Assembly: GCA_030168575.1 (NCBI GenBank)
Contig: CP115555.1
Location: forward strand, 496,001-560,000
Reading direction: 5' to 3'
Source of the DNA: Methanomassiliicoccales archaeon LGM-RCC1
Lineage (GTDB): Archaea; Thermoplasmatota; Thermoplasmata; Methanomassiliicoccales; Methanomethylophilaceae
Length of the DNA stretch: 64,000 bases
Part shown: one piece after another, positions 1 through 64,000 of the stretch
Layout of the letters: the number at the start of each line of letters is the position of its first letter
How positions within the stretch are numbered: position 1 is the stretch's first letter
Program-made: the position numbers and the translations under genes
The notes under the pieces: model-generated
Told to the model about the DNA's origin: nothing
The model's database searches: none
The model's input: the letters and a program-made list of their open reading frames with translations, nothing else

Positions 1-11
1 CCAAAGAAACA

Positions 12-323
12 CTAGAGGTCATCCTGCGAGATAGTGCCCACACGATACAACAATTGATTTCTGCCAACCTTAATAGGCTCATGGTCAAGATACGTATCCT
101 TCTCTAAACCAGCTTCTTCCAAATCCAGAATCCTATATCTGTTTCTGTAGTCCTTAGGTTTCGTTGTACATTTGTAACAGATGAACGAATCACCTTCACG
201 ACGCCTGATCATCACCGGACGACTCTTAGAACCACTGCCATCATCGAAAGAAAGAGAATCGGCCAACCATACCTCTCCGCTCTGTGGTGAGCTTTTGCTC
301 TTGACAAACTTATGGTTTTTCAA
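12..323 (-). CDS. PemK/MazF-like toxin, possibly running past the window edge
   Basis: The protein has the opening typical of PemK/MazF-type endoribonuclease toxins: a GEVWLAD strand, a DDGSGSKSRPVM segment, then an EAGLEKDTYLD stretch and a closing RVGTISQDDL. These toxins cut mRNA and normally pair with an antitoxin. The frame stops at a TAG (12-14) immediately after SQDDL, and the codons beyond it (Cys-Phe-Phe-Gly) stay open to the window edge, so the true end may lie outside. The start overlaps the end of the upstream small zinc-ribbon membrane gene by 14 nt, so the genes form one minus-strand operon. No classical antitoxin is recognisable next to it. Confidence 0.7.
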   Translation of the reverse strand: MKNHKFVKSKSSPQSGEVWLADSLSFDDGSGSKSRPVMIRRREGDSFICYKCTTKPKDYRNRYRILDLEEAGLEKDTYLDHEPIKVGRNQLLYRVGTISQDDL

Positions 324-519
324 GACGTGCGCCCCCTTCGAGTCCGATATCGTAGATGCGACACTTGCAGCCCCTACAAATTCTTGATCCGATCAGAAGA
401 CAATAGAGAAGGTAAATGATGATGCTCCCTGTAAGCACTGTCAAAAGGACCATCCACCAGTTGACTAAACGCGTCTCGACTTTCTTGCTACAATAAGGGC
501 AATACATCTCCTTAGACAT
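310..519 (-). CDS. small zinc-ribbon membrane protein
   Basis: A 69-residue protein with an N-terminal CPYC pair, one hydrophobic segment (residues about 22-45) and a following CRGCKC cluster, so a zinc ribbon split by a transmembrane helix. It is the middle gene of a three-gene minus-strand operon: it starts one base after the preceding small gene ends and overlaps the PemK-like gene downstream. The function is unknown. It could be a membrane partner of the toxin, but that rests only on position. Confidence 0.55.
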   Translation of the reverse strand: MSKEMYCPYCSKKVETRLVNWWMVLLTVLTGSIIIYLLYCLLIGSRICRGCKCRIYDIGLEGGARLEKP

Positions 520-520
520 G

Positions 521-694
521 TCATTCCTCCTTCTCGATTACTATGTAGCCGCGAGATTTCCAATACTCCTTATTGTTAGGGTTCAACTGATTTGCACGAT
601 TGTCCCTGGCAGCCTTGTTCATCTTGTTATTCGGATTCTTCACATATGCTCTCTGATTTTTCATTATATCATCTATGCCCAATGAACCGGACAT
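521..694 (-). CDS. small conserved protein with an NPNN...YW.SRGY motif
   Basis: A 57-residue ORF with two Asn-Pro-Asn-Asn repeats (near residues 18 and 38) and a closing KEYWKSRGY-like block. Small proteins with an NPNN-x3-YW-x-SRG pattern are widespread in prokaryotes, but I cannot give them a function. A GAGGAA stretch at its 3' end acts as ribosome binding site for the next gene, which begins one base after this stop, so the genes look translationally coupled. It is the first gene of the minus-strand operon that ends with the PemK-like toxin. Confidence 0.5.
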   Translation of the reverse strand: MSGSLGIDDIMKNQRAYVKNPNNKMNKAARDNRANQLNPNNKEYWKSRGYIVIEKEE

Positions 695-801
695 GATTGC
701 CTAGACATATTGCTGATTTATATGCGTTCCTAGTTTTGTATTTTTAATTTAAAATCACAAAACTAGAATTGTTTATAACCTATCGTCAGAATATTGTAAC
801 G

Positions 802-2457
802 ATGAGTGCGGATACTAAAAAGACCAGATATAGAAGTTCCAAAAGGAAAATCTGGGTACTTAATCATCTGTTTAACAACCTGTATCGTCCAGCAATGCTG
901 AATGAATACATGAGCGATAATAACCGCATAAGATTCGACAATTTTGGAATCGTTATCGACGATGCAAACGATCAAGAAATTCCTATTCTCAACTCAATTA
1001 ATGGAATGGTTGGATGCTATAAAGTCCAAATAGGCGGATCTGAATCGAAATCTACGCTTTATTCGAACTTTCTTGATATTTGCAATTCATTGGAAGATGA
1101 TGGGTTGATAAAATCCAAATCGCGCAGGAGTAACCAATACAGATTCTTCCCTATAGAAAGTTCTGAAACCTTTGTAAAATATCTGAACATACTATATTCG
1201 AATAATGACGACAAGGTCGAGAATCACATCTTGAAGAATTCTGTTTATTATCATCTGATGGTCAACAGACAACTGGTTCTGAATCTGCTCAAATCAAATG
1301 ATATCAAAATCAGAATGGATTAGGTTTACGACGGCGACCTTTATTCTATGACGGTACCAACGTTAGGAAGATTCCGTAAAATATTCGAAATGAGCAATGA
1401 AATGGATCTATTCATTAGTAAATTGATGGATGTCAAAAATACTCTTTCAAATTCCCCGAGCGGGACTAAGGATATCGTTGAAAAACTCTTCTCCAATCAG
1501 AAAAAAGTCAAATGTATCGAGAAGAAAAAACTCGGTAAGAAGGAATGCTCGGAGATGTTATCATCCATTTCAAACCTGGTAGAACACCTAAGGAAAATAA
1601 AGGATGAAATGGAAAGCCTTTCAGAATTGGCTCTTGAAAAAGAATGTCTTTCTAATGAAACGTATAATCCTCTAGATTGGTTCATAACTGATCAAAAACT
1701 ATTCAGACGTGAAGCATTCTGGGAAGAACTGATCTTATCAGAAGATGAGAGAAAAATTCTCGAATCCGCAACCATCATAAAATGCGGCAAAGATGGATAG
1801 GAACAATCTGATGACAGGATTGTCCGTGATTTGTTCCTAGATTGTTACCCGCTCTATCTGGAAAACAACTTCATCCTACCAATATTCTGTCTTTTGGAGA
1901 TCTCGCCAACAGCAGCTGAAAAGATTCTGATTAACAATATGGATGAATTCTCAATCAAAGGGAAAACATTCGTTCTGAATTATCGCACAGACACGTACAG
2001 TATACTGTTGGATCGGTTGCTGCTTCTTACTCTCAACGATGTATTGAACGGCAGAACACTGTACGACTTTAAGGAGCATATGATAAGATACCAAAACAAC
2101 AAAACCAGCCTATATCGTATCGGTGAGTTGTATCATAACGGAACAATCTATCCCGCATTGCTAACATTCAGATTGAACAGAGGACGTTATCTGGCCTTCC
2201 GGCACAGCTTGCCTGATACGAATGATCAACTGCCGTTTCTCATTTCGTTTGAAATAATGGAGATGGAAGAACTAGATCGTCCAGGCGGACTGCCCATCGA
2301 GATTCCGTCGATCGCATATATCGGTAACGATAGACCGCCATTATGGTTCTATGAATTGCTCAATGATTACATCACAGACGGAAGGAACCAGGCCCCACCC
2401 TATCTAGAAAATCTTCTCAATTTGTGGATGTTGGATGATCTTCCAAAAAGAAAATGA
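802..2457 (+). CDS. protein of unknown function crossed by two in-frame TAG codons
   Basis: Three consecutive open stretches lie in one frame and are separated only by TAG codons at 1321-1323 and 1798-1800. The frame ends at TGA. Reading through both gives about 550 residues with amber positions near 174 and 333. The second stretch would lack any start for 24 nt and the third has only a TTG 30 nt in, so three independent genes in the same frame are unlikely. The N-terminal part is basic and may be DNA-binding (residues 1-130). The middle is a Lys/Glu-rich, coiled-coil-like segment. The C-terminal 200 residues are a compact, hydrophobic-rich domain. No family is recognised. The DNA is AT-rich compared with the core genes. 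A pseudogene with two nonsense mutations is the alternative. Confidence 0.6.
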
Positions 2458-2593
2458 TAGATTGTTTCCATAGTCAATGAATTAATCACTTCTACTTTCA
2501 AATCAACAGTATTTCCTCTTAGAAATTAGTCATATTTTCGTTGGAAGATTTAGATTAAGAAAAAGTTTGGAAAATGCGTATTTGCTAAATCGC

Positions 2594-2974
2594 TCAATAA
2601 TGATATTCATCCACTTCCTTGTATGTAAGTCCAAGGTCCTCGTCGGTATTCTCCGGATTCGTCAGCATGAGCCTGAGCTTCATGTCCTGCTCCACGTCGA
2701 GCTCTATGTCTGCGAGCATACCGGACATCTTCGGAGAGGAATAAGCTGACCGGAGGTCGCTGACCTGCAGCTTGGACAGCTGTATGTACACGCTGCTACC
2801 GTCCGAATCGAACTGGTCCGTGTAAGCGCGGGTCATGAACTCCACTCCGGAGAGGCATTCCATGCACAGATAGATTCCGTACTCCGGGAACCGAAGGGAG
2901 AAGCATGGGGACTCCTTGCCGCATCTGCAGCAGCTTTCGATGGAGTAAGTTGATGATTGCTTCACCTCATTCAT
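2594..2974 (-). CDS. zinc-finger protein of unknown function
   Basis: A 126-residue protein with CCRC and CMEC Cys pairs (residues 15-40) that probably bind one zinc ion, followed by an acidic region. It overlaps the end of the upstream winged-helix gene by 8 nt, so the two are co-transcribed and probably translationally coupled. No catalytic motif is visible. A role as cofactor of the winged-helix regulator is possible but only inferred from the coupling. Confidence 0.55.
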   Translation of the reverse strand: MNEVKQSSTYSIESCCRCGKESPCFSLRFPEYGIYLCMECLSGVEFMTRAYTDQFDSDGSSVYIQLSKLQVSDLRSAYSSPKMSGMLADIELDVEQDMKLRLMLTNPENTDEDLGLTYKEVDEYHY

Positions 2975-3329
2975 TTGAAGCCTCTATGGTCTTTTCAGTG
3001 AGTACATCCAACATCGCTTTGAGATGAGTTGCGGCCCTCTCTCCTTTCTTGGTGAGAACCACTACCTGTTTCCTATCCAATGTGCAGTACTCGATCAAGT
3101 CTAGATCGGCCAATTCCTTGATCCTCCTTGCAGTGTATGTGTTGCGGCCGACCATCTGGTAGAGATCCATGAGGATCCTTGGAGCACCATTCAATTGTAA
3201 GAGGATCCTTAGCTTCTGGGCCGAGTCGATCCATTCTATCGCCCTGTCATCGACTTTATCATTCGTTATCCTGTCTGCGACATCCTTGGGACACTGGCGT
3301 GTCCCTTTGTAAGCTATCGGTATCTGCAT
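2967..3329 (-). CDS. winged-helix transcriptional regulator
   Basis: A 120-residue protein whose centre (residues 40-105) has a winged-helix layout: RILLQLNGAPRILMDLYQ, a recognition-helix region TARRIKELADLDLIEYC and a wing ending in LTKKGERAATHL. It is clearly paralogous to the next gene upstream on the same strand (DLYxxV, KGERxATHL and N-terminal AYKG plus Cys-Lys/Ser patterns are shared). It probably binds DNA as a dimer. A 9-bp inverted repeat lies about 100-130 bp upstream and could be its operator. Confidence 0.65.
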   Translation of the reverse strand: MQIPIAYKGTRQCPKDVADRITNDKVDDRAIEWIDSAQKLRILLQLNGAPRILMDLYQMVGRNTYTARRIKELADLDLIEYCTLDRKQVVVLTKKGERAATHLKAMLDVLTEKTIEASNE

Positions 3330-3427
3330 TCTTTCACCTAATCTTCGACCAATTGTTCTAGCCCGAGGAACTCATAAGTCGAAGGAGTAGTGAGTGAAGG
3401 AATAGATAAGTTGGGAGTATTACTTGT

Positions 3428-3460
3428 TAGTTTAACAACCTTAGATAGCAGGTTAAACTA
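3428..3460. promoter_or_regulatory. inverted repeat, candidate operator of the winged-helix pair
   Basis: TAGTTTAAC (3428-3436) and GTTAAACTA (3452-3460) form a perfect 9-bp inverted repeat with a 15-nt spacer. A further TAGTTTAA occurs at 3471-3478. The site lies between the two paralogous winged-helix genes and upstream of the 2967-3329 gene. It may be the binding site of one of these regulators, or a weak terminator of the upstream gene. Confidence 0.3.
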
Positions 3461-3469
3461 CCTCGGTTC

Positions 3470-3826
3470 TTAGTTTAAAGGTTCTAACTCACCTAATATT
3501 GCTCTTAGATGAGTGGCCACCCTTTCGCCTTTCTCTGTGAGTTCGACCACAGTTTTCCTATTCAGGGTGCTATAGAATATTAATCCTAGTGCTTCCATCT
3601 CATCGAACCTCAATTTAGTCTTGTTCTGCAGATTGACCAGGCCGTAGAGGTCCATCAAGTACCTCGGGCCTTCTTTCAATTGGATCAATGCCCTTAGCTT
3701 ACAGATGGATGCAATCCGTTCCAAATTGACATCATCTACTCTAACTGAGGTTATTCTTTCAACAGTCTCTTTGGAGCACGGATGTTTTCCCTTGTATGCC
3801 ATATAATTACTCACGTTTTTACTCAA
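3470..3826 (-). CDS. winged-helix transcriptional regulator, paralog
   Basis: A 118-residue protein with the same architecture as the downstream neighbour: an N-terminal MAYKG-x4-C segment, then a winged helix with LIQLKEGPRYLMDLYGLV, RFDEMEALGLIFYS and LTEKGERVATHL. It is the second copy of a tandem duplication of a small archaeal HTH family. It ends with TAA. No ligand-binding domain is present, so any signal must be read through protein contacts or simple autoregulation. Confidence 0.65.
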   Translation of the reverse strand: MSKNVSNYMAYKGKHPCSKETVERITSVRVDDVNLERIASICKLRALIQLKEGPRYLMDLYGLVNLQNKTKLRFDEMEALGLIFYSTLNRKTVVELTEKGERVATHLRAILGELEPLN

Positions 3827-4207
3827 TTATATTGACTACCTTAATTTATCGAACAACGACAGCCCATCTATGCTATTTGTCAAACTACCAGCGTGCGGAC
3901 TGTCACCAATAACGTACAGATGTGCATCGTAACATTTCATTCAAAGTTTTTTTAATGATTGATAATAGATCTGTAATAAAGGTCGAAGAAAACGCACTAA
4001 AGTGCCGTCATAAGTGGGTGTGTGCCGAGAACAGAGTGTTCTGATAATATTACCAGGAGACGAGTGTCCTGAACCTAGAGTGGATAAGTCTTGGAACCTA
4101 GGGTCGTAAATGATGCAAGGTTCTTATGAATTAGATAACACATTCCGCGGGATTCAGAATGAGTACTCGATTCTAGATTATTCAGATGGGGTATTATTCG
4201 ACAATAA
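3827..4207. other. intergenic region, no assured gene
   Basis: A 381-bp AT-rich gap between the winged-helix gene and the DUF2971 gene. A 37-codon ORF (ATG at 4113, TAA ending at 4226, plus strand) starts here and runs into the 3' end of the DUF2971 gene. It has no clear ribosome site and I do not call it a gene. No tRNA or repeat array is visible. Confidence 0.4.
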
Positions 4208-5296
4208 TTATTTGTTCGATTTATAAGCCAAAGCACATCTGTCAGATCTTAGTTCACAATTATCACAAATTGTTTCGTGCCCAACTATGGGTGAAATCAA
4301 ATAATCTTCATTCATGAGACAGAAACCGAATCCATATTCTTCACACAGCGTTATTATCTTAGCCTTATCCGAATCAGATGTATTGCATCCAATTATGACG
4401 TGCCTTATCCATTCATTTATGCCTTGATAATACAAATGTGCATAACCATCATCCTCAATAGCAAAGCATTCTGGATCTAATGTACCAATTATCGAACTAC
4501 GCCACTCATGCTCCCAACTATACTTCCTTTGTTTGATGTATATCCTGGCTAAAAAATCCGCCATCGAATCATAATAGAATCCTTCGAATTCTCTGAATCT
4601 CCCTTTGATAAACATCTTTTCTAAGCGTTTCTTCTTCCCTTTCATACGGATTTTACTGCTGTAATAAATCTTATGCAGAGATGGGATTCCTTCACTTTCT
4701 ATACATAAGGCTGCAGTTCTGAATTGCTTTCCAGCCCAACGGCTGTCTTCATCGTCCTTCGAATCCGCAGCAACGTCGTCGGTAAAGCAGCATATATGGA
4801 GATTTCCGTAGATGTCGTCATAATATGATTTGAATGAGTGCAGGTTTTCACGTACTTTGTGCTTATCATCATCTGAAATGTCTTTCTTTTTCTCCACCTC
4901 ATCCATGAATGCTTTTATCGCCGATTCGGAGAACACCTTGCGGTTGGAATTGCGAAGAGATGCTAAGTCTGGATCCTTCTTGTCATTGAAGTTAACTGGG
5001 CGTGAATATCTGATCTTATCGTTTTCGATAGTTTTTATCACATATTCAGGTTCTAGGCAACGATATACGAAGCGTGGCGGAACAGCACAATACGCCTTGC
5101 TGACAGGTCTGAAGCGATTGTCATCTGCTTTGGAAAAGACATCCTGGATGCATCCATTTTGTTCGAAATCGGTCTTCAATTCTTTTAGATTATCCGCCAT
5201 GGATTGGATATTGGATAATATCTTGTCGTTCCTCTTCGGGTCCTTTAAGGCCTTTGCAATCATCTTAGGCAGAGCGCATTGGCGTTGTGAAGTCAT
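4208..5296 (-). CDS. DUF2971 family protein
   Basis: About 362 residues if started at the ATG at 5296; the frame stays open a further 30 codons upstream. The domain begins around residue 100 with FVYRCLEPEYVIKTIENDKI and RYSRPVNFNDKKDP, the DUF2971 signature (Lys/Arg-Tyr, then a fND motif). It continues with HICCFTDD, DSRWAGKQF and a late YSWEHEWRSSI block. DUF2971 proteins occur often in defence islands and next to toxins; their activity is not established. A second member of the family lies at 7496-8572 in this window, again with an N-terminal extension. AT-rich; ends with TAA. Confidence 0.7.
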   Translation of the reverse strand: MTSQRQCALPKMIAKALKDPKRNDKILSNIQSMADNLKELKTDFEQNGCIQDVFSKADDNRFRPVSKAYCAVPPRFVYRCLEPEYVIKTIENDKIRYSRPVNFNDKKDPDLASLRNSNRKVFSESAIKAFMDEVEKKKDISDDDKHKVRENLHSFKSYYDDIYGNLHICCFTDDVAADSKDDEDSRWAGKQFRTAALCIESEGIPSLHKIYYSSKIRMKGKKKRLEKMFIKGRFREFEGFYYDSMADFLARIYIKQRKYSWEHEWRSSIIGTLDPECFAIEDDGYAHLYYQGINEWIRHVIIGCNTSDSDKAKIITLCEEYGFGFCLMNEDYLISPIVGHETICDNCELRSDRCALAYKSNK

Positions 5297-5445
5297 GCAA
5301 TACCAGGTGGGGGATTTCAGTCGTATACTTAAATCAGAGGATACGATGGAACTCCCGGGCGGAGTTTCAGAGTGACTGGCCATCACGGGCGGACCCGTGC
5401 TTCAGAACAGGATTCCGGCACTCTGTCATCCCTGGGAGATATCCC

Positions 5446-6270
5446 ATGGGACAGAATAAAACTATCGACGGAAGAGTCGGAGACCCGTCCAAAAGTACAC
5501 AGGACGGGCGGGAAAAAGAACTGCAATATGAAAGACACTTGATGATCGGCGGTTACGAGAACCCCGTTCAGACCATGCCCTCGGGAGAGGGGAACTTCTA
5601 CTTCGAGACCAGCGATCCCGGGGCCATCGACAGCTTCTACGCCCCGGACGCGGACAGGCTGCTCAGGCACATCTACCGCGAATTGGGGACCGTGGACATT
5701 GTGAGGATGCACGGCTACACATGGTCGGTCGAGGATTCGGAGATGATCCGATATGATGACATCGTCGATTTCGATTCTAAGTATGTGAATCCCGACGGAT
5801 CCCGGGGGATATGGATCTACAGGAACTCCGACATGAGGATGGAGGATACGCTGAACGCCGCCAAGGACCTTGATACGGTGGTGAGAGAGGTACGGGAGAT
5901 CGTCTCCGGGAAGGAGGTCACGTCCTACAATGTGAAATTCGATTTCGGGAAGTTCCTGTATCAGGAGCCGTTGAACATCCGTAACATTGTGACGAGGAAG
6001 ATCGACATCATGAAGCTCGCTACTACCAAGGTGTACGAGCTGGCGGATTCGGATTCGATTGAGGATAAAGGATTACAGGAGAGGCTGCTGAGGGAGAGGG
6101 AGGATTCCTACTATCCCGAGAAGTGGGTGAGATCCATAGACGCGTACCGTGTGCTGTGTCCGGAGGACCCGATGGGGCTGGAGGGGATGAGGCACAGGGC
6201 GATAGACGATGCGGTTATGGAGGGGTGGATACTCAAATCCTTATCCCAACAGATCAATCCGGAATCGTAA
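5446..6270 (+). CDS. DEDDh exonuclease-like protein
   Basis: The protein (about 274 residues from the ATG at 5446) shows the later landmarks of the RNase T / DnaQ exonuclease fold: a TSYNVKFDFGKFL block matching motif II and RHRAIDDA matching the His-x4-Asp motif III near the C terminus. The first motif, normally Asp-x-Glu, is not seen where expected: the strand reads DIVRMHGYTW. The enzyme may be inactive, or the first acidic pair may come from the FYFETSD segment further upstream. The stop codon directly abuts the ATG of the DUF3800 gene, so the two form one unit. Confidence 0.55.
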   Translation: MGQNKTIDGRVGDPSKSTQDGREKELQYERHLMIGGYENPVQTMPSGEGNFYFETSDPGAIDSFYAPDADRLLRHIYRELGTVDIVRMHGYTWSVEDSEMIRYDDIVDFDSKYVNPDGSRGIWIYRNSDMRMEDTLNAAKDLDTVVREVREIVSGKEVTSYNVKFDFGKFLYQEPLNIRNIVTRKIDIMKLATTKVYELADSDSIEDKGLQERLLREREDSYYPEKWVRSIDAYRVLCPEDPMGLEGMRHRAIDDAVMEGWILKSLSQQINPES

Positions 6271-7437
6271 ATGGCATACGATAAGGAATCCAAAACCCGG
6301 GAACAAATCGACATCTGGCAGTCGGTCAAGGAAGGACACATCGAGAATCCGCCAGTAAAAGGATGGTTGTTTTATTACGACGAGACCAACAACTTCAGGA
6401 GGTTCAGGTTCGATCCGGAGAAACAATCGGGTTACAATGTCGAGAGGGCATTAACATACGATTTCATTCTCGGCGGCATAGCGTTCGATCCCGGGAAGAA
6501 ACCCGATGCTGAAGAACTGATGGACAGGCTAGGGATTCAGAAGGAGAACGAACTGAAAGCGGGTTCGATTCTGAAGAATAGGGATTTCATGAAGGATATC
6601 GGCCTGAAGAGGGTCCACACGTTCCTGGAATGGATGCTGGATTCCGGCGTCATCGTCCACTTCTCCACATTGAACAACCTGTACTGGTCAATCATAGATC
6701 TGGTCGACGAGGCCTTGATTACCGAGGCGGGCCGTGTGATGATGCCTTTCCACAAGATAATGAAAGACCAGCTGTTCTACTTCGTCATGGGCCACCTGGA
6801 CGAGATGACGTACATCCTCCAGGGTTACGGATTCCCCAATTTGGACAACGAGGACATAGATCCATTCGCTAGGGCGGTATCGGATTTCATCCAAGAGAAC
6901 AGCTACGATGATACGCCCGAATTATTCTATCTCGAGGCAACCAGGCAGCTTATAAAGGATCTGAGGAGAGAAAAGGAGATGACCTTCCTCTCAGGCGGGG
7001 AGCCGGGCGTGATGATCGATTCCTACGAATGGGAATATGTGGATGCCATGCAGAAAACACCCAATGCTTTCCATCGTTTCGACCACGAGAGTACGGTGGA
7101 AAAGAGTCTGAGGAAGTACGATCTGCTGGAAGACGGGAAACCGTACGAAGGATACGAGTTTGTCGATTCCAAGGAGAACAGGTTTGTTCAGATTAGCGAT
7201 GTGTTCGTCGGGATACTAAGCGAACTGTTTCATCACACGGATTCCCTAATGCTTGAAGGAAGGGATTCGATCCCCAGGCCGACGAAGGAACAGGCATACG
7301 GGATACATCTCCTGAAGAAGGTTATAACGAAGTCGGAAGAGATATCCATTTACCTTCAGAGACATCTGTGCCCAGAGAAATACAGGGAGTTTAGATACGA
7401 GTTCCTTGAGATCGTTGATTATTTCTGGAAAGAATAA
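6271..7437 (+). CDS. DUF3800 protein, long form
   Basis: 388 residues. The N-terminal GWLFYYDETNNFRRF motif with its conserved Asp-Glu, an FILGGIAF strand, an ELKAGSI motif and a C-terminal FVDSKENRFVQISDVFVG motif are the hallmarks of DUF3800. The family is predicted to have an RNase H-like fold with Asp/Glu catalytic residues and is common in mobile and defence regions. The ATG follows the stop of the exonuclease-like gene with no gap, so co-translation is expected. A short, amber-interrupted DUF3800 relative occurs at 42198-42977. Confidence 0.75.
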   Translation: MAYDKESKTREQIDIWQSVKEGHIENPPVKGWLFYYDETNNFRRFRFDPEKQSGYNVERALTYDFILGGIAFDPGKKPDAEELMDRLGIQKENELKAGSILKNRDFMKDIGLKRVHTFLEWMLDSGVIVHFSTLNNLYWSIIDLVDEALITEAGRVMMPFHKIMKDQLFYFVMGHLDEMTYILQGYGFPNLDNEDIDPFARAVSDFIQENSYDDTPELFYLEATRQLIKDLRREKEMTFLSGGEPGVMIDSYEWEYVDAMQKTPNAFHRFDHESTVEKSLRKYDLLEDGKPYEGYEFVDSKENRFVQISDVFVGILSELFHHTDSLMLEGRDSIPRPTKEQAYGIHLLKKVITKSEEISIYLQRHLCPEKYREFRYEFLEIVDYFWKE

Positions 7438-7495
7438 TGGTTTTTCACCTTTCGATTTCCCACAAATCAATATCTTACAATCTTAATGAGGGGTT

Positions 7496-8572
7496 GTGAA
7501 GACTAGATTTAATGTGGTGCCCGACGATACTATTCGTCAAGAATTCAAAAAGGCAAGAGGTCGCGTGATGCGTGACCCCGATGTCAGAGAGTACCTTCAC
7601 AGAAGACCTATCGTTTGGACGAAGTTACGGATTGCATTCTGGAGAATCAACCCTACAGCAAGCAAAAATCTCAAGGAAATCTAGGATAGGAGTGTCAAAG
7701 GATACAAACGTCTTGTAGATGCGCAGATACAGTCTCTCGATGACACAGTAGAGCAATACGCGAAATCACACAGTACACCCTATTATTCTGAAGAAAAACC
7801 TGCCCTGCTATGCAAATACATGCCCAAAGGCCATGCAGTAGACAATATACTCAACTCGGTGACTAAATTTGGAAGCGTGGGCGAGTACAGAAGAGATGAT
7901 CATATGGAATGCAAGCTCCCGATTGCACCAGAGATGAATACTAATGATTTTTTGGATGTGGTTAGAGCACGGATCCTAAAAGCAATGCTCGAGGAGCAGA
8001 ATTTGGATATAATCTCCATTTGGAACAGTGTCCAGGATGCGATGGAAAACAATGTTTTCATCGGTAGTTTCTCGGATGGTAATAATCCGGAATATATGTG
8101 GCACGAATACGCTAAGGACGATGGCGTCTGTGTTTGGTTTGAACCGGATTATACAAAGTTGAAACTGGTCGTTTATTCCGACTATCTCGCGAAAGCGGAT
8201 GATTTGAGAGAAAAATACGGTCAGATGATGCTTCGTATAGCAAAGGAAGGTTTCGACTCAATCAAGGATGATCTCGAATCTTCGACCAAGGAAATCATCA
8301 ATCTGTCCCACATGTCTTTTTACACGAAGAAACCGGAATTTGACAAAGAAACAGAATGGAGGCAACTGGTTTCTTGCAGCGATCCTTCTAGAATCAAATT
8401 GGATGAGGATGGTTACAAATTCATCGTGGAATCAATCCCGGGACGCATTGTTAAAGTCGAATCCCGTTTGCCAGAAAAGGAACATGGTTGGCTCATAGCG
8501 GGGATCGATTCAAAAATTGAGGTCACACAAACAAAATCTACAACTCCCTCTGATACAATTGTCTTCCCTTAG
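7496..8572 (+). CDS. DUF2971 family protein with an in-frame TAG
   Basis: A GTG start after GAGGGG opens a frame that meets TAG at 7682-7684 (codon 63) and then continues in the same frame for almost 300 codons. The part after the TAG has the DUF2971 signature: LLCKYMPKGHAVDNILNSV, VFIGSFSDGN, YMWHEYAKDDGVCVWF and KETEWRQL. No start codon follows the TAG until ATG at 7820, which would lie within the first conserved motif, so the family needs sequence from before that ATG. The annotated end is also a TAG (8570-8572); seven more codons lead to TGA at 8594. Either the ambers are read through or the gene is damaged. It is AT-rich and sits directly before the restriction-modification genes. Confidence 0.65.
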
Positions 8573-8696
8573 TGGAATGATTTCGATAGGGTATGAAATA
8601 CAAACACTCTTTGCTGTAATTGGAGGGTTTTGAGAGACGCATCAATAGGGTTCTTTGAATAGATTTATTTGTTAAATTCAATATTCCTTTTTGTTC

Positions 8697-9827
8697 ATGA
8701 GTTCGTTTAGATTTGCAGATTTGTTTGCCGGATGCGGGGGGCTCAGTCTTGGAATGGAACAAGCTGGATTCAAATTAGTATTTGCCAGTGACATAGATCC
8801 CGTCTGCTCTAACACATTCATAAAAAATCGTAACATTTCAGAAGAACAGATGTTTATAGGCGACATTGCAGATCTAAATGACCACATCGAGGACTACTCG
8901 GATTATCTCAAAGACATTGACCTAGTATGTGGTGGTCCGCCTTGTCAAGGTTTTTCAATGGCTAACCGTCAGCGTTTGATTGATGATCCCCGCAATATCC
9001 TATACAAAGAATATTTGAGATTCCTGGACCACGTTCGTCCCAAATATTTCATCATGGAAAATGTAAAAGGGATGTTGAACAAAATTGGAGAAATTTTCGA
9101 GGACATAAAAAACATTCTTGGAAATGAGTATGACGTATCTTACTCTGTTTTCAACGCCAAAGATTACGGTGTCCCCCAGAACAGGGAGAGGCTTATCGTT
9201 ATTGGAAATAGAATGGGTATATCTTCAGATTCAATCATCGCAGATATACGTTCCAAGTCAGATTCGTGCCCTCGTTTTGTTCTCCGCGATGCATTAAAAG
9301 GTCTCCCCCCATTGATGCCCAATAGACAGAAAAACAGCAGTTCCATTGAAAATGACGAAGTCGGATACTTTGCCAGAGATTACAAGTATGAAATGGACGA
9401 GTTCTATAGATTCATTAATGGGGACAGGAAGATTGAATCCCTATATAATCATAAGAACCGGTACAACAACAATCGCGACATTGAGATATTTACGAGGTTG
9501 CCCCAGGGGGCAAATTCGCTTCACCCTAGTATCAAAGATATAATGCCTTACGCATCACGTAACGACATTTTCAAGGACAAATATTTCAAACTCAAAGAGG
9601 ACGAAGTCTGCAAGACTATTACCTCCCACATGAAGTTTGATTGTAATATGTACATTCATCCCACACAAGCTAGAGGGCTATCCCCCCGTGAGGCCGCCCG
9701 CATCCAAACCTTCCCCGACGATTTTATCTTCTACGGGGCACAAAACAGTTGGTATAAGCAAGCTGGAAACGCCGTGCCAGTAAAATTGGCCCAAGCTATC
9801 GGAGAAGAGGTCATTAAACATTTATGA
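8697..9827 (+). CDS. DNA cytosine-5 methyltransferase 1
   Basis: 376 residues with every C5-methyltransferase landmark: FAGCGGLSLGMEQAG (motif I, AdoMet binding), GGPPCQGFSMANRQ (motif IV, catalytic Cys near residue 84), MENVKGM (motif VI), PQNRERLIVIG (motif VIII) and KQAGNAVPVKLA (motif X). The variable target-recognition region lies between VIII and X. The ATG at 8697 was chosen over the TTG at 8691. Its last codons overlap the ATG of the second methyltransferase (ATGA), so the two are coupled. Two neighbouring C5 enzymes with one nuclease suggest an asymmetric target whose strands are modified separately. Confidence 0.93.
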   Translation: MSSFRFADLFAGCGGLSLGMEQAGFKLVFASDIDPVCSNTFIKNRNISEEQMFIGDIADLNDHIEDYSDYLKDIDLVCGGPPCQGFSMANRQRLIDDPRNILYKEYLRFLDHVRPKYFIMENVKGMLNKIGEIFEDIKNILGNEYDVSYSVFNAKDYGVPQNRERLIVIGNRMGISSDSIIADIRSKSDSCPRFVLRDALKGLPPLMPNRQKNSSSIENDEVGYFARDYKYEMDEFYRFINGDRKIESLYNHKNRYNNNRDIEIFTRLPQGANSLHPSIKDIMPYASRNDIFKDKYFKLKEDEVCKTITSHMKFDCNMYIHPTQARGLSPREAARIQTFPDDFIFYGAQNSWYKQAGNAVPVKLAQAIGEEVIKHL

Positions 9828-10894
9828 AACAATTAGAACTTTTTTCCGGTGTGGGTGGTTTCCGCCAGGCCTCAGAATTATTGGAAATCGACTTCGGAGT
9901 GGAATTCAAAACTGTTGGGTATTCAGAGATAGACGTCAACGCTAAGAGGACATACAACAGTGTCTTCGATACAAATGGCGAGATGGATATCGGCGATATA
10001 GTTGAATTCAACAGCGACGAATCGAACATTAAGAGCATCCCAGATATCAGTTTGATAACAGGCGGATTTCCTTGTCAGCCATTCAGTATGATGGGTAAGC
10101 AGAAAGGTTTTGATGATGATCGTGGCAACCTTTTCTTCGAAATAATGAAAATCGTACGTATCAAGAAGCCCCGTTACATTCTTCTTGAAAACGTAAAAAA
10201 TCTCAAAACACACGATTCGGGAGATACCCTCAGCGTCATTATCAGCACTCTTGAATCCGCAAACTATAGGGTAAAAATGGATATTTTCAACACGTCTGAT
10301 TACGGTCTTGCTCAAACTCGCAATAGGATCTACATATTCGCGTATCCCAAATCTATGGGAGACATTGATTTTTCAAACGGTGTCGTGAAAACTACTTTCG
10401 ATAAAATTGAGAGAAAGACCTCGATAATGAAGCAAGATAACACACACGAGGTGCTTTCTAAGTCAGTTGATGCCAAATATTTCTTATCCGAAAGGATAAA
10501 ACCGACTATTCTCGCAAATGGATCGAAGAATTTCCAATCCCGTTCGGAGATCAATCAACTAATTGCCCGTCCGTTAACCGCTACAATGGCTAAAATGCAC
10601 AGGGCCTGCCAAGACAATTATTTCAGTACGGGATATATCGAATCAGACAATCCCGAGGAATATGTTAAAAAACAATTCTCCAAAGAAGAGTTGGCAAAAC
10701 AGCCAATTAGGAGAATAACTCCTAGAGAAGCTTTTGCTTTACAAGGTTTTGACTCTACTTACTTCGATAAGGTTGAAACATCGGGAGTTTCTGATTGTCA
10801 GTTATACAAACAAGCAGGAAATGCGGTCAGCGTAAACACCGTCTATGCAATATTATATTATCTTTTCGTGCATTTACATCTAACTGATGAGTGA
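9824..10894 (+). CDS. DNA cytosine-5 methyltransferase 2
   Basis: 356 residues with motif I LELFSGVGGFRQASE, motif IV GGFPCQPFSMMGKQKGF (catalytic Cys near residue 83), motif VI LLENVKNL, motif VIII AQTRNRIYIFA and motif X KQAGNAVSVNTV. It is too diverged from the first methyltransferase to be a recent duplicate, which fits two different target strands. It overlaps its upstream partner by 4 nt and its downstream nuclease by 8 nt; all three form one operon. Confidence 0.93.
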   Translation: MKQLELFSGVGGFRQASELLEIDFGVEFKTVGYSEIDVNAKRTYNSVFDTNGEMDIGDIVEFNSDESNIKSIPDISLITGGFPCQPFSMMGKQKGFDDDRGNLFFEIMKIVRIKKPRYILLENVKNLKTHDSGDTLSVIISTLESANYRVKMDIFNTSDYGLAQTRNRIYIFAYPKSMGDIDFSNGVVKTTFDKIERKTSIMKQDNTHEVLSKSVDAKYFLSERIKPTILANGSKNFQSRSEINQLIARPLTATMAKMHRACQDNYFSTGYIESDNPEEYVKKQFSKEELAKQPIRRITPREAFALQGFDSTYFDKVETSGVSDCQLYKQAGNAVSVNTVYAILYYLFVHLHLTDE

Positions 10895-11969
10895 TATTTC
10901 AAACCCTTCACAATCCATAGAAATCTACGACCAGATTATTGGCTTAAAAAAGCTGAGTGGCGCTGATCTAGGGCACGAGTCGACTCATCAAACCCATATC
11001 GGTTTAATCAATAGTATCTTTAAGTTTTTTGAGGATGACGATGAGGCCGAATCGATTCTGCTGTACGATCAGATGTCAAAAACACTTCCAGCGAGTTATC
11101 ACAGAATTCAGCCGTCTGGGGGAGGATCTGGACGTAGCATCGGTCTTCGTACAGGCATAAACCAAGATGCTAGTTTGCTGAAGACAATACGTGAAATCTG
11201 TCGGAAGAAGGATTGCGGATGGTATCTTATTTGGTTCAGTCTGATTGATAAAACGCCCGTTTTTATACTATTCGATTCGGAGTCGGATATATACAAATGT
11301 CTTGTTAAAAACGGAATTAACCCCGATAAACGCATCTCGAAGGGCATATCTTCTGACGATAATCGTTATAGGACGATTCTTTCCTGCATTAATCCGATTT
11401 TGACTGAGTATCTGGGCGGAATGGACAAAGAGTTGGAAATCGCTGTTCAGACAGGTAATCAAAAAACCCGCTTCACTCACAAGAACTACGTAAAAGCATC
11501 AAAGAGGATGCAAGAAATCGGTCGTGAAGGCGAGGAAATAATCAACCGGTATTTCCAAGAATTACGTACTCAGAAGAAAATAGATGAATACGAATGGAAG
11601 AACAAAGATGGTGAAAGCGGCGAACCGTATGACTTTATCGTAAAAAAATCGGATGAAATCGTATATCTCGACGTAAAGACCACGGGGTACGATTTCTCAC
11701 GCCCAATGGTCTTCAGTAAGCAGGAAATAGATTTTGTTGCCAATAGCGGTAGCAATTATGCCATTTACAGGGTATATCGCGGCAACAATGCCAAGTATTG
11801 CTTAAGAGTGTGTTCCAATTCAAAAGAGAATTTCCAGAAAATCGACACGATATTGAAGGAATGTGCTGAACGCTTGAAGTTGTTAACAACACTTGAAACA
11901 GCCAAACTTACCATAGATCCAAACAGCAACGACCTATTGTTCGACGAGGAAATCAATCTTGATTTTTGA
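10887..11969 (+). CDS. putative type II restriction endonuclease, PD-(D/E)XK fold
   Basis: 360 residues. The C-terminal part has GEPYDFIV followed by IVYLDVKTTG (residues about 243-264), the Asp ... Asp-x-Lys pattern of a PD-(D/E)XK nuclease, close to the DUF3883 type of domain. The following FSKQEIDFV matches that domain's last helix. The N-terminal 180 residues (with GGGSGRS and WYLIWFSL) are probably the DNA-recognition part. The gene overlaps the second methyltransferase by 8 nt, the usual arrangement of a restriction gene, so the modification enzymes are made first. Confidence 0.75.
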   Translation: MSDISNPSQSIEIYDQIIGLKKLSGADLGHESTHQTHIGLINSIFKFFEDDDEAESILLYDQMSKTLPASYHRIQPSGGGSGRSIGLRTGINQDASLLKTIREICRKKDCGWYLIWFSLIDKTPVFILFDSESDIYKCLVKNGINPDKRISKGISSDDNRYRTILSCINPILTEYLGGMDKELEIAVQTGNQKTRFTHKNYVKASKRMQEIGREGEEIINRYFQELRTQKKIDEYEWKNKDGESGEPYDFIVKKSDEIVYLDVKTTGYDFSRPMVFSKQEIDFVANSGSNYAIYRVYRGNNAKYCLRVCSNSKENFQKIDTILKECAERLKLLTTLETAKLTIDPNSNDLLFDEEINLDF

Positions 11970-12030
11970 TATCGGTTTATGATTTGAGAGACGTCATCGA
12001 TTCTATTGAACAATTGATTGAACTCGTCAT

Positions 12031-12603
12031 TCAAAACAATCTGGTCTGGTTGAAATCCTCTTCTCCAGATTCATAAACAATCCGGGAATCTGCTATAACC
12101 TCTTTGCTGACGCATACATTCCATGCACGCATCCGTGAATGCCATTTTTTGTGTCTAACAAACGCATCCCAGTCCAGTTGATAGATTGCTTTCAACCGGT
12201 AATTGCGATCCAGGCGGCATATCACCAGATAATCGAACATCTTCTCGTCTGGCACGTTTTCGTCCGGTGTATGGAGCCCGTAAATTACACCCGTGACTGA
12301 GCCGGTTGTGGTTTTGATACTGTACATTTTTCCGTTACGGCCGATGGCATCGACGTTTTTGGTTCCTGTAGCCGCAGGGGTTAGGTTGGGAAGTGTCGTA
12401 TCTTTTTTGTACTGTTCCATTACAAGATATTCTCCCAAATCCCCCACAACGTTATTGGTACGGATTACGTTACGTTCCTTCAAAAGAGCTATGCAGTCGC
12501 CGTAAGCTTCTATTAACTCCCCCGTTTCCAAATTCGAGAGATCAAGTGACATCGTAAATGTAAGCTGCAGCATTGTATTTAGCTGCGCTGCTAAAGAGGT
12601 CAC
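12031..12603 (-). CDS. DUF6998-like protein, putative nuclease-fold
   Basis: 190 residues from a GTG preceded by TAGGAT. The core reads GDLGEYLVMEQY, then TKNVDAIGRNGKMYSIKTTTG: a Glu, an Asp and a Lys spaced as in PD-(D/E)XK-like domains found near restriction genes. An alternative start is the ATG at 12573. It converges with the restriction endonuclease gene (61-bp gap) and may be an accessory nuclease or specificity factor. The function is inferred from fold-like motifs and place only. Confidence 0.55.
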   Translation of the reverse strand: MTSLAAQLNTMLQLTFTMSLDLSNLETGELIEAYGDCIALLKERNVIRTNNVVGDLGEYLVMEQYKKDTTLPNLTPAATGTKNVDAIGRNGKMYSIKTTTGSVTGVIYGLHTPDENVPDEKMFDYLVICRLDRNYRLKAIYQLDWDAFVRHKKWHSRMRAWNVCVSKEVIADSRIVYESGEEDFNQTRLF

Positions 12604-12628
12604 GGATTGATCCTACAATGAGGCAGTC

Positions 12629-13005
12629 ATGTGTTTTTTCTATTCTATGAATCATCAAGAATCCGTTCAGTATTACATCGTAAAACCAACTAATTATATT
12701 CCCAACTCCTATTTTCTATGCTCGATGGACGAATTCCTCGAGATTTCAAAGCTGATAAAGGTCCAGGGCATCTCCTGGGCGGTGTTCATCAAAAGCGAAG
12801 CGGAGAAGCTCGGTCCTGAAAGGGTACGGCTACGGATACAGAGTGCTTGGATGGATGTACGAGAAAGGAGAAGGAATTCAACAGGATCTGGGCATGGCCA
12901 TAGACATGTACAAATGTGCAGTCGAACACGGATGCGAGGAGGCCGAGAAAGAGCTAAGAAGACTGGTTCCATGCAGATATGAAAACTCTTCGGGAGATGC
13001 TTGAT
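12629..13005 (+). pseudogene. decayed Sel1-repeat protein fragment
   Basis: The frame that covers about 12820-13005 encodes one good Sel1 repeat: YRVLGWMYEKGEG, then DLGMAIDMYKCAVEHG and CEEAEKELRRL, ending at a TGA. The plausible N-terminal part (from 12629 or the ATG at 12724, with CSMDEFLEIS) lies in another frame, so at least one frameshift separates the two. Sel1 repeats are protein-interaction solenoids that normally occur in longer arrays. I read this as a remnant left beside the defence genes; a short functional gene is less likely. Confidence 0.4.
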
Positions 13006-13090
13006 AGAGCGTATCATAAAGGGCTGAAATACGGAAAAGAAAAGATGATGAGAATATTCTGACAACGATACAATTCCAGTTACAAATCTT

Positions 13091-15658
13091 TCAATCCCAA
13101 CCCATTTTCGAGAATATCTCCCTGATATCTTCGTCAGATGAAGAGAGCACCCCCTCCAGTTTACCTGTCTCGATGGCCTCTTTCATTATGGTTTCCTTGA
13201 TCTTCAGACGATTGTAGATCTCATCATCCAATGATGTGGAATGCCCACTGCTGATGCCGTCCAACATCATCCCGCCGTAAGTCACCTTCATGAAGCGGTG
13301 CTGCGTGTACTGATCATCAGACAGACCCAATCTGTGTATGCGGTCCTTGGACTGGAGCAAGTGGACCAGATTATAGCTGTACTCGTAGTAAATGGTGTCA
13401 TGGCATACAGTATGTAATGAAACCGATTCTGCCAAAGTATGTGGATTCGTGATGAGCACAGAGAACCTGCCACCCTTGAAATCATTGATGATCCTGGAGC
13501 GCTCATGCACCGGGACACTACCATCGATGCTCTCACAGGAGATGCCCTCTGCGCCCAGAAGATCCTTGATGTTGTATATGGATTTCCTGAAGATGCACCA
13601 TACTATGACGGTTTTGCCCTCCCTGACGAGCATCGATACCTGATCTATGCATAATCTGGTCTTTGAGGTAACACCAATCTTTGAGATCACCGGAGCCAAA
13701 TCCTTAAGGGATGGCAGCAGCGTTGCCATGACATCCGGATTGTAGTCATCGGTTGATTCATCCTTGAAGCTCTGCACCAATTCGTCAGGGACCTCGTCCT
13801 TCAACAGCATACTCGGATCCGATTCCGCCTGGAGAAGGCGGATGATCCATGTCAGCGGATTGCCTGCACAGACTTCCTTTATCCTGCTGTAGAGCAGATT
13901 CTCCTCATTGGTTGATTCCACAAGTATCTGGATATCCGGATTCTCCGGCGGCACCCCCAAATCATCCTTACTCGTCCTGCAGTAGAACGGTTGGATCTTG
14001 TCATTGATGTCCTGTATCACAGATTGAGTGGGGTTCCGAAGAGAAGAAAGATCGTATTTGAAATATGAACCGTACTCCTTAGGGAAGAGGATATGCAGTA
14101 TGCTGTAGAGATCTGAATACGAATTGGGCATAGGAGTACCTGTGAGGACCAACGTGCGCGTCGATTCCTCCGCTACCATCCTGGATGCCGCAGACCTCTT
14201 GGTGCTCCAGCCCTTGATGTAGTGACCCTCATCGAAGACCAGCAGGCATTTTGATATGAGGTACTCATTGAGGGCGGATGCGTATTTCCAGAGGCTCTGA
14301 TAGTTTATCAGAACCATATCCACGGTGGCATAGCTGTTGAAGAATGCCGCCAGAGAAGATGTTCCCTGATGATCTCTGGAATCGAACACTTTGGGTTCCC
14401 GACCGAACATCGCCCTGTACTCTGAAATCCAGGAATCGAATGAGTTTAATGGGCACACCACCACCATGTTCAGAAGATTGGATGTCGACTTGAGGTAAGC
14501 TAATACCCCCAGGACAGATGCTGTCTTTCCCGATCCCGGTACTGAGAAGTTACCGGCCTTCATCATCGCATACATGAAGAATGAGTCCCACATCTGCTGA
14601 TCGTACAGATGCCTCACACTGGCCTCATCGACTGTCTTTTTGTATACGATGAACTCGTTCATGATGTTGTGAGCGCGGTTCTTGATATCAATCCCTAACT
14701 TCCTTCTCTTCTGTATGATGAGATCGTGTGAATTGATGTAATCCATCAACCTCTTGGAGACTGCTAACCTTATGTCCTTGTCATGGCAGTATGAGCCGAG
14801 GTTACTGATAATGCGCTGGAAGGAGATGTAATCTAGATCCTTGCGGAATACTATCTCCTTGTCGAATGATGATACGAACCTTTTGATATCAGACTTATAG
14901 ACGATTGCATAATTGGTTGGAGGATTGTCTAGACGGTTGTCGAGAACTATCGTGCTACCATCGAAATCCAGAAAGATGCAATTCTTCGTCTTATCGATCT
15001 CGTCTATCACAGCCACGCCGCCATGGGAATGGCTTTTAATCTCCTTCCAAACAACCTCTGAAGGTTTCTTGACGATCATTCCAGGCTTATCATCGTTCCA
15101 CATCCTCTCAAAATTCTCCTTATGTGAATCGAATGATTCGTATCTTCTGAAATCGAAGCTCTCGTAATTCTCTTCGATTGCCGCTGCTGTCTCATTATTG
15201 GATCCAAGCATCAGCATCGCATCGCCATCATAGCCCTCAGCATACCCCCATTTGTAATGGAAAATCCCCTTGCGAACTAGTGCAATCTTGATCTCGACCA
15301 CACCGGCTGAAATCAGATCCGTTAGAATCTGAAGAGAATCCTCCTCATCCAATGTGAGATCCTCGCGCAGACGGCTCAGGAACATGGGATCCAGATCCTC
15401 GAGACTCTTCTCTCCCTTGGTTATAGCATCGAAATCCTCTTTTTCGATGTCTTCAGACACGATGAGCCTATACTTCGAATCGGGCTTGTGTACGAACTCA
15501 ACGAGGCCCTGCGAGTATGCTGCCAAAGCTTTCGAAGAGAAATAGCAGGATACACGGTCGAACCTCTTTGCAGCTCTGAAGAACGGAATGTAGAAATCAT
15601 TCAGCAAATCCTTCTCGGAGGAGTCGTAGTATCCTTGCAACTCATCTAGTCTGGTCAT
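13091..15658 (-). CDS. PLD-domain SNF2-family helicase
   Basis: 855 residues. The N-terminal domain is PLD-like: FYIPFFRAAKRFDRVSCYFSS, an HxK pair in FHYKWG (near residue 133) and GSNNETA. A SNF2-type helicase follows, with Walker A GSGKTAS (near 373), DEGH (near 474), LTGTPMPNSYSDL, and a C-terminal RecA domain ending in QSKDRIHRLG (near 769). Such enzymes translocate on double-stranded DNA and occur in restriction and anti-phage systems. It is the last gene of a three-gene minus-strand operon and overlaps the ParB-like gene by 17 nt. It is neither DrmA nor a type III Res subunit by layout. Confidence 0.85.
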   Translation of the reverse strand: MTRLDELQGYYDSSEKDLLNDFYIPFFRAAKRFDRVSCYFSSKALAAYSQGLVEFVHKPDSKYRLIVSEDIEKEDFDAITKGEKSLEDLDPMFLSRLREDLTLDEEDSLQILTDLISAGVVEIKIALVRKGIFHYKWGYAEGYDGDAMLMLGSNNETAAAIEENYESFDFRRYESFDSHKENFERMWNDDKPGMIVKKPSEVVWKEIKSHSHGGVAVIDEIDKTKNCIFLDFDGSTIVLDNRLDNPPTNYAIVYKSDIKRFVSSFDKEIVFRKDLDYISFQRIISNLGSYCHDKDIRLAVSKRLMDYINSHDLIIQKRRKLGIDIKNRAHNIMNEFIVYKKTVDEASVRHLYDQQMWDSFFMYAMMKAGNFSVPGSGKTASVLGVLAYLKSTSNLLNMVVVCPLNSFDSWISEYRAMFGREPKVFDSRDHQGTSSLAAFFNSYATVDMVLINYQSLWKYASALNEYLISKCLLVFDEGHYIKGWSTKRSAASRMVAEESTRTLVLTGTPMPNSYSDLYSILHILFPKEYGSYFKYDLSSLRNPTQSVIQDINDKIQPFYCRTSKDDLGVPPENPDIQILVESTNEENLLYSRIKEVCAGNPLTWIIRLLQAESDPSMLLKDEVPDELVQSFKDESTDDYNPDVMATLLPSLKDLAPVISKIGVTSKTRLCIDQVSMLVREGKTVIVWCIFRKSIYNIKDLLGAEGISCESIDGSVPVHERSRIINDFKGGRFSVLITNPHTLAESVSLHTVCHDTIYYEYSYNLVHLLQSKDRIHRLGLSDDQYTQHRFMKVTYGGMMLDGISSGHSTSLDDEIYNRLKIKETIMKEAIETGKLEGVLSSSDEDIREIFSKMGWD

Positions 15659-16856
15659 TCAGCATCCCTAGACGTTCCTCTACCATCTTCTTGAGCTCTT
15701 CTAGCTTGTATCTTAGGTCGTCCTTTTGCTCGACGATCTCTATGGATGGTTTATCGATAGCTGAAATCTTCATCATCGCATTATCAACGAGGTTGAGCGG
15801 TGCATCTTTGGCATTCATGATAGAGATGCGGTCGAACTCAGAGTTCACCGTTTCCTCAATCTTTCTGGCTAGCTCCTCATCGTTCCTTATCTGCTCCGAT
15901 ATGACTGTCTGTGTGATCGGCTCGTCTATAGATGCTATCTTTTCAATGACCTCATCCACTATTTCCTGGGTGGCGGTAAGGTACTCCTCAGATAGCTCGC
16001 TCTCAGCAATTTTCTTAAATTTCCTAATCTGGCGAGTCATGTCGCCTGAACCGAAGAGAAGAGACGCGAACATATCCTTCTTGTACCTCTCCTTCACCTC
16101 ATCATCTGGTAGCTTCTTCAAAACGCTATGAATCTCATAAAGCGGCCCATTTATGTTGAGATTCGATGCTATGTAGAACTGCTTAGGGGCATTGACGAAT
16201 TCCAGGAAATCCACCATAAGATTGGCAATCTCCATCAGCTTACGAACCTCAGCCTCTTTCTGGTCGATGCAACGTGCGTACTCTTTAGGTTCGAAAGAAT
16301 GCCCATCCTCAATCAGATCCCTGTAAATCCCCACCAACTTGTTTATAGGGTCGTAGTCCACCTGCTTCTCCGTTCCATGCTGGAGTGTGAGCTCTAGCGA
16401 CTTTATCGCCTTCTTCCCGGTCTCGTCATCATATGTGTTGTCAAGGATGACAGCATCGAAGAAGCTGAACTTGGGATCCTCGAGGCTGAGCTCCCTCAGG
16501 CATGTGAAACGACGGTTACCATCGATGATCCTGCCGTCCCTTAGGACGACACCAGACTCCCTCTGTTCATACAGCTTGATATTGTTCTTAGTCTTCTTGA
16601 ATGCATCCAGATTGCTCTCTTTGATCATATCGTGGATGATGTTGTTGTACTCGGGATTGTTGATGTCTATCGCGCCATTTTCCGACTCGTACTTGCTCAT
16701 CCATGTGGCTATCCTATCATTCTGATCATTGTAGTAGAGCTGGTCCAGCTTAATCCTGTAGACCTGATAGGCCTTGGTCTGACCATCGATGGTCAATTTC
16801 TTGGAAAGATCGGTCTCTTGAACAATGTTCGAATTGGATAAATCTAGCTCGGTCAT
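15642..16856 (-). CDS. ParB/sulfiredoxin-fold protein
   Basis: 404 residues. An N-terminal VYRIKLDQLYYNDQNDRIA strand leads to VVLRDGRIIDGNRRFTCLRE (residues about 100-122), the signature loop of the ParB/DndB-like nucleotide-binding fold. The middle is helical and the last 60 residues are strongly charged and coiled-coil-like. It is the middle gene of the operon, one base after the MutH-like gene and overlapping the helicase gene. ParB-fold proteins in defence loci are CTPases/ATPases or DNA nickases; which applies here is not visible. Confidence 0.7.
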   Translation of the reverse strand: MTELDLSNSNIVQETDLSKKLTIDGQTKAYQVYRIKLDQLYYNDQNDRIATWMSKYESENGAIDINNPEYNNIIHDMIKESNLDAFKKTKNNIKLYEQRESGVVLRDGRIIDGNRRFTCLRELSLEDPKFSFFDAVILDNTYDDETGKKAIKSLELTLQHGTEKQVDYDPINKLVGIYRDLIEDGHSFEPKEYARCIDQKEAEVRKLMEIANLMVDFLEFVNAPKQFYIASNLNINGPLYEIHSVLKKLPDDEVKERYKKDMFASLLFGSGDMTRQIRKFKKIAESELSEEYLTATQEIVDEVIEKIASIDEPITQTVISEQIRNDEELARKIEETVNSEFDRISIMNAKDAPLNLVDNAMMKISAIDKPSIEIVEQKDDLRYKLEELKKMVEERLGMLNDQTR

Positions 16857-16857
16857 T

Positions 16858-19536
16858 TTATGCCCCTGTCATTTCATCTACGTACGCTTGATCGTCACGG
16901 AATATCTTCTCAGTGTACTTGCAATACCTTAAAGGCTTATGTTCATTTCTAAGCTCCCTGCCCAGATTTAAGCCGTATAGCTCATCGATTTTATCTACGA
17001 TATCGATTTCGTAATCACTGTCATCATTGCCGAGGGCGGTCAGCGTCATATCTACTATCGCCCCGTTGCGATTGAACTTCTCCATGCTGGTGAACACCTT
17101 ATGCTTGTGGATCTCACCGCACCTGAGGTTCCTGGAGAGACAGAGGATGTTCTCGTAGAACTCATCCTCGAACCCCTGTTCCTCCAGTTCATGCTGGAAT
17201 CCGCAATTATGGAGGAAATCCAATGTGAAGTAGCTGTCAGGTTCGAGGAAGGATGCTGCCGCAGACTGATAATCTGCAATCATGTCGTCTGTGACACCTG
17301 CTCCGTACAATTTGTCCGCAGTGACATATGTGTCCCCCTCGATGAGGTAATACCTGCGACTTTCCAGATAATCGTTGAATATGTTCATTACTGATTTGTT
17401 GTCCCTCATCTCATCGGTGATTGTCACGAAATCCTTGGAGAACAGTTCCTTATCGACGGCCTCACGTAACGACTGGTAGGCATCCGGATAAATTGAACCT
17501 TGAGCACTTCTGTACCCCAATCTATTAAGGTTATCGATGTTGTAATACGGATCGTTCTTAGTCTTATGTGTGCTCTTATCATCTGATTTTATGTCGAACT
17601 TGGATTCAGCCTTGAAAAACAGCTTACGGGCCACATCATGAGACATAATCCTGGGAGGACTCATCATCGTCGAGAGGTATTCGATTACCTCGTCTGAGAA
17701 CTTCGGCAGATTCATGTCGAAGTAATCCCCATTGGAGTACTGGGAGAACTTAGTCATGAGGGATCTTATGGATTGCTCCTTCATTCCGTATCTTTCTGAG
17801 TACATCCTGCAGAAATCGTTCTTGTTTATGCGACCGGTCTCCTGCAACAACGCTGTTATCTGATCAGGTATCGTCGCCTGACCGAAGCATACAGACGGAG
17901 ATGTCGGCAACACCATGTTCAATGAAGTAAGGATGCTGTTGTGCTTGTACTTACTCAAGAGCATGTACATCTCCTGCTCGTTCCTTATGTCATACTCATC
18001 ACAGATGGCCTTGGAATCGATGATTATCAATTGAGCAGAGATATAGGAATCGCTATACCTCCCCAGATCCAATCTCTTGAGGAACTCTGTGACCTGCTTC
18101 TCATCGAATGGGTAATACCTGACAGTCGTTGAATCCAAACGCAGGACATGGGTTCCGGGTTTGTCAGAACATAGCTTTATGTCCGCACTGTTCATCTTAC
18201 AGAGGGGAGCGTTTTTGAGACAATTCTTGTTTACGAACTCCTTGCAGAGCCTGCTGACCTCTGATATGTGCTTGGGTTTGCCAATTTTGGAAAGAACATA
18301 TGCGATGATGGAATCGTCGGAGAGATTCAATTTCCCATCCTCCAACTCGATATTGTTGTACATCATCGCGCGGAGCTTCCTCTTGAAGGTGTCAGTCTTC
18401 GTCGGATCGTTCAGCAGATCCTCCGGTTCCTTCCATCCCTTAGGATGCATGAGCTCAAGATAACGATAGGTCTCCTCGTCCACAGAATACAGGTCCATGA
18501 ACTGCTTTGCCTTGAACTTGTACAAACTGAAATCTGATGCCAATTCATCCTCTTTCGGTCTTGCCGAGAAGTACGCACGAATCCTCAACAATTCATCATC
18601 GACGTCTTTGTATCTTGACTCAAATGCCTCTGAATCCAAAGCGAAATAATCCCTCACGTTCTCCGGTGCCTTTTCCACCATCTTATGTACGGTCAGGACC
18701 CTGAGGGACAACCCATTGGAAGTACGTTCTACGACCCCTCTCTCCAGAAGCGATGCAATAACGCGGTCATAACTCTCATTGAACATCAATTTCGAATCTA
18801 AATTCTTCTTCAGCTTGAATGCGACTACCGGTCCATCTGCTTCTGATAGGACGCCTATGATGTTCTGTTCCAAAGTCTTGGGTGCCTCTTTGTTTCCAGT
18901 CGAAGACGGTGGTTGGATAACAGGAAGTGAGGATATGACCTTCCCAACATAATCGTTGTTCAACCAAAAGCTGTACTTCCTCTCTGCAGCGTTCTGTCCA
19001 TGAGGTCTCACATGTACCATTAGGTTGGCCGTCTTGGGGATGAAAGCATCGATATTGCCATCAACGATCTTCTGCCTGGTATCGTTCCATACGAACTCAG
19101 CCTTCTGGAGATCATCATCTGGCATTGACCAGAAAGCCGCATTCTTAAACGAGAAATCCCCGTCCTCCGAATCATCAGATGATGTAAACACCAAGAAAAG
19201 GAACCTACTGGTAATCTGCTTATAGAATTCACTCTGCTGCCATGACGAGTTGGTCATCTCCTCAAAATCAAATGCCGGAAATGACATACTCTCCTTGGGA
19301 GGAGAATCATCCTTCACACGGACGGTTCTTATGTAGGTTCCACTGGTTATGAGAGCGTAGTATAGATCTGGCGATGACTTCAACATCCTATCCGCCAAGG
19401 ACCTGAAATACCCTTTAGACTGCGGATTGAGATGCTCCTTGAGGATGGCCTCTATCTCAGAAGAAGACTTGCCGACGAATTGCCTGAGAAAATCTATTAT
19501 CGCCTCTTCAACTTCGATGCCACTTCCACCCATCAA
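16858..19536 (-). CDS. MutH/Sau3AI-like protein with winged-helix repeats
   Basis: 892 residues, ending in TAA. Residues about 60-190 match the MutH/Sau3AI nuclease domain pattern: PKESMSFPAFDFEEM, SWQQSEFYKQ, RFLFLVFTSS, FWSMPDDDL and FVWNDTRQKIVDG. At the place where active members carry Glu-x-Lys (as in G-I-E-L-K-T) this one reads G-T-Y-I-R-T, so the catalytic pair looks lost. The remaining 650 residues appear to be several winged-helix-like modules, probably for DNA or protein contacts. It is the first gene of the operon and divergent from vsr. Confidence 0.6.
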   Translation of the reverse strand: MMGGSGIEVEEAIIDFLRQFVGKSSSEIEAILKEHLNPQSKGYFRSLADRMLKSSPDLYYALITSGTYIRTVRVKDDSPPKESMSFPAFDFEEMTNSSWQQSEFYKQITSRFLFLVFTSSDDSEDGDFSFKNAAFWSMPDDDLQKAEFVWNDTRQKIVDGNIDAFIPKTANLMVHVRPHGQNAAERKYSFWLNNDYVGKVISSLPVIQPPSSTGNKEAPKTLEQNIIGVLSEADGPVVAFKLKKNLDSKLMFNESYDRVIASLLERGVVERTSNGLSLRVLTVHKMVEKAPENVRDYFALDSEAFESRYKDVDDELLRIRAYFSARPKEDELASDFSLYKFKAKQFMDLYSVDEETYRYLELMHPKGWKEPEDLLNDPTKTDTFKRKLRAMMYNNIELEDGKLNLSDDSIIAYVLSKIGKPKHISEVSRLCKEFVNKNCLKNAPLCKMNSADIKLCSDKPGTHVLRLDSTTVRYYPFDEKQVTEFLKRLDLGRYSDSYISAQLIIIDSKAICDEYDIRNEQEMYMLLSKYKHNSILTSLNMVLPTSPSVCFGQATIPDQITALLQETGRINKNDFCRMYSERYGMKEQSIRSLMTKFSQYSNGDYFDMNLPKFSDEVIEYLSTMMSPPRIMSHDVARKLFFKAESKFDIKSDDKSTHKTKNDPYYNIDNLNRLGYRSAQGSIYPDAYQSLREAVDKELFSKDFVTITDEMRDNKSVMNIFNDYLESRRYYLIEGDTYVTADKLYGAGVTDDMIADYQSAAASFLEPDSYFTLDFLHNCGFQHELEEQGFEDEFYENILCLSRNLRCGEIHKHKVFTSMEKFNRNGAIVDMTLTALGNDDSDYEIDIVDKIDELYGLNLGRELRNEHKPLRYCKYTEKIFRDDQAYVDEMTGA

Positions 19537-19546
19537 TTCGTAATAG

Positions 19547-19592
19547 TTGTCGGATTATAAACTAAGCATCCTAATCCTGAACCAATGATATA
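19547..19592. promoter_or_regulatory. divergent promoter region between MutH-like gene and vsr
   Basis: The 78-bp gap holds an AT-rich TATA-like TTTATAA on the minus strand (near 19553-19561), serving the MutH-like operon, and a plus-strand ATGATATACC (near 19583-19592), serving vsr. Both operons of the island can therefore be set from one shared regulatory region. Confidence 0.4.
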
Positions 19593-19614
19593 CCTGTAAA
19601 CCAATCTGAGAAGT

Positions 19615-20070
19615 ATGAGGACTGCGCCGAAGCCCTTGAATAAGAACGTCACGAAATCCATGAAAGGAAACGTTCGCAAAGACACCAAACCGGAGCTTAT
19701 CCTCCGCAAAGGCCTCAGGGATGCAGGTTACAGCGGCTACCGCCTGCAGTGGAAGGTTCCTGGAAGGCCGGATATCTGCTATCCGGGCAGGAAGATCGCC
19801 ATATTCGTTAACGGATGCTTTTGGCACAGATGCCCCAAGTGCAATCTGCCCGTGCCCACGAACAACAGGGAATACTGGGAATCCAAGTTCGAGGCTAACA
19901 AGATCCGTGATGCTGATAAGATATCGGCATTGGAATCATCGGGATGGACAGTGATGGTTGTATGGGAATGCGACCTCAAAAAGAATCTGGAATCGCAGAT
20001 TGAACGTATCGCAGAACTGATTCTCTCAAAGGATGATGAAAAGAAACGTGGCAAACGTAAGAAGGATTAA
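19615..20070 (+). CDS. vsr: Vsr-type very short patch repair endonuclease
   Basis: 151 residues with the Vsr hallmarks: TKPELILRKGL, WKVPGRPDICYP (metal-binding Asp near residue 52), IAIFVNGCFWHRCP and a final SGWTVMVVWECDL. Vsr nicks next to T:G mismatches that arise when 5-methylcytosine deaminates, so it protects a genome that carries a C5-methylated site. It lies 25 bp upstream of a cytosine methyltransferase, the classical partnership. It ends with TAA. Confidence 0.92.
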   Translation: MRTAPKPLNKNVTKSMKGNVRKDTKPELILRKGLRDAGYSGYRLQWKVPGRPDICYPGRKIAIFVNGCFWHRCPKCNLPVPTNNREYWESKFEANKIRDADKISALESSGWTVMVVWECDLKKNLESQIERIAELILSKDDEKKRGKRKKD

Positions 20071-20095
20071 TATCGGTAGATTGGATCCCGCTAAC

Positions 20096-21322
20096 ATGGA
20101 ATCCTGCATCCGCGTAGTCGAATTGTTCGCTGGTGTCGGGGGATTCCGTGTCGGGTTAGAAAGAGCCTCTTCAGAGAGGTTCAAGACCATCTGGGCTAAT
20201 CAATGGGAGCCAAAATCCAAGATGCAGGCCGCCTTCACATGCTATGAATATCATTACGGAAACTCTGGCTCCAAGAATGTGAACGAGGACATCTCTAAAG
20301 TCAGGGACGATGTCCCAAAAGACTTCGAACTCCTAGTAGGCGGTTTCCCCTGTCAGGATTATTCCGTGGCTTCCACACATGCAAAAGGCATCCAAGGGAA
20401 AAAGGGAGTCCTGTGGTGGGACCTATACCACATCGTTCAAAAGCACCACCCAAGATACATTCTCTTAGAGAACGTGGATCGCCTCCTCAAATCACCAGTG
20501 GACAAAAGAGGAAGGGACTTCGGGGTAATCCTCAGATGCCTTTCGGACGAGGGGTACTACGTGGAATGGCGCGTCATCAACGCTAATGACTACGGAATGG
20601 TTCAGAGACGCAGGAGGACATTCATATTCGCCTGCAGAGAGAACCATCCGTTCATCAAAACAGTGAGAGACATCGACTTGAAGGATCTGGTCCTTTCGAA
20701 GGGTTATTTCCAATCCGTGTTCCCGGTCAAAGGTCTGAAAGACCTGGAGAAGATCGGCTCTTACGAAATCAAAAAATCCTACAAAGGCCTGGTCGATGTA
20801 TCCGACAGGTTCGAAGGACGTTTCTACAACTCCGGTGTGATGTCAAAGGGAAACATCTACACATGCGAGACCGTTCCAAAGTATCGCAAGAAGAAGGGCG
20901 AGGGATTACTATCAACCGTCGTAGATAGCTGCGATGACCCTGCATACTTGCAGGAGGATTATATCGACAAATGGATTGAGATGAAGGGCAGTAAACGCTT
21001 GCTGAGAACGAACAAGAAAACAGGCATCCAATATTACTATTCCGAAGGCTCCATTCCTTTCCCGGACCCGCTGGACAAGCCTGGAAGAACCATGCTCACA
21101 TCCGAAGGGACAAGAAACCGCAGTTCTCACGTAATAAGGGATCCAGGCAACGGCATGCTTCGTGTGCTGACTCCCGAAGAGTGCGAGAAACTGAATGGCT
21201 TCGAGCCTGGTTGGACCTTCATGCTATCGAAACGCCAGAGATATTTCACAATGGGTAATGCGCTTGTTGTGGATCTCATCGAGAGAATGGGTAAGGGCAT
21301 CCTAAGTCTCGAAGACATGTGA
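20096..21322 (+). CDS. DNA cytosine-5 methyltransferase 3
   Basis: 408 residues from the ATG at 20096; the frame opens earlier (20033) but that would overlap vsr. Motif [18 protein letters not shown], motif [13 protein letters not shown] (catalytic Cys near residue 85), motif [11 protein letters not shown], motif [15 protein letters not shown] and a C-terminal [14 protein letters not shown] are visible. It resembles the methyltransferases found in large multi-gene restriction systems with Vsr. Together with the divergent helicase, ParB-like and MutH-like genes it probably provides the self-marking of that system. Confidence 0.92.
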
Positions 21323-21414
21323 TGAATCGACCTCTTTCGACTTTATCACGGTTCGAATTACATGCAAACACGAGGGTTATAGGATTCTTATCCTTCCACT
21401 ACCATACCCTCTCC

Positions 21415-22770
21415 ATGTCCGAGATCAGATGCCCCCGCTGCGGAACGTTCTTCCAGATAGACGAATCCGATTACGGAAAGATAGTCAGCCAGGTGCGCGA
21501 CGCGGAGTTCTCCAAGGAGATGGAGTACCGCGTGCAGCATTACGAGAAGGAGAAGGCCGATGCCGTATCTATCACCAAAGCTGAAGAGGAGAAGAGGCAC
21601 GCCGACCTCCTCAACAAGACGAAGGAGCAGCTGAACGGGGAGATAGCCTCCAGGGACAGGGAGATAGCCGATCTCAGGTCCAGGATCGAGAAGTTCGAAC
21701 TGGAGAAAACCATCGCCGTGAAGGATGCCGAGGATGCCAAAGAGAAGGAGATCTCCGATCTGAAATCCAAACAATCCGGATGGGAGAGCGAGAAGAAACT
21801 CGCCCTCTCCGAAGCGGAGAACAGGAAGATAGAGGAACTCAACTCCAAGGAGAAAGAGATCTCAGAACTCAAAGCGAAGATCGACCAAGTCGAGATGTCA
21901 AACAGACTCGAGCAGGACAACATCAGGAACCAATACGAGTCGCAGCTCAAAGCGAAGGACGAGGAGGTCCAGTTCTACAAGGATTTCAAAGCGAAACAGA
22001 GCACCAAGATGATTGGGGAATCCCTTGAGATCTTCTGCATGAACGAGTTCAACAAGCTGCGCCCCACCGCATTCCAGAACGCGTACTTCGAGAAGGACAA
22101 CGAGGTGTCCGGCTCTGGATCCAAAGGGGATTTCATCTTCAGGGATTCCGAGGACGGCGTCGAGTACATCAGCATAATGTTCGAGATGAAGAACGAGGCC
22201 GATCAGACCGCCACCAAGCACCGCAACGAGGACTTCTTCAGGGAACTCGATAAGGACCGCACCGAGAAGGGATGCGAATACGCCGTCCTGGTCACCATGC
22301 TGGAACCGGACAACGAACTGTACAACACCGGCATAGTGGACGTCTCCTACAGATACCCCAAGATGTACGTCATAAGGCCGCAGTTCTTCATCCCCATGAT
22401 CACCCTCCTGCGCAACGCATCGAGGAACTCCCTCCAATACAAGCAGGAGCTCATGGACATCAGGAACCAGAATCTCGACATCACCCATTTCGAGGAGAAC
22501 ATGAACGCCTTCAAGGACGGCTTCGAGAGGAACTACCGTTTGGCGAGCGAGAGGTTCGCCAAGGCCATAGATGAGATCGACAAGACCATCGACCACCTGC
22601 AGAAGGTGAAGGAGGGTCTGATAGGATCAGAGAGGAACCTAAGACTGGCGAACGACAAGGCCCAGGACCTGTCGATAAAGAAGCTGACCAAGAACAATCC
22701 CACTATGGCGAAGAAATTCGCGGATCTGAAGGACGATAATGAGCAGAAATCAGACGAACGATCGAATTGA
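21415..22770 (+). CDS. DUF2130 family protein
   Basis: 451 residues from the ATG at 21415. It begins with a zinc-ribbon-like [10 protein letters not shown], followed by about 180 residues of Lys/Glu-rich coiled coil and then the DUF2130 core with [39 protein letters not shown] and [11 protein letters not shown]. The core has a restriction-endonuclease-like arrangement (Asp, then Glu-x-Lys in FEMKNE). Members are widespread and poorly characterised. It follows the methyltransferase by 92 bp and has higher GC than the methylase genes, so it need not belong to the restriction system. Confidence 0.85.
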
Positions 22771-22893
22771 ATCGATAAGGAAGGTATTAAGAAAAAGTGT
22801 GCAGCTGACATCTATGCTAGATATCCTAACCAAACTGCTAGGTATGCAATTAGATGTTACTCTGACAAATGTGATACCTAAATGAGAATTGCA

Positions 22894-23241
22894 TCATTCA
22901 CCACATAACCAGATGTTCAGAATAGAGTTGACCCTATCCAACTCTTTCTGTTCATCCCCTTCGTACCTGTAGACCTCATGATCGGTGTTCACTGACAGCT
23001 CATTCTCTCCGTCATCGTCGATCCTCAGCCTATAGATGCTGTTACCGGTCCAACTGCGGTACAGGTACAATGTATCCCCCTCCATGAACGATCCCCACCT
23101 GTCATCCATGCCCTCGGGCCTGCGACCGGATCTGAGGATCCCCAGCTCCTCGGAGCTGAATCTCCTCTTCAATATGATCCTGATGGATTGGTCACCGATG
23201 TCTACGAACCGCCAATCGTCCCTCATCGCTGGTCTATCCAT
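22894..23241 (-). CDS. conserved protein of unknown function with RSWTG motif
   Basis: 115 residues from the ATG at 23241, which has GAGGTG in good spacing; a GTG 15 nt upstream is the alternative. It has a DRWGSFMEGDTLYLYRSW segment followed by TGNSIYRLRI, a pattern I know from a widespread family of small hypothetical proteins. No enzymatic motif is seen. It may be co-transcribed with the SIMPL-domain gene 46 bp upstream. Confidence 0.6.
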   Translation of the reverse strand: MDRPAMRDDWRFVDIGDQSIRIILKRRFSSEELGILRSGRRPEGMDDRWGSFMEGDTLYLYRSWTGNSIYRLRIDDDGENELSVNTDHEVYRYEGDEQKELDRVNSILNIWLCGE

Positions 23242-23287
23242 CGTTCCGCACCTCACAGGAAGATGATGGGGTCTCCCCCATCGTTGA

Positions 23288-23959
23288 TCAATCCTCGATC
23301 TCCCAGACCATGGTCACCAATTCCTCGACGGAAGTATCTTCCGGATCTATATCCAAGCCGAATCCACCATCGTATATCGGCGATGCGAGCATCTTGCAAT
23401 CGGAATAGTCCTCGTACCCTCCGTATGAGCTGAATTTCCTGTCGACGCTCAGCAGCTTCCCCAGCTTCGCACCCACGGATTGCACGATGGTCTCCGCTTC
23501 ATCCTTTGCATGCCTGCATGCCTCCTGCAGCGCCCTGTTCTTCAGGGCCTCCATGTCACTGTTCCTGAAAGAGAACCTGATCCTAGGGGTGATGTCCATC
23601 TTCATTATCCTGCCGAGGATATCCGCCAGCTTCTTGTTGTCGTTGGGGAACTCGAAGGACAGACCCTGCTCATAGACGAAGCCGTCCGGATATTCCTTGT
23701 ATACGTCATCACCGTCCTCGTCCACACCGATCTTCCTCTTGGAATAGGCCTGAGAGACGGACAGGTTGGTGGTCTTGAGCGCCTCGCGGGCTATGCCCGA
23801 CTTCTCTATGGCATCCTTCAGCCTCACGGTGCAGTCGGTCATCTCCTGCACTGCTTTACTGTACTCCTTCGCCCTTCCGGTGACGTCGAAACTCACCACG
23901 GTGATATCCGACGGTGCGGTCACGGTGGCCTTGCCGCTCATAGTGATCATTCTTTCCAT
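23288..23959 (-). CDS. SIMPL domain (DUF541) protein
   Basis: 223 residues. The opening TMSGKATVTAPSDITVVSFDVTG and the pattern of alternating strands and helices (KDAIEKSGI, LKTTNLSV, ALQEACRHAKDEAETI, GAKLGKLLSV) are typical of the DUF541/SIMPL family. Bacterial members are mostly periplasmic; this one has no signal peptide and is probably cytoplasmic. The start ATG follows GGTGAG. The biochemical role is unknown. Confidence 0.8.
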   Translation of the reverse strand: MERMITMSGKATVTAPSDITVVSFDVTGRAKEYSKAVQEMTDCTVRLKDAIEKSGIAREALKTTNLSVSQAYSKRKIGVDEDGDDVYKEYPDGFVYEQGLSFEFPNDNKKLADILGRIMKMDITPRIRFSFRNSDMEALKNRALQEACRHAKDEAETIVQSVGAKLGKLLSVDRKFSSYGGYEDYSDCKMLASPIYDGGFGLDIDPEDTSVEELVTMVWEIED

Positions 23960-24151
23960 ATTCTCACCTTCTTCTCCCGGAAGTATTCCGGGGCTTACGT
24001 GATCGATATGGGTCGCAGGAGTATAATAACACTACAATGTTATGTTTGTTATCTTTTTTCTGCGGGTTAGCCGGACGGTTGCGATGATATCAGTGAAGAA
24101 ACTGCTGGAGAGTGAAATCAGCAAAGCTGCGGCTCAGAGATGGATCGATGA

Positions 24152-24361
24152 TCAGTCCGCTCTCTGAAGCTCCTTTTCTGCAAGGTAACGGACATCCCTG
24201 ACGAGGTGCTCTTTGATATCGAGATCGACGATAGCCTCATCAATGGACATTTTGCGAATTCTGACTATCGAAGCTACTGAATGTGCATAGTTCTCAATCA
24301 AAATATCATCGATTTCCTGCTCCCTAAGCTCCTCAGCATAGCTCTTAGTCAATTCATCCAT
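24152..24361 (-). CDS. tandem 69-residue helical protein, copy 1
   Basis: 69 residues from the ATG at 24361, which follows a conserved CGATAGT box. The layout is an amphipathic helix (TKSYAEELREQEIDD), a second helix with SVASIVRIRKMSIDEAI, and a C-terminal helix with VRDVRYLAEKELQRAD. The charged, all-helical form and the tandem copies suggest a small regulatory or antitoxin-like protein, but no family is recognised. Residue 63 is Lys (AAG), the site that is TAG in copy 2. Confidence 0.55.
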   Translation of the reverse strand: MDELTKSYAEELREQEIDDILIENYAHSVASIVRIRKMSIDEAIVDLDIKEHLVRDVRYLAEKELQRAD

Positions 24362-24390
24362 ACTATCGATTGAACAGTGCCCTATCCAAT

Positions 24391-24400
24391 TATTATAATC
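24391..24400 (-). promoter_or_regulatory. TATA box of tandem copy 1
   Basis: On the minus strand a GATTATAATA element lies about 30 nt before the ATG at 24361, after a conserved GGCAAG. The same box is found before the other two copies. Confidence 0.45.
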
Positions 24401-24515
24401 TTGCCTGTGCCGTTCCTCGTACTTCAAGAAATCAGTACATGCCCTGGAAGACAAAGGGTAGACGCATGATGGATGATAATAACGCGCGATTATGGAGTCG
24501 ATGATGTATGTCTAA

Positions 24516-24725
24516 TCAATCCGCTTTCTGAAGCTCCTACTCGGCGAGGAAACGAACGTCCCTGATGAGATACTCCTTGATGTTGAGCTTTACAAGGGCT
24601 TCGTCAATGGAGATGTTGTCGCTTCTGACCAACGCTACGACAAACTTAGCATCCTCTTCGATCAGGGCATCTTCCACTGCCTGCTCCAAGAGTTCCTCAG
24701 CGTAGCTCTTCACCGTTTCCTCCAT
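24516..24725 (-). CDS. tandem 69-residue helical protein, copy 2, with in-frame TAG
   Basis: Read through the TAG at 24537-24539 this gene is 210 nt, exactly the length of its two siblings, and ends in the same way: LAE-x-ELQKAD then TGA. The TAG is codon 63. Siblings have AAG (Lys) there, so one base change separates them. The six codons after the TAG are as conserved as the rest, and the TGA is at the same place. Loss of six residues by a fresh nonsense mutation is possible; amber readthrough would restore the full protein with pyrrolysine, a lysine derivative, at the lysine site. The start ATG at 24725 is supported by the repeated promoter. Confidence 0.6.
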
Positions 24726-24753
24726 ACTATCGATTAACAATCCGCTTGTCTTA

Positions 24754-24763
24754 ATTTTATAAT
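24754..24763 (-). promoter_or_regulatory. TATA box of tandem copy 2
   Basis: On the minus strand a GATTATAAAA-type element lies about 30 nt before the ATG at 24725, preceded by GGGCAA. It is conserved in all three copies. Confidence 0.5.
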
Positions 24764-24897
24764 CTTGCCCTTGCCGTTCCTTGCACTTCAAGAAATCGGT
24801 ACATTCTCTAGTTGGCAAACCGGGTAGACAATATGTACAATGCAAAGACCTATGTAGATGATGAGAACACCCTGATTTTGGTGTCGATGATATCTGA

Positions 24898-25107
24898 TCA
24901 ATCCCCTTTCTGAAGCTCCTTCTCGGCGAGGAAACGGATGTCTTTCTCTAATGATGGATCGATACTCAGATTGCTCATAGCCTCGTCTATCGAAATGTTA
25001 TTCCTCTTAACCATGAAAACGATATTCTTAGCCTGAACATCGATCTGCGCATCCTCGATGGCCTGCTCCCTGAGTTCCTCAGCGAAACTCTTTGCCGTTT
25101 CCTCCAT
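24898..25107 (-). CDS. tandem 69-residue helical protein, copy 3
   Basis: 69 residues: MEETAKSFAEELREQAIED, a central helix NIVFMVKRNNISIDEAM and a closing RFLAEKELQKGD. It is closest to copy 2 in its first and last segments. Lys63 is AAG. The ATG at 25107 lies directly after the conserved CGATAGT box. As with the other copies, the function is unknown. Confidence 0.55.
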   Translation of the reverse strand: MEETAKSFAEELREQAIEDAQIDVQAKNIVFMVKRNNISIDEAMSNLSIDPSLEKDIRFLAEKELQKGD

Positions 25108-25135
25108 ACTATCGATTTATCATCCGCATGTCTCA

Positions 25136-25145
25136 GTTTTATAAT
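25136..25145 (-). promoter_or_regulatory. TATA box of tandem copy 3
   Basis: On the minus strand GATTATAAAA lies about 30 nt before the ATG at 25107, preceded by GAGCAA. It has the same layout as the boxes of copies 1 and 2, which supports independent transcription of each copy. Confidence 0.5.
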
Positions 25146-25240
25146 CTTGCTCGTGCCGTTCCTGGTAACGATAAGGTTAGATCGCTCGCTAACTAAACAC
25201 TGAAAAACCAACCGTTCCCGACTTCAAAGAGAAGGATCGA

Positions 25241-25834
25241 TCATCTTACCCTGAACGCCACCCTCATCCTGTCGGCGATCCTTCCGCATTCCTCTTCCGA
25301 GGCCTGACTGATGGATCCCCCTACGACGGAGACTGTCACGCCGTCGATGGACTCCCTGCACTCCTTGATGAAGTCCAGGACCGCCTGGTAGGAATCTATC
25401 CCGAACCTGCTGCGGGTGACCTCCAGGTACTCCTCCGCGTTGCATGCGTTCAGGGAGATGGAAACGGAATCCACCAAACCCACCATCTCCGGCACGATGT
25501 CCCTGCCGTTGATGAGGTTGCCCAGACCGTTTGTGTCCAGTCTGACCCTCTTGTGCAGGGTATCCTTGATGAACCTGGCGATGACCTTGAGGTCGTCGAA
25601 CCTCTCCGTTGGCTCCCCGTAGCCGCAGAACACTATCTCCGGGACCCCTTCCAGATCCAGCGATGATAGCTTGTCCTCAAGCTCCTGCACCGTGGGCTCC
25701 CTGTCCAGCCACAGCGAGTCAGCATCCCCTAGATGATCGGTCTCGTCCCTGACGCAGAAGGTGCACCTGCAGGGGCACCTGTTGGTCATGTTGATGTAGT
25801 ATCTCGATCCGTAGCGGTAGACTATGCTGGGCAT
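25241..25834 (-). CDS. radical SAM protein, TatD-associated type
   Basis: 197 residues from the ATG at 25834, which has GGGAG seven bases upstream. The cluster motif reads CPCRCTFC (Cys-x3-Cys-x2-Cys, near residue 20). It is followed by FCGYGEPTERF, RLDTNGLGN and SISLNACNAEEY, the usual radical SAM strands for AdoMet binding. The short length and the VYRYGSRYYINMTNRC opening resemble the radical SAM proteins linked to TatD nucleases. No TatD gene is adjacent. The substrate is unknown. Confidence 0.8.
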   Translation of the reverse strand: MPSIVYRYGSRYYINMTNRCPCRCTFCVRDETDHLGDADSLWLDREPTVQELEDKLSSLDLEGVPEIVFCGYGEPTERFDDLKVIARFIKDTLHKRVRLDTNGLGNLINGRDIVPEMVGLVDSVSISLNACNAEEYLEVTRSRFGIDSYQAVLDFIKECRESIDGVTVSVVGGSISQASEEECGRIADRMRVAFRVR

Positions 25835-25876
25835 CGTGACTCCCATGAGTGATTCGGTATAAAATAGTGAATAAAG

Positions 25877-25894
25877 AAGGGCCGTGAGGCCCTT
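25877..25894 (-). terminator. hairpin terminator after thiolase
   Basis: A perfect 7-bp stem (AAGGGCC / GGCCCTT) with a GTGA loop lies 8 bp downstream of the thiolase stop codon and is followed on the minus strand by TCTTTATTCAC. It separates the thiolase from the radical SAM gene. Confidence 0.6.
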
Positions 25895-25901
25895 GGTTTG
25901 A

Positions 25902-27080
25902 TCAGCACCTGCGGATGATCATCGTCACCGCGTTCCCTCCGCCTAGGCAGAGGGTTCCGAGACCGACGTCCTTGTTGCGGTCCTGGAGCGCGTAGAGCAG
26001 GGTGGTGAGCACACGGGCACCGGAGCATCCGATGGGGTGTCCCAATGCGACCGCGCCTCCGTTGACGTTGAAGATCTCGTCGGGGACGTTGAGCTCCTTC
26101 TTGACCGCGCAAGATGCGGATGCGAAGGCCTCGTTGTGCTCGAAGAGGTCGATATCGTCGATGGTCATTCCGGCTTTCTTGAGGACGTGCCTGGTGGTGG
26201 GTATGGGGGCCTCCATGATGTACTCGGGCTTGACTCCCCTCTCCCCGTAGGCCTCGATGGTCGCCAGGGGCTTGAGTCCGTGCTCCTCCGCCCACTTCCT
26301 CGATGCGACCACCAGGGATGCGGCTCCGTCGCTCAGCTGCGAGGAGTTACCGGCAGTGACTATTCCGTCCTTCTTGAAGACGGGCTTCAGCTTCCCGAGG
26401 GCCTCCATGGAGGAATCCTCCCTGATACCCTCGTCTGCGTCGAAGATGATGTCTCCCTTCTTGTTGGGGATGGTGATGGGAAGGATCTCCTTCTTGAACT
26501 TGCCCTCCTTGGTCGCCTTGGCGGCCTTCAGGTGGGATTCCACTGACAGCTGGTCGGCATCCTCCCTGGAGACGTTGAACCTCTCGGCCACGATCTCGCC
26601 GGTGAATCCCATGTGCTGGTTGTTGAAGATGTCCCAAAGTCCGTCGTGGACCATGGCGTCGACGACCGTCTGGTCGTTCATCCTGTATCCCCATCTGGCG
26701 CCGTTCATGATGTATGGGGCGGAGGACATGTTCTCCATTCCTCCGACCGCGAGGACGTTGTACTCCCCTGCCTTGATGGCGTCGGCTGCGAGCATGGCGG
26801 CCTTCATCCCGGATCCGCATACGGCGTTCACGGTGAAGGAACCGATCTCCTCAGGGAGGCCGGCTCCGATGGCAGCCTGCCTCGCGGGGTTCTGGCCGAG
26901 TCCGGCGCTGATGACGTTACCCATGATGCATTCCTCGATGTCAGTGGGCTGGAGTCCTGCCCTGCTGACAGCCTCCTTCACGACCATCGCACCGAGGTCG
27001 GTGGCCTTGATGCCTGTGAGTGTCTTTCCGTATTTTCCGATGGGCGTCCTTACTGCGCTTAAGATTACGACTTCGTCCAT
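25902..27080 (-). CDS. thiolase, acetyl-CoA acetyltransferase
   Basis: 392 residues. The first nucleophile is the Cys of NAVCGSGMKA (near residue 84). HNEAFAS (near 313) and the second Cys in CLGGGNAV (near 378) complete the active site of a biosynthetic thiolase that joins two acetyl-CoA. GHPIGCSGARV is also present. The start ATG at 27080 has AAAGGA in good spacing; the ATG at 27089 lies within that ribosome site. The sequence is of the standard bacterial type and has no HMG-CoA synthase or DUF35 neighbour, unlike the usual archaeal mevalonate thiolase operon. It may feed the mevalonate pathway. Confidence 0.9.
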   Translation of the reverse strand: MDEVVILSAVRTPIGKYGKTLTGIKATDLGAMVVKEAVSRAGLQPTDIEECIMGNVISAGLGQNPARQAAIGAGLPEEIGSFTVNAVCGSGMKAAMLAADAIKAGEYNVLAVGGMENMSSAPYIMNGARWGYRMNDQTVVDAMVHDGLWDIFNNQHMGFTGEIVAERFNVSREDADQLSVESHLKAAKATKEGKFKKEILPITIPNKKGDIIFDADEGIREDSSMEALGKLKPVFKKDGIVTAGNSSQLSDGAASLVVASRKWAEEHGLKPLATIEAYGERGVKPEYIMEAPIPTTRHVLKKAGMTIDDIDLFEHNEAFASASCAVKKELNVPDEIFNVNGGAVALGHPIGCSGARVLTTLLYALQDRNKDVGLGTLCLGGGNAVTMIIRRC

Positions 27081-27167
27081 GGTTATCATTCCTTTAATCG
27101 TGAAGATATGGGTTCAGTATTAAAGAGTGACGTTGTCGAAGTTCGACTATCGCCGAATACAAAAAGC

Positions 27168-28490
27168 TCAGACCCTGCCGTTGAGGAACTCCACAGGCTG
27201 CTCCAAACCCATTCTCTTCAGGGGCTTGGAGAGATGCCTCCTGGCTGCCGTCGGGGGCTCGTACCATCCGGGCACGACCTGCCTGCGGACGTTCTCCAAA
27301 ACGGGCTCTTCGGAGGACGTGTGGCAGTCCCTGCACTTGTACGGCTGTCCGGATCCCTTGGATTTCATGGTCCTGCCACATTTCGGGCACACGGGATTGG
27401 AGACCTTCCTGTACTCGTCCGCAGTGGAGATGATATGAATCTTCTCAATGTTCAGGGTGCGGGGTTCTTCCCTCAGCTCACCTAATACCTCCACCTCGTC
27501 ACCGGGTATGAGCCAGTCCACCGTGAAACGGAACTCCTTCGACGGTTCGTATGCTCCGCATGTGAGCACTCCGTGCCTCGTCTCGATATCTATGAAGACG
27601 TGACCTCCGGAGATGTGCCGGGGCTGCGAGACGATCGTGCCTTTAAGGATGTACGATTGGTTCGGGACCAACTTGGAAGGGTCCCTGATGAGATGGTCGT
27701 CCGTCCCCTGATTCGTCAGGAAGACCATCCACCTCTCAATAGGCTCCGTCGAGATCCTCTTCGAAGCCTCGATGAGATCCTTCTCATCGTCTCCTCTGAG
27801 GCCGTACATCACCGGACACGGGGTGGAAGGGACCATCGCCACCTTCTGCATGCGGTCCTCCCAGCTGTTGAATGTGGTAGGATAGCCGTGCTCCACATCC
27901 CTTATGGTCAGAGGATCAAAGATCCTCTCTGTGCCCCATCTGTCGTAAGGCCTGTAGGACAGCAATTCGAATGTCGTGTCCCTGGGCCTCCATGCCATGC
28001 CGCATGTGCAGCCGATGAGCCCCCTTCCGCAGCCGATCTCATAGGTGGTCGCACCGATCCTCTTGATCTCCTTATCGATGACCTTGCGATCCATGATGGT
28101 CCTGACGCCATTCCAGTAGAAGCTCTGGGAAGGCTTCACCCTGGAGATCAACAAACCGGGGTCCGCATCATCCTCATGATGCTCCAGGATATGGGGGATA
28201 ATCCTATCCTTCATCATCTCCGGATCGGGTTCGAAGGAAGTACAGGAATCGTAGCAGAAGATCTTCCTGTCACCGATCATCCCGATGAAACGCTTCTTCC
28301 CGGTACCTTTACCGAATCTCATGACAAGGGAACCGTTCCCCCTGGTCTTCCAGGGCGTGGCCGGATTCAGCCTCACCAATCTAGGATTCCCGATCAGATC
28401 CAAATCTGAGAATTCCCTGATAATCTCCGTAGCCAGGAACGTCGTGCAGTTCCCCTTCATGGAATCGGTATCGTCCACAGCTACGAACAT
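27168..28490 (-). CDS. tiaS: tRNA(Ile2) 2-agmatinylcytidine synthetase TiaS
   Basis: 440 residues. It opens with FVAVDDTDSMKGNCTTFLA, the DDTDS signature of TiaS, followed by LVRLNPATPWKTRGNG and the catalytic-domain blocks IGCGRGLIGCTCG and RPYDRWGTERI. The C-terminal part has an OB-like domain (YILKGTIVSQPRHISGGHVF) and a zinc ribbon CPKCGRTMKSKG ... CRDC. The enzyme attaches agmatine to C34 of tRNA(Ile) so that AUA is read as Ile. Length and domain order are complete. Confidence 0.95.
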   Translation of the reverse strand: MFVAVDDTDSMKGNCTTFLATEIIREFSDLDLIGNPRLVRLNPATPWKTRGNGSLVMRFGKGTGKKRFIGMIGDRKIFCYDSCTSFEPDPEMMKDRIIPHILEHHEDDADPGLLISRVKPSQSFYWNGVRTIMDRKVIDKEIKRIGATTYEIGCGRGLIGCTCGMAWRPRDTTFELLSYRPYDRWGTERIFDPLTIRDVEHGYPTTFNSWEDRMQKVAMVPSTPCPVMYGLRGDDEKDLIEASKRISTEPIERWMVFLTNQGTDDHLIRDPSKLVPNQSYILKGTIVSQPRHISGGHVFIDIETRHGVLTCGAYEPSKEFRFTVDWLIPGDEVEVLGELREEPRTLNIEKIHIISTADEYRKVSNPVCPKCGRTMKSKGSGQPYKCRDCHTSSEEPVLENVRRQVVPGWYEPPTAARRHLSKPLKRMGLEQPVEFLNGRV

Positions 28491-28496
28491 GGATTC

Positions 28497-28793
28497 TCAA
28501 TCCCTATCTTCATAGATATCATTATTCGTCATCCATTTGACGAAAAACATGGTATGATCGTTGGAGAAATCCCCTCTGACCGAATAGTATCCCATATCCT
28601 GAGGCATATCCTTGTAATAGCAGCGGAGATCACCTTCCGGACAATCTATGGAGAAGGTGTACCCTGTGGAAGAGGTCCTTATGTCATGGACGATCCCCGA
28701 ATAATCATATTCTATATTGTTCTCGTCAGAGAAGTAGGCGAACAACGATATCAGCAATATCACTGATAATCCCAAGACCATGTTCCTATCCAT
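28497..28793 (-). CDS. small membrane-anchored protein of unknown function
   Basis: 98 residues: an N-terminal hydrophobic helix (NMVLGLSVILLISLFAYF) and an external-looking domain rich in aromatic residues (YTFSIDCPEGDLRCYYKDM). It lies between TiaS and the left origin box. No family is recognised; a membrane-anchored or secreted small protein is the most that can be said. Confidence 0.5.
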   Translation of the reverse strand: MDRNMVLGLSVILLISLFAYFSDENNIEYDYSGIVHDIRTSSTGYTFSIDCPEGDLRCYYKDMPQDMGYYSVRGDFSNDHTMFFVKWMTNNDIYEDRD

Positions 28794-28858
28794 AGAGTAT
28801 CGGCGATATCATTACAGAACGTCGGTTAAAATGGTTACTCCGACAGTAACTATGATAG

Positions 28859-28901
28859 ACCCCCACCCCACCGTTTCCACTGGAACCGGAAAAGAGGGTA
28901 T
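28859..28901 (-). other. origin recognition box, left copy
   Basis: This 43-bp element is the exact reverse complement of the element at 30511-30553. Its core on the minus strand reads GGTTCCAGTGGAAACGGTGG and is followed by a G-rich tail, matching the layout of archaeal origin recognition boxes bound by Orc1/Cdc6 (a TTCCA-n-TGGAA dyad, then AAC and a G-string). It lies 358 bp upstream of the orc1/cdc6 start. Confidence 0.8.
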
Positions 28902-28912
28902 GTACCCTTTTT

Positions 28913-29002
28913 TCAGGAGAAAATCATGTTGAGAACGTACAGGACACCGATGAATGCGATGATCCCTGCGACGCAGAGTCCGATTGTGATCCAACCTTTC
29001 AT
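28913..29002 (-). CDS. 29-residue single-helix membrane microprotein
   Basis: The ATG at 29002 follows GAGGTAAC in good spacing and opens a 29-codon frame (MKGWITIGLCVAGIIAFIGV then LYVLNMIFS) ending in TGA. It is almost wholly hydrophobic, one transmembrane helix. A short stem and T-run follow directly and merge with the left origin box. Short length makes this tentative, but the ribosome site and helix periodicity support it. Confidence 0.4.
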   Translation of the reverse strand: MKGWITIGLCVAGIIAFIGVLYVLNMIFS

Positions 29003-29188
29003 AAGAGTTACCTCTGGAGATTCGTTATCGATGATGATGATATAAATGCTTGTGATTGGATGAATATCGTAAGTTTAAGAATCTAAAATTGATAATCGGT
29101 AAAACATCCATTTTATAGCAGCTTTTGATTGCAGAATCCCTATTCCTGAAGAAAGGATCATTCTCTTAACAGGAACCTTTTGAAAATC

Positions 29189-29197
29189 CTTATATCT
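29189..29197 (+). promoter_or_regulatory. TATA box of orc1/cdc6
   Basis: CTTATATCT preceded by GAAAATC lies about 65 nt before the ATG at 29260, in the AT-rich origin region. The Orc1/Cdc6 gene probably has a leader, and the half-site near 29242 may let the initiator bind its own leader region. Confidence 0.35.
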
Positions 29198-29259
29198 ACG
29201 ATACCTCTTACAGAGGAAAGAAAACGACAAAGCGGTATAGGCCACTGGAGAAATCTGAC

Positions 29260-30498
29260 ATGACTGAACCAAATATCTTCAATCAATATCTCAACAAGAG
29301 AAAGGATCTGGTCAGATACAAGAAATACCTCCAGACCGACTACATACCGGAATCGCTTCCTCATAGGGACGATCTCCTTAATCAATTGGTCGAGATCATA
29401 GCTCCTTCACTGAACAAGATCAAACCTTCGAATATATTGATTATTGGTCAAACAGGAACAGGAAAGACTGTAACAGTGAATTTCCTAGGAAAGGAACTGA
29501 AGAAGGCCGATTCTGCAGAGGAGAATGTATCTCTCATCTACATCAACTGCGAGATAACGGATACCCCATACGGAATCCTCTACAACATCGCGAACACGAT
29601 CATAACCGATTCTTCCAAGAAAGTCCCTTATACCGGATGGTCGGTCGATAAGATCATCGAAGAACTGAAGAACTACATGGAAGAACAGAAGAAGATCTTC
29701 ATCGTGGTCTTGGATGAGATCGACAGATCGATAAACAAGAACGGTGACGATGTCTTCTATTATCTGACTTCTATCAACAATTCTCTGAAGGAATCCAAGA
29801 TCTCGGTGATAGGGATATCGAACAATCCCAAGTTCACGGATCTCCTCAGTTCCAAGATAAAAAGCAGACTCTGCGAAGAGAAGATAATCTTCCCTCCCTA
29901 CAGTGTGGAGGAGATCAACGATATCCTTCTCGAGAGGGCGAACAACGCTTTCGATGAAGGCATCCTCGATGTCGGGGTCATCCCTTACTGTGCGGCAATC
30001 ACCGCCCAGGACGGAGGAGATGCTAGAAGGGCTATCAGTCTTCTCAAGCTTTCAGCCGAGATCGCGGAGCGCAACGGGGATCCCGTCATCACAGAAGCCC
30101 ATGTCAAATCGGCTAAGAACAAGTTCGAGATGGATGCGGTCACTGAGATCGTGAAGAAGGCATTGAACGATCAGTTGAAGATCGTCCTCATGAGCATCAT
30201 CAAGATAACAGAGAAAGGTCAGAAGACCATGATCACCGGAGAGGTGTACAGCTCTTACAAGGACATCTGCGAGATCATCGGTTACTCATCCTTGACTCAG
30301 AGAAGGGTCGCGGACATGATCTCCGAACTGGACATGCTAGGTCTCATCTATGCAAGGGTCAAATCCTACGGCCGCAACGGACGCACCAAGGAGATAGAAT
30401 TGAATCTTTCAAGGGATATCGTCGACCTCCTGAAAGAGGATGAGCTCTTCAAGGATCTCGTCAATTATAAGCCTCCGAAACAGACCACTCTGATCTGA
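29260..30498 (+). CDS. cdc6: Orc1/Cdc6 replication initiator
   Basis: 412 residues. An AAA+ domain with Walker A GQTGTGKT (near residue 64), Walker B VVLDEIDR (near 150), sensor 1 IGISNNPKF and a sensor 2 region GGDARRAISLL is followed by a C-terminal winged helix (TQRRVADMISELDMLGLI). The protein binds origin recognition boxes and loads MCM. It lies between two such boxes in inverted orientation. Length and domain order are complete. Confidence 0.95.
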   Translation: MTEPNIFNQYLNKRKDLVRYKKYLQTDYIPESLPHRDDLLNQLVEIIAPSLNKIKPSNILIIGQTGTGKTVTVNFLGKELKKADSAEENVSLIYINCEITDTPYGILYNIANTIITDSSKKVPYTGWSVDKIIEELKNYMEEQKKIFIVVLDEIDRSINKNGDDVFYYLTSINNSLKESKISVIGISNNPKFTDLLSSKIKSRLCEEKIIFPPYSVEEINDILLERANNAFDEGILDVGVIPYCAAITAQDGGDARRAISLLKLSAEIAERNGDPVITEAHVKSAKNKFEMDAVTEIVKKALNDQLKIVLMSIIKITEKGQKTMITGEVYSSYKDICEIIGYSSLTQRRVADMISELDMLGLIYARVKSYGRNGRTKEIELNLSRDIVDLLKEDELFKDLVNYKPPKQTTLI

Positions 30499-30510
30499 GG
30501 AAAATCACCA

Positions 30511-30553
30511 ATACCCTCTTTTCCGGTTCCAGTGGAAACGGTGGGGTGGGGGT
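30511..30553 (+). other. origin recognition box, right copy
   Basis: A 43-bp exact inverted copy of the element at 28859-28901, beginning 12 bp after the orc1/cdc6 stop codon. The core dyad TTCCAGTGGAA, the AACGG extension and the G-run are all conserved. Its facing orientation relative to the left copy defines an origin core of about 1.6 kb. Confidence 0.8.
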
Positions 30554-30554
30554 G

Positions 30555-31385
30555 TCAATAATAGCAGTACTCGTCGAGTTCCTTCTGATCCTTTGCGAGC
30601 TTCTTCCTGAGGTAGAAGATGTCGTAGCTGTAGATCAGTCCGATGACAGTGGCGAACAGCATTATGAGGCAGATGCTGGAGTTGGGAACATGGCTGAGAT
30701 ATGCCCTCTTGTTCTCCGTCATGTAGACCTTCAGCACGCCCATCCAGGGAAGCTCCATTATCGGCACGGATCTGATGTCGTCGTTCCCTATGGGGTGTGA
30801 TATGATCCCGACGGCCTGGTCGAAATACGAGTTGGAGACAGGGTTGTCACCCATGGTCAGGTATCCGCTCTGCTTCCCAAGCGAATCCAGGTTGATACTG
30901 ACCGTCTTGTTGGATTGGGTTATCCCCTGGAAGGTCAGTGTGCCGGAAAGGGACAGATAATTGTTCGAACCGGTGCAGGACCATGATCCCTTGTAGTCGG
31001 CCAGAGAGGGTGCGCTCCATGTGCCGTCCTTAGAGTTGTAGTCCAACCAGATTATGGCGCGGTGGATCACGGGGTTCACATCGTCGCCGCGGTTGTACAC
31101 GATGACGTGACCGTAATCTCCGAACATCTTCAACCCGGAGACCGTGCCCTCCACATAGCTCTGTATATCGACCTTGGAAGGCGCTTGGATGATCATCACA
31201 TCCCCGGTGTCGATCACACCTATCTGAGAAAGGTCGTTGTCGTGCTGCATGCTTGAAGAGGTGACAACGCTCAAAGGGGAGTCCAGTCCGGATACCGTGA
31301 AGATGCCGATATAGCCTGCTCCGAGTATAATGGCGAGTATGCCGATGACAGCGATGAGGATCCTGCTCTCCCTTTTCACGTGCAT
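30555..31385 (-). CDS. signal peptidase I, archaeal type
   Basis: 276 residues with an N-terminal membrane helix (LIAVIGILAIILGAGYIGIF), then the serine motif VTSSSMQHD (near residue 44), the His motif VIHRAI (near 108) and MGDNPVSN (near 180), and a second membrane helix before the C terminus. The Ser/His/Asp set is that of S26B peptidases, which cleave signal peptides from exported proteins. The final Tyr-rich tail is cytoplasmic. Its stop codon lies directly beside the right origin box. Confidence 0.85.
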   Translation of the reverse strand: MHVKRESRILIAVIGILAIILGAGYIGIFTVSGLDSPLSVVTSSSMQHDNDLSQIGVIDTGDVMIIQAPSKVDIQSYVEGTVSGLKMFGDYGHVIVYNRGDDVNPVIHRAIIWLDYNSKDGTWSAPSLADYKGSWSCTGSNNYLSLSGTLTFQGITQSNKTVSINLDSLGKQSGYLTMGDNPVSNSYFDQAVGIISHPIGNDDIRSVPIMELPWMGVLKVYMTENKRAYLSHVPNSSICLIMLFATVIGLIYSYDIFYLRKKLAKDQKELDEYCYY

Positions 31386-31470
31386 GCGTAAGGTATCGAG
31401 ATATAAAATCTAGATTCAGGGCCTACAGATTTTTCTACTGAATAGTTCTGACACGCCTTCAAGAGCTGCC

Positions 31471-32604
31471 ATGCCGAAAGTGAAGGAGAAGAAGGTCGAG
31501 CTCATCGAGCTGTTCTATGATCTGATCTACGTCTATGCGATATCGCAGATGACCCTCATAGTGGAGGAGCCGGATCACGGAATCCTCACCCACGAGATGT
31601 TCGGGGTGTACATCATCGCATCCATGGTCATCATCCAGGCATGGCTGTACATGACCGAGTACGTGAACCGCTACGGTTCATGGCGTTGGTACGAGTATGT
31701 CCTTGTGTCGTTCAACATGGGCGCCGTCATAGTGGTGGCCAATACGCTGACGTACAATTTGGACAACAGCACCGGTTTCATCATCGCTATGCTTGGGGTG
31801 TTGGGATCCGTTGCTGCGCTCTACATCATTCAGATCTACAAGGAGAAGCAGGACATCACGGCGGCATGGCACACGCTGGACATCCTCATATTGATAATCA
31901 CGATCTACATGATCGCCCTGGTCATCAACCTGGCCGGTTACAGCGAGACGTCGATCATGGTCATCATCACCGCCATAATTCTGGGTATGATGCTGCCGTT
32001 CGTTAAGAAGGGCAAGTACGACCTCAGGATCGTCAGCATGCCGCATCTGGTGGAGAGGCTCGAGCTGATCACCATAGTCACCTTCGGTGAGGCGATAGTC
32101 GGTATCACGGGATTCTTCGTTCCTAACGAGCTCGGCACGGCGGCGCCCATGGTGCTCATGATAATCCTGTTCATGTTCGGATCCTACGTGGCCCAGGTGC
32201 ACTTCCTATGCAACCACCATCAGATCGCCAAGCCGACCAGGATGACCTGGAGCCACTACCAGATAGTCATCGCCATCAACCTGGTGACGGTGGCGCTGCT
32301 GTACTTCAAGAGCGAGGAGGCGGAACACATGTTCACCGCGGGCCTGATGATGATGTCGATACTGGCGTTCTACCTCGCCCTGCATGCCACATCGAAATAC
32401 TACTGCGAGGACTTCCCGCACAGCCTGAAGGATGTGGCGATGTCCGTGGCCGTCGTGGCGATCGGGGCGCTGGTGGTCTTCGGATTCCCGGACAGTCCGT
32501 ACGGGTTCCTAATCGGTTCGCTCATAGCCACCGGAGGCAATTTCTACCTATTCTGGTACAAGTACTCTTCGAATCGCTGCATCAATCCTCTGCATCATAT
32601 CTGA
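31471..32604 (+). CDS. LtrA family membrane protein
   Basis: 377 residues with about ten predicted transmembrane helices. The opening VELIELFYDLIYVYAISQMT and a central PHLVERLELITIVTFGEAIV are signatures of the low-temperature requirement A family. The molecular activity of the family is not settled. It stands alone, transcribed divergently from signal peptidase. Confidence 0.85.
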   Translation: MPKVKEKKVELIELFYDLIYVYAISQMTLIVEEPDHGILTHEMFGVYIIASMVIIQAWLYMTEYVNRYGSWRWYEYVLVSFNMGAVIVVANTLTYNLDNSTGFIIAMLGVLGSVAALYIIQIYKEKQDITAAWHTLDILILIITIYMIALVINLAGYSETSIMVIITAIILGMMLPFVKKGKYDLRIVSMPHLVERLELITIVTFGEAIVGITGFFVPNELGTAAPMVLMIILFMFGSYVAQVHFLCNHHQIAKPTRMTWSHYQIVIAINLVTVALLYFKSEEAEHMFTAGLMMMSILAFYLALHATSKYYCEDFPHSLKDVAMSVAVVAIGALVVFGFPDSPYGFLIGSLIATGGNFYLFWYKYSSNRCINPLHHI

Positions 32605-32671
32605 GCGGTCTCCGTACCTGTTATATCGGTGAACGGGACTATCATCCTCTAAGTCCGGGAGAGGATCAAGG

Positions 32672-33130
32672 ATGGAGAGACCAAGCAACGATGAGTACTT
32701 CATGGAGATGGCGCAACTCGTCTCCTCGCGTTCCACTTGTCTGAGGCGCCGTGTGGGTGCCGTCATAGTCAAGGAGAAGAGGGTGCTCTCCACCGGATAC
32801 AACGGATCCCCCAAAGGCACGAAGCACTGCGAGGAGCTCGGCTGCATAAGGGTGAGGATGAACGTCCCCTCCGGCACGAGGCACGAGCTCTGCAGGGGCG
32901 TTCACGCCGAGCAGAACGCAGTGACCCAGGCAGCCTATTTCGGAGTGAGCGTGGACGGCGCCACCATCTACACCACGACCTATCCTTGCTCCATGTGCGC
33001 CAAGATCCTCATCAACGCGGGCATCAGGGAGATCGTCTACAGCGAGGGTTATGCCGACGACCTCTCCAAGGAACTGCTGGAAGAGGCGGGCATCAAGATA
33101 AGGGAGTACAAGCCCGAGAAAACCCTCTGA
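32672..33130 (+). CDS. dCMP deaminase family protein
   Basis: 152 residues with HAEQNAV (zinc His and catalytic Glu, near residue 79) and TYPCSMCAK (zinc Cys pair, near 106), plus [19 protein letters not shown] typical of dCMP deaminases, which turn dCMP into dUMP for thymidylate synthesis. GAGAGGATCAAGG precedes the ATG. It lies just before the ATP synthase promoter. Confidence 0.9.
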
Positions 33131-33189
33131 TCTCATCCCGAAAACCTCCCATCCAACTAACCCCGCTCTATTATTATTAGGGGCGGTTC

Positions 33190-33199
33190 TTTTATAATA
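33190..33199 (+). promoter_or_regulatory. promoter of the ATP synthase operon
   Basis: TTTTATAATA preceded by a GGGGCGGT element resembling a BRE lies 38-47 nt before the first gene of the operon. No other clear promoter is seen within the following nine genes, which overlap or nearly abut. Confidence 0.6.
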
Positions 33200-33236
33200 A
33201 TTAGGGGATACAAGGCTCAAGTCGGGGAGTGTAAAT

Positions 33237-33569
33237 TTGAGCCGGACTGAAATACTTACGGAGATAAAACAAGCGGAAGCGGAAGCTGACGCCAAGGTCA
33301 AAAAGGCCGAGGACGAACAGAAAGCAGCTCTCGCAGAAGCTCGCAGAGATTCTGTGAAGAAAATTCAGGACGCTGAAGCTCAGATGCGCAGCTCTTACGA
33401 GTCCGCAGTAGCCGCGGAAAAGGACAAGCTTGCCGAGCAGCATGATTCTAAGCTTGCTGGCGGTAAGGCCGAAGCCGATAAGATCGACTACGGTTCCAAG
33501 GCGAAGAAAGAGGAAGCAAAGAAATTCCTTAAAAAAGAAGTTGAGAGGATTTTGAATGTTTCTTCCTGA
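33237..33569 (+). CDS. ahaH: A-type ATP synthase subunit H
   Basis: 110 residues from a TTG start. Almost the whole protein is a Lys/Glu/Ala-rich coiled coil (EILTEIKQAEAEADAKV to KAKKEEAKKFLKKEVERIL), the form of subunit H/G of the peripheral stalk, which pairs with subunit E. It is the first gene of the operon and overlaps the subunit I gene by 14 nt. Confidence 0.85.
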   Translation: MSRTEILTEIKQAEAEADAKVKKAEDEQKAALAEARRDSVKKIQDAEAQMRSSYESAVAAEKDKLAEQHDSKLAGGKAEADKIDYGSKAKKEEAKKFLKKEVERILNVSS

Positions 33570-35598
33570 GTCGATGAGTAGAATCGTGATTGTGGGTGCA
33601 AACTCATGTCTCGACGAGACGATTGATCTCCTGTACGAGCTTGAGAACATCCACCTGATCGATCATACTGTCGACGCGGATGAGGGTTTCACCCTCGGAA
33701 CGCCCCGTCCCTACTCACCCAAGACAGCCGAGAGGCTTCTGAAGGTGCGTGCGATGGAGAAGGATCTCGGTATCAATAAGCATACCAAGACCCAACCGAT
33801 TTCAGAGAGTGAAATCAGGAGCCAGATATCATCTGACAGCGTCGAATCTGTCGAGAGCGAGGTCAAAGCCGTTCTGGACAGAAGGAATGATCTCAATCAG
33901 AGAATCACCGAATTAAACGCAAAGAAGAAGAATCTTGATCTCCTTGCCAGACTACCGATAGACCTCGACATGTACTCCGGTTACAGGAGCATCGTGTCCA
34001 TGGTCGGAACCGTGGAGAAGGACCCCACACAGTCCCTCAAGGACTTCGCTGAGGTCTTCACCTCTATGGACAAGAAGAAGGGCGGCGTCGCAGCTGTCTT
34101 CGTCAGGAACGAGGACAGGGCCAAGGCCCAGAACATCCTGTCCGAGTGCGGTTTCTCCGAGATACCCGTTCCAGAGGAACCGGTACCGGTCTCTATTGCC
34201 CTCAAGAAGGTCGACACAGAGTTGGCCAGCTTGACAAAGGAGCAAGAGGTAGTCCAGAAGGAAACAGAGGTTCTTTTTGAGAAGCACAAACATTTCCTCA
34301 GAGCATCCGATGAAGAACTCGCTGCGGAGGCTGACAAGGGTACTTTGCCCGTCAGGATAGCCACCTCAGAGTACACGTTCTTGGTCGACGCATGGGTACC
34401 TACAAGCAGAGCGGAGATGGTGAAGCTCACCATCGAGTCGCAGATACCCGCAACATACGTCGAGGTTGAAGAGAACCGTGGAAGGAAGGAGAGAGAATCG
34501 GAGAAGTTCGAGGACCGCTTCAAGGTCGTGCCCACCAAGATGAAGCACGGCAGAGTTAGCAAGCATTTCGAATATCCGACAAAGATGATGTCGGTACCAA
34601 AGTACAACGAGGTGGACCCCACAACGCTCATCGCGATCTTCCTCCCGCTGTTCTTCGGATTCATGGTAGGAGATATCGGATACGCTATCCCCTTCATCAT
34701 CCTGGGAGCATACGGTCTGAAGTTCGCTAAGAACCCGGACTGGCGCGCTATCGCGACCGTCCTGTTCTTCGGAGGCCTGTGGGCCGCAGTGTTCGGTTTC
34801 TTCTTCTTCGGAGAAGCCCTAGGAATGCACTTCGTTGGTGAAGCAGAAGGCGTGGAGTACACGTGGCAGAGCCTGCTCGGCCTTGAGAACCTCGATAAGG
34901 CGTTCACATGGTTGATCGGCGGACACGGTGTGCACAAGATCTCAGCCGAGTACGTGGGCATGCTGCTCAAGCTGTCCGTCTACATCGGAATCGTCCACCT
35001 GAGCCTCGGATACATACTGGCGATTTACAACAAATCGAAGCAGTTCGGATTCAAGCACGGGTTCATGGAGAAGGGAGGAGCGTTCCTCACCTTCGTCGGA
35101 CTGGTCTTCATCTGTTACGCAGTCGCTACCAACCTCGTCACCTCCAGCCCCCTCCCGAACGATCTCTACATGGGATTCATCGGCGTGGGTGCGGTGATAT
35201 TGTTGATCGGTATCGTCATCAACGCGAAGGCAGAAGGTGTCATGAAGGTCGTCATCGAGCTTCCTGACACGGTCGGAAACATACTTTCATACACTCGTCT
35301 GGTCGCGATCGGAATGTCAAAGGCCGGTATGGCATTGGCATTCAACTACATCTCGATCGGAATGATCGCAGGAGGACTCGACGGTATCCTCGGACTCATC
35401 GTAGGATTCGTCGCATTCGTGTTCTTCCAGCTCATGATTTGGACTCTCGGAATTATGTCCGCGGGACTGCACGCATTAAGGTTGCAGCTCGTCGAGTTCA
35501 TGGTCAGGTTCTACGAGGGAGACGGAACGGAGTTCACACCCCTCAAAATCAAACGCAACAAAACAGTTTCATCAAATAAAAATGTAAAAGAGGCTTGA
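33556..35598 (+). CDS. ahaI: A-type ATP synthase subunit I (a)
   Basis: 680 residues: a soluble N-terminal half with coiled coils and a membrane half of about seven to eight helices from residue 350 (FLPLFFGFMVGDIGYAI, LSYTRLVAIGMSKAGMAL, GLHALRLQLVEFMVRFYEG). It forms the ion half-channels against the c-ring; SYTRLVAIG and LHALRLQLVEF carry the conserved Arg and Glu/Gln contacts. An alternative start is ATG 33574. Confidence 0.93.
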   Translation: MFLPESMSRIVIVGANSCLDETIDLLYELENIHLIDHTVDADEGFTLGTPRPYSPKTAERLLKVRAMEKDLGINKHTKTQPISESEIRSQISSDSVESVESEVKAVLDRRNDLNQRITELNAKKKNLDLLARLPIDLDMYSGYRSIVSMVGTVEKDPTQSLKDFAEVFTSMDKKKGGVAAVFVRNEDRAKAQNILSECGFSEIPVPEEPVPVSIALKKVDTELASLTKEQEVVQKETEVLFEKHKHFLRASDEELAAEADKGTLPVRIATSEYTFLVDAWVPTSRAEMVKLTIESQIPATYVEVEENRGRKERESEKFEDRFKVVPTKMKHGRVSKHFEYPTKMMSVPKYNEVDPTTLIAIFLPLFFGFMVGDIGYAIPFIILGAYGLKFAKNPDWRAIATVLFFGGLWAAVFGFFFFGEALGMHFVGEAEGVEYTWQSLLGLENLDKAFTWLIGGHGVHKISAEYVGMLLKLSVYIGIVHLSLGYILAIYNKSKQFGFKHGFMEKGGAFLTFVGLVFICYAVATNLVTSSPLPNDLYMGFIGVGAVILLIGIVINAKAEGVMKVVIELPDTVGNILSYTRLVAIGMSKAGMALAFNYISIGMIAGGLDGILGLIVGFVAFVFFQLMIWTLGIMSAGLHALRLQLVEFMVRFYEGDGTEFTPLKIKRNKTVSSNKNVKEA

Positions 35599-35600
35599 AA

Positions 35601-35840
35601 ATGGCAGAAGGAATTGGATTAGGACTTATGGCAGTTGGAGCAGGACTTGCAGTCGGACTCGCTGGACTGGGAACAGGAATGGCCCAGAAAGACATCGGAG
35701 CAGCAGCCGTCGGTGCAATCACCGAGGACCCCAAGATGATGGGAAAGGCACTGATGTTCATGGTGCTTCCTGAGACCGTCGTTATCTTCGGACTGGTCAT
35801 TGCTATCCTCGCTCTCTTCGTATTACCCGGTCAGTTGTGA
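35601..35840 (+). CDS. ahaK: A-type ATP synthase subunit K (c-ring proteolipid)
   Basis: 79 residues, a single two-helix hairpin: GLGLMAVGAGLAVGLAGLGTG, a polar loop AITEDPKMM, then MFMVLPETVVIFGLVIAIL. The ion-binding Glu is in LPETVV (near residue 58). The size is that of a normal 8-kDa c subunit, so no duplication is present. The Gln in GTGMAQKDIG of helix 1 is compatible with Na+ binding, which is not proved by sequence. Confidence 0.93.
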   Translation: MAEGIGLGLMAVGAGLAVGLAGLGTGMAQKDIGAAAVGAITEDPKMMGKALMFMVLPETVVIFGLVIAILALFVLPGQL

Positions 35841-35860
35841 TTACGCCTCGAGGTTATCTC

Positions 35861-36418
35861 ATGGCATTAGACAAAGTGACTGCGGAGATCATGGCGATCT
35901 CCGACGAGGCCGTGGCGAAGATCCAGGCAGAGACTGCCGCAGAGATCGCCCGCATCCAGTCGGAGACAGAGACCAAGATCGCCGAGTTGAAAGAAAGCGA
36001 AGACAAGAGGCTCGCGGACACCATCGACCGCATGGACCGTCAGGAAGTCTCCAGCGCAGAGCTGGAGAGCAAGAAGATCGTCCTTGCCAAGAAGAAGGAG
36101 GTCCTCTCCGAGGTCTTCGACGAGACACTCGCCGAGCTCGAGGGTGCATCAGCCGAACAGAAGCTGAAGCACTACAAGAACATGGTGAATGCCGCCAAGA
36201 CCATCATCCCTGAACCCAAGGCCATCATCTCCGAGAACGACAAGTTCACGGCGAAGGACCTCGGTGTCAAGAAGGTCGAGAAGGACAGCAGGATCAAGGC
36301 AGGTCTCATCCTCCAGAGCGAGGACGGCCAGATCGAGATCGACATGCAGTACTCCGCTCTTCTCCGCACGGTTTGGGACCGCGGCATCAAGAACGTGTCC
36401 GACATTCTCTTCGGGTGA
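35861..36418 (+). CDS. ahaE: A-type ATP synthase subunit E
   Basis: 185 residues from the ATG at 35861: a long charged coiled coil (residues 1-85, ISDEAVAKIQAETAAEIARI) and a C-terminal globular part ending in LRTVWDRGIKNVSDILFG. It pairs with subunit H in the peripheral stalk. The gene follows the c subunit by 20 bp. Confidence 0.9.
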   Translation: MALDKVTAEIMAISDEAVAKIQAETAAEIARIQSETETKIAELKESEDKRLADTIDRMDRQEVSSAELESKKIVLAKKKEVLSEVFDETLAELEGASAEQKLKHYKNMVNAAKTIIPEPKAIISENDKFTAKDLGVKKVEKDSRIKAGLILQSEDGQIEIDMQYSALLRTVWDRGIKNVSDILFG

Positions 36419-36423
36419 AGCAA

Positions 36424-37479
36424 ATGTTCGGGCGCGGTAAGAACAAAGGCAACTACGCATACACCGCCACCAGAGCGAAAGCGATGAAGGCGCTCCTGAT
36501 CAAGGAGGATGACTACAACAAGATGTTGCAGCTCGGTGTCAGCGAACTGGCCCGTTTCACCTCCGAGGCAGGATACGCCAAGGAAGTCACGGAGCTCGCT
36601 GATAAGACCGAGGGAGTCGACCTCGTCGAGCGTGCGACCTACATGTACCTTGCGGACACCTGCAAGTCCCTTCTCCAGGGAGCACAGGGAGAGCTTTACA
36701 CCCTCCTCGCGTCATACCTGCAGAAGTGGGACAACTGGAACGTGAAGGTCATCCTGCGTGGAAAGTCATATGGTCTGTCAGTGGACAACATCAGAGCAGA
36801 TCTGGTCCCCGCTGGCAATATGGGCGCCGAAGAATTAGAGAGACTCATATCGCTCGAGTCGAGCGAAGAGATATTGACTGCTTACTGCAAGGCCGAGGCC
36901 ATCCCGCTTCCCGCCGATCTTCTGGCGGATTACAAGCAGACCGGAACCCTCGGCAGGATCGAGGATTACCTCGACAAGGTCCAGTACGAGAGGCTCATCA
37001 GGGTCATCCCGACAACCTCCCTTCCGACACGTATGTTCTCGGATTACATCAGGAGGGTCGTCGACATGAAGAACCTGGAGACCATCCTCAAGCTGAAGGT
37101 CGAGGGCGTAACCGGTGACAAGGTCATGGATTACGTCATCCCCGGAGGAAAGCAGATCGATATGAAGTTCGCCAAACAGCTGGCAGACGCGGAGACCGTC
37201 AAGGACACCTACTCCGACCTCGCACAGCTCGACTTCTACGATTACTTCAAGGAACTGGTAGAGGCCGGGGACATGACCGTCCGCGACCTTATCCTGAAGA
37301 TGAAGAAATACGAGATCGAGGAATCCAAGAAGTTCGCGAAGGAATACCCTCTGTCCATCCTACCCGCCGTCGATTACATGATCGGCATCGAGAACGAGGT
37401 AAGGAATATCAGGACGATCGCGAGGGGAATCGAGAGCGGACTCGACAAGGAAACGATCAAAGGATTGCTGGTGATCTGA
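36424..37479 (+). CDS. ahaC: A-type ATP synthase subunit C
   Basis: 351 residues from the ATG at 36424. The YAYTATRAKAMKALLI opening and a C-terminal VRNIRTIARGIESGLDKETI are diagnostic of archaeal subunit C, the socket between the c-ring and the central stalk. Its stop overlaps the ATG of subunit F (TGATG). Confidence 0.9.
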   Translation: MFGRGKNKGNYAYTATRAKAMKALLIKEDDYNKMLQLGVSELARFTSEAGYAKEVTELADKTEGVDLVERATYMYLADTCKSLLQGAQGELYTLLASYLQKWDNWNVKVILRGKSYGLSVDNIRADLVPAGNMGAEELERLISLESSEEILTAYCKAEAIPLPADLLADYKQTGTLGRIEDYLDKVQYERLIRVIPTTSLPTRMFSDYIRRVVDMKNLETILKLKVEGVTGDKVMDYVIPGGKQIDMKFAKQLADAETVKDTYSDLAQLDFYDYFKELVEAGDMTVRDLILKMKKYEIEESKKFAKEYPLSILPAVDYMIGIENEVRNIRTIARGIESGLDKETIKGLLVI

Positions 37480-37784
37480 TGGAAATCGCAGTTATAGGCA
37501 GTGAGGAGTTCACACTCGGATTCAGGCTTGCCGGAATCAGGCGCGTATTCGTAGCCGACCAAGAAAACTATCAAGAAAAGATGCTGGACGCATTGTCCCA
37601 GCCTACAATCGGTATCCTCGCAGTAGATGCGAAGGACCTCGACAATCTCCCCTTCAACATGAGGCACAGGGTTCTGGAGTCCATCCAGCCCGTCGTGGTG
37701 GCCGTCGGAGGATCGGATGACGATCTCCGCGAGAAGGTCAAGAGGGCGATTGGCGTAGATTTATACAAAAATGAGGATGATTGA
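37479..37784 (+). CDS. ahaF: A-type ATP synthase subunit F
   Basis: 101 residues: MEIAVIGSEEFTLGFRLAGI at the N terminus and the central-stalk subunit F fold throughout, ending with a helix after PVVVAVGG. It binds subunit D in the rotor. It ends directly before the subunit A start codon. Confidence 0.9.
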   Translation: MEIAVIGSEEFTLGFRLAGIRRVFVADQENYQEKMLDALSQPTIGILAVDAKDLDNLPFNMRHRVLESIQPVVVAVGGSDDDLREKVKRAIGVDLYKNEDD

Positions 37785-39512
37785 ATGAGCACTGAAGGTG
37801 TAATTTACAGGGTCGCCGGACCTGTCGTGACCGCCACAGGAATCTCACCCAAGATGTACGATGTCGTACACGTTGGAAAGGAGCAACTGATGGGAGAGGT
37901 CATCAAAATCGTCGGCGAGTACTCCATCATCCAGGTCTATGAGGACACAGACAACGTCAAACCGGGAGAGCCTGTCACAAACACAGGAAAGCCCCTGTCC
38001 GTTGAGCTCGGTCCCGGACTCTTGGAATCCGTTTACGACGGAATCCAGAGGCCTCTCCCCGTTCTGAGGGAGAAGATGGGAGACTTCATTTTCCGTGGAG
38101 TCGCTGCACCTGGATTGGATCACAAGAAGAAATGGGAGTTCAACCCCACAGTGAAGAAGGGAGACGAGGTCTCCGAGGGAATGGTCATCGGTACCGTGCA
38201 GGAGGGACCTATCCTCCACAAGATCATGGTGCCCATCGGACTCAACGGAAAGGTCGACTCGATCTCTACCGGAAAGTTCACCATCGACGAAACGGTTGCC
38301 AAGATCGCCGGAAAGGAAGTCTGCATGATGCAGTACTGGCCCGTCCGTAACCCCAGGCCCGTCGCCGAGAAGTACCAGCCCGACATCCCCCTGGTCACTG
38401 GACTTCGTGTCCTGGACACGATGTTCCCCCTCGCAAAGGGAGGAGCAGCCGCAATCCCCGGAGCATTCGGAACCGGAAAGACTGTCACACAGCAGTCCCT
38501 CGCAAAGTACTCCGATGCCGAGATCGTGGTCTACATCGGATGCGGTGAGCGTGGAAACGAGATGACCGAGGTTCTGACAGAGTTCCCCGAACTCGAGGAC
38601 CCCAGGACAGGAATGAAGCTCATGAAGAGGACCGTTCTCATCGCGAACACCTCCAACATGCCTGTGGCAGCTCGTGAGGCTTCCGTTTACACTGGAATGA
38701 CCATCGCCGAGTACTTCAGGGACATGGGCTACAACGTCGCACTCATGGCCGACTCCACCTCCAGGTGGGCAGAGGCAATGCGTGAGATCTCCTCCAGGCT
38801 GGAAGAGATGCCCGGAGAAGAGGGATACCCCGCATACCTTGCAGGACGTCTCTCCGAGTTCTACGAGCGTGCCGCAAGGGCCAAGGTGCTCAGCGGAGGA
38901 GACGGATCCGTTTCCGTTATCGGAGCGGTTTCACCCCCCGGAGGAGACCTTTCGGAGCCCGTCACTCAGAACACACTGCGTATCGTACGTGTCTTCTGGG
39001 CACTGGACACCAAGCTCCGTGAGAGGAGGCACTTCCCCACAATCAACTGGCTGACATCGTACACCATGTACGACAGGCAGCTGCTCGACTGGTTCAAGGC
39101 CAACGTCGCAGAGGACTACCCCGCGCTGAAGGCATGGGCCATGAAGACCCTCCAGAAGGAGGCCGAGCTGCAGGACGTCGTCCAGATGGTCGGTTCCGAC
39201 TCTCTGCCCGACGAGCAGAAGATCACACTCGAGGTCGCAAAGATGATCCGTGAGATCTTCCTACAGCAGAACGCATACGACCCCGTCGATTGTTACTGCC
39301 CCCTCAACAGGCAGTACAAGATGCTGACCCTGATCAAGAAGTACTCCGACATGTCGGAGAAGGCTCTGCAGGCAGGCGCAGCCGTCGACAAGATCGCATA
39401 CCTCCCCGTGAGGACGAGATTCAACCAGTCCAAGTACGAGCCCAACGTTGACGAGGAGCTCGAGGCTGTAGACGCAGACATGGACAAGCAGTTCGCGGAG
39501 CTTGGAGCGTGA
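37785..39512 (+). CDS. ahaA: A-type ATP synthase catalytic subunit A
   Basis: 575 residues. The P-loop GAFGTGKTV (near residue 226), the catalytic Glu in [38 protein letters not shown] and the A-type bulge domain (residues about 115-190) mark the catalytic subunit. No intein is present, although archaeal A subunits sometimes carry one. Confidence 0.97.
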
Positions 39513-39514
39513 TT

Positions 39515-41026
39515 ATGATGGCAGCAGCAAAAGCAAAGACGGCCGCAGCGAAACCCGCAGCTAAGAAGGCAGCGAAACCCGCAGCAGCCAAGAAGGTAAC
39601 GAAGACTGCAGCAAAGGCGACCAAGCCTGTAGCCAAGAAGGTCGAGGCAAAGATCAGCAAAGAGTACAAGACAGTCTCCCAGATCGCCGGACCTCTGATC
39701 TACGTCAAGAAGACAGAGCCCGTCGGATACAAAGAGATGGTCAACATCAGGCTCTCCGATGGAACGACAAGGAGGGGACAGGTTCTGGACTCCTCGGATG
39801 AGGTCGTCGTCGTCCAGGTGTTCGAGGGAACATCCGGAATCGACAGGGACGCATCCGTCAGGTTCCTCGGCGACACCATGAAGATGCCCGTGTCCAAGGA
39901 CATGCTCGGAAGGATCCTCTCTGGATCCGGACAGCCCCTGGACGGAGGAGCACCCATCGTGCCCGAGAAGGAGCTGGAGATCAACGGAGCCGCTATCAAC
40001 CCGTGGGCAAGGGACTCCCCGTCGGATTTCATCCAGACAGGAATCTCAACCATCGACGGAATGAACACCCTGGTCAGGGGACAGAAGCTTCCTATCTTCT
40101 CCGCATCCGGACTTCCCCACAACGAGATCGCTCTTCAGATCGCTCGTCAGGCAAAGGTCCGCGGAGAGAACGAGGAGTTCGCTGTCGTGTTCATCGCGAT
40201 GGGAATCACCAACGAAGAGAAGCAGATGTTCATGAAGGAGTTCGAGAGGACCGGTGCACTGAAGAACGCAGTGGTCTTCCTGAACCTCGCAGACGACCCC
40301 GCTGTGGAGCGTACCCTGACACCCCGTCTCGGACTCACCACCGCAGAGTACATGGCTTTCGACCTCGGTATGCAGGTGCTGGTCATCATGACCGATATCA
40401 CCAACTACTGTGAGGCTCTCCGTCAGATCGGAGCAGCCCGTGAAGAGGTGCCCGGAAGGCGTGGATACCCCGGTTACATGTACACCGACCTCGCACAGCT
40501 GTACGAGCGTGCAGGAAGGATCAAGGGCAAGAAGGGATCGATCACTCAGATCCCTATCCTTTCGATGCCCGGTGGAGACATCACCCACCCGATCCCCGAC
40601 CTGTCCGGATACATCACCGAGGGACAGATCGTTCTGTCCATGGACCTCCACAGGAACGGTATCTACCCGCCAGTCAACGTTTCATCCTCACTCAGCCGTC
40701 TGATGGGAGGAGGAACCGGAGAGGGAAGGACCCGTGAGGACCACAAGGGAGTCTCCGATCAGCTCTATGCGGCATACGCAGAGGGTAAGGACCTCCGTGG
40801 ACTGGTCGCCATCGTCGGAAAGGACTCGCTGTCCGCAAAGGACAGGAAGCTCCTGGAGTTCGCTGACCTGTTCGAGGACCGCTTCGTCAGGCAGGGAGCC
40901 GAGGAGGACCGTTCCATCGAGCAGACCCTCGACCTCGGTTGGGAGCTGTTCACCGCCCTCGATCTGGACCAGATCACAAGGATCAGCCGTAAGTACATCG
41001 ACAAGTACCTGCCCAAGAAGGCTTGA
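39515..41026 (+). CDS. ahaB: A-type ATP synthase regulatory subunit B with Lys/Ala-rich N-terminal extension
   Basis: About 503 residues from the ATG at 39515, with GGAG seven bases upstream; ATG 39518 is also possible. The family core starts near residue 48 ([16 protein letters not shown]) and includes [14 protein letters not shown] in place of a P-loop, and [20 protein letters not shown]. The core is complete. The first 45 residues are almost only Ala, Lys and Pro in AAK/PAAKK-like repeats, resembling a histone-H1-type tail, and are not part of the usual subunit B. The extension is encoded in frame after the last codons of subunit A. Confidence 0.93.
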
Positions 41027-41031
41027 TATCC

Positions 41032-41652
41032 GTGGGAGCACACGATGTCACCCCCAACCGTTCGGTACTGCTCCAGCTGAAGAGCAGGATCAAACTGACC
41101 CAAGGCGGTCACAAGGTCCTGAAGATGAAGAGAGACGGTCTCATCATCGAGTTCTTCGACATCCTGGAGAAGGCCAGGCAGATGCGTGCCGGCGTCAGCT
41201 CGGATTACGAGTACGCCATGCGCACCATCACCATAGCCCGTGCGGTAGAGGGAGAGGTCGCCGTGAAATCCGCGGCATATGCCCTCAAGGCAGACCCGCA
41301 GGTCAATGTAACCAGCAAGAGCATCATGGGAATGGTCGTTCCCAAGGTGGAGGCGGACCACATCCACGTCCTCATGACTGAGAAGGGATACGGAGTCATC
41401 TCCACCTCGGCCTACATCGAGGCCGCTTCGATCGCATTCGAGAAACTGCTCGAGACGATCGTCCGCGCCGCAGAGGTCGAGACCACCATGAAGAAACTGC
41501 TGGATGAGATCGAGAAGACCAAGAGGAGAGTCAACGCACTCGAGTTCAAGATCATTCCCGAGCTCCAGGAGTCCGAAAGGTTCATCAAATTCAGTCTCGA
41601 AGAGATGGAAAGAGAGAACACCACAAGGCTCAAGCACCTGAAGAAGGCATGA
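41032..41652 (+). CDS. ahaD: A-type ATP synthase subunit D
   Basis: 206 residues from the GTG at 41032. The pattern VTPNRSVLLQLKSRIKLTQGG at the start and KKLLDEIEKTKRRVNALE near the C terminus are hallmarks of the rotor shaft subunit D. It follows subunit B by 5 bp. Confidence 0.93.
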   Translation: MGAHDVTPNRSVLLQLKSRIKLTQGGHKVLKMKRDGLIIEFFDILEKARQMRAGVSSDYEYAMRTITIARAVEGEVAVKSAAYALKADPQVNVTSKSIMGMVVPKVEADHIHVLMTEKGYGVISTSAYIEAASIAFEKLLETIVRAAEVETTMKKLLDEIEKTKRRVNALEFKIIPELQESERFIKFSLEEMERENTTRLKHLKKA

Positions 41653-41665
41653 TGAGGCGAAGATC

Positions 41666-41812
41666 ATGAAATCGCTGGAGGAGCGCTACGAGGAGATAAC
41701 GGAGGACCCGAAGAAGTTCAAGAAGGCCTTCAATATCGTCTGGATAGTCGCTTACAGCATGCTCATGATCGGAGTCTTCCTCATCATCTGGGTACTGTAC
41801 ACGGGCCAGTAA
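41666..41812 (+). CDS. small membrane protein at the end of the ATP synthase operon
   Basis: 48 residues: a charged N-terminal helix (LEERYEEITEDPKKFKKAF) and one transmembrane helix (IVWIVAYSMLMIGVFLIIWV). GAGGCGAAG precedes the ATG, which lies 13 bp after subunit D, and the gene ends with TAA before a strong hairpin. It is therefore part of the operon. It could be an accessory subunit or assembly factor, or an unrelated membrane protein that uses the operon promoter. Confidence 0.6.
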   Translation: MKSLEERYEEITEDPKKFKKAFNIVWIVAYSMLMIGVFLIIWVLYTGQ

Positions 41813-41835
41813 ACACCTTTATCAATCATCTTCCA

Positions 41836-41854
41836 GCCGGCCCGGAGGGCCGGC
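41836..41854 (+). terminator. hairpin after the ATP synthase operon
   Basis: GCCGGCCC and GGGCCGGC form a perfect 8-bp GC stem with a GGA loop, 24 bp after the last stop codon. No T-run follows directly, so termination or 3'-end protection are both possible. Confidence 0.6.
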
Positions 41855-41955
41855 ACCCCTTGCTATTCAAAGGATCCTATTCTACTACAGTAAAACAATG
41901 GGAAAAATCACTTTGAATCTCTGGAAAACATTTCATAGTTGTATTGAAAAAAGTA

Positions 41956-41977
41956 TTCCCCCGTTTTTACGGGGGAA
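41956..41977 (+). terminator. second hairpin, downstream of the ATP synthase operon
   Basis: TTCCCCCGT and ACGGGGGAA form a perfect 9-bp stem with a TTTT loop. It follows the first hairpin by about 100 bp and is preceded by an AT-rich segment. It is a plausible back-up terminator. Confidence 0.5.
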
Positions 41978-42197
41978 ATATGTTTACTCGACCCATCTTG
42001 ATATGGCTTCAAGAATCTGATCCTGATAATTGTATATGTCACGAACAGAGTCTATTCTTATCGAATTTAACAGTAGAAACAGAATAATACGGAGCAGGGC
42101 CTAACAGGTGAAACCCGTTCTCCCTCCTCCATATAGTCATTCCATCACACGATATATATTTGTGATGTTTCTAATCAAGATTTAGAAGATTGACAAA

Positions 42198-42977
42198 ATG
42201 GAGTGTAACATCGTTTTCATGGATGAATCCGGCAGTGGTTCAAAGAGTAAAGGAAAGGTCAATTATTGGGTGACTGTTGGAGTATTATCAAGTTTGGACA
42301 ATCATTAGAAAATAACGGAAGAATTACACGCTATAACAAAGAAAAATATGAGACTCTATAATAGAGAACTGAAAGGGACGGACATTTCTAGGAATCATTT
42401 AAATCCTGGAGTTGACAAGATGTCTGTTGCTAAAGATATTTCTGATCTGATATTAAGGTACAATATGACTGTTTTTGTGACCGCTTCTAATATGTCACCT
42501 GCGATAAAGAGATTAGAAAAAAAGTTTACAGCTTCCAATGTTAAAAATGGATTGCAAGCTAAGGATATTGCCAGGGAGTTGCTATTAGAACGCATATCGA
42601 TTTCTCTAAATTATAAAAGAACTAAAGACATGCTTAACTTGCTGGTCTGGGATCTTTCTGATAATAATGAATTAGCTGATTTTAGTGCTATAACGGGATC
42701 ATATACGAATCCGCATGATCATAAGAAGCTCAACTGCACCATTGTACCACATATTTTAGGTGGCTTGTCACACGATTGGGCAGAATTACAGATTGCAGAT
42801 TTAATTTCCAATTATGCATTGAATTATGTGGCAGATGGAATTTATATCGATGCCGACAGGGAAAAAAGTGAAGCATTCAAAAAATACCTGTATCCTGTAT
42901 TGCATTGCGACAAAAATGGAAAGATTGAAGGCGTAGGTTTTAAAAAGATTTTTAATGAGTTAGAACGACGCGATTGA
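42198..42977 (+). CDS. DUF3800 protein, short form, with an in-frame TAG
   Basis: The ATG at 42198 opens with NIVFMDESGSG, the DESG motif of DUF3800. The frame meets TAG at 42306-42308 (codon 37) and then continues, unbroken, for 222 codons that contain ELKGTD, LLVWD and AELQIADLISNYALNYVADG, the remaining motifs of the family. The DESG and ELKG motifs belong to one domain, so both halves must be joined to make the protein. The frame ends in TGA. AT-rich DNA unlike the neighbouring operons points to lateral transfer. Readthrough of TAG gives 259 residues; a nonsense mutation is the alternative. Confidence 0.7.
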
Positions 42978-43163
42978 AGTCGTCAAATAACAAGGATGGT
43001 GGGAGAAGTGATCCCCCCCCCCCTTCAAAAGCCATACTTATCTATTATACAGTTTGTTAATACTATTCAAGAGTAAAAATCATAAATAGTGTTACTCAAA
43101 AATTAATTATTAATAATAAGGATGTATGGGATTCCTATCAGTATTATCGAACGAGGGTCTCGA
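42978..43163. other. intergenic region before the cfb operon, with C11 tract
   Basis: The gap contains an 11-base C tract (43013-43023), which is unusual in this AT-rich stretch and a possible slippage site, and then AT-rich sequence (ATAAATAG near 43083, TTAATTATTAATAATAAGG before 43122) that probably carries the promoter of the cfb operon. Confidence 0.4.
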
Positions 43164-43949
43164 ATGTCCAAAGGAATCATCATAGTCGGATACGGAACAA
43201 GGAAAGGAAATCTAGAGGAGGTCCTGGAAACACAGGCACGCAGGCTCAGGTGCAGGGGATGGAAGCACGTGGGCATCGCTTATTTCAGGGTAAGCTCCCC
43301 CACGATCCCCGAGGCGCTGGAGGCCATGGTCGACGAAGGCGTCGATCAGATCGTCGTCCTCCCCTACTACATCGCGGAGGGAACACTCACAAGGGAGCTT
43401 ATACCCGAGAAGTTCGGCATGCAGGCGGACATGGCGGAGGTCCAGTGCAAGGGCAAGACCGTCACCATCCAGATCGCTCCCGCATTCGACGTGAGCTTCT
43501 CCCTCACCGACATCATCTGCGACAAGATCGCAGATGTGAACGGAGACCAGGATTGCGGAATCCTCGTCCTCGGACACGGAACCAGGTACAAGTCCCTCAC
43601 GAACATGCGCGTCGTGAAGCTCAACGCAGAGAGGCTCAGAGAGAGGGGCTATTCCCATGCTCTGCACTCGTTCAACGAGTTCTGCGAGCCTTCCATCAAG
43701 GATGTCCTCAGTGATCTGGAGAAGCAGGGAGTCAAGAGGATCATCGCGATCCCCCTGTTCATCGCAATGGGCCTGCACCTCGGAGAGGAGATCCCCGAGC
43801 AGCTGGGAATCCCTCCCTACAGCGAAGGCGGAGACATCACCGTCAACGGAAGGACAATATCGTTGTCCTACACCCGCCCGGTAGAGGCGGACAACCGTCT
43901 CACCGACCTGCTCGACAGGCAGGCAAGGCATTATCTCGGCATTCAGTGA
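43164..43949 (+). CDS. cfbA: sirohydrochlorin nickelochelatase CfbA, two-domain form
   Basis: 261 residues from the ATG at 43164. Two CbiX/CfbA-like halves are visible. The second keeps the metal-chelating His residues: VLGHGTRYKS (near residue 137) and FIAMGLHLGEE (near 203). In the first, the matching sites read VGYGTRKGN and YYIAEGTLT, without His. Archaeal CfbA is usually about 130 residues and works as a homodimer, so this is a fused or duplicated form with one active half. It inserts Ni into sirohydrochlorin, the first step to F430, and heads the cfb operon. Confidence 0.85.
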   Translation: MSKGIIIVGYGTRKGNLEEVLETQARRLRCRGWKHVGIAYFRVSSPTIPEALEAMVDEGVDQIVVLPYYIAEGTLTRELIPEKFGMQADMAEVQCKGKTVTIQIAPAFDVSFSLTDIICDKIADVNGDQDCGILVLGHGTRYKSLTNMRVVKLNAERLRERGYSHALHSFNEFCEPSIKDVLSDLEKQGVKRIIAIPLFIAMGLHLGEEIPEQLGIPPYSEGGDITVNGRTISLSYTRPVEADNRLTDLLDRQARHYLGIQ

Positions 43950-43961
43950 TAAGGGTGGGAT

Positions 43962-44762
43962 ATGCGCAGGATAGCGATCTACGGTAAGGGTGGCATAGGC
44001 AAATCCACGACCTCATCCAACATCTCCGATGCCCTGGCGGAGTCAGGGCTCAGAGTGATGCAGATCGGATGCGATCCCAAGGCCGATTCGACCAGCATGA
44101 TCGTAGGAGGCAGGATCCCCACCGTATTGGACATCATGCGCGACAAACCTGACAGGGAACTGGACGACATGGTCCATGTAGGTTCCCACGGAGTGCTCTG
44201 CGTCGAATGCGGGGGCCCCCGCCCCGGCACGGGATGCGCCGGAAGGGGAATCATAGCCGCGTTCCAAGAGCTGGACCGTCTCGACGCCATGGACGTCTAC
44301 AAACCCGATGTCATAATCTATGACGTTCTAGGAGACGTCGTGTGCGGAGGATTCGCCATGCCCATACGCAACGGCTACGCCAGGGATGTTTTCGTCGTCA
44401 CATCCGGCGAGAGGATGTCCCTGTATGCCGCAAGGAACATCGCCACAGCGGTCAACGATTTCAAGCAGGACGGCTACGCCAGGTTCGGCGGGCTGATCCA
44501 GAACTCAAGGGGAGTGGAGGACGAGGACCGTCTCGTATTGGAAGCAGCCAAGGAGATCGGTTCAGAGATGATCTTCAGGCTCCCCAGGTCCCCCACAGTG
44601 CAACAGTGCGAATCGAAGGATTCCACGGTTGTCTCGGGAGCACCGGATTCCGATATGGCCAATCTCTACCGCAAGCTGTCAAAGGTACTGCTCGACAGGT
44701 CCGAGGATATCTCCGGCGGAATGAAGATCGACGATTATTCGGGATGCGACGGATGCAATTGA
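43962..44762 (+). CDS. cfbC: Ni-sirohydrochlorin a,c-diamide reductive cyclase, NifH-like subunit CfbC
   Basis: 266 residues. Walker [14 protein letters not shown] at the N terminus, and two [4Fe-4S] Cys in GTGCAGRGI and [13 protein letters not shown], make it a NifH-type ATP-dependent reductase. It lies 12 bp after cfbA and before cfbE and cfbD. Context identifies it as CfbC, which passes electrons to CfbD for F430 ring reduction, and not nitrogenase reductase: no nif genes are present. Confidence 0.93.
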
Positions 44763-44775
44763 AAGGAGGAGTTGT

Positions 44776-45990
44776 ATGAAGGTATTGTTGTTGGACATGA
44801 CTCACGGCGGACAGATCCTAGCGCCATTATTCAAGGCAGAGGGCCACGATGTCGCCGTAGCGGACGTTTACAAGATCGCTACGGAGTCCATGCTGGAATC
44901 GCTCAGGTCCTTAGGGGCGGAAGTCTATGTGGGCAATCCTGCGCCTGGCCATTACGACCTCGTCTCCATGCCTTGTCACTGCCCGGACATCTTCCTGGAG
45001 GGCTGCACATACGATCAGCGCATCTGGTATTCGCAGGCCGTCAACCGTTTCATGGATGACAGGAGGTTCAGGATCGAGGTCACCGGAGTGAAGGGGAAGA
45101 CGACCACATGTTACCTCATCTCCCACATACTGGCCAACAGCGGAAGGAAGGTCTATCTCAGGTCATCGAGGGGCTCCGGCCCTTACAAGCCCGAAGGCCA
45201 CGACGTCAAGGAGCTGAAGAGCATCGCCCCGCCCTACCTGTTGGACCTCCCAGAGGGAGACTACGATGTGATGGTATGCGAGGTATCCCTCGGAGGATCC
45301 GCGAAGGCGGACATCGCATGCATCACCAACCTCCTGGAGGACTACGGCATCGCGAAGAAGACCCGCCGTGCGGAAGAGGCCAAGAAGGACATCCTCACGG
45401 ACAAGGTCAACATCGTCCTGGAATCAGAGAAGGATATCTGGGCGAAGTACGGGAAACCCCTCACGACGGTCAAGAGCCGTGTAACGGTCAAGGAGACGCC
45501 GAAGTTCGGAGAGCCCCTGAAGCTCGTCGTGGATTACAACGGAAAGCACGATGTGGAGCTGGACGGCTCATATCTAGGTCTGCAGTACGTGGAGGCCATC
45601 GACATGGCCCTGTGCGTCTGCGACGCGATGAACATCGACTCAGAGAGCGTGTTCAGGGCATTGTCTACATTCAAAGGAATCCCTGGAAGGGGAGAGGTCA
45701 CCGTCAGGGACGGCATCAGATACGTCATCGAACGCAACCCCGGCATCTCCCACATGTCCGTCAACCGCACCCTGAAGACGCTCGATGCGATGGGATGCCT
45801 GGACGGCGCATTGGTGGTCATCGATCCGGTGTCCAAGAAGGTCTGCGACAAGCTGGACCGCGACCTCATAGAGGGAGTCGTCGACAGCTACGGAGTAGGG
45901 CTCATCGTCACTCCGGGCGACGGAACCGAGCCGGAGATTCCCGCGGGCACCAAACTGGTGATCCGCATGACCAAGGAAGGGTACCAATGA
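44776..45990 (+). CDS. cfbE: coenzyme F430 synthetase CfbE, Mur-ligase-like
   Basis: 404 residues. The Mur-ligase P-loop GVKGKTTTCYLISHI (near residue 98), LPEGDYDVMVCEVSLGG and FKGIPGRGEV are present. The enzyme uses ATP to close the carbocyclic ring in the last step of F430 formation. GGAGGAG precedes the ATG. Its stop overlaps the ATG of cfbD. Confidence 0.92.
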   Translation: MKVLLLDMTHGGQILAPLFKAEGHDVAVADVYKIATESMLESLRSLGAEVYVGNPAPGHYDLVSMPCHCPDIFLEGCTYDQRIWYSQAVNRFMDDRRFRIEVTGVKGKTTTCYLISHILANSGRKVYLRSSRGSGPYKPEGHDVKELKSIAPPYLLDLPEGDYDVMVCEVSLGGSAKADIACITNLLEDYGIAKKTRRAEEAKKDILTDKVNIVLESEKDIWAKYGKPLTTVKSRVTVKETPKFGEPLKLVVDYNGKHDVELDGSYLGLQYVEAIDMALCVCDAMNIDSESVFRALSTFKGIPGRGEVTVRDGIRYVIERNPGISHMSVNRTLKTLDAMGCLDGALVVIDPVSKKVCDKLDRDLIEGVVDSYGVGLIVTPGDGTEPEIPAGTKLVIRMTKEGYQ

Positions 45991-47060
45991 GCGGAGTGTT
46001 CCACCCCCGTCCCAACCCCATAGTGGCCGCGATGTACACGGCCAGGGACATGAACGTGGACGTCGTGGTGATGCATGGCCCCGCAGGATGCTCCTTCATG
46101 GCCTCCAGGCCGATGGAGAACGCAGGGGTCAGGGTGGTGACCTCATCTATGAAGGACAACGACCTCATCTTCGGCGGAGGGCCCTCGTTGGAGAAGGCGC
46201 TCACCGAGGCGAAGCAGAGGTTCAATCCTAAGACGATGGCGGTAATAGGCACATGTGCCAGCACTATCATCGGAGATGATATTTCAGCAGTCATCGGCAG
46301 GGTCGATCTCGGAGATACGATCTGTTTCCCGATAGACTGCCACGGCTGCATGGACAGCAATACCGAGGGTGCGATCCGCGCCCTTAAGGCCGGAGCGAAG
46401 GCAGGGATAATCCCCTCCGATGAGGCGGACCGTCAGTCCAAGCTCCTTAAGGCCGCTACCGATCTCGAGAAGAAGAAAGGTATGGCCAGCAAGACCTACC
46501 TTTCACCTGCCGGAAGCCCCACAAAGCTGTCCGTATGCAAGAGGATAGAATCGACTCTCAAGGCCGGCGGCAAGGTCGCCGTCGTCATGGTGGCCAAGAA
46601 GGAACTGGCCTACCGCTTCGCGGACATGTTCAGCGCCGTCAACGACGCAAGGAAGAAACTGGGCGGAGAGACGTTCTTCGTCGCCAACCTCGACAGGGAG
46701 AAGGGACTGCCCCGCATCAGGGGATACTGCGATGACATCCTGAGGGACCTAGAGGCCCAGGATGTCAAGCTGGACAGGATCGTCGGCGGGCTCGACGAGT
46801 ACGCCGTCGTCGGGGACGAGATGGGAGAGGCCGTTAAAGGATTCGGACCCGATCTCACCGTTGTATTGGGTATCTGCCATGCATATCCGTTCCTGGACGA
46901 GAACTGCGTCCTCGTGACGGATCAGCCCCGTGAGCTGCAGAACTACATCCAGGAAGGATTGGCAGCAGTCGGAGAGGTCGGCAGCCACGGTCTCGTGATG
47001 GGAACGAAGAACATAATCACGCTGGAGACCGCTCAGACGCTCAGAGAGCTGGTAGGATGA
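45987..47060 (+). CDS. cfbD: Ni-sirohydrochlorin a,c-diamide reductive cyclase, NifD-like subunit CfbD
   Basis: 357 residues from the ATG at 45987. VVMHGPAGCSFMASRP, VIGTCASTIIGDD and DCHGCMDSNT carry the cluster-binding Cys of the NifD/BchN-like fold. The same frame is open upstream into cfbE to 45108, but that is a shadow. CfbD with CfbC makes the six-electron reduction and lactam closure of the Ni-tetrapyrrole. It overlaps cfbB by 4 nt. Confidence 0.92.
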   Translation: MSGVFHPRPNPIVAAMYTARDMNVDVVVMHGPAGCSFMASRPMENAGVRVVTSSMKDNDLIFGGGPSLEKALTEAKQRFNPKTMAVIGTCASTIIGDDISAVIGRVDLGDTICFPIDCHGCMDSNTEGAIRALKAGAKAGIIPSDEADRQSKLLKAATDLEKKKGMASKTYLSPAGSPTKLSVCKRIESTLKAGGKVAVVMVAKKELAYRFADMFSAVNDARKKLGGETFFVANLDREKGLPRIRGYCDDILRDLEAQDVKLDRIVGGLDEYAVVGDEMGEAVKGFGPDLTVVLGICHAYPFLDENCVLVTDQPRELQNYIQEGLAAVGEVGSHGLVMGTKNIITLETAQTLRELVG

Positions 47061-48388
47061 AGGGATTCGTCATTGCCGGTACCGGCAGCGGTGTCGGGAA
47101 GACATCCATCACCACAGGGATAATGTCCCTGCTCTCCAAGAAGTACAAGGTCCAGGGCTTCAAGGCCGGACCGGATTTCATCGATCCCATGTATCATTCT
47201 GCGGCCACCGGGAGGCCGTGCAGGAACCTCGATTCCTTCCTCATGGACGACGACACCATACGCAATCTCGTCGGCTTCGCATCCAAGGATGCAGACGTAT
47301 GCGTCGTGGAGGGTGTGAGGGGACTTTACGAGGGGTTCGCGGGAGATTCCGACCTCGGTTCCACCGCATACATCGCCAAGCTCCTCGACTTGCCCGTCGT
47401 GCTGGTCATGGACGCGGGTTCCCTGACTCGCAGCACCGCTGCGATCCTCAACGGTTTCAAGGCCTTCGATCCCGACGTGAAGATCGCCGGTGTGATCCTG
47501 AACAAGGTGTCCGGACCTCAGCACACAGATAAGCTGGACGTCACCATGTCCACCTACTGCAAGGATGTTACCGTCGTCGGCAAGATCCGCAAGGACAAGG
47601 AGAACACCCTGGGCCAGAGGCATCTAGGCCTGCACACGATAGTGGATCCCGCCAAGAGCGGCATAGCTTCCCTTGAGAGGCTGGTCGATACCGTCGACCT
47701 CGATGCTTTGATGGGGATAGCAGAGTCCACCGATCCCGATCTCCCGACCGAATCACCGTATGTCCAGAGGGATGTCGGCGCCCGCATCGCCGTTCCCTAT
47801 GACGATGCCTATTGCTTCTACTACAGGGAGAACATCGAGTGCCTGGAAGCCTCCGGATTCAAGACAGAGAGGTTCAGCCCCATCGCCGGGGACATCCTTC
47901 CAGATGCTGACGCGGTCTACCTCGGCGGAGGATACCCTGAGCTGCATGCACAGGCCATCTCTGAGAACAGGGATTTCATGGACGGTCTGAGGAACATGTC
48001 CCTCGAGAACAAGCCCATCCTGGGCGAGTGCGGCGGGCTGATGTCCATGTGCAGGAACATTATTGACCCGGAGGGCAGAAGCCATCCGATGGCAGGAATC
48101 TTCGAATGCGATTCGGTCTTTGTCAACAAGCGCCACGGCCCCACCTATGTCATGGCCGAGGCCAATGCGAACAACCCTCTTTTCAAGGGCAGCGTTCGCG
48201 GTCACGAGTACCATTATTCCGAGGTGTCCGCCTCAGGATCCGAGACCTTCGGCTTCGATGTGAAGAGAGGGCTCGGAATAGTGGACAAGAAGGACGGCCT
48301 GGTAGTCAGGAGATCCATGGGTTCCTACATGCACCAGCATGCCCTATCCTCTGACGATTGGACCAAGGGTTTCGTCGATAATCTCTGA
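47057..48388 (+). CDS. cfbB: Ni-sirohydrochlorin a,c-diamide synthase CfbB
   Basis: 443 residues of the CobB/CbiA family: an ATP-binding IAGTGSGVGKTSIT at the start, FKAGPDFIDPMYHS, VEGVRGLYEG, and a C-terminal glutaminase domain with GECGGLMSMC (catalytic Cys, near residue 325) and YHYSEVSA. It amidates the a and c side chains using glutamine. The gene closes the cfb operon; the order here is A-C-E-D-B. Confidence 0.93.
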   Translation: MKGFVIAGTGSGVGKTSITTGIMSLLSKKYKVQGFKAGPDFIDPMYHSAATGRPCRNLDSFLMDDDTIRNLVGFASKDADVCVVEGVRGLYEGFAGDSDLGSTAYIAKLLDLPVVLVMDAGSLTRSTAAILNGFKAFDPDVKIAGVILNKVSGPQHTDKLDVTMSTYCKDVTVVGKIRKDKENTLGQRHLGLHTIVDPAKSGIASLERLVDTVDLDALMGIAESTDPDLPTESPYVQRDVGARIAVPYDDAYCFYYRENIECLEASGFKTERFSPIAGDILPDADAVYLGGGYPELHAQAISENRDFMDGLRNMSLENKPILGECGGLMSMCRNIIDPEGRSHPMAGIFECDSVFVNKRHGPTYVMAEANANNPLFKGSVRGHEYHYSEVSASGSETFGFDVKRGLGIVDKKDGLVVRRSMGSYMHQHALSSDDWTKGFVDNL

Positions 48389-48431
48389 TTCTAAAACGAG
48401 CGAAGGTTTCCTAGTTTCCTGCAACTGCAGA

Positions 48432-49862
48432 TCAGTTGAAGTCCTTCATCTCGACCCTGCCTTCCGCTAGGTCCACCACGGGCATGACGGCAGGGGTCGG
48501 GTTGAAGTTGTGGAGCTTCTGATACTCAGTCTGGCTCTGCCAGGTTGATGCATTGATCATCCTCACGCCGTTGTATTGGAATTGACCCATTCCGTGGACA
48601 TGGCCGGATACGAAAATGTCCGGCACGATCTCCATGGCGAGGTAATCCTTCTTCTCCGGTGCGAGAGCGTTCCTCTGGCCGTAGATGGGCGCGAGATGCC
48701 TTCTGATGCACATCTCCTTCATGACCTTCAGCGGGTCCTCGTAAGTAAGGTACTGGACCGAGGCGACCCAATCGTCGATGCTCTTGCCGTGGTATGTCAG
48801 GACGGTCCTTCCTTCTACGTTCAGGTACACCGGATTGCTCACCATCAGGATGTTGGAGTCGAATCCCTTTGTGAACACCGAGTTCAGCGCGGGCTGCGGC
48901 TCCGCCGGACGGGCGGCATCGTGATTGCCGGGATGGATGACCATCTTGATGTGGTCGGGGATCTCCTTTAGGTACTCTGCCAGCTTCTCGTACTGCAGGT
49001 ATATGTCGGGGATGTCCAGCTCCTTGTCCTGATCCGGGAACACCCCTATGCCGTCGACGACGTCACCAGGGAAGACAAGGTAGTTGATGCCCTCCTCCGC
49101 CGCGTTCTGCTTCAGCCACGCGGTCATCTTCTTCCATTGAGGCTCCAGGAAGGTGCTGCTGCCCACATGGCAGTCGGACAGGAACGCTATCTTGGAGGTG
49201 CTGTCGCTGATCTCCCACTTGTGCGTCTTTGGGATGTCCGGTCTCACGACCTTCTCGGCAGAGATGAACCCGGTGCGCGAGTTGGACCTCCCGATGATGC
49301 CGACGACCTCGTCGCTGACGAAGATCTCCTGAGATATCTGGGAGTCCTTCGATATGAACACCTTGATCATGCCCGTCTCATCCTCCATGGACAGCATGGT
49401 ATGTCCGTTCTTGGTGATCGACACTTCGTATACTATGCCTATGACGCGCACCTCCCTGTCATGGGCCATGGCCCTCTCGATGCTGATCGCCTTGCCGAAA
49501 TCGTTGCGCTTCTCGATCAGCCTCTTCATGGTGAAGAACCTGGCCTTGATGTACTGGGCGAAGTCGTTCACCTTCCCTTCGCAGGTGGACTGTCCGGTGA
49601 CGTCCGTGCCGTTGACGATGCTGATGTCCGAGGTGAACTTGTTCTTGGGCTTGATCTCCTTGGGGGATTCGTGCAGTATCTTGTCGCCTGCGATGCAGTC
49701 CATGATGTCCTGCTTGCTGACGAACATGGTGTTCTTGGCCAGATGGGAGAATACGGTGTTCGTGAATTCCATCGGCTCGTTGTTGGAGAGTATCATCTCC
49801 AAAGCGTCGGGCGAGAAGAAGATGCCCCTGCTTGCGGCGGCCGATAGAACCTGCTCCCTCAT
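48432..49862 (-). CDS. polB: DNA polymerase D small subunit (DP1)
   Basis: 476 residues: an OB domain (residues 130-210, VIGIVYEVS and HTMLSMEDETGMI) and a calcineurin-like 3'-5' exonuclease domain with LSDCHVGS (near 226), PGDVVDGIG (near 267), HPGNHDAA (near 311) and SGHVHGMG (near 419). All metal ligands are present, so the proofreading exonuclease is probably active. It converges with cfbB. The large subunit DP2 is not in the window. The symbol polB follows common archaeal use for this subunit. Confidence 0.93.
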   Translation of the reverse strand: MREQVLSAAASRGIFFSPDALEMILSNNEPMEFTNTVFSHLAKNTMFVSKQDIMDCIAGDKILHESPKEIKPKNKFTSDISIVNGTDVTGQSTCEGKVNDFAQYIKARFFTMKRLIEKRNDFGKAISIERAMAHDREVRVIGIVYEVSITKNGHTMLSMEDETGMIKVFISKDSQISQEIFVSDEVVGIIGRSNSRTGFISAEKVVRPDIPKTHKWEISDSTSKIAFLSDCHVGSSTFLEPQWKKMTAWLKQNAAEEGINYLVFPGDVVDGIGVFPDQDKELDIPDIYLQYEKLAEYLKEIPDHIKMVIHPGNHDAARPAEPQPALNSVFTKGFDSNILMVSNPVYLNVEGRTVLTYHGKSIDDWVASVQYLTYEDPLKVMKEMCIRRHLAPIYGQRNALAPEKKDYLAMEIVPDIFVSGHVHGMGQFQYNGVRMINASTWQSQTEYQKLHNFNPTPAVMPVVDLAEGRVEMKDFN

Positions 49863-50033
49863 ATCCCTTCCCCATGCGGTACGATTAGTTATTGGTTTTC
49901 GTCCGGCGCGGACGGAGGATAATCAAGTAGGAAAATGATTAGAGATGTCCGCCATCATAAAAAGACCGACATTTTTAATATGGTCAAAAAATTTTTACTA
50001 TTATATAATTGACCTCTGTTTTTTCGGTGGGAT

Positions 50034-50043
50034 CTTTATAAAT
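50034..50043 (+). promoter_or_regulatory. promoter of the ABC importer operon
   Basis: CTTTATAAAT, preceded by GGTGGGAT, lies 45-54 nt before the GTG of the substrate-binding protein. The surrounding 49960-50080 region is very AT-rich and has no other gene. Confidence 0.6.
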
Positions 50044-50087
50044 TACTAAAATATTGAGTATGTTGGATTAATAATCCAAGTGATACT

Positions 50088-51464
50088 GTGAATAGCAAGG
50101 TACTTGCGATCGCCGTCGTTGCTATTATTGTGGTTGCAGCAGCCGCAGTTGCTGTGATGGCATTAAACAACGGAAGCGACAAGGACAAGGTAACTATCGA
50201 TGCTGGAAATCTCGTTTACGGAAACGCCAACAACGATGCTTACATCAACAGTGATGATGTTTCTTTCATTCAAGATATCATCGATGGGAAGACAACATGG
50301 GATGCAGAGAAGAACCCTCTTGCCGATGCAAACAATGATGGTGCGATCACAAAGGCTGACATCGACCAGGTCAACATGATTATCAACAACAAGCCTGGAA
50401 AGGTATGGTATCAGACGTATCTCGGATGGCCTATGGAGATTACATACCCTCTCGTCGACAGGAACATTTTCGTCTCATACTGGCAGCAGGCCGAGGCAGC
50501 AGCAGTCCTCGGAATCTGGGATGATGTCAAGGTTGCAAATGCATACGTAACACAGGTCAAGACACACCAGTATGATCTTTCACACGTAGTGGAGGTAGAG
50601 AGTGTATCGACCAACAACTGGTATGATACGACATTTGCTACATTCGCTGATGAGGACATCGATCTCATTATGGTCACACCTAACCAGAACAACTATGACA
50701 AGTGTAAAGCAGGATATATGGACACGCACCCCAACTGTGAGATCTTACTGCTCTCCCACGTCGGAAGCAACGCCATGTCCGCCATGCTCACAATGGGAAT
50801 TCTTTTCAACAAGGAGGACAGGGCCGAGGCGTATGCAGAATACTGTTTCGGAGCCATCAAGGACATCCAGGATAGGATCAGCAATGTTGAGAAGAAGAAT
50901 GTAATGGTGACCATGACAACACCTAAGGGATCAAGGACCGCAGTATGTTGTGGAACAGCCTACGAGGGATCTGTCAACCTTATGAGCCAGATTGCTAACG
51001 TCTACACCGGAGATGCACAGACTGCATACGGACAGACAGTCAAAGATCAGCTCTGGTATACAGAGGATGCTCAGGACAAATGGGAGGTCATTTTCATGAA
51101 CTACTCTTCGATAGACTGGTTCACTTGTGAAAGCCAGCAACAGTACAATGAGTACTTTGACAAGGTAGCTGCATTCTTCGAGGGAACCGAGGCATATAAG
51201 AACAACGGAATGTGCGCTATGCCTTATGTCTGCGGAGGATACGCATCCTATGCGATGGCATATTACTGTGCATGGTACCTGTACCCAGAGCTCTTCACAC
51301 AGGAAGAGGCGGAGAAGAACCTCCAGTACTGGTTCGACAACTTCTGCTGTCAGGACAACACCTACTTCGGAACTAAGCAGTACACGGCGAAGAACGCTTT
51401 CATCTTCTACACCGGTGACAATTACACCACCCTTGTTCAGAAGTATCAGAAAGAGAACGCCTGA
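50088..51464 (+). CDS. ABC importer substrate-binding protein with dockerin-like domain
   Basis: 458 residues from a GTG. An N-terminal hydrophobic helix (LAIAVVAIIVVAAAAVAVMA) anchors it to the membrane. Residues about 44-105 form two EF-hand-like repeats (GNANNDAYINSDDVSFI and ADANNDGAITKADIDQV), the plan of a type I dockerin. The rest is a Fep/Btu-type periplasmic binding fold with many aromatics. It is followed by a FecCD-type permease and an ATPase, so it serves an iron-chelate, cobamide or haem-like ligand. The dockerin may bind Ca2+ or a cohesin; no cohesin gene is seen here. Confidence 0.85.
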   Translation: MNSKVLAIAVVAIIVVAAAAVAVMALNNGSDKDKVTIDAGNLVYGNANNDAYINSDDVSFIQDIIDGKTTWDAEKNPLADANNDGAITKADIDQVNMIINNKPGKVWYQTYLGWPMEITYPLVDRNIFVSYWQQAEAAAVLGIWDDVKVANAYVTQVKTHQYDLSHVVEVESVSTNNWYDTTFATFADEDIDLIMVTPNQNNYDKCKAGYMDTHPNCEILLLSHVGSNAMSAMLTMGILFNKEDRAEAYAEYCFGAIKDIQDRISNVEKKNVMVTMTTPKGSRTAVCCGTAYEGSVNLMSQIANVYTGDAQTAYGQTVKDQLWYTEDAQDKWEVIFMNYSSIDWFTCESQQQYNEYFDKVAAFFEGTEAYKNNGMCAMPYVCGGYASYAMAYYCAWYLYPELFTQEEAEKNLQYWFDNFCCQDNTYFGTKQYTAKNAFIFYTGDNYTTLVQKYQKENA

Positions 51465-51522
51465 GATAACTTTGAATTAAACCTTTTCCCAAACCCTTTA
51501 CATTTCATGATAACAGGCGGGT

Positions 51523-52659
51523 ATGATGGAAGAATATGATCCGATCGAGAATGCCGTGGATAGATGGACGGCCGAAGTGGAGGTCAAGGGATACGATGAG
51601 AAGATCTCCAGTTACAACAAGTACATTCGCGCCAAATGGCTGTTCATTATCGGTAGCGCGATACTCGCCTTCGTGTGCTCCATCTATGCATTGTCTATAG
51701 GTGCGGATTATGTGTCTTTCATGGATGCAATGGAGGTCGTGTGGAATCATATCACAGGACATCCCGGGGATATGTCCAAAGACAAGGTCGAGTATGCGGT
51801 TTGGTTCATCAGAAGACCATCGGTCTGCTGTGGCCTGTTGGCTGGAGCAGGATTGGCGGCCGCCGGTGCGGTTATGCAGAGCATTTTGAGGAATCCGTTG
51901 GCCGATCCTTACACGACAGGAATCTCATCGGGAGCATCCTTCGGAGCATCCTTGGCGATGGGATTGGGATTGTCAGTGGCATCGACCGCGTTTGCGGTGG
52001 TCACCAACGCATTTATCTTCGCGTTGATCCCGATGTTCGTCATCATCCTCGTATCCAAACTGAAATCCGCATCGCCTACCACTATGATCATGGCAGGTAT
52101 CGCGGTGATGTACATCTTCAATGCGGCGACGACGCTGATCAAGTTGTTCGTCGATCCCGAATCATTGTCGGCCATATATTCCTGGAGTGTAGGTTCGATC
52201 GATATCGCCGGAAAGGGAATAGCTGGTTGGGATGCGGTAACAGCTATGTTCTTCTTCGTTGTGATCGGTGTAACCGCATTGTTGTTACTCTCCCGTAAGC
52301 TCAACGTAGTCGCCACTGGGGATGAGAGTGCAAAATCATTGGGAGTCAATTCTGATCAGCTCAGGATTATCGCTCTGCTGATCGTCTCATTCCTTGCGGC
52401 CGGAGTCGTATCCTTCACGGGATTGATCGGATTCATCGGACTGGTATGTCCTCACATAGCAAGGATATTCGTTGGTTCGGATAATAGATTCCTGATTCCT
52501 GCATCCGCAGCATTTGGTGCGGCATTGCTGATTATAGCGGATATCGTCGGAAAGAGCATCTTCTACCCCACCACCATCCAGGTAGGTGTGATAACCGCGT
52601 TCATCGGAGGACCTCTGTTCCTTTACCTGATCGTAAGGCAGAAGAAGGAGGCATGGTGA
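51523..52659 (+). CDS. FecCD/BtuC-family ABC permease
   Basis: 378 residues, with a 45-residue cytoplasmic start and then about nine to ten membrane helices. VWFIRRPSVCCGLLAGAGLAAAG, AVMQSILRNPLADPYTTGISSGASFG and GFIGLVCPHIARIFVGSDNR (the coupling-helix region) are the signatures of iron-siderophore/cobalamin permeases. It lies 58 bp after the binding protein and one base before the ATPase gene. Confidence 0.93.
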   Translation: MMEEYDPIENAVDRWTAEVEVKGYDEKISSYNKYIRAKWLFIIGSAILAFVCSIYALSIGADYVSFMDAMEVVWNHITGHPGDMSKDKVEYAVWFIRRPSVCCGLLAGAGLAAAGAVMQSILRNPLADPYTTGISSGASFGASLAMGLGLSVASTAFAVVTNAFIFALIPMFVIILVSKLKSASPTTMIMAGIAVMYIFNAATTLIKLFVDPESLSAIYSWSVGSIDIAGKGIAGWDAVTAMFFFVVIGVTALLLLSRKLNVVATGDESAKSLGVNSDQLRIIALLIVSFLAAGVVSFTGLIGFIGLVCPHIARIFVGSDNRFLIPASAAFGAALLIIADIVGKSIFYPTTIQVGVITAFIGGPLFLYLIVRQKKEAW

Positions 52660-52660
52660 G

Positions 52661-53497
52661 ATGAGGCTCCCGGAATTCCTCAGGGACGATGTGGATAAGA
52701 CTCCGCCTGATTTCAATGCGGAGCACATCATTGAGATGACTGATGTGACCTTCGGGTACAAGTCCACGAAGACCATCCTTCATGATATTTCGTTCACTAT
52801 AGACAAACCAGAGTTTGTATGCATCGTGGGTCCGAATGGAGTAGGGAAGTCCACTTTGATCAAGTGCATGAATGGTCTGTTGAAGCCGTCCACAGGTATC
52901 GTGAAGATCTACGGGAAGGAGGTCAGGACCTATGCGCTGAAGGAACTTGCCAAGGTTGCTGGCTATGTTCCGGTCAAGACCAATGATTTCAGTGTGCTTT
53001 CTGTTCTCGATACGGTGTTGATAGGAAGGTATGCTCATCAGTCCTGGAAGACCAAACCGGAGGAGGTTGCGATGGCCTACAAGGCCTTGGAGGCATTGGA
53101 GATGCAGGATTATGCCATGGAGAAGTTCAACGATCTATCCGCGGGACAATATCAGAAAGTATCCATCGCAAGAGGATTGGTCCAGGAGCCGAAAATACTC
53201 ATTTTGGATGAGCCGACATCGAATCTGGACATCAGGCATCAGATATACGTCACTGCATTCCTAAAGAAGCTGTCCGCTAAGACGGGGATGACTATCATTA
53301 TGATAAGTCATGATCTGAATCTGGCGGCGAAGTTCGCTGACAGGGTGATTGTGATGGAGGCACCAGGAAAGATACACAGCATCGGTACACCGCAAGAGGT
53401 GTTTACCGAGAAGATGATATCAGAGGTGTACAACGTGAAGTGCAGGGTGGAGGATGATGGTGGAACCCCGCACATTGTTCTGCAGTATGTGAAGTGA
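52661..53497 (+). CDS. FecE/BtuD-type ABC ATPase
   Basis: 278 residues with Walker A GPNGVGKST (near residue 58), Q-loop-region VPVKTND, signature LSAGQYQKVS (near 160), Walker B ILILDEPTSNLDIRH and the switch His in MISHDLN. It energises the permease upstream. A damaged second copy of its C-terminal half follows immediately. Confidence 0.93.
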   Translation: MRLPEFLRDDVDKTPPDFNAEHIIEMTDVTFGYKSTKTILHDISFTIDKPEFVCIVGPNGVGKSTLIKCMNGLLKPSTGIVKIYGKEVRTYALKELAKVAGYVPVKTNDFSVLSVLDTVLIGRYAHQSWKTKPEEVAMAYKALEALEMQDYAMEKFNDLSAGQYQKVSIARGLVQEPKILILDEPTSNLDIRHQIYVTAFLKKLSAKTGMTIIMISHDLNLAAKFADRVIVMEAPGKIHSIGTPQEVFTEKMISEVYNVKCRVEDDGGTPHIVLQYVK

Positions 53498-53511
53498 TGA
53501 GGATTCTAACT

Positions 53512-53873
53512 TTTGTGCAGGCCAGCATCAGAAGGTATCACTGTCCAGGGGTTTGGTGCAGGAACCCAAGCTCCTGCTGCTGGACGAACCCACATCGAAT
53601 TTGGACATCAGGCATCAGGTGTATGTATCCGCTTTCCTAAAGAGACTCTGCGATAAATCCAAGACGTCAGTTCTGATGATCAGTCACGATCTGAACCTGG
53701 CATCGAAGTTCGCCGATTGCGTCATAGTCATGGGGCCTCCCAGGGTGCTTTACGACATCGGTACGCCGCAGGAAGTGTTCACGAAGGAGATGATCAAGGA
53801 CGTCTACAACGTGAACTGCAAGGTCATAGACGACGACGGGTCACCGCACATAATATTGGAGTCAGTGGGATGA
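53512..53873 (+). pseudogene. truncated second copy of the ABC ATPase
   Basis: The frame begins, without a start codon, at the signature region (CAGQHQKVSLSRGLVQEPK), then has LLLLDEPTSNLDIRHQ, LMISHDLNLASKFAD and GTPQEVFTKEMIKDVYNVN, closely parallel to the intact gene before it. Walker A and everything N-terminal to it are absent. It looks like the remnant of a tandem duplicated transporter, or the product of a recombination that removed its N-terminal half and the partner genes. A short protein from the TTG at 53553 could be made but would lack nucleotide binding. Confidence 0.7.
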
Positions 53874-53916
53874 ATCCCGGCAAAACCGTTTTTATGCTCC
53901 ATTCCGATGCAATCGC

Positions 53917-54303
53917 ATGACCTCAGTGACGATCGAGTGCCTGGTGAACCCCAGCGAGGACGAGGAGAAGGTCGAGGCAGCGATACTGTCCATCTTCCCG
54001 GATGCTGAATTGGAACGCACGCCCAAGGGATTCAGGGGAACCGCGACCATCGACCATTTCTCGAAGATGATTCGCAGGCAGAAGATCCTCGACGCCACTC
54101 GCGGCGTGATGCTGAAGAACAGGCGCGGCGAGAAGACGTGGGTGAACCTGAATAAGCAGGTCGCAACCGTCGGCAAGGTATCCTTCGCCGACAAGAACCC
54201 CGTCCTTGGAGCGATAGAGGTCTGCATAGAGGACGACGACATCGAGGGATTGATCGACATCGTCGCACCCGTCACCGTCAACGGAGAGGAGGTCAGGATA
54301 TGA
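53917..54303 (+). CDS. UPF0201 family RNA-binding-like protein
   Basis: 128 residues. VTIECLVNPSEDEEKVEAAI at the N terminus and a C-terminal KNPVLGAIEVCI segment match UPF0201, a small archaeal family (COG1325) considered an RNA-binding, exosome-associated protein. It overlaps the next gene by 4 nt. Assignment is by family pattern; the function is not proved. Confidence 0.75.
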   Translation: MTSVTIECLVNPSEDEEKVEAAILSIFPDAELERTPKGFRGTATIDHFSKMIRRQKILDATRGVMLKNRRGEKTWVNLNKQVATVGKVSFADKNPVLGAIEVCIEDDDIEGLIDIVAPVTVNGEEVRI

Positions 54304-55058
54304 TTGGCATATCCTGCACGTCGTTCTCATCCGATTCCCCGCAGAAATGGCTGGACAGGATCGTGGGCAACTTCGACCTGTGGGAGATCTTCTCCGAGGC
54401 CAGTCACAGCATCGTCTACAATTTCAACGAGTTCTCGGAATTGCTCCCGTCCTACGACCTCAGCTATTCCGTCCATGCGCCGATATGCGACATAAACATC
54501 GCATCCATCAGCGGACCTGTCAGGGAGGCCTCCATGAAGGACATCCTGGACACCATCGAGGCGGCGAACAGGCTGGGCATCGACAGGGTCACCGTCCATC
54601 CCGGGCTGTCGTCCATGTCGGTGCACGGCATAGAGGATAGGTATCTTGTCCACGCAAAGGAATCCATGAAGGCCCTCGACAAGGCTCAGGCAGAGTACGG
54701 GGTGTCAGTCGCGATAGAGAACATGCCGGTCATGTACTTCTTCCTCGGACGCACCGCATCCGAGCTCAGCGACATCGTGGACGGTACCGACCTCGGGATC
54801 TGCTTCGACATCGGCCATGCCAACACCACCGGCCAGATCGATGCCATGATCGATACCTTCGGGGACAGGATAACGAACATCCACATCCACGACAACTGCG
54901 GCGAGAAGGACGAGCACCTGACCATCGGTCAGGGAAAGATAGATTTCGAGAGGGTCCTCTCGAAGCTCAAATTCTACAAGCGCAACTTCGTCATAGAGTC
55001 CAAGAACTACGAGTCCGCAGAGGAGTCTCAGTATATATTGGAGCCCATGTTGTCCTGA
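54300..55058 (+). CDS. sugar phosphate isomerase/epimerase-like TIM barrel protein
   Basis: 252 residues with the layout of AP-endonuclease-family-2 / xylose-isomerase-like barrels: SYSVHAPICD, RVTVHPGLSS, VAIENMP, LGICFDIGHANTT, NIHIHDNCGEKDEHLTIGQG and FVIESKN. His, Glu and Asp metal sites are present. The substrate could be a sugar or an abasic DNA site. Its 3' end overlaps the convergent CPBP protease gene by 31 nt. Confidence 0.85.
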   Translation: MIGISCTSFSSDSPQKWLDRIVGNFDLWEIFSEASHSIVYNFNEFSELLPSYDLSYSVHAPICDINIASISGPVREASMKDILDTIEAANRLGIDRVTVHPGLSSMSVHGIEDRYLVHAKESMKALDKAQAEYGVSVAIENMPVMYFFLGRTASELSDIVDGTDLGICFDIGHANTTGQIDAMIDTFGDRITNIHIHDNCGEKDEHLTIGQGKIDFERVLSKLKFYKRNFVIESKNYESAEESQYILEPMLS

Positions 55059-56107
55059 GGGGGATCCTCTGGAGGCTCATCCTTCTTGAATCCGGTATTG
55101 GACATCGTCTTCAGGTGCTTGATGCCGTACCATGTCTTGACGAACATCACAGGCAATGTCAGGACTCCGAAGATCAGAATGAGCAGGAACGGCAGAGTGA
55201 ACCAGAGATCAACTGCCATCAGCCAGACCGCGAAGAAGTCGTTGATCAGGTGAACCAGGATTGTCACATGGATTCCGAACCTCATGAACAGGTATCCGAA
55301 CATCAGGCCGCCTAGAAGGACGGTGAAGGATTTCCACCATCCCCATCCGCTCGCATGAGCGTATGCGAAGATGATCGATGAGACGATCATGAGGATCACA
55401 GCCGCTCTCGACACTCCGAATCCGCCGAACGGGTACTTCCAGAAGTCCTTCTGCCTTCCGGCGATGGCGATTATCATCATGGGGATGCCCATGAGCACCA
55501 CGCGGAAGACTATCTCCTCCCATACGCCTGCGAAGGAGTATTCATAGAGGGCCTCTGTGAAATCCAAATTGGCCAGTGGGTCGGGGACCTTCACGTCTGC
55601 CCCAGCGAGCTGCAGCAATACGATTATCGCCGATTCCAGCACAAGGGTGGAGCCGAACAGGACACCGATCCAATATAATGGTGTCTTGGAAGCCCTCTCT
55701 ACGTACTTGTCACCGCCTTTGAAGAATTCCTTGGAATCGATGATCACCATGATCAGGCTGGCGATGGAGCAGACTCCTATGAATGCGAAGAGGATCTGCA
55801 CCTGCAAGGGCTCCAGCGTCACAAACTTGACCATCTCCCAGAAGAAGAGATAGAGGACGTCCTGTCTGGTCCCGGCGTACTCCATGGTTGTACCGAAGTA
55901 GTACAGCATGAGGCCGATGGACGCTATCGCGAGGATCAGGAACAGCCATGCTCCGGGGAAGGGCGTCTTCTCGAGGATCGGGTGCCTTCCCTCGGGGGGC
56001 TTGACGCGGTAATCAGCTATTGGTGCCTCCATGGCGAAGTTGGCACCGCATCTGATGCAGAACTTGTAGCCCAGCGTCTTGCACCTCTCGCAGTCGTCGC
56101 ACACCAT
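55028..56107 (-). CDS. CPBP-family intramembrane protease with zinc ribbon
   Basis: 359 residues. A zinc ribbon (CDDCERCKTLGYKFCIRCG, residues 3-22) precedes about eight membrane helices. The CPBP motifs are WEEIVFR (Glu-Glu-x3-Arg, near residue 194), FAYAHASG and LVHLINDFF. Members process prenylated proteins or bacteriocins, or act in immunity to them. The stop lies inside the convergent isomerase-like gene. Confidence 0.87.
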   Translation of the reverse strand: MVCDDCERCKTLGYKFCIRCGANFAMEAPIADYRVKPPEGRHPILEKTPFPGAWLFLILAIASIGLMLYYFGTTMEYAGTRQDVLYLFFWEMVKFVTLEPLQVQILFAFIGVCSIASLIMVIIDSKEFFKGGDKYVERASKTPLYWIGVLFGSTLVLESAIIVLLQLAGADVKVPDPLANLDFTEALYEYSFAGVWEEIVFRVVLMGIPMMIIAIAGRQKDFWKYPFGGFGVSRAAVILMIVSSIIFAYAHASGWGWWKSFTVLLGGLMFGYLFMRFGIHVTILVHLINDFFAVWLMAVDLWFTLPFLLILIFGVLTLPVMFVKTWYGIKHLKTMSNTGFKKDEPPEDPPQDNMGSNIY

Positions 56108-56113
56108 CCCTTC

Positions 56114-56722
56114 TCACCTCAGCAATTCAAGCACGCCATCGACGCGTTCCACCTCGATGACGGCCAGTAGGTTATCCTTGTAAATCGCGATGTCTTTTAT
56201 CTCTTTTGCGATGTGTTCCTCGCGTTTCCTGGAAAGAGTACCGTATGATTTGAGCGTAGAATTGACGAACGCATCCCATTGTTTGGCCAGCTTCTCCGGC
56301 GTGCTGCCGTCGAAGATCCTCTTCATGCCCTTCTTGGCGATGCCGTGCTCCTTCACGAACTCCAAAGCTCCGACGGTGTCGCAGTAGAGGTCGGTGAACT
56401 CCGAATCGTTCATGTCCAGAGGTATGCACAGGTTCCCCGTTTCGGTCACCAGATCGATGAACGTGTACATCGCTGGTGACGGTATCTCCACCTCGCCGAA
56501 CCTCTCCATGTGCTTCGCATAGACCATGTCCAGCTCGCTGACGTCGAAAACGTCCTGGATGTTGCGGCGGTTCTTCAGGCACTGTATGCCTTCGATGCTC
56601 AGCGCGGCGGCGTAGGCATCATGCTCCGAGAATTCTCCGCGGACCGTGTCCGCCTCTGAAACAAGACCGTTGACGACAGGGATGATGTCCACCCTGCAAT
56701 CCCCCACATCGAGGGAGATCAT
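56114..56722 (-). CDS. conserved protein of unknown function
   Basis: 202 residues: a strand-rich N-terminal half (SLDVGDCRVDIIPVVNGLV, EHDAYAAALSIEGI) and a helical C-terminal half rich in Lys and Glu. No family is recognised. It overlaps the upstream regulator by 4 nt and precedes the CPBP gene by 6 nt, so it is the middle gene of an operon. It may be a partner of either. Confidence 0.6.
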   Translation of the reverse strand: MISLDVGDCRVDIIPVVNGLVSEADTVRGEFSEHDAYAAALSIEGIQCLKNRRNIQDVFDVSELDMVYAKHMERFGEVEIPSPAMYTFIDLVTETGNLCIPLDMNDSEFTDLYCDTVGALEFVKEHGIAKKGMKRIFDGSTPEKLAKQWDAFVNSTLKSYGTLSRKREEHIAKEIKDIAIYKDNLLAVIEVERVDGVLELLR

Positions 56723-57666
56723 CTCTTCGTTCTCCTCTCTTCCACCAGATCGGTGAGCTCGTTGGGCTCGTCGATCTTCTTCAGCTCCTCGTTGGAGACG
56801 ATGGCGGTGTTGTTGATGTTGTCCCTCTCGCGCTTCTTCTCTACGATGAGGACCGAGAACCTGTCCATGATCCTGGACAGCTCGGAAGCGACTATGGCGC
56901 GCTCCATAACTTTTTCTTCATCGGAGCCCAGGCTCGTTAGCATCAGAGCCTTGTCGTTGGTCGAGACCGCTTCGAACGGGCTCCTCACGACGGGTCTGAC
57001 GTTGAATCCCAGAGACGAGAGCTGCTGCAATGCGAATGTGCCTTCCAATGACTGGGGAGCCTCCCTCTGCTCTTCCAGGCGCTCCTTGCTCTTGAATGTG
57101 AACGGGTCTATCGGCTCGATGATCGGCAGCTCCAGGAACTCCTCCATGCGCAGCGCTGCATCGATCATGGCCCCCATACCGGACTCGTACATCTGGATGG
57201 TACGCCTCGAGACCCCTGCGGTCTCCGCCAGGACTCCCAGGCTGATGCCTCTGGCCTCCCTTGCGGCCTTCAGCATCTCGCTGTCCAATCTCACGTACAG
57301 TCCGCCGGGAGCTGCGAAGATGTAGGGCGGAGCCTCATCCAGAAGCAGGTCGGCCAGCGTCTCGTTGGAGACGATAGAAATGTTGAATCTTGAATAGACG
57401 ATCCCGGGCTCCAACGCTCCGGAACTGGAGCGCTCTCCCGTGACCATCGGTGTGGCCCCGAGCGATTCCGCCAGGACCTTCATCTCATCGGCGTTCTCCT
57501 TCGAGAACGCGTCGATGTTGCTGAGGACCTTGATGATCAGCACCTGCTGGTCCCTCCTGGCCACGATGTCGAAGCATATGCCTCTCAGCGTGAGTGCGGA
57601 GGAGACGTCGAACCCCGCTTTCGCCAATATCGCGCGGGTCGTGTTGATCAGTTCCATCCGGTCCAT
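56719..57666 (-). CDS. archaeal HTH (XRE-type) transcriptional regulator
   Basis: 315 residues from the ATG at 57666. The N-terminal half (LINTTRAILAKAGFDVSSAL, FDIVARRDQQVLIIKVLSNI) has a nuclease-like alpha/beta fold. An XRE helix-turn-helix follows (LKAAREARGISLGVLAETAG then VSRRTIQMYESG, residues about 140-170), matching the archaeal COG1395 regulators. The C-terminal part carries a second copy of the nuclease-like fold. AGGA lies 4 bp before the ATG. Confidence 0.85.
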   Translation of the reverse strand: MDRMELINTTRAILAKAGFDVSSALTLRGICFDIVARRDQQVLIIKVLSNIDAFSKENADEMKVLAESLGATPMVTGERSSSGALEPGIVYSRFNISIVSNETLADLLLDEAPPYIFAAPGGLYVRLDSEMLKAAREARGISLGVLAETAGVSRRTIQMYESGMGAMIDAALRMEEFLELPIIEPIDPFTFKSKERLEEQREAPQSLEGTFALQQLSSLGFNVRPVVRSPFEAVSTNDKALMLTSLGSDEEKVMERAIVASELSRIMDRFSVLIVEKKRERDNINNTAIVSNEELKKIDEPNELTDLVEERRTKR

Positions 57667-57714
57667 GTTCCTAGATGGGTTTTCACTTCTATAAACCATT
57701 TCTCGAAAATTTTC

Positions 57715-57734
57715 GGGCGGGCGGTAGCCCGCCC
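57715..57734 (-). terminator. hairpin terminator after the CDC48 gene
   Basis: GGGCGGGC and GCCCGCCC form a perfect 8-bp stem with a GGTA loop, 12 bp after the CDC48 stop. On the minus strand it is followed by GAAAATTTTC. It separates the ATPase from the regulator operon. Confidence 0.7.
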
Positions 57735-57746
57735 TGTTGTTCTGTC

Positions 57747-60430
<2,684 letters not shown>

Positions 60431-60484
60431 GTGGATCACTCAGTTGTTAACCGTTGGTTCACTAGTTGATGATAGAACAGAACT

Positions 60485-60494
60485 TCTATAAAAA
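60485..60494 (+). promoter_or_regulatory. TATA box of endA
   Basis: CTATAAAAAG lies about 25 nt before the ATG at 60516, so the endA mRNA is probably leaderless. The region is shared with the divergent ArsR-CDC48 operon. Confidence 0.6.
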
Positions 60495-60515
60495 GATAAC
60501 TAAATATCGTTCTCG

Positions 60516-61661
60516 ATGACGAAACAAGGCGGACACCTTTCCGCCCTGGCCTACAATTATAATAACTCGGAAATCTACACACATCCGATGAAAGGGGAAC
60601 TAGCGGACGATTACGTCATCGTGAAGGACCAGACCGACGGCAACCACCTGTACGGCAAGGGCAACTACGGCTACCCGCGCAGCGGCGGCGGTGTCGACCT
60701 GGACCTCTTGGAGGCGACCCTCCTCACGGAGCTCGGCAAGCTGGAGGTCCTGGACAAGGGCAGGAAGCTGTCCTTCGAGGAGATCTTCAAGCTCTCGTCC
60801 GATGCCATCGAAGGTTTCGACATCCTCTACATCGTCTACAGGGACATCAGGTTGGGAAGGGGGTTGGTCGTCAAGCAGGAGACCGGCAACTACGACCTCT
60901 CGGTCTTCGGCGCCGGCAAGAGGCAGTCCAATTCTCGTCCCGCATACATGCTCAGGGCGGTCTCCGAAAGGAGCGTTCTGGACGCCTCCGAATCCTTGGA
61001 AGGGACCAAGGAGACCAACGACAGGAGGAAGAACCTCCTGTACGGCGTGGTCGACGAGGAAGGGGACGTGACATACTACAAGCTCCATGTCAAGGATCCC
61101 GCAGGGAAGGTCTTCCCAACGGATGTGAAGGGTCATGCTGACGGGGTCCTGGTGAGCGACCGCGTGTTCATCTTCCAGCAGGAGCAGTGCGGCTTCCTCC
61201 ACGACTACGGGTTCTTCGGAAAGCTCATCAACGGTATCTATCAGCTGTCACTGGTCGAGGCCTGCTATCTGGTCGGGAAAGGAAAGCTGACAGTGAAGGA
61301 CGAATCCGGGACAGAGATGGATTACGACGATCTCTTCGAGTACGGCTTCAATGAGCAGGATGAGTTCGAGAACCGCCTGAAGGTCTATACCGACCTTAGG
61401 GAGAGAGGTTTGGTCGTGAAGGCCGGCTTCAAGTACGGCACCCATTTCAGGGTCTATCAGGACGATCCGGACGATTGCCATGCCAGGTTCCTGGTGCATG
61501 CCGTCCCTTACGAGGTCACCAAGATGTGGCCCGATATCTCCAGGACGGTCAGGCTGTCCGGCGGAGTCAAGAAGGAGATCCTTTTCGCCATGGTTCAGGG
61601 CAACTCTGTTCACTATCTGGAGTTCGAGTGGTATAAGCCCGGTCTGCTGCCAGGAAAATGA
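60516..61661 (+). CDS. endA: tRNA-splicing endonuclease EndA, two-repeat form
   Basis: 381 residues with two copies of the endonuclease fold. The C-terminal copy holds the catalytic triad: Tyr in FKYGTHFRVY (near 308), His in RFLVHAV (near 328) and Lys in GVKKEILFAM (near 352). The N-terminal copy (RGLVVKQETGNYDL, YMLRAVSE) lacks it. This is the homodimeric two-repeat form found in some euryarchaea. It cuts introns from pre-tRNA at bulge-helix-bulge sites. Confidence 0.92.
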   Translation: MTKQGGHLSALAYNYNNSEIYTHPMKGELADDYVIVKDQTDGNHLYGKGNYGYPRSGGGVDLDLLEATLLTELGKLEVLDKGRKLSFEEIFKLSSDAIEGFDILYIVYRDIRLGRGLVVKQETGNYDLSVFGAGKRQSNSRPAYMLRAVSERSVLDASESLEGTKETNDRRKNLLYGVVDEEGDVTYYKLHVKDPAGKVFPTDVKGHADGVLVSDRVFIFQQEQCGFLHDYGFFGKLINGIYQLSLVEACYLVGKGKLTVKDESGTEMDYDDLFEYGFNEQDEFENRLKVYTDLRERGLVVKAGFKYGTHFRVYQDDPDDCHARFLVHAVPYEVTKMWPDISRTVRLSGGVKKEILFAMVQGNSVHYLEFEWYKPGLLPGK

Positions 61662-61970
61662 AGTCATATGGGCGGTTGGGAGGCTCTGAGCCCTTCTTCT
61701 AAAGGGGTCGACCTTTCGAGCCTCCGACATCATTCAGCCGATGTCAAGCTTTTTCTACGCCGATGGTTTATGACCACTCGATAACGATGGTCAATGGACC
61801 CACCGTTATAGTTAGCCGGAATCCGCCTTGCGGACCGCGACTAAGGTTAGTAGAAAATTTATTTCCACCCCCTGTCAGTCCCCCGGGGTCGACACCCTGA
61901 TAGGACTTTAGTCCGTTTGTACCGGACTGAAAGTCCGGGAACCGGCAGGGGGTGTTCCCCTAATTATTAC
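61662..61970. other. structured intergenic region between convergent genes
   Basis: Besides the element at 61866-61954, the region has a perfect 8-bp inverted repeat (GGAGGCTC 61679-61686 / GAGCCTCC 61718-61725) just after endA, with a CCCTT/AAGGGG inner stem, probably the endA terminator. TCCGC-CTT-GCGGA (61822-61834) is a further small hairpin, between TTAG and CTAA. No ORF fits well. Confidence 0.5.
61866..61954. ncRNA. candidate structured RNA or hairpin element
   Basis: A perfect 9-bp outer stem (CACCCCCTG 61866-61874 / CAGGGGGTG 61946-61954) encloses a long hairpin: GGACTTTAGTCCG (61903-61915) pairs with CGGACTGAAAGTCC (61923-61936) over 13 bp with one bulged G. A shorter TCAG...CTGA arm (61875-61900) lies between. 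This gives a three-way junction of about 90 nt. It resembles no RNA family I can name. It could be a bidirectional terminator, an untranslated-region structure or a small repeat element. The transcribed strand is unknown. Confidence 0.35.
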
Positions 61971-62309
61971 TTAATTGTAGGCCCGAAAGTCAGCATGACT
62001 TCTACATCGGGGGCCCTCATCCAAGCCGTAGCGGAGGATCTCGTTGTACTTCGAGTTGGCCTCTTCTCCTTCCTTCTTCCGCTTCCACGCATCTATCTCG
62101 ATACTGATCGCGATCATCTCATCCGCTATCGCTTCGGGGCTCTTAGGTCTGGCCCTGATAACATATGAGGTCATGCGGCGTATCGCCTTGGGGTAGCCCA
62201 GTCCTTTGGCGATCTTCAGCCCGAACTCTTCGGGGAATCCGAGATTTAGCAGCGCATCGACGAGATCATCCTTGGCCGCGGCCCATTCCTTCTGCGGTTC
62301 GGTGGGCAT
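61971..62309 (-). CDS. conserved helical protein of unknown function
   Basis: 112 residues from the ATG at 62309. LVDALLNLGFPEEFGLKIAKGLGYPKAI looks like a UBA/RuvA-C-like three-helix bundle, followed by a helical charged region (ADEMIAISIEIDAWKRKKEGEE). No enzymatic motif is visible. It ends with TAA next to the structured region. Confidence 0.55.
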   Translation of the reverse strand: MPTEPQKEWAAAKDDLVDALLNLGFPEEFGLKIAKGLGYPKAIRRMTSYVIRARPKSPEAIADEMIAISIEIDAWKRKKEGEEANSKYNEILRYGLDEGPRCRSHADFRAYN

Positions 62310-62331
62310 CAACAGTTCGAAAAAGAAGATC

Positions 62332-62345
62332 GGGGGAAATCCCCC
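62332..62345 (-). terminator. short hairpin after the DUF5654 gene
   Basis: GGGGG-AAAT-CCCCC, a 5-bp GC stem, lies 12 bp after the stop of the DUF5654 gene and before the start of the next minus-strand gene. On the minus strand it is followed by GATCTTCTTTTTC. Confidence 0.45.
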
Positions 62346-62357
62346 TGAGTTTCACAT

Positions 62358-62615
62358 TCACTCCTTGTCCTTCGTGACGGCTTCCTTCGCCTTACCGAGG
62401 GCCTTCGAGATCCAGAAGGTCATGATAACGGCCAGGACTGTCACGATGATGGCGTACACCAGGCTTCCCCAGATCGTTCCGTCGTCGTTGGGGAAGATCA
62501 TGGCGATGGCCGCCTTGATGGTCTCGTTCCATGCCAGAGCTGCGACGAGTCCGAAGGCTGCGGTGATAAGGGCTGCGAATGTCTCAAGTAGCTGGACTTT
62601 GAGTTCTCCTGCCAT
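62358..62615 (-). CDS. DUF5654 family membrane protein
   Basis: 85 residues with two transmembrane helices (FAALITAAFGLVAALAWNETI and GSLVYAIIVTVLAVIMTFWI) joined by a short loop, and a Lys/Glu-rich tail. The AALAWNETIK motif is characteristic of DUF5654, a small archaeal family of unknown function. It is a single gene with its own terminator. Confidence 0.75.
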   Translation of the reverse strand: MAGELKVQLLETFAALITAAFGLVAALAWNETIKAAIAMIFPNDDGTIWGSLVYAIIVTVLAVIMTFWISKALGKAKEAVTKDKE

Positions 62616-62683
62616 GGTTGGGGTATTGAATTGGCGGTATTAACGCATTGTGAATTCAGAATACATTTACTCCAATGAACCGT

Positions 62684-62950
62684 TCAATCGTAAATATTGG
62701 ACCTATGTCCGATCTCCACTAACAAGATTACAAGTTTCCCTCCATCGATTTTGCTGATGAGTCTGTAGTTTCCCACCCTGTATATCCATAGTCCTGCCTT
62801 ATCACCCGTAAGTGCTTTTCCAGATGCAAACGGATCGTCTGTACCCTCGAGATGTTTTGTAATCCAATTGAGTATCATGGTCCTTGTGTAACGGTCCATT
62901 TTTCTGAGCTGCTTAACAGCATCCTCAGTGTACTCGACGGAATAAATCAC
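62684..62950 (-). CDS. RelE/ParE-family toxin
   Basis: 88 residues in the RelE/ParE fold: MIYSVEYTEDAVKQLRKMD, ALTGDKAGLWIYRVGNYRLI and VILLVEIGHRSNIYD. These toxins usually cut mRNA in the ribosome. The Arg in YRVGNYR and the late His-Arg are typical catalytic contacts. It overlaps the antitoxin gene upstream by 4 nt. Confidence 0.88.
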   Translation of the reverse strand: MIYSVEYTEDAVKQLRKMDRYTRTMILNWITKHLEGTDDPFASGKALTGDKAGLWIYRVGNYRLISKIDGGKLVILLVEIGHRSNIYD

Positions 62951-63171
62951 TCTTCATCACCAAACATCTTCAGAACTTCTGAGTGAGAATAGGTCTTAGG
63001 ATTCTCGAGGTATTTTCTATACGCTGTTTCTCCTACAGCAATATCATACTCATTTTCAATTTTTTCAAACAGAGCTTGTTTGAAAGCCTCTCCCATAGAA
63101 ACGCCTGTCAAGGCTGCATACCTTCTTGCAAGGAGTTCTTCCTCTGCAGTCAGTCTTATTGAGAATGCCAT
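62947..63171 (-). CDS. RelB-like antitoxin, DUF6290 type
   Basis: 74 residues. AFSIRLTAEEELLARRYAALTG forms a ribbon-helix-helix (ISIRL-type strand and helix), followed by SMGEAFKQALFEKIENEYD and a toxin-binding tail ending in HSEVLKMFGDEE. It sits directly before the RelE-like gene with a 4-nt overlap, so the pair is expected to regulate its own promoter. Its upstream AT-rich region (about 63172-63240) with TACATTGTAC is a plausible operator. Confidence 0.87.
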   Translation of the reverse strand: MAFSIRLTAEEELLARRYAALTGVSMGEAFKQALFEKIENEYDIAVGETAYRKYLENPKTYSHSEVLKMFGDEE

Positions 63172-63295
63172 TAGATCACCAACGATGTGTAGTACATTGT
63201 ACTATTTATATGGTGGTTGTGATTGTTTTGATTTCATACATCTGACCTGACTTTGATATATCTTCGAATCCAGTACCCTAATGGATTGATGTATC

Positions 63296-64000
63296 ATGTC
63301 CGACACCATCGAGCACAAATGCCCAAACTGCGGGGCGACGGTAACATTCGACGCCGGCACGCAGAAGGTGGTGTGCGAATACTGCGGATGCAGCTACGAC
63401 CCTGCGGAGTTCATACCTTCCGGCGGGGACGTAAGGCCGGATGCGGACAGCATCGAGCTCCCCATGAACGGCGGAGAGCAGTGGTCCGAGGATGACGACG
63501 TCAGGGAATACTGCTGCAACTCCTGCGGAGGGGAGATCTACACCGAATCCACAACGTCCGCCACGATCTGTCCTTTCTGCGGCAGTACCGTAATCCTCAG
63601 GGGGCGTCTCACGGGCTCCCTCATGCCTGACAAGGTCATACCGTTCAAGCTGTCCAAGGAACAGGCGCTGAACGAGATGCATTCGTTCATAGGCAAGAAG
63701 AGGTTCGTTCAGAAGGGGTTCGTGAACCTCAGCGAACTGGAGGAATCCAAGGGGGTGTACGTTCCTTATTGGATATACGACCTGGAGTTGGACGTCGACC
63801 TCGAATACACCGGTATGAAGCAGCGTACCCTCATCCCGGGAAAGAACGGGGATGTCGTGGAGCAGAGGTTCTTCCGTATCAGGAAAAAGGGATCAATATC
63901 TTTCGACCGTGTTCCTGCCGACGGTTCCTCGAAGATGCCGGACGACCTCATGGAATCTTTGGAACCCTTCGATTCGGAGGAGGCAGTTGATTTCAGGACT
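63296..64000 (+). CDS. zinc-ribbon protein, truncated by the window end
   Basis: The ATG at 63296 opens a frame of 235 codons that has no stop before the end of the window. It has a zinc ribbon near the start (CPNCGATVTFDAGTQKVVCEYC) and a second (CCNSCGGEIYTESTTSATIC then PFCGS), followed by a strand-rich domain (VIPFKLSKEQALNEM, GVYVPYWIYDLELD). The layout resembles TFIIB-type zinc-ribbon proteins that often carry C-terminal membrane helices, which would lie beyond the window. The function is unknown. Confidence 0.75.
   Translation, partial: MSDTIEHKCPNCGATVTFDAGTQKVVCEYCGCSYDPAEFIPSGGDVRPDADSIELPMNGGEQWSEDDDVREYCCNSCGGEIYTESTTSATICPFCGSTVILRGRLTGSLMPDKVIPFKLSKEQALNEMHSFIGKKRFVQKGFVNLSELEESKGVYVPYWIYDLELDVDLEYTGMKQRTLIPGKNGDVVEQRFFRIRKKGSISFDRVPADGSSKMPDDLMESLEPFDSEEAVDFRT

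Follow-up and report, generated by a model that had tools for sequence, protein, structure and literature searches.

A gene with two in-frame TAG codons, probably read as pyrrolysine, on a strain-variable island of a Methanomassiliicoccales archaeon

An archaeal genetic code in which all TAG codons stand for pyrrolysine (Pyl) was reportedly described in Science in 2025, and the idea considered here is the same, namely that TAG is sense genome-wide. Within the order Methanomassiliicoccales, widespread Pyl decoding has already been published (PMC4153887, PMC5011839). In Ca. Methanomethylophilus alvus, Borrel et al. (2014) found that TAG makes up 1.6% of stops and, from the shared BLASTP hits of neighbouring pieces, identified 16 Pyl proteins besides the methyltransferases; half of the in-frame-TAG genes outside methylamine metabolism have homologues without a TAG (PMC4153887). 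In ISO4-H5, 46 genes with in-frame amber codons were reported, including 17 hypothetical proteins, 10 insertion sequence elements, and Cas3 (PMC5011839). The mechanism is already known, and the frame described below is a case where such genes are expected. The earlier note on this DNA suggested a novel gene; judging from the parts of these two papers that we draw on, its novelty is smaller than claimed, since in-frame-TAG genes had been published for the order.

The DNA analysed here, called the window, is a stretch of 64,000 nucleotides from a 1.664-Mb single-contig genome, here called the host genome, whose Pyl cluster and methylamine genes point to the Methanomassiliicoccales. The features on which the argument depends are as follows.

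731 to 765: inverted repeat TAGTTTTGT-N17-ACAAAACTA, 10-base arms with flanking C/G; putative operator
772 to 778, + strand: TTTATAA, 30 bases ahead of the ATG, picked out by eye; possible TATA-box-like element
802 to 2457, + strand: coding frame for 551 residues of an unnamed protein family; a single frame with two in-frame TAGs and with single-ORF relatives
997 to 1152, + strand: probable winged-helix DNA-binding domain, residues about 66-117, on several individually weak lines of evidence
1321 to 1323, + strand: in-frame TAG, codon 174, putative pyrrolysine, in a predicted beta-hairpin region and a non-conserved column
1798 to 1800, + strand: in-frame TAG, codon 333, putative pyrrolysine, in a variable region and a non-conserved column
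2455 to 2457, + strand: TGA stop, with a TAG directly after it
6271 to 7437: DUF3800 protein matching a PADLOC candidate; island
8691 to 9827: C5 DNA methylase; island
9824 to 10894: C5 DNA methylase; island
10887 to 11969: NOV_C-domain protein; island
13091 to 15658: SNF2-helicase protein; island

The frame begins with the ATG at 802, which is consistent with the N-termini of the relatives in the alignment, and runs for 552 codons in all, without TAA, TGA, or frameshift ahead of the terminal TGA. Reading the sequence confirmed that the three open stretches reported earlier share one frame, with TAGs at 1321 and 1798 and a TGA at the end. An open frame of this length is beyond chance: the longest frame free of TAA and TGA within 601-2600 has 569 codons, whereas in first-order Markov resamplings of the same DNA (n=2000) the longest such frame averaged 117 codons and never exceeded 265. 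Under the genome's codon model the gene scores -0.10, which is expected for AT-rich island DNA and also for weakly constrained DNA.

The host genome carries a complete pylTSBCD set. PylS is present (TIGR02367, 259.5 bits, over the cut-off), a separate N-terminal PylS domain has no match in the host genome (TIGR03912), tRNA-Pyl (CUA) sits just upstream of pylS, pylB follows pylS directly, and PylB, PylC, and PylD all score above the NCBIfam cut-offs. Stop usage was counted in 424 kb with 52.9% G+C, made up of the window and 18 stretches of 20 kb, in which ORFs were called by codon score; the gene at 802-2457 is itself not among the counted ORFs, since its codons are AT-rich and do not reach the threshold. 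The 284 called ORFs end in TGA (248), TAA (32), or TAG (4). After two of the four TAG stops, coding sequence continues for another 415 and 321 codons; the other two are followed by TAA or TGA within 12 codons. Genes that span a TAG in the host genome include mtmB (PF05369, 8.8e-209), a gene for an MttB-like methyltransferase fused to B12-binding domains (L038:1135-3366, + strand), with one in-frame TAG, and an IS605-type TnpB gene (L047:7438-8772, + strand), whose codon 123 is an in-frame TAG, so that a transposon protein is apparently read with Pyl. Upstream of the window lies a 449-codon frame with six TAGs (L020:11551-12900, - strand).

With a complete pyrrolysine set and a TAG that is hardly ever a stop, gene-specific readthrough is unneeded. 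The proposal that the gene needs amber readthrough is thus borne out insofar as the TAGs are very probably translated, but ordinary decoding fits better than a mechanism particular to this gene. Joining segments across TAG is by itself no proof: segments were also joined when TAA or TGA was read as sense (4 and 21 cases, respectively, versus 5 for TAG), presumably as adjacent genes lying in frame; as in the stop counts, the gene at 802-2457 falls below the codon-score threshold and does not enter these numbers. The case for 802-2457 therefore rests on the relatives of the protein.

Using the joined protein as the query, we matched 6 other genomes (147 searched, the own genome included), and a profile of seven sequences raised this to 8 of the 146 other genomes of the order. 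All eight relatives are single uninterrupted ORFs, and seven of them cover both TAG places, the exception being the distant relative in G026 (503 aa), whose match is limited to profile positions 349-434. Five relatives have 643, 583, 539, 590, and 660 aa, and two further ones of 600 and 625 aa were aligned from an inner ATG as 594 and 590. The TGAs flagged inside the G092 and G034 matches proved, by coordinate arithmetic, to be terminal stops, and both ORFs are uninterrupted. The G083 relative, at 32% identity over residues 88-396, crosses both TAGs, and segments 1, 2, and 3 each match one 643-aa relative, in order (E 1e-11, 1e-15, and 2e-25). Hence the uninterrupted homologues across both sites for which a search had been suggested do exist, as single ORFs in other genomes of the order; this supports one protein, as had been supposed, rather than a three-part one. 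The window protein has no match among the Pfam, NCBIfam, or PADLOC models.

Of six aligned relatives, four have a residue in the codon-174 column (T, D, G, and S) and four in the codon-333 column (K, D, E, and K), with gaps in the other two in each case; a TAG occurs at neither place in any relative. Since these residues vary, Pyl looks tolerated rather than catalytic at both positions. PylS was found in seven of the nine genomes examined, namely six of the eight that carry relatives and G080, which carries a DUF2971 relative (see below); it had no match in G084 and G026, which are draft genomes with a completeness of 82-83%. Outside the order, no relatives were found in phages, plasmids, or a genome contig collection, viral contigs gave no pattern match, and 389 genomes drawn from the phylum yielded solely members of the same family.

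These observations lead us to favour, at a probability of roughly 0.87, the reading of both TAGs as Pyl, which would give one protein of 551 aa from an intact, functional gene. The frame, the Pyl genes, the rarity of TAG stops, and the uninterrupted relatives are observed directly, as are the island and the repeat in five promoters of the family; the insertion of pyrrolysine at codons 174 and 333 is what we infer. The host would charge the CUA tRNA with pyrrolysine, the two TAGs would be translated as they are in its methylamine methyltransferases, and translation would terminate at the TGA. The TAGs, being at variable positions, would probably have arisen by drift and would be tolerated, given that this genome in effect uses TAG as sense.

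A decaying pseudogene, in which two nonsense mutations happen to be TAG, is very unlikely, despite this being an accessory gene that sits on a strain-variable island and is missing from G077, a genome of the same species, and despite about one third of the single-base routes to a stop giving TAG, so that two TAGs would occur by chance at about 0.11. The 552 codons contain neither TAA nor TGA nor frameshift, and a codon that is decoded in the host genome is no strong null mutation. The retention of conserved columns, defined as those conserved among the other six aligned sequences, bears on this in two ways. Past both TAGs, the window protein equals its intact relatives, with 18 of 30 such columns in segment 2 (0.60; relatives 0.52-0.69) and 29 of 43 in segment 3 (0.67; relatives 0.61-0.68), which argues against decay. 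In segment 1, it keeps few, 23 of 50 (0.46; relatives 0.59-0.67), which would suit a pseudogene and indicates that this segment diverged faster; none of the relatives found is close enough to be suited to measuring selection. That TAG terminates and that two or three separate proteins are made by re-initiation is extremely improbable: an ATG at 1348 and a TTG at 1831 do lie downstream of the TAGs, but no clear ribosome-binding site could be seen by eye ahead of either, all relatives found are single ORFs, and TAG accounts for only 4 of 284 stops.

Leaky readthrough, in which Pyl-tRNA competes with release factor to yield both a 173-residue truncated form and the full protein, with an output that tracks the methylamine supply, is unlikely. 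Competition at UAG is the model proposed for Pyl archaea in the part of PMC9499178 that we draw on, and the truncated form would contain the predicted winged helix (residues about 66-117). However, the near-absence of TAG stops suggests efficient suppression, an argument also made for Ca. M. alvus (PMC4153887), and the TAG places are unconserved among the relatives. The stronger version, in which the full-length regulator depends on Pyl and a cell low in Pyl, with little methylamine, makes the 173-residue winged-helix fragment instead, is very doubtful indeed; if true, it would tie the control of the island to the Pyl status of the cell and limit the gene to Pyl-coding hosts.

Returning to the single Pyl-containing protein, what it might do is suggested by its N-terminal part and its promoter. 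Winged-helix Pfam models are weakly matched by two of seven family members, though not by the window protein. Two AlphaFold2 models are of low confidence (mean pLDDT 59 and 62), the first placing a winged helix at residues about 66-117; the best fold match is to LmrR (9h9y, Z 8.2 over 87 residues, rmsd 3.3), no match to the second model exceeds Z 6.4, and Foldseek gave nothing at E<=0.001 against PDB and BFVD. In these models, no fold could be assigned beyond residue 140 or so. A WYL-type defence regulator was also considered: no WYL family appeared among the Pfam matches of the seven members at E<=1, and the fold searches were weak in this respect.

The pair AGTTT...AAACT, 28-29 bases apart, occurs upstream of five of the nine family members (those of the window, G083, G076, G039, and G100), at -72 to -70 in these promoters except for G039, at -54; when these five promoters were resampled, the pair at any spacing of 5-40 appeared in 0.35-1.6% of trials. 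The looser pattern TAGTTTT-N18-24-AAAACTA has one place in the whole host genome, which is the one here. The AGTTT...AAACT repeat is absent from the other four members. The G092 and G084 promoters contain another repeat, ATAAACCTGGGAG...; the long inverted repeat that this branch has before the start, upstream of L011:2151 and L012:2193 (ATAAACCTGGGAGCA...TGCTCCCAGGCTTAT in L011), differs from that of the window gene and is possibly a changed operator. The G034 and G026 promoters have no repeat of this kind, G034 having a weak 7-base repeat.

An inverted repeat common to the window gene and four relatives suggests autoregulation, and this putative operator is most simply read as the site at which the regulator would bind its own promoter. 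Taking the winged-helix matches and the promoter repeat together, we infer DNA binding and autoregulation, and give an autoregulated DNA-binding regulator about even odds; the winged-helix protein would recognize the inverted repeat upstream of its own start codon. That the protein acts in replication initiation or partition, instead of as a transcription regulator, is unlikely: PHROGs replication initiation families are matched by two of the nine members, at best E values of 0.0056 and 0.0086, but these matches are weak and probably due to winged-helix similarity alone; phage and plasmid records gave no match, and the nearly constant spacing between promoter repeat and start is in keeping with autoregulation.

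The gene lies in a segment that differs between strains. Against G077, of the same species, the flanks align collinearly at about 96-98%, dropping to 84-90% in short pieces by one breakpoint, and the exchanged segment comprises about 23.5 kb here, beginning 2.1 kb ahead of the window and reaching window position 21385. In its place, G077 carries about 22.5 kb in which blastn gave no match of at least 200 bases at E<=1e-20. As a DNA query, 12031-19536 found nothing in G077, G073, or G074; a control stretch, 44776-48388, matches G077 at 97%, so the absence of 12031-19536 from G077 is real, the control being one for G077 only. The island is mostly low in G+C and contains restriction-modification genes, and our gene would be carried on a swappable, defence-type island. 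The G076 relative is near GmrSD and ResIII-DUF3427 genes, but the scanned flanks of the other relatives are housekeeping or unremarkable (aconitase, NAD synthase, FecCD), so that an association with defence does not hold across the family. The island also holds a DUF2971-like gene (7496-8596, + strand) with in-frame TAGs at codons 63 and 359; its nearest DUF2971 relative, in G080 (L051:353-1537, - strand), has 47% identity and six in-frame TAGs. The earlier note's ranking of 802-2457 as the strongest multi-amber case in the window is right about its being multi-amber, but this second gene has two in-frame TAGs as well.

Gene callers that treat TAG as a stop would cut the gene at 802-2457 into three, and both the family and the promoter repeat would be missed. 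With two TAGs in an accessory, probable regulator, another two in the neighbouring DUF2971 gene, and six in the relative closest to the latter, TAG appears sense-like in the accessory genes of the order too, and the transfer of such genes would be restricted to TAG-decoding hosts.

Among regulators, the protein resembles the winged-helix PadR, MarR, and TrmB families through a weak fold and HMM similarity at residues about 10-138, and differs from them in having some 400 further residues without a recognized family. As to decoding, the host shares with Ca. M. alvus, as described in the parts of that paper used here, the Pyl gene set, the rarity of TAG stops (1.6% there, 1.4% or 4/284 here), and in-frame TAGs in genes outside methylamine metabolism; what differs is the presence here of two TAGs within one accessory gene (PMC4153887). 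ISO4-H5 likewise has in-frame amber genes, and relative to what we draw on from its description (PMC5011839), the analysis of conserved columns and of the promoter is what is added here.

Follow-up and report, generated by a model that had tools for sequence, protein, structure and literature searches.

An in-frame TAG probably read as pyrrolysine in a DUF2971 gene of a candidate archaeal defence island

The reading of TAG as pyrrolysine (Pyl) in genes other than those of methyltransferases is already known in the Methanomassiliicoccales. Borrel et al. (2014) predicted 16 further genes with an in-frame TAG, cas1 included, in Candidatus Methanomethylophilus alvus, where TAG makes up 1.6% of the stops, and argued that in-frame ambers turn into stable mutations in such a host (PMC4153887). 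For the rumen methanogen ISO4-H5, a 2016 report counts 46 genes with in-frame ambers, among them housekeeping, CRISPR (Cas3), and hypothetical genes and 10 insertion sequences (PMC5011839). The host of the locus described here belongs to the same order as M. alvus and likewise has a pyl cassette, a low share of TAG among its stops, and TAGs beyond the methylamine methyltransferases; DUF2971, however, is not named among the 16 genes of M. alvus (PMC4153887), whereas here one of its homologues carries six TAGs and another three. The occurrence of in-frame TAGs across gene classes is also like that in ISO4-H5, which is a different genome, and the consulted passages of that report neither mention DUF2971 nor state the TAG load of single genes (PMC5011839). 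The DUF2971 case is, then, a new example and not a new phenomenon; what is new is the existence of TAG-dense DUF2971 homologues, of two further TAG-containing genes in the same stretch of DNA, and, tentatively, of a predicted ADP-ribosyltransferase-like fold. An all-TAG Pyl genetic code has reportedly been described in some archaea, and is not used as evidence here.

In the literature searched, DUF2971 was mentioned in one paper, a genome reannotation. The protein studied here has in common with the family (PF11185; PDC-S31 in PADLOC) the core motifs, a profile match near the cut-off, and a defence-island setting, but adds to them an N-terminal helical extension of some 95 residues and a TAG codon.

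The gene lies in a window of 64,000 nucleotides (that is, the whole stretch of DNA that was analysed) from a Methanomassiliicoccales genome consisting of a single contig of 1,664,211 bases (1.66 Mb), of which it covers positions 496001-560000. Its coordinates, and those of the features around it, are given in Table 1. The frame contains neither a TAA nor an internal TGA nor a frameshift between its GTG and the TGA at codon 367, and its second TAG is followed by seven codons and this TGA. An earlier reading, made from the sequence alone, had described this ending, as well as a frame that continues past codon 63 through the full DUF2971 domain, and both descriptions hold (the PF11185 match covers residues 201-289). 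The same reading had placed the only later ATG in the first conserved block; the next start after codon 63 is indeed the ATG at 7820 (codon 109), within the conserved LCKYMPKGHAVDN block, but further in-frame ATGs and GTGs occur deeper in the gene. The start codon itself is uncertain: GTG 7496, 7514, 7517, or 7565 or ATG 7568 (codons 1, 7, 8, 24, and 25) could serve, and all of these are located 5' of the codon-63 TAG. The explanation that we prefer, with a probability of about 0.87, is that this TAG is read through as pyrrolysine.

Table 1. Features of the window, in order of position
Feature	Position	Strand	Remarks
Gene interrupted by TAG at codons 185 and 344 of the frame	769..2457	+	homologues in G014 and G025 open through both
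Second PDC-S31 (DUF2971-like) gene	4208..5386	-	no TAG inside; PADLOC PDC-S31
DUF3800 gene (PDC-S51)	6271..7437	+	58 nt upstream of the DUF2971 gene
DUF2971 (PADLOC PDC-S31) gene, TAG probably read as pyrrolysine	7496..8596	+	366 residues; end TGA 8594-8596
Internal TAG, codon 63	7682..7684	+	AAG (Lys) in G013 homologue; within predicted helix, residues 38-79
C-terminal domain, about residues 97-346	7784..8533	+	tentative ADP-ribosyltransferase-like fold; invariant E287, R289 (E-x-R), W202, G210, Y227
TAG, codon 359	8570..8572	+	eight codons 5' of TGA
C5-cytosine DNA methyltransferase	8691..9827	+	
Second C5-cytosine DNA methyltransferase	9824..10894	+	
Protein with a NOV_C domain and a TmtA-like C-terminus, presumed to be part of the restriction system	10887..11969	+	
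Predicted methyl-directed restriction enzyme (mREase_II)	12031..12603	-	
DUF3800 gene, in-frame TAG 42306-42308 inside domain	42198..42977	+	Pfam match only if TAG is read

That the host reads TAG, as the sequence-only reading had supposed, and reads through codon 63 is well supported by a complete pyrrolysine cassette, by the rarity of TAG as a stop, and by the TAG-laden homologues described below. PylS, PylB, PylC, and PylD all score over the NCBIfam cut-offs in this genome, in which a tRNA-Pyl with a CUA anticodon adjoins pylS. In a 484 kb sample of the genome, the 422 predicted genes end in TGA (90.3%), TAA (7.6%), or TAG (2.1%, nine genes), and five of these nine TAG-ended genes continue as coding sequence past the TAG. 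The share of TAG is similarly low in two genomes of the same genus (2.8% and 1.7%) and reaches 25.5% in the control, a relative of the order from another family. In the same genome, an IS110 transposase gene and a TetR regulator gene also have in-frame TAGs with domain evidence across or around them. An Rfam search for a recoding element 3' of the codon-63 TAG gave no match, and RNA folding of the same region predicted no stable structure; such signals have been reported not to be obligatory (PMC4153887).

The strongest comparison comes from a search of 60 relatives. It revealed, in a different species of the genus (G013), a homologue that is 47% identical over residues 10-344; it has six TAGs and neither TAA nor TGA within its frame, which ends in a TGA. 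This gene (L009, 353-1396, minus strand; the same gene is in L008) has a TAG load far above that of the rest of the sampled G013 genome. A second homologue, in another genus of the family (G070; L069, 1327-2430, minus strand), has three in-frame TAGs, one of which falls inside the MW-x-x-YA motif. If such stops arose from sense codons by single-base routes, the probability that all of them would be TAG is about 0.009 for the six in the former and about 0.02 for the three in the latter. A search of viral contigs and plasmids for TAG-bearing DUF2971 homologues found none.

The homology extends to the part of the gene that precedes the TAG. The 62 codons upstream of it align with the N-terminus of the G013 homologue with a score of 64, which none of 5000 shuffles reached (22.4 +/- 4.1), and the identities at the three codon positions (0.45, 0.55, and 0.33) follow a coding pattern, in which the third positions have diverged the most. 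Against the more remote L055 and L056, the score of the window's N-terminus was reached by 706 and 261 of 5000 shuffles, respectively, and is not significant alone; that of the G013 N-terminus with L055 is significant (two of 5000).

The homology 5' of the TAG and the TAG-rich homologues together argue against chance and against two other explanations. One supposes that the gene decayed recently into a pseudogene or that its sequence contains an error, the TAG leaving a protein of 62 residues and no functional product. This would fit with the single clearly internal TAG of the window copy, with the lower conservation of the N-terminus (28% against 50%), and with the apparent dispensability of the island, which a search did not detect in another genome from the host's species. 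Nevertheless, we consider it improbable, given a host with a full Pyl cassette that seldom ends its genes with TAG, a frame free of other interruptions, and a family that lives with ambers, as the homologues with six and three TAGs and no other stops attest. The other is that translation starts after the TAG, at the ATG of codon 109, and yields a 250-residue DUF2971 core. The ATG is there, the PF11185 match lies entirely downstream of it, and some DUF2971 proteins have no long N-terminal extension; but such a start would sacrifice the conserved LYKY block (the first conserved block) and would leave the homology of the N-terminal part to that of G013 to be explained, while the TAGs of the G013 gene are distributed along its entire length so that no internal start rescues that homologue. 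This explanation is very improbable.

If the TAG is instead decoded as pyrrolysine by the host's PylRS and tRNA-Pyl, a single protein of about 350-366 residues would be made, with translation ending at the TGA or, on occasion perhaps, eight codons short of it at the second TAG. The codon-359 TAG says little alone and may be either a stop or a read-through codon. It lies in a tail of low confidence in the AlphaFold2 model (pLDDT below 50 from residue 350), and the earlier suggestion that two ambers in one short gene betray a special adaptation is not supported. Opposite the codon-63 TAG, the G013 homologue has AAG, so that the TAG probably arose from this lysine codon by a single base change in a host in which an amber in a coding frame would cost little; the Pyl residue would then be a tolerated substitute for lysine and not a functional residue. 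Opposite the six TAGs of G013, the window gene has AGA, TTT, CCG, AAG, TGG, and GAA. Since the TAG positions are not conserved among the DUF2971 homologues, TAG appears to be an ordinary, tolerated sense codon in these genes. The homologues offer a clean comparative case: their ambers differ in position and face ordinary sense codons. This supports the view that TAG serves widely as a sense codon and not only at a few special enzyme sites.

A variant of the pyrrolysine explanation is that the TAG also acts as a regulatory switch, with translation stopping at codon 62 if Pyl is in short supply and a full-length effector appearing when the cassette is active. Constant production of an ADP-ribosyltransferase-like effector could be harmful, and the DUF2971 homologues of the family contain more in-frame TAGs than do its C5 methylases and chaperonins: TAGs are present in three of the approximately eight DUF2971 genes found (numbering one, six, and three), whereas across 102 genomes of the family, C5 methylases have a TAG in four and a TGA in one of the approximately 107 stretches listed, and chaperonins have no stop in any among the matches listed. 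This higher load is suggestive, with the DUF2971 genes being few and the TAGs within one gene not independent. Against a switch are the absence of TAG from most of the DUF2971 homologues in the family, the lack of conservation of the TAG positions, and the presence of TAGs in housekeeping genes, and we regard it as unlikely to the same degree as a pseudogene. Little credence is likewise given to the more general idea that the DUF2971 effectors of Pyl-decoding archaea have been selected for several ambers, such that they are full-length only with an active pyrrolysine system; this could take the form either of a switch gated by the supply of Pyl or of a lock that would silence the gene in non-Pyl hosts after transfer.

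The gene may form one operon with the DUF3800 gene upstream, and is followed by genes for DNA methylation and predicted restriction. A DNA search with the region 5287-12603, run without a positive control, covered one genome from the host's species and six from its genus and gave no match; the region therefore looks like a strain-variable defence island. The wider defence region includes a large helicase-like protein (13091-15658, minus strand) that matches the PADLOC models PbeA and ZorD. The sequence-only reading had taken the restriction-modification neighbours as a sign of adaptation to a TAG-reading host; this is not supported, and in-frame TAGs also occur in non-defence genes, for example those for citramalate synthase and D-lactate dehydrogenase in G013. 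It had further proposed an alignment with the PDC-S31 relative at 4208-5386; this protein belongs to the same family, but its N-terminal extension has no similarity to that of the window protein and is uninformative about the TAG.

The protein would thus be a DUF2971 member of a putative defence island, and most likely an ADP-ribosyltransferase-like effector, although the odds of this role taken alone are nearer to even. The PF11185 match is close to the cut-off of 22 bits (21.8 bits for the whole frame and 23.4 bits in the genome search) but is more than chance. The match to PDC-S31 has an E-value of 5e-4 for the window protein and of 1e-6 to 1e-13 for the TAG-bearing homologues, and a D, a G, a Y, an E, and an R are invariant over nine aligned DUF2971 members. 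Two AlphaFold2 models were made, one of the full protein (six sequences, pLDDT 68) and one of the C-terminal domain (nine sequences, pLDDT 76). The former is helical over residues 10-92. In both models, the best structural alignments are with structures of the ADP-ribosyltransferase superfamily, with Tpt1/KptA and DarT leading. Those with Tpt1/KptA have Z-scores of 9.4 (103 residues, 3.0 A, full model) and 7.5 (105 residues, 3.1 A, domain model), which are near the background level stated by the alignment tool, and those with DarT have Z-scores of 6.1 to 6.5 across both models. A Foldseek search with both models gave no match with an E-value below 0.001, and a sequence search with the window protein against solved structures gave no match. 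Hence, although the structural alignments of the modelled residues 97-346 favour Tpt1/KptA and DarT, the window protein differs from them in having no sequence match to solved structures, its ADP-ribosyltransferase activity is putative, and the fold is a tentative lead. If it is correct, it would suggest an activity for the defence-candidate family DUF2971, in which the glutamate and the arginine of the E-x-R motif would be the first candidate functional residues.

The codon-63 TAG is not the only such codon in the window, in which standard gene calling splits or shortens three genes, a warning that defence and accessory genes of the order are broken in this way. The frame at 769-2457 comprises 562 codons, becomes three ORFs under the standard code, and its product has no Pfam, NCBIfam, or PADLOC match. 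In G013, the citramalate synthase gene (L038, 4514-6085, plus strand) and the D-lactate dehydrogenase gene (L009, 5381-6364, minus strand) each have one domain-supported in-frame TAG. A frame with 13 TAGs (L013, 591-2474) is probably spurious, having a low-complexity translation and no domain match. The second DUF3800 gene of the window loses its Pfam match if the start is placed 3' of its TAG. The idea that it belongs to an inverted-repeat element was set aside for want of convincing terminal repeats. This gene is nearly identical in G105 and G013, the same TAG included, which is consistent with a recent transfer or a shared mobile segment.

Follow-up and report, generated by a model that had tools for sequence, protein, structure and literature searches.

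PLD (HKD) nucleases joined to helicases have been described before. In the PbeABCD/CxC-ABC ATPase-DndE systems, PbeA is a PLD (HKD) nuclease-SF2 helicase according to the relevant sections of two reports (PMC6459918, PMC10853773), and some of these systems include C5 methylases, as a section of the latter states (PMC10853773). BREX-related type 2 systems, in the part of the report that deals with them, carry an N-terminal HKD nuclease on a Swi2/Snf2 helicase, with a proposed restriction-modification logic, together with an N6 methylase, a DUF499 ATPase and DUF3780 (PMC12839542).

We analysed a window of 64,000 nucleotides from Methanomassiliicoccales archaeon LGM-RCC1 (contig CP115555.1). All five open reading frames of an island that a sequence-only reading had placed at 13091-21322 are present at these coordinates in the ORF list of the window, and the two divergent operons described there indeed share a 78-bp region, the gap at 19537-19614:

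13091..15658, minus strand: PLD(HKD)-SNF2 translocase, 855 aa; candidate motor and nuclease
15642..16856, minus strand: ParB/Srx-fold protein, 404 aa; predicted nucleotide-gated DNA clamp
16858..19536, minus strand: dead MutH/Sau3AI C-domain plus winged-helix array, 892 aa; predicted site sensor
19537..19614, no strand: intergenic stretch of 78 bp separating the two divergent operons, from the ORF coordinates
19615..20070, plus strand: Vsr mismatch endonuclease, 151 aa; TIGR00632 match
20033..21322, plus strand: C5 cytosine methyltransferase, 429 aa, Sau3AI-type, predicted GATC; PF00145 match and methylase tree

In the ORF list, the MutH-like frame starts at a TTG that an ATG directly follows. 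The alignment of a same-species genome (G196) with the window runs rightward from 21385 (96%), with no match left of this position in the stretches compared. Because the alignment begins at 21385, the right edge of the island lies at most about 63 bp from the methylase stop. We considered the downstream DUF2130 ORF (21319-22770) as a sixth component, since in the mechanical ORF list it shares 4 nt with the methylase gene, and it contains a D..ExK-like stretch. It was ruled out: the gene occupies the same place in the same-species genome without the island, it is not seen around the methylases of the archaeal relatives in the stretches read, and among the other loci examined it is present in L093 only. 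The ORF is chromosomal backbone. In the same-species genome, a PLD-ResIII-DUF3427 helicase adjoins the equivalent DUF2130 gene. The window also holds a second C5-methylase pair at 8691-10894, and a protein near the island, at 12031-12603, matches PADLOC methyl-directed endonuclease models.

The 892-aa protein combines a MutH/Sau3AI C-domain (about aa 9-205) with a winged-helix array (about aa 217-892). Its MutH-like match lies below the Pfam threshold (18.8 versus 23 bits), and its N-terminus matches positions 241-469 of NF040973 (8.5e-32), corresponding to the C-terminal half of Sau3AI; the matches to PDB structures of that half (7xm0, 2reu, 4pxg) range from 1.6e-14 to 8.2e-13. The C-terminal half of Sau3AI is its non-catalytic half and has an effector role, and the N-terminus of the window protein matches this half alone. 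In our alignment, the residues at the catalytic D/E/K columns are A/Y/R in the window. Each of the 24 first domains from full-length Sau3AI homologues, among which L007 and L008 are an identical protein, retains D/E/K, and the full triad is found in none of the 24 second domains and none of the 12 single domains in the same alignment. With the catalytic residues gone, the MutH-like protein is ruled out as the cutter. Because these residues are missing and the domain equals the non-catalytic half of Sau3AI, we assign it a recognition role only; the sequence-only reading had the MutH-like and PLD domains provide recognition or cutting, of which cutting now falls to the PLD domain as candidate nuclease. 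The structural evidence for the array is a model of the whole protein with mean pLDDT 74.6 and pTM 0.46 that contains repeated HTH plus hairpin units. Since most aligned homologues carry other domains in the MutH region, that region is poorly modelled; we used the winged-helix part, for which the Foldseek matches are generic winged helices. We predict that the protein is a non-cutting site sensor.

A search of the window's own genome returned no further Sau3AI relative at E<=0.001. Likewise, no catalytic Sau3AI relative was found in any of five bacterial genomes with the dead form only (L039, L044, L050, L057, L060); in all five, a Sau3AI homologue matches only a single stretch, of the C-terminal domain, fitting the local dead protein.

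In the PLD-SNF2 protein, Pfam recognises SNF2-rel_dom (7.5e-22), Helicase_C (9.7e-11) and, below threshold, PLDc_2 (8.5e-5), and PbeA models match the PLD region at up to 1.9e-55. The PLD motifs HxK and GSxNxT (H, K, G, S, N and T) do not vary across the 35 aligned PLD domains. An Asp follows HxK in all 34 other rows, where the window has Gly. The SNF2 motifs Walker A GSGKT, LTGTP and QSxDRIHRLGL are present (alignment A2). The PLD domain on the SNF2 motor is the likely cutter of the system.

The ParB-like protein has no Pfam and no PADLOC match by sequence. Its AlphaFold2 model (pLDDT 91.7) has ParB-N 5k5d (E 2.0e-3) and Spo0J 1vz0 as top Foldseek matches, and VIA-align gives Z scores of 8-10.6 against ParB, Noc, KorB and sulfiredoxin (KorB 8qa9, Z 10.6, rmsd 3.8 over 198; ParB 7bm8, Z 9.4, rmsd 1.8 over 93), placing it in the ParB-N/Srx fold. 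The nucleotide-binding motifs of ParB are a GERR box and an ENxxR..NPxE box. Across 47 aligned ParB-like sequences, DGxRR and E..Q positions are invariant or nearly so, and in a profile comparison with true Spo0J/Noc hhalign pairs IIDGNRRF with IIAGERRY, and an E..Q..NP-type stretch with its ParB counterpart, in an alignment that is weak (pairwise E 0.0025, probability 12%). We predict that the protein acts as a nucleotide-gated DNA clamp.

Vsr is recognised by TIGR00632 at 108.9 bits (NCBIfam cut-off 97.85) and is 64% identical to a Vsr adjoining a full Sau3AI homologue in a genome of the same genus. The C5 methyltransferase matches PF00145 (DNA_methylase, 1.6e-61). In a quick tree built without pieces shorter than 205 aa, all 30 methylases linked to the module or to Sau3AI fall in one clade (SH-aLRT 98), which excludes the four other C5 methylases in the tree. 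Within it, methylases from dead-only loci interleave with those of full-Sau3AI loci. A linked endonuclease, that of L042, closely resembles Sau3AI itself, with 834.5 bits over the whole length. Because the window's methylase lies in one clade with Sau3AI-linked methylases, its mark is probably GATC. Avoidance of GATC was dropped as evidence for this target: in the window's host sequence the site is little depleted, at 0.86 (sixth among 16 palindromes), and the value of 0.64 in the island, although the lowest of the palindromes, is likewise weak.

ParB and SNF2 together form a widespread module with 149 ParB relatives, of which we surveyed 80, in 79 loci. It is common in Bacillota and appears on Enterococcus plasmids in dozens of records. 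A core of HTH protein, ParB-like protein and SNF2 without Vsr and methylase is found on Enterococcus plasmids and in class II loci, and in some loci ParB-SNF2 adjoins type III mod/res. Some modules (L012, L035, L040) have reader/nuclease genes of the AspBHI type in their neighbourhood. A search for co-occurrence of the five families, as had been proposed, recovered the full set in five bacterial loci (L013, L039, L044, L050, L057). The full set is part of a larger modular family.

We compared PLD-SNF2 loci (class I) with classes II and III, setting aside the window, class IV (L018, L033, L089) and plasmid loci L009-L017; gene calls in the loci are mechanical and may miss genes, all-loci counts include loci cut by contig ends, MutH classes were counted by domain order, and the Fisher p values treat the loci as independent though they are kin. 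On this footing, a C5 methylase lies within 10 kb in 20/32 class I loci versus 3/44 (p 3.0e-7), a MutH-family protein in 21/32 versus 2/44 (p 7.3e-9) and Vsr in 8/32 versus 0/44 (p 5.6e-4). Restricted to loci of at least 6 kb, the methylase link is 17/24 versus 3/22 (p 1.1e-4). A MutH-family protein is nearby in 21 of 21 class I methylase loci, the window counted. In class II, a C5 methylase lies within 10 kb at 2 of 21 loci. Single dead MutH proteins occur with the PLD form only (0 of 44 loci in classes II and III), and at six of the seven dead-only loci a C5 methylase is no more than 10 kb away; the dead-MutH locus L071 has no local methylase. The PLD-bearing form is thus strongly linked to Sau3AI-type methylases and MutH-family proteins. 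On the ParB tree, three pairs on starred branches bear on the PLD-methylase link and go the same way 1.8 times on average and never the opposite way; this is not significant, and the link rests on few independent events. Homologues of the three minus-strand genes regularly found apart from Vsr and methylase had been named as grounds for giving up a joint system; for the HTH, ParB-like and SNF2 core such homologues do occur regularly, whereas the PLD-bearing form keeps its link.

Several loci depart from the window's arrangement. A full Sau3AI homologue accompanies the module without a separate dead MutH in 14 loci, and both are present in three; the two other archaeal loci of the family have the module with an intact Sau3AI homologue, a C5 methylase and Vsr. 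Since many loci keep the full homologue beside the module, the module may be an addition to the Sau3AI system and not a substitute. Three Exiguobacterium genomes whose locus lacks a methylase have a full-length relative elsewhere (55-59% identity). Eight class I genomes that lack a local methylase were tested, and five of them show no full-length relative; given these five and L071, the mark is not required for the module to exist.

The best reading, in our view, is still the one originally suggested, a restriction system of several components under the control of methylation, in which the methylase marks self and the helicase translocates. We narrow it to a Sau3AI-family system with its endonuclease replaced, a mechanism that, as a whole, we consider slightly better than an even bet. 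Its observed basis is the gene content, the dead MutH site, the intact PLD His/Lys and SNF2 motifs, the ParB fold, the kinship of the methylase, the recurrence and the linkage. The C5 methyltransferase would mark GATC in self DNA, and Vsr would repair T:G mismatches arising from deamination of the mark. The former endonuclease would persist only as its dead C-terminal domain, fused to the winged-helix array, and this sensor would find unmodified GATC sites. Its binding would recruit or load two partners: a nucleotide-gated clamp, formed by the ParB-fold protein, and an ATP-driven translocase of dsDNA, the PLD-SNF2 protein, whose PLD domain would cut the unmarked DNA. GATC specificity of methylase and sensor, the order of events, clamp behaviour, cutting and a role in defence are what we infer. 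More tentatively, and with a probability we would put well short of even, a dead restriction enzyme that reads unmethylated GATC and loads a ParB-fold clamp, licensing motor and nuclease, may be one case of a general, unnamed ParB-SNF2 defence engine, whose varied sensors would include type III mod/res and dead MutH as well as alpha-CTD/sigma-4 arrays resembling those of RNA polymerase.

The island could instead combine two neighbouring systems: what is left of a Sau3AI-type restriction system after loss of its endonuclease (orphan methylase plus Vsr), and an independent ParB-SNF2 defence module with a borrowed MutH-type DNA-binding domain. The many loci in which the core has no methylase would fit, as would the tendency of such sites to gather defence genes, such as the 8691-10894 methylase pair and the PLD-ResIII-DUF3427 helicase of the same-species genome. 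We nevertheless regard this as unlikely, given the confinement of single dead MutH proteins to the PLD form, the methylases close to nearly all dead-only loci, and the interleaving of dead-only and full-Sau3AI methylases in the tree. Less probable again, the module could serve a Sau3AI-type system as its backup or abortive-infection arm, firing if the primary endonuclease is inhibited or absent; the window would then keep the backup alone. The 14 and three loci combining module and full homologue, and the full homologue of both other archaeal loci, agree with such a role, but L013, L039, L044, L050, L057 and the window keep methylase and Vsr with no local endonuclease, and none was found elsewhere in the genomes of L039, L044, L050, L057, L060 and the window. 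As these genomes show no endonuclease, the module would be retained there with nothing to back up.

We give little credence to the ParB-fold protein itself being the nuclease or a nucleotidase, with the PLD domain as accessory. Nuclease and NTPase activities of ParB/Srx proteins are discussed in sections of two reports (PMC5512222, PMC12839542), but the structural match to KorB/ParB clamps extends across some 200 residues; in the class II proteins scanned no other nuclease domain was recognised, an absence that fits either role. Fainter still is the prospect of modification-dependent (type IV-like) restriction, with the dead MutH domain reading methylated GATC on incoming DNA. The AspBHI-type genes near three modules and the PADLOC matches of the 12031-12603 protein speak for it, but a local methylase of equal specificity would endanger the host.

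If the replaced-endonuclease mechanism is true, a restriction enzyme became a pure sensor and cutting passed to an ATP-driven machine, and ParB-type proteins enter DNA self/non-self discrimination; the swapped cutter suggests an unusual way to tell foreign DNA from self. The question is directly testable in the dead-only genomes, where methylase and Vsr are kept and no catalytic Sau3AI endonuclease was found.

Our searches found no named system with this exact five-gene set, in line with the sequence-only reading. DISARM differs as that reading held: among the best 25 matches per protein for ten proteins of the region there is no DrmA/DrmB, and the DISARM models give only cross-matches of the helicase to DrmD and of the methylase to DrmMII. 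BREX-related type 2 systems, as far as described in the section cited above, share the HKD nuclease N-terminal to a Swi2/Snf2 helicase and the proposed restriction-modification logic, and their N6 methylase, DUF499 ATPase and DUF3780 were not seen among the ten island-region proteins scanned. The PbeABCD/CxC-DndE systems share a PbeA-like PLD-SF2 helicase with the island (1.9e-55), but the island has a ParB-fold protein and a dead MutH sensor instead of their other parts; the CxC ABC ATPase (PbeC), the DndE-like PbeD and other Pbe proteins were absent from the ten proteins scanned. Type III systems with ParB and SNF2 (Enterococcus DA9, Lactococcus plasmids L015 and L016) have the same ParB-fold and SNF2 families at 31-35% identity, but use mod/res as the sensor and cutter side, with an SNF2 that lacks PLD; the island, as had been noted, contains no mod/res genes. 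The type II system of Sau3AI, intact examples of which occur in the genus and order of the window organism, is alike in methylase clade, Vsr and C-terminal MutH-fold domain; the island, in contrast, has no catalytic MutH domain (D..ExK) and adds a ParB-fold protein, a PLD-SNF2 motor and a winged-helix array.

The five genes of the island, at the positions that the sequence-only reading had given them, are borne out by the ORF coordinates, and a 78-bp gap parts the minus-strand trio from the plus-strand pair:

13091-15658, minus strand, PLD-SNF2
15642-16856, minus strand, ParB-like
16858-19536, minus strand, MutH-like
19615-20070, plus strand, Vsr
20033-21322, plus strand, C5 methylase

Cdc6, TiaS and A/V-type ATPase genes identify the host genome (1.66 Mb) as archaeal. 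A ParB match is absent from G196, a genome of the same species; its alignment to the window (96%) starts only at 21385 and runs rightward, so that the right edge of the island lies just past the end of the methylase gene. For the leftmost 5.2 kb of the window no match was found in G196, in a search run without a control, suggesting that the variable region probably reaches further left than the island. The DUF2130 gene was rejected as a sixth component, since the G196 comparison shows it to be chromosomal backbone; its protein (21319-22770) has a D..ExK-like stretch and is possibly an unrecognised PD-(D/E)XK nuclease. At the island's place beside this same gene, G196 carries a PLD-ResIII-DUF3427 helicase (L122:6634-9480), which suggests a defence-gene hotspot. 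A second cluster occupies 8691-12603 of the window: besides two C5 methylases it has a NOV_C-domain protein, and the opposite strand encodes a protein that hits PADLOC models of methyl-directed endonucleases. Imperfectly repeated short ORFs and DNA stretches lie at 24152-24845 and 24885-25160, and are repeated in G196 too.

The MutH-like protein had been read as recognising or cutting DNA; we keep recognition as a proposal, but the residues of its active site (A, Y and R) speak against catalysis. Over residues 9-196 the protein matches the Sau3AI model at positions 241-469 (8.5e-32), and in the PDB it matches the C-terminal half of Sau3AI (7xm0, 2reu, 4pxg (317-426 of 509)). In an alignment of 60 MutH-fold domains from the loci of this study, D, E and K are present in 24/24 first domains of two-domain homologues, while the full triad occurs in 0/24 second domains (one protein being counted twice, via L007 and L008) and in 0/12 single-domain proteins. 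Judged by these matches and the missing triad, the window domain is the counterpart of the non-catalytic half of Sau3AI. This C-terminal half is an allosteric DNA-binding domain. The remainder of the protein, about 217-892, forms a row of winged helices according to the predicted structure and winged-helix matches.

The ParB family was found in 3 of 292 genomes of the phylum: that of the window and two more from its taxonomic family. At both other loci an HTH protein, ParB and PLD-SNF2 stand with a full two-domain Sau3AI homologue, C5 methylase and Vsr. A search of 60 related genomes gave MutH-like matches in seven, including the window's; the other six hold two-domain Sau3AI homologues, five of them with Vsr in the stretches examined. 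As archaeal relatives keep the two-domain protein, it seems that in the window the enzyme's dead half, joined to a winged-helix array, has taken the place of the intact form, a direction of change that we infer. A search of the window's genome found no second Sau3AI relative.

The exact set, defined as a dead MutH domain that has no full Sau3AI homologue in the surrounding 10 kb, together with ParB, PLD-SNF2, C5 methylase and Vsr, occurs in the window, in Planomicrobium (L039), Cytobacillus (L044), Planococcus (L050) and Lentilactobacillus (L057), and at a plasmid locus of Lactiplantibacillus plantarum (L013). Dead-only locus L060 is without Vsr, and L071 without Vsr and methylase. With a full Sau3AI homologue as query, 5/5 dead-only genomes (L039, L044, L050, L057, L060) gave a single match, to the C-terminal part only (query residues 220-489), consistent with its being the local dead protein. 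A dead MutH protein and a full homologue stand together at 3 loci; 14 have the full one only.

An alignment search with ParB found 149 relatives in 84,980 genomes, of which 79 loci were kept and typed with profiles built in this analysis. Class I (33 loci including the window) has a PLD-SNF2 partner, class II (21) an SNF2 without PLD, and class III (23) a long ParB with no SNF2 seen; three loci without a visible SNF2 gene could not be classed. With the window excluded, a C5 methylase lies within 10 kb at 20/32 class I loci versus 3/44 of classes II and III, a MutH-family protein at 21/32 versus 2/44, and Vsr at 8/32 versus 0/44. When only loci with 6 kb or more of DNA on each side are taken, a methylase is present at 17/24 versus 3/22 (p 1.1e-4); all these comparisons ignore the kinship of loci. 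The ParB tree yields no more than 3 independent pairs on starred branches, which went the same way 1.8 times on average and the opposite way never. In the one class III member scanned, L062, a HEPN_Swt1 domain forms the N-terminus and a HIRAN protein is its neighbour, and by these domains the class looks like an RNase-armed cousin. At L062:9473-14642, after the ~575-aa ParB relative with its Swt1-like HEPN, come an alpha-CTD/sigma-4 HTH protein and the HIRAN protein, with no SNF2.

The sequence-only reading had named regular occurrence of the minus-strand genes without the Vsr-methylase pair as counting against it, and this is what the survey shows: on Enterococcus plasmids and at class II loci the core genes regularly occur without Vsr or methylase, the SNF2 protein there lacking PLD. 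Enterococcus accounts for 48/60 and 52/66 plasmid records with a match. Among nine scanned bacterial HTH partners without a MutH domain, spanning all three classes, five combine two to three RNA polymerase alpha-CTD repeats and a sigma-70 region 4 domain; in a sixth, from Enterococcus, only sigma-70 region 4 is present. The five are:

L020:7275-9968
L026:5260-7977
L040:5983-9681
L048:5606-8719
L062:11206-14151

They look as if they mimic promoter recognition by RNA polymerase. On Enterococcus and Lactococcus plasmids (L015:5119-13109, L016:5002-13016), ParB-fold and SNF2 genes come immediately after type III mod/res genes. From the core without Vsr and methylase, the alpha-CTD/sigma-4 partners and this type III arrangement, we conclude that ParB-SNF2 is a module with exchangeable partners, the island being one form. 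AspBHI-type modification-reader domains lie near the module at L012:17263-18375, L035:14019-16307 and L040:13668-14972, two of these three proteins having HNH or Mrr nuclease domains.

The ParB-like protein has no Pfam match. Its structure model, built from 47 sequences (pLDDT 91.7), retrieved ParB-N and Spo0J chains at Foldseek ranks 1-5 (E 2.0e-3 to 2.4e-2), and VIA-align gave Z 10.6 with KorB (rmsd 3.8 over 198), 9.4 with Caulobacter ParB (rmsd 1.8 over 93) and 8.9 with sulfiredoxin. In profile alignment, its DGNRR and E..Q..NP-type stretches align weakly with the GERR and EN.QR..NP boxes of Spo0J/Noc. The protein may behave as a clamp. In the PLD domain at the N-terminus of the helicase, which is the candidate nuclease domain, 35/35 aligned sequences retain the His, the Lys and the GSxNxT signature, the third letter of GSxN being variable; an Asp present in the 34 other rows is Gly in the window protein, whose SNF2 motifs are intact.

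A quick tree built from 34 C5 methylases places 30/30 module- or Sau3AI-linked sequences in a single clade (SH-aLRT 98), with four others outside it (two other methylases of the window and two of locus L093). Sequences from dead-only loci are mixed among those from full-Sau3AI loci (7 changes against a shuffled mean of 7.3). The linked endonuclease of L042 closely resembles Sau3AI (834.5 bits), and together with the clade this makes GATC the likely methylase target. A full-length methylase relative was found elsewhere in 3/8 class I genomes without a local one, all Exiguobacterium, and in 0/8 class II genomes tested.

Building on the observed gene content, folds and dead site, we propose how specificity, loading, cutting and defence might come about: the methylase would mark GATC and Vsr repair deaminated marks, the dead MutH domain would find unmarked GATC, the ParB-fold protein would be loaded, and the SNF2 motor would move along DNA for the PLD domain to cut. 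No description of this gene combination was found in the openly licensed full-text literature, including passages of PMC3710099, PMC5512222 and PMC12458937. PbeABCD has a PLD-helicase in common with the island, though a CxC ABC ATPase and DndE form its core (PMC6459918, PMC10853773), and BREX-related type 2 systems resemble it in their HKD-SNF2 fusion (PMC12839542).

What the first reader, a model, noticed from the sequence alone, without database searches (positions are those of the whole stretch)
24516..24725. TAG replaces a conserved Lys codon in one of three tandem paralogs
All three paralogs are exactly 210 nt if the TAG at 24537-24539 is read. The siblings have AAG there and the same six-codon tail ending in TGA. 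Pyrrolysine is a lysine derivative, so this is a natural one-step conversion of Lys to a possible Pyl site, with two internal controls alongside it.
Basis: partly seen in the sequence, partly recalled or inferred. Interest (0 to 1): 0.85.

Follow-up and report, generated by a model that had tools for sequence, protein, structure and literature searches.

The report
Amber codon in archaeal antitoxin-like array
In a gut methanogen that reads the stop codon TAG as the amino acid pyrrolysine, one of three small tandem genes carries such a TAG seven codons from its end; the three genes look like detached antitoxin tails of a nuclease gene, and the TAG looks like an ordinary, probably neutral, use of this organism's known unusual code.

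Summary
Three tandem minus-strand ORFs (24152-24361, 24516-24725, 24898-25107) are each 210 nt, and the middle one has TAG (24537-24539) where its siblings have AAG. The genome encodes tRNA-Pyl and PylSBCD and hardly uses TAG as a stop: 10 of 407 sampled genes, against 22.6% of stop triplets in intergenic DNA. It carries TAG inside a full-length aconitase, so reading this TAG as pyrrolysine is likely. In-frame TAGs of this sort have been described in this archaeal order since 2014. The six codons after the TAG add little evidence: they are conserved in every pair of copies, the 3' ends recombine, and no ortholog of copy 2 was found.

In a conspecific genome the same spot holds a 301-aa PD-(D/E)XK (Rpn-like) nuclease gene. 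Its last 67-68 residues, from an internal ATG behind a TATA-like element, are homologous to these ORFs. I read the three as stand-alone RpnS-type (antitoxin-like) genes from an rpn locus whose nuclease part is gone here. Copy 2's TAG is most likely a neutral Lys-to-Pyl change in its last helix. Interest is modest; a TAG shared beside the catalytic motif of related Rpn nucleases is the stronger lead.

The parts
24516..24725 (-). copy 2: 69-codon ORF if TAG is read; 62 aa if TAG stops
24537..24539 (-). in-frame TAG, codon 63 of copy 2 (AAG in copies 1, 3 and the conspecific copy 1); lies in the third predicted helix, residues 51-67
24516..24536 (-). six codons after the TAG (E L Q K A D) plus the TGA stop
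24152..24361 (-). copy 1: 69-aa paralog with an ortholog in conspecific MAG SIG9 (L027:5001-5210)
24898..25107 (-). copy 3: 69-aa paralog nearest the lost nuclease part
24755..24762 (-). TATA-like element TTATAAAA starting 37 nt before the ATG of copy 2; the same spacing is found in all three copies and inside the SIG9 full-length gene
24391..24398 (-). TATA-like element TTATAATA before copy 1
25137..25144 (-). TATA-like element TTATAAAA before copy 3
25108..25188 (-). decayed upstream remnant matching Rpn codons from about 208 on, with in-frame TGA and TAA
   Evidence: G000:C1:520916-521188
24415..25233 (.). segment with copies 2 and 3 that stands where SIG9 has the full-length rpn-like gene (L027:3862-4947); flanks are 95.5-96.2% identical

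Best explanation
The three 69-codon ORFs are tandem stand-alone copies of the C-terminal domain of an Rpn-type PD-(D/E)XK nuclease (RpnS-like, antitoxin-like), each with its own TATA-like element. In this strain the nuclease part of the locus is gone. The genome's pyrrolysine system reads TAG as a sense codon almost everywhere, so copy 2 is most likely made mainly as a 69-residue protein with pyrrolysine at residue 63, with some 62-residue product. The TAG most likely arose from AAG and persisted because it is tolerated, not because pyrrolysine has a job there. Shown: sequence homology, gene arrangement, the pyl machinery, TAG depletion as a stop, and sense TAG in aconitase and MtmB. Inferred: actual read-through at this codon, antitoxin function, neutrality.
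For: Pyl machinery: tRNA-Pyl; PylS, PylB, PylC and PylD by NCBIfam, each above the cut-off of its family model. TAG as sense: of 407 genes called in 460 kb, TGA 362, TAA 35, TAG 10, against 22.6% TAG among intergenic stop triplets (P about 8e-32); six of the ten TAG 'ends' run on into clearly coding sequence and two do not. AcnA matches over residues 19-875 with TAG at codon 112; two MtmB genes match full length across a TAG. In the Rpn-like family of this archaeal family, 17 of 22 in-frame stops outside one PylS-negative genome are TAG (P about 8e-8, matches not fully independent). Identity of the paralogs: the conspecific MAG has a 301-aa ORF at this locus whose C-terminal 67-68 residues match (44-48% identity over about 85-90 residues, which include about 25 codons upstream of the ATG). 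A full-length gene plus a separate C-terminal-domain copy recurs at G000 974 kb, SIG9 and G017. D, E-x-Q and R-x3-Y are invariant across ten members, and the PF12784 (PD-(D/E)XK) hits in the genus fall on members of this family found independently. AlphaFold2 gives three helices with a long first one (pLDDT 86), as reported for RpnAS (PMC10327210).
Against: No protein data. The truncated form would lose only seven residues at the end of a helix and could be what is made and works. No ortholog of copy 2 exists in the genomes searched, so conservation of the TAG cannot be tested. Homology to E. coli RpnA itself is not significant (hhalign probability 0.5%), and only one genus member passes the Pfam cut-off. 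The three copies lack the four-residue repeats typical of RpnS.
Confidence: 0.72

Rival explanations
1. TAG works as the stop: copy 2 makes a 62-residue protein that lacks the last seven residues, a slightly shortened working or decaying paralog.
For: The loss affects only the end of the last helix. C-termini in this family vary in length, and the conspecific full-length gene has its own TAG four codons before its TGA, so the end tolerates change. Two TAG-ended genes in the sample do look like true TAG stops.
Against: TAG is nearly absent as a stop genome-wide and lies inside a full-length aconitase. The frame stays open to a TGA at the same place as in the siblings.
Confidence: 0.17
2. The TAG is selected: pyrrolysine, or Pyl-dependent extension, tunes this antitoxin-like protein, so its amount or activity follows pyrrolysine or methylamine supply.
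For: Independent TAGs near the 3' end of homologous domains in two strains. A TAG shared by four of six members of a related Rpn clade.
Against: The site is a single case without orthologs, residue 63 sits in a terminal helix, and the cognate nuclease is missing at this locus. No downstream RNA structure (z 0.65). At least one of the relatives' genomes is TAG-rich in general (21 of 135 genes in G069).
Confidence: 0.05
3. Sequencing or assembly error, or a nonsense mutation caught in a pseudogene.
For: One genome only. The array has recombined and the sequence upstream of copy 3 is decayed.
Against: Single-contig genome; the rest of copy 2 is intact with dN/dS of about 0.2. TAG is otherwise common in this gene family while TGA and TAA are rare.
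Confidence: 0.06

Closest known systems
Pyl-containing proteins outside methyltransferases in Methanomassiliicoccales ('Ca. M. alvus', ISO4-G1, ISO4-H5; PMC4153887, PMC4824259, PMC5011839)
   Same: Constitutive-looking Pyl cassette, very low TAG stop use (1.6% in M. alvus), scattered genes with an in-frame TAG where relatives have none; Borrel et al. 2014 already propose that such mutations are stable in a suppressing background.
   Different: A tiny antitoxin-like gene in a tandem array, with the TAG seven codons from the end.
Pyl in Methanosarcina tRNA-His guanylyltransferase (Heinemann et al. 2009, 'by neutral evolution'; cited in PMC8211752)
   Same: A TAG that appears in one lineage of a gene and is attributed to neutral evolution.
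   Different: Here there is no biochemistry, and the siblings lie next to each other in one genome.
Rpn toxin-antitoxin genes-within-genes (RpnL/RpnS; Zhong et al. 2023, PMC10327210)
   Same: PD-(D/E)XK nuclease with a C-terminal domain that can also be a separate downstream gene; tandem duplication; three-helix domain with a long first helix; loss and gain among strains.
   Different: Archaeal and very divergent; a TATA-like element about 30-37 nt before the internal ATG suggests a near-leaderless transcript; here only the small genes remain at the locus.
Archaeal code with all TAG codons as pyrrolysine (recalled from memory as a 2025 paper; not in the library searched)
   Same: TAG treated as a sense codon genome-wide.
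   Different: Not checked here; two searches found no held copy.

Membership tests
Pyl-decoded in-frame TAG gene | Genome encodes tRNA-Pyl (CUA), PylS and PylBCD | tested here: met
Pyl-decoded in-frame TAG gene | TAG rare as a stop and present inside full-length conserved genes | tested here: met
   (AcnA, two MtmB)
Pyl-decoded in-frame TAG gene | Homology to relatives continues past the TAG to a common stop | tested here: met
   only six codons, and gene conversion in the tail weakens it
Pyl-decoded in-frame TAG gene | TAG conserved in orthologs | tested here: inconclusive
   no ortholog of copy 2 in 102 family genomes or by the search for related loci
Pyl-decoded in-frame TAG gene | Pyrrolysine detected in the protein | not testable with these tools
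   needs mass spectrometry
Pyl-decoded in-frame TAG gene | Structured element after the TAG (PYLIS; not required, per PMC8211752) | tested here: not met
   z-score 0.65
Rpn toxin-antitoxin (RpnL/RpnS) | Full-length relative has a PD-(D/E)XK nuclease core | tested here: met
   D...E-x-Q...R-x3-Y invariant; PF12784 above cut-off in one genus member, below it in the rest
Rpn toxin-antitoxin (RpnL/RpnS) | Significant profile similarity to E. coli RpnA | tested here: inconclusive
   motifs align, probability 0.5%
Rpn toxin-antitoxin (RpnL/RpnS) | C-terminal domain also encoded on its own, from an internal start or a separate gene | tested here: met
Rpn toxin-antitoxin (RpnL/RpnS) | RpnS is a three-helix bundle with a long first helix | tested here: met
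   (AlphaFold2, 5 sequences, pLDDT 86); Foldseek found no significant match
Rpn toxin-antitoxin (RpnL/RpnS) | Variable four-residue repeats in the first helix | tested here: not met
   absent from the three copies; present in relatives such as L089 and L091
Rpn toxin-antitoxin (RpnL/RpnS) | Cognate full-length toxin at the locus | tested here: not met
   none at this locus; two other full-length relatives in the genome have different C-terminal domains
Rpn toxin-antitoxin (RpnL/RpnS) | Small protein inhibits the full-length protein | not testable with these tools
   needs an expression assay

The most novel reading that the evidence does not exclude
In this genus pyrrolysine has become part of Rpn-type toxin-antitoxin proteins: a TAG is kept four residues before the catalytic Glu in a clade of the nucleases, and TAGs sit at the ends of antitoxin-like domains, so that production or activity of nuclease and inhibitor depends on pyrrolysine supply.
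Probability: 0.07. Interest if true: 0.8.

Novelty: new member of a known kind. Interest (0 to 1): 0.36.

Why it matters
It adds a tidy example of TAG behaving as a near-neutral sense codon in a Pyl-decoding archaeon. It also indicates that Rpn-like nucleases with separately encoded C-terminal domains exist in gut methanogens, with strain-level loss of the nuclease. The related nucleases that share a TAG beside the catalytic motif give a concrete place to ask whether pyrrolysine is ever kept for function outside the methylamine methyltransferases.

Tried and rejected
Pfam and NCBIfam on the 69-aa proteins and on the SIG9 full-length protein gave nothing of use. The PDB sequence search gave mainly designed proteins, matched through the helical C-terminal part, which I took as composition. 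Foldseek of the small model gave no hit below E 0.9. The full-length single-sequence fold was poor (pLDDT 45) and was not searched. Viral contigs and plasmids held no relative. RNA structure after the TAG: none. I considered that the TAG-rich Rpn family is a hotspot for Pyl, but at least one of the genomes concerned, G069, is TAG-rich overall, so no enrichment is claimed. I also dropped tail conservation as evidence for read-through, because the tail is conserved in all copy pairs and shows gene conversion.

Full report
What is there. Three minus-strand ORFs, 24152-24361, 24516-24725 and 24898-25107, are each 210 nt and end in TGA. Codon 63 of the middle one is TAG; the other two have AAG. The two siblings are each 62% identical to copy 2 in protein, differences concentrate at third positions, and NG86 dN/dS is 0.17-0.25 with dS near saturation. 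So these are old, constrained paralogs, not a chance frame. A profile search of the whole genome finds only these three.

The organism. The window lies in a single-contig 1.66-Mb genome of a methanogen family in which 75 of 102 genomes encode PylS. It has tRNA-Pyl with anticodon CUA, followed by PylS, PylB, PylC and PylD. I called genes in 460 kb, 28% of the genome, with a simple codon-usage caller. Of 407 genes, 362 end in TGA, 35 in TAA and 10 in TAG, while TAG makes up 22.6% of stop triplets between genes (P about 8e-32). Of the ten, six run on into clearly coding sequence, two do not, and two (copy 2 among them) are too short or weak to call. A complete AcnA aconitase (NCBIfam match over residues 19-875) carries TAG at codon 112, and two MtmB genes match full length across their TAG. 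Very low TAG stop use and scattered in-frame TAGs are described for this order (PMC4153887; PMC4824259; PMC5011839). Reading the TAG in copy 2 as pyrrolysine is therefore the expected outcome, though it is not shown.

What the paralogs are. In MAG SIG9 (SUTB01000002.1, L027; 'same species'), flanks 95.5-96.2% identical to the window enclose a different middle. There a 301-aa ORF (L027:3940-4845) is followed by an ortholog of copy 1 (L027:5001-5210). The last 67-68 residues of the long ORF, from an internal ATG, match the 69-aa proteins, and the homology runs about 25 codons upstream of the ATG. In the window that upstream part is decayed before copy 3, with in-frame TGA and TAA. All five copies have TTATAA starting 37 nt before the ATG, inside coding sequence in the long gene, which I read as an archaeal TATA box for a short-leader transcript. 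The long ORF belongs to a family present in 24 of 102 genomes of this archaeal family. Ten aligned members share invariant D, E-x-Q and R-x3-Y, and the PD-(D/E)XK model PF12784 hits members of this family in the genus, once above its cut-off. A separate C-terminal-domain gene behind a full-length gene recurs at 974 kb of this genome, in SIG9 and in G017. That is the arrangement described for Rpn systems, where the small C-terminal protein blocks the toxic full-length one and may be a separate downstream gene (PMC10327210). The small domain is predicted as three helices with a long first one, as reported for RpnAS. Against membership: similarity to E. coli RpnA is not significant, the four-residue repeats are missing from these copies, and function is untested. 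I file them as RpnS-like, not as proven RpnS.

The TAG in context. Residue 63 lies in the last helix (51-67). As AAG is found in both siblings and in the conspecific copy 1, TAG is the derived state. The tail after the TAG is well conserved, but so it is between copies 1 and 3, which have no TAG (15 of 18 nt). Copy 1 and its SIG9 ortholog are identical for 165 nt and then differ at 9 of 45, where the ortholog resembles the other copies, so 3' ends appear to be exchanged between copies. Identity over the first 165 nt is itself unusual given about 4% divergence of the flanks (P 0.0008). The conspecific full-length gene has its own TAG four codons before its TGA, perhaps from a CAG. Both cases fit a genome where TAG appears by mutation and is read. 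No RNA structure follows the TAG, and none is required (PMC8211752).

Side observation. Among related Rpn-like nucleases, four of six members of one clade (support 95/90) have TAG at the same column, four residues before the catalytic Glu: L072, L085, L071 and L075; the other two have Leu codons. Terminal branches of the four are about 0.4 to 1.0 changes per column, so TAG has lasted there as a sense codon. G069 uses TAG in 21 of 135 genes against 13 of 353 in this genome, and mean column identity in the clade is 52%, so function is not established.

Verdict. A functional role for pyrrolysine at this site is unsupported, and the kind of event is known.

Noticed in passing
L072, L085, L071, L075 (G069:C9, G069:C64, G067:C31, G070:C66): Rpn-like PD-(D/E)XK nucleases share a TAG at the same column, four residues before the catalytic Glu in (L/V)D(I/V)EGQ; two clade members have Leu there. 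A candidate long-kept Pyl site.
   Followed up: partly
L043:6208-8844 (G000:C1, about 1.206 Mb): Full-length aconitase AcnA with an in-frame TAG at codon 112.
   Followed up: partly
L027:3940-4845 (MAG SIG9): Full-length Rpn-like gene with an internal TATA-like element and start, and its own TAG four codons before the TGA.
   Followed up: yes
L097:1205-2161 and the 80-aa ORF behind it (G000:C1, 974 kb): Second rpn-like gene followed by a separate copy of its C-terminal domain; in SIG9 (L094) the long gene's C-terminal domain differs, while the downstream small gene nearly matches this genome's long-gene domain, suggesting domain exchange between long and small genes.
   Followed up: no
G000:C1:379474-380203 (L050, L054): Frameshifted Rpn-like pseudogene.
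   Followed up: no
copy 1 24197-24361 against L027:5001-5165: 165 nt identical between strains whose flanks differ by about 4%, then an abrupt change at the 3' end.
   Followed up: partly

Follow-up and report, generated by a model that had tools for sequence, protein, structure and literature searches.

Current models of archaeal replication initiation place two origin recognition boxes (ORBs) 0.1-0.3 kb apart, with two helicases loaded between them. In oriC1 of Sulfolobus, Orc1-1 sitting on the ORBs guides MCM to the DNA that lies between them, and mutating either ORB kills the origin (PMC12141716). In oriC1 of Haloarcula, both ORBs and both G-strings are required, while a G-rich inverted repeat just within the boxes acts as an enhancer (PMC3936714). 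Wu et al. 2012 also noted that some haloarchaeal genes have ORBs on either side (PMC3528665). Closer to the organism studied here, Table 2 of Borrel et al. 2014 lists ORBs that flank orc1/cdc6.1 of 'Candidatus Methanomethylophilus alvus', at 78-159 in inverted and at 1977-2066 in forward orientation; enclosure of the gene and identity of the arms are not discussed in that paper, and no distal, hflX-side ORB is tabulated there for M. luminyensis (PMC4153887).

The window analysed here is a stretch of 64,000 nucleotides from Methanomassiliicoccales archaeon LGM-RCC1 (contig CP115555.1, positions 496,001 to 560,000), a member of the Methanomethylophilaceae. Its orc1/cdc6 gene had been predicted to lie within a perfect 43-bp inverted repeat whose arms resemble archaeal origin boxes, and both parts of this original prediction were borne out. 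An inverted-repeat search returned arms at 28859-28901 and 30511-30553 that are 100% complementary across a gap of 1609 nt, the runner-up pair of the same region reaching 23 nt at only 78%. Each arm consists of an inner pyrimidine flank ATACCCTCTTTTCCGG, the ORB dyad TTCCAGTGGAAAC, a 3-bp spacer GGT and a double G-run GGGGTGGGGGT. Both arms carry the TTCCA-n-TGGAAA dyad followed by GGGG, matching the archaeal and Methanomassiliicoccales ORB consensus (PMC4153887); judged by these motifs, each is an archaeal ORB and a candidate Orc1/Cdc6 site. The arms are read on opposite strands (left, minus; right, plus), with the G-runs directed outward from the enclosed gene, as follows.

28859-28901, minus strand: left extended ORB of 43 bp, G-run leftward (outward), kept in 29 of 31 family loci
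28873-28885, minus strand: left ORB dyad TTCCAGTGGAAAC, corresponding to genome positions 524873-524885
28859-28869, minus strand: double G-run GGGGTGGGGGT at the outer end of the left ORB, in invariant or near-invariant alignment columns
28886-28901, minus strand: inner flank ATACCCTCTTTTCCGG of the left arm, with columns -13 to -5 partly conserved in 28 genomes
30511-30553, plus strand: right extended ORB of 43 bp, G-run rightward (outward), 12 bp past the orc1 stop
30527-30539, plus strand: right ORB dyad TTCCAGTGGAAAC, located by the genome dyad search
30543-30553, plus strand: double G-run GGGGTGGGGGT at the outer end of the right ORB, located by the G-run search

The 22-bp core has only these two sites within the window when up to 3 mismatches are allowed, and it gave 0 matches in 100 dinucleotide shuffles. 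Across the genome, a single contig of 1,664,211 bp, TTCCAGTGGAAACnnnGGGG occurs at 0 or 1 mismatch in both arms only; besides the arms, the G-run GGGGTGGGGG has one further occurrence and the dyad TTCCANTGGAAAY two, both without the G-run. The genome-wide search for the core thus gave no extra full copies, and the objection that the repeat might have many unrelated copies fails. A third perfect dyad TTCCAGTGGAAAC, without a G-run, is located 36 kb from the origin, at genome positions 561999-562011 on the plus strand (L007). The repeat is not an assembly artefact, since the independently assembled sister metagenome-assembled genome (MAG) L112 (SUTB01000002, 96.8% DNA identity) carries both arms in place, the right one with 1 mismatch.

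Between the arms lies the initiator gene, together with several smaller features, the promoter elements being putative.

28913-29002, minus strand: hydrophobic small ORF of 29 aa (MKGWITIGLCVAGIIAFIGVLYVLNMIFS), found family-wide, with a GAGG-type ribosome-binding site
29031-29130, no strand: candidate duplex-unwinding element, where AT content between the boxes peaks (73% over 100 bp, 99.7th percentile within the window)
29190-29199, plus strand: TATA-like element ttatatctac of the putative orc1 promoter, read from the sequence
29208-29220, plus strand: putative degenerate mini-ORB TTACAGAGGAAAG near -50 relative to orc1, from by-eye comparison with better-preserved -51 sites in relatives
29240-29252, plus strand: putative degenerate mini-ORB GGCCACTGGAGAA near -20 relative to orc1, from by-eye comparison with -20 sites in relatives
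29260-30498, plus strand: orc1/cdc6.1 initiator gene, 412 aa, TIGR02928 with E 5e-120

Among solved structures, this Orc1 is closest to Sulfolobus Orc1-1 (2qby_A, E 2e-91) and to Aeropyrum ORC1 (2v1u, E 1e-83), both of which were solved on origin DNA. The Orc1 of the rumen-type MAG 'Thermoplasmata archaeon SIG9' shows 99.8% identity across the aligned protein. A second, diverged orc1 paralogue is found at 1.554 Mb, with no ORB within ~3 kb at up to 4 mismatches; in other members of the order the second paralogue is likewise without an ORB (PMC4153887, PMC5011839). A second origin at this paralogue was rejected, as no ORB is nearby and the GC-skew score there is negative.

Regarding the small ORF, it encodes 25-29 aa across the family (MKGWxxIGxCxxGI...), almost all members of which have a recognisable copy. 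It is probably a genuine gene for a membrane microprotein within the origin, because it is present family-wide with a ribosome-binding site and the differences among 26 intact copies concentrate at the third codon position (5.1/2.7/11.1 at positions 1/2/3). The segment 29007-29018, considered as a mini-ORB, was dropped, since a ribosome-binding site for the small ORF is the likelier reading of it. Mini-ORBs occur in many relatives at about -130 to -90, -51 and -20 of orc1, and are degenerate in this genome. An AT-rich region between the ORBs, as expected of an oriC1, is present at 29031-29130, and its position varies among relatives. Here it adjoins the left box only, the right box being without it. 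Six relatives instead have their AT maximum directly downstream of orc1; thus, the side of melting is not conserved.

The GC-skew analysis proposed along with the original prediction also came out in its favour, as the cumulative minimum coincides with the orc1/cdc6 locus both in the window, where it is lowest at 29-30 kb, and in the sampled genome. In 40 sampled 10-kb stretches (24% of the genome), the cumulative skew bottoms out at 0.46-0.50 Mb, next to the locus at 0.525 Mb, and peaks at ~1.34 Mb, roughly half a genome away from it. With the chromosome split at orc1, the two parts have mean skews of +0.0126 and -0.0144. This switch of strand composition at the site, another feature of oriC1, gives a permutation p = 0.005 for the fixed site and a borderline p = 0.05 when the position is left free (scan). 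GGGT skew and third-position skew were uninformative across the 40 sampled stretches. The GC skew supports one bidirectional origin at the locus, and the ORB pair with orc1 is the probable replication origin of this gut methanogen.

Orc1 was then used as a protein query against 60 genomes, the window's own and 59 relatives. Within the family, the outward ORB pair encloses orc1 in 29 of 31 loci, the remaining two contigs ending too soon; L044 was scored by eye, with a one-base shift in its box. One outward ORB is located about 250-475 bp upstream of orc1 and the other 10-430 bp past its stop, for an enclosed length of 1559 to 1990 bp. The gene order, where readable, is TiaS, ORF98, ORB, small ORF, orc1, ORB, ORF276 and usually then a dCMP deaminase, and the orientation of orc1 relative to TiaS, ORF98 and ORF276 is identical in all readable family loci, never inverted. 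Two further oriC1 features are therefore present, namely an adjacent orthologous orc1/cdc6 with conserved synteny and at least two ORBs in inverted orientation.

A column table of 28 genomes reveals a near-invariant dyad, GGGG, T and GGGGG, with a partly conserved inner CCCTTTTCC. Because the extended box is conserved in this table, the unusual length of the arms is mostly a family trait: the extended ORB, with its G-string and inner CCCTTTTCC flank, appears to account for most of it. The claim that the length far exceeds a typical box therefore stands for the perfection over all 43 bp, which is lineage-specific, but not for the extra length itself, which mostly belongs to the family-wide extended ORB.

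The two neighbouring ORFs are less well characterised. ORF98 (window 28497-28793, minus strand) is short, has an N-terminal membrane segment and adjoins the left ORB family-wide, with no match in Pfam or NCBIfam. ORF276 (30555-31385, minus strand), to the right of the origin, has no match of its own in Pfam or NCBIfam and is weakly similar to an ORF downstream of orc1 in Halolamina. Given this similarity, and given that a signal peptidase has been placed in the oriC1 neighbourhood by a review (PMC4010727), ORF276 may be a diverged signal peptidase.

In five other families of the order, the outward ORB pair was found again in 22 loci, upstream of orc1. It encloses hflX in 21 of them (TIGR03156 over the cut-off), with the boxes 1.3-2.2 kb apart and orc1 just outside. 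A PCC-domain gene is also inside the pair in L049, as tested by Pfam, and in L050, L054, L056 and L058, as judged by eye. In six species of one genus (L065-L070), the hflX-enclosing ORBs are always 1460 or 1461 bp apart, a spacing that includes 122-123 bp of intergenic DNA. HflX scored over the TIGR03156 cut-off in 21 of the 24 genomes of the other families and in 0 of the 36 of the window's family, which amounts to loss of this nearly universal GTPase throughout the family. In G040, which is without HflX, the pair is 272 bp apart around DNA of 72-81% AT; the boxes listed for 'Ca. M. intestinalis' (PMC4153887) resemble those of this genome. The constant element is the outward pair, and the enclosed DNA varies. 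By parsimony over the sampled families, hflX inside the pair would be the older state.

The arms evolve in concert, which supports the suggestion in the original prediction of strong selection or gene conversion. Over 43 bp, arm agreement is 0.80 within one genome versus 0.72 for the same arm between species; when only the variable columns of core and spacer are counted, the values are 0.91 and about 0.73. Rare variants in near-invariant columns were found 13 times in both arms and 10 times in one arm, while permutation of the partners gave 'both' 0.98 times on average and 8 at maximum; as this permutation ignores phylogeny and base composition, it demonstrates pairing, not mechanism. The mean arm-to-arm identity within genomes (34.8/43) equals that between species with ~90% identical Orc1, compared with 43/43 in this genome and 42/43 in the sister strain. 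This likeness persists even though the arms share an ancestry at least as old as the family; the pattern fits gene conversion as well as joint selection exerted by each species' Orc1. The hflX-enclosing pair, wide spacing as a rule and concerted arms were not found described in the non-subscription literature searched.

The sites, their polarity, conservation and uniqueness, the skew minimum and the concerted evolution were observed directly, the likeliest reading of them, by analogy, being a bipartite oriC1 whose boxes have come to span a gene. In our judgement it is moderately probable that the chromosome has a single oriC1-type origin, in which paired outward Orc1/Cdc6.1 sites work as one bipartite origin around orc1. 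Each 43-bp arm would be a high-affinity, polar Orc1/Cdc6.1 site, where the winged helix of Orc1 would read the dyad and the AAA+ side the G-run. As in the Sulfolobus and Haloarcula oriC1, Orc1 at each outward-facing site would direct an MCM hexamer inward, and the duplex would most likely melt in the AT-rich DNA that separates orc1 from the left box. Despite the gene now inside it, the pair would act as one bipartite origin, and its arms would be kept alike by gene conversion, by shared selection to fit the same Orc1, or by both. Orc1 binding, MCM loading, the place of strand opening and the need for both boxes are what we infer here. The 1.6-kb separation, versus 130-313 bp in the analogue origins, speaks against the bipartite reading. 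Within the family the boxes enclose anything from 1559 to 1990 bp, which disfavours a rigid complex of fixed geometry across both of them. The AT-rich side that shifts among relatives and the borderline skew scan also count against this reading.

The left half may instead be a complete small origin, with the left box, the AT-rich DNA and the promoter mini-ORBs as its whole functional part and the right box titrating Orc1 or setting origin efficiency. The AT-rich stretch next to the left box only, the mini-ORBs upstream of orc1 in most relatives and the ORB-like site just after orc1 in Halolamina loci agree with this, as does the negative-regulatory ORB cluster directly downstream of cdc6E in Haloarcula oriC2 (PMC3936714). 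However, that cluster has 11 ORBs, unlike the single right box, which is of top quality, letter-for-letter equal to the left and always oppositely oriented; moreover, the pair of the other families encloses hflX with the same geometry, which points to a function of the pair. We regard a left-half origin as unlikely, though deserving of consideration. Another reading is an autoregulatory role, in which Orc1 at both ends would loop or repress orc1, with the origin proper simply nearby. The pair does enclose orc1 and degenerate mini-ORBs overlap the putative promoter, but it encloses hflX and not orc1 in 21 of the 22 other-family loci, and only ~250 bp of AT-rich DNA in G040, making this explanation quite improbable. 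That one gene lies within a perfect 43-bp inverted repeat could also suggest an invertible or mobile segment carrying orc1 between recombinase-type repeats. Yet the orientation of orc1 against its neighbours is constant in the readable family loci, each genome has only two copies in a conserved position, and there is neither a direct repeat at the outer edges nor a recombinase inside. An invertible element or transposon, for which neither both orientations nor several places were found, was rejected as barely conceivable.

Another explanation concerns the perfection of the repeat and is compatible with a bipartite origin: the 43-bp identity could reflect recent gene conversion only, with no function beyond the ORB core. 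The inner flank is weakly conserved between species, yet 16/16 identical between the arms here, and its full identity in this genome and in L030 favours conversion; one match has already been lost in the sister strain. On the other side, the 28 genomes conserve the second G-run as well as columns -13 to -5, which argues that part of the extra length is under selection, and the Haloarcula enhancer repeat occupies the equivalent inner position (PMC3936714). Conversion as the only cause seems rather unlikely.

Returning to the bipartite origin around orc1, a broader version of it can be proposed tentatively, as possible rather than probable: outward ORBs 1.3-2.2 kb apart would pair regardless of the enclosed gene, the loss of hflX would have led to a swap of the content, and conversion would keep the arms identical. 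If such a wide, gene-enclosing origin were true, initiation would involve either a loop or loading at two sites distant from one another, and replication would begin with the copying of the initiator gene itself. A gene between boxes of the same pair and polarity offers a natural test of short-range box cooperation, and the paired variants indicate that origin sites can evolve in concert with one another. The states with hflX inside, nothing inside and orc1 inside would form an evolutionary series accompanying the loss of hflX.

Comparing the locus with known origins, the main departure is in spacing. The same outward pair was recovered upstream of orc1 in five haloarchaeal control loci, 180-208 bp apart, and in a more distant archaeon (L113), 313 bp apart. 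Here, the compact arrangement (~0.1-0.3 kb, no gene between) is replaced by 1609 bp with orc1 inside, five to ten times the separation in studied archaea; compact spacing is usual but not strictly defining, as 'Ca. M. alvus' and some haloarchaeal genes are flanked by ORBs on both sides. In Halolamina (L117, L119, L121), an ORB-like site with an outward G-run is found just past the orc1 stop (about 5350-5390), in addition to the classical upstream pair. The idea that the right box was invented in the window's family is weakened by these sites.

Haloarchaeal oriC1, as in Haloarcula hispanica, is likewise next to orc1/cdc6 and a signal-peptidase-like gene, with outward G-runs and the same kind of outer G-string (PMC3936714), and the inner purine/pyrimidine flank seen here sits where that origin has its enhancer; however, the boxes of the haloarchaeal controls stand about 180-210 bp apart, upstream of the gene with none inside, whereas here orc1 is inside. 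Sulfolobus oriC1 (ORB3-DUE-ORB2) also has polar, inverted Orc1-1 sites around an AT-rich region, both of them needed, but within a 130-bp region, with no long G-string and with an extra ucm motif (PMC12141716). Haloarcula oriC2 shares the presence of ORBs on both sides of its orc1/cdc6 gene, cdc6E, but its downstream side is a negative regulator of 11 ORBs in 722 bp (PMC3936714), in contrast to the single symmetric partner box of this locus. A further close match is 'Ca. M. alvus', of the same order, with ORBs on both sides of orc1/cdc6.1 and a GGGGGT extension (PMC4153887). Its ORB tables already imply the orc1-enclosing layout, which is thus in print, and the locus belongs to a known kind of origin, differing in that 'Ca. 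M. alvus' has two ORBs per side and this genome one identical 43-bp copy per side.
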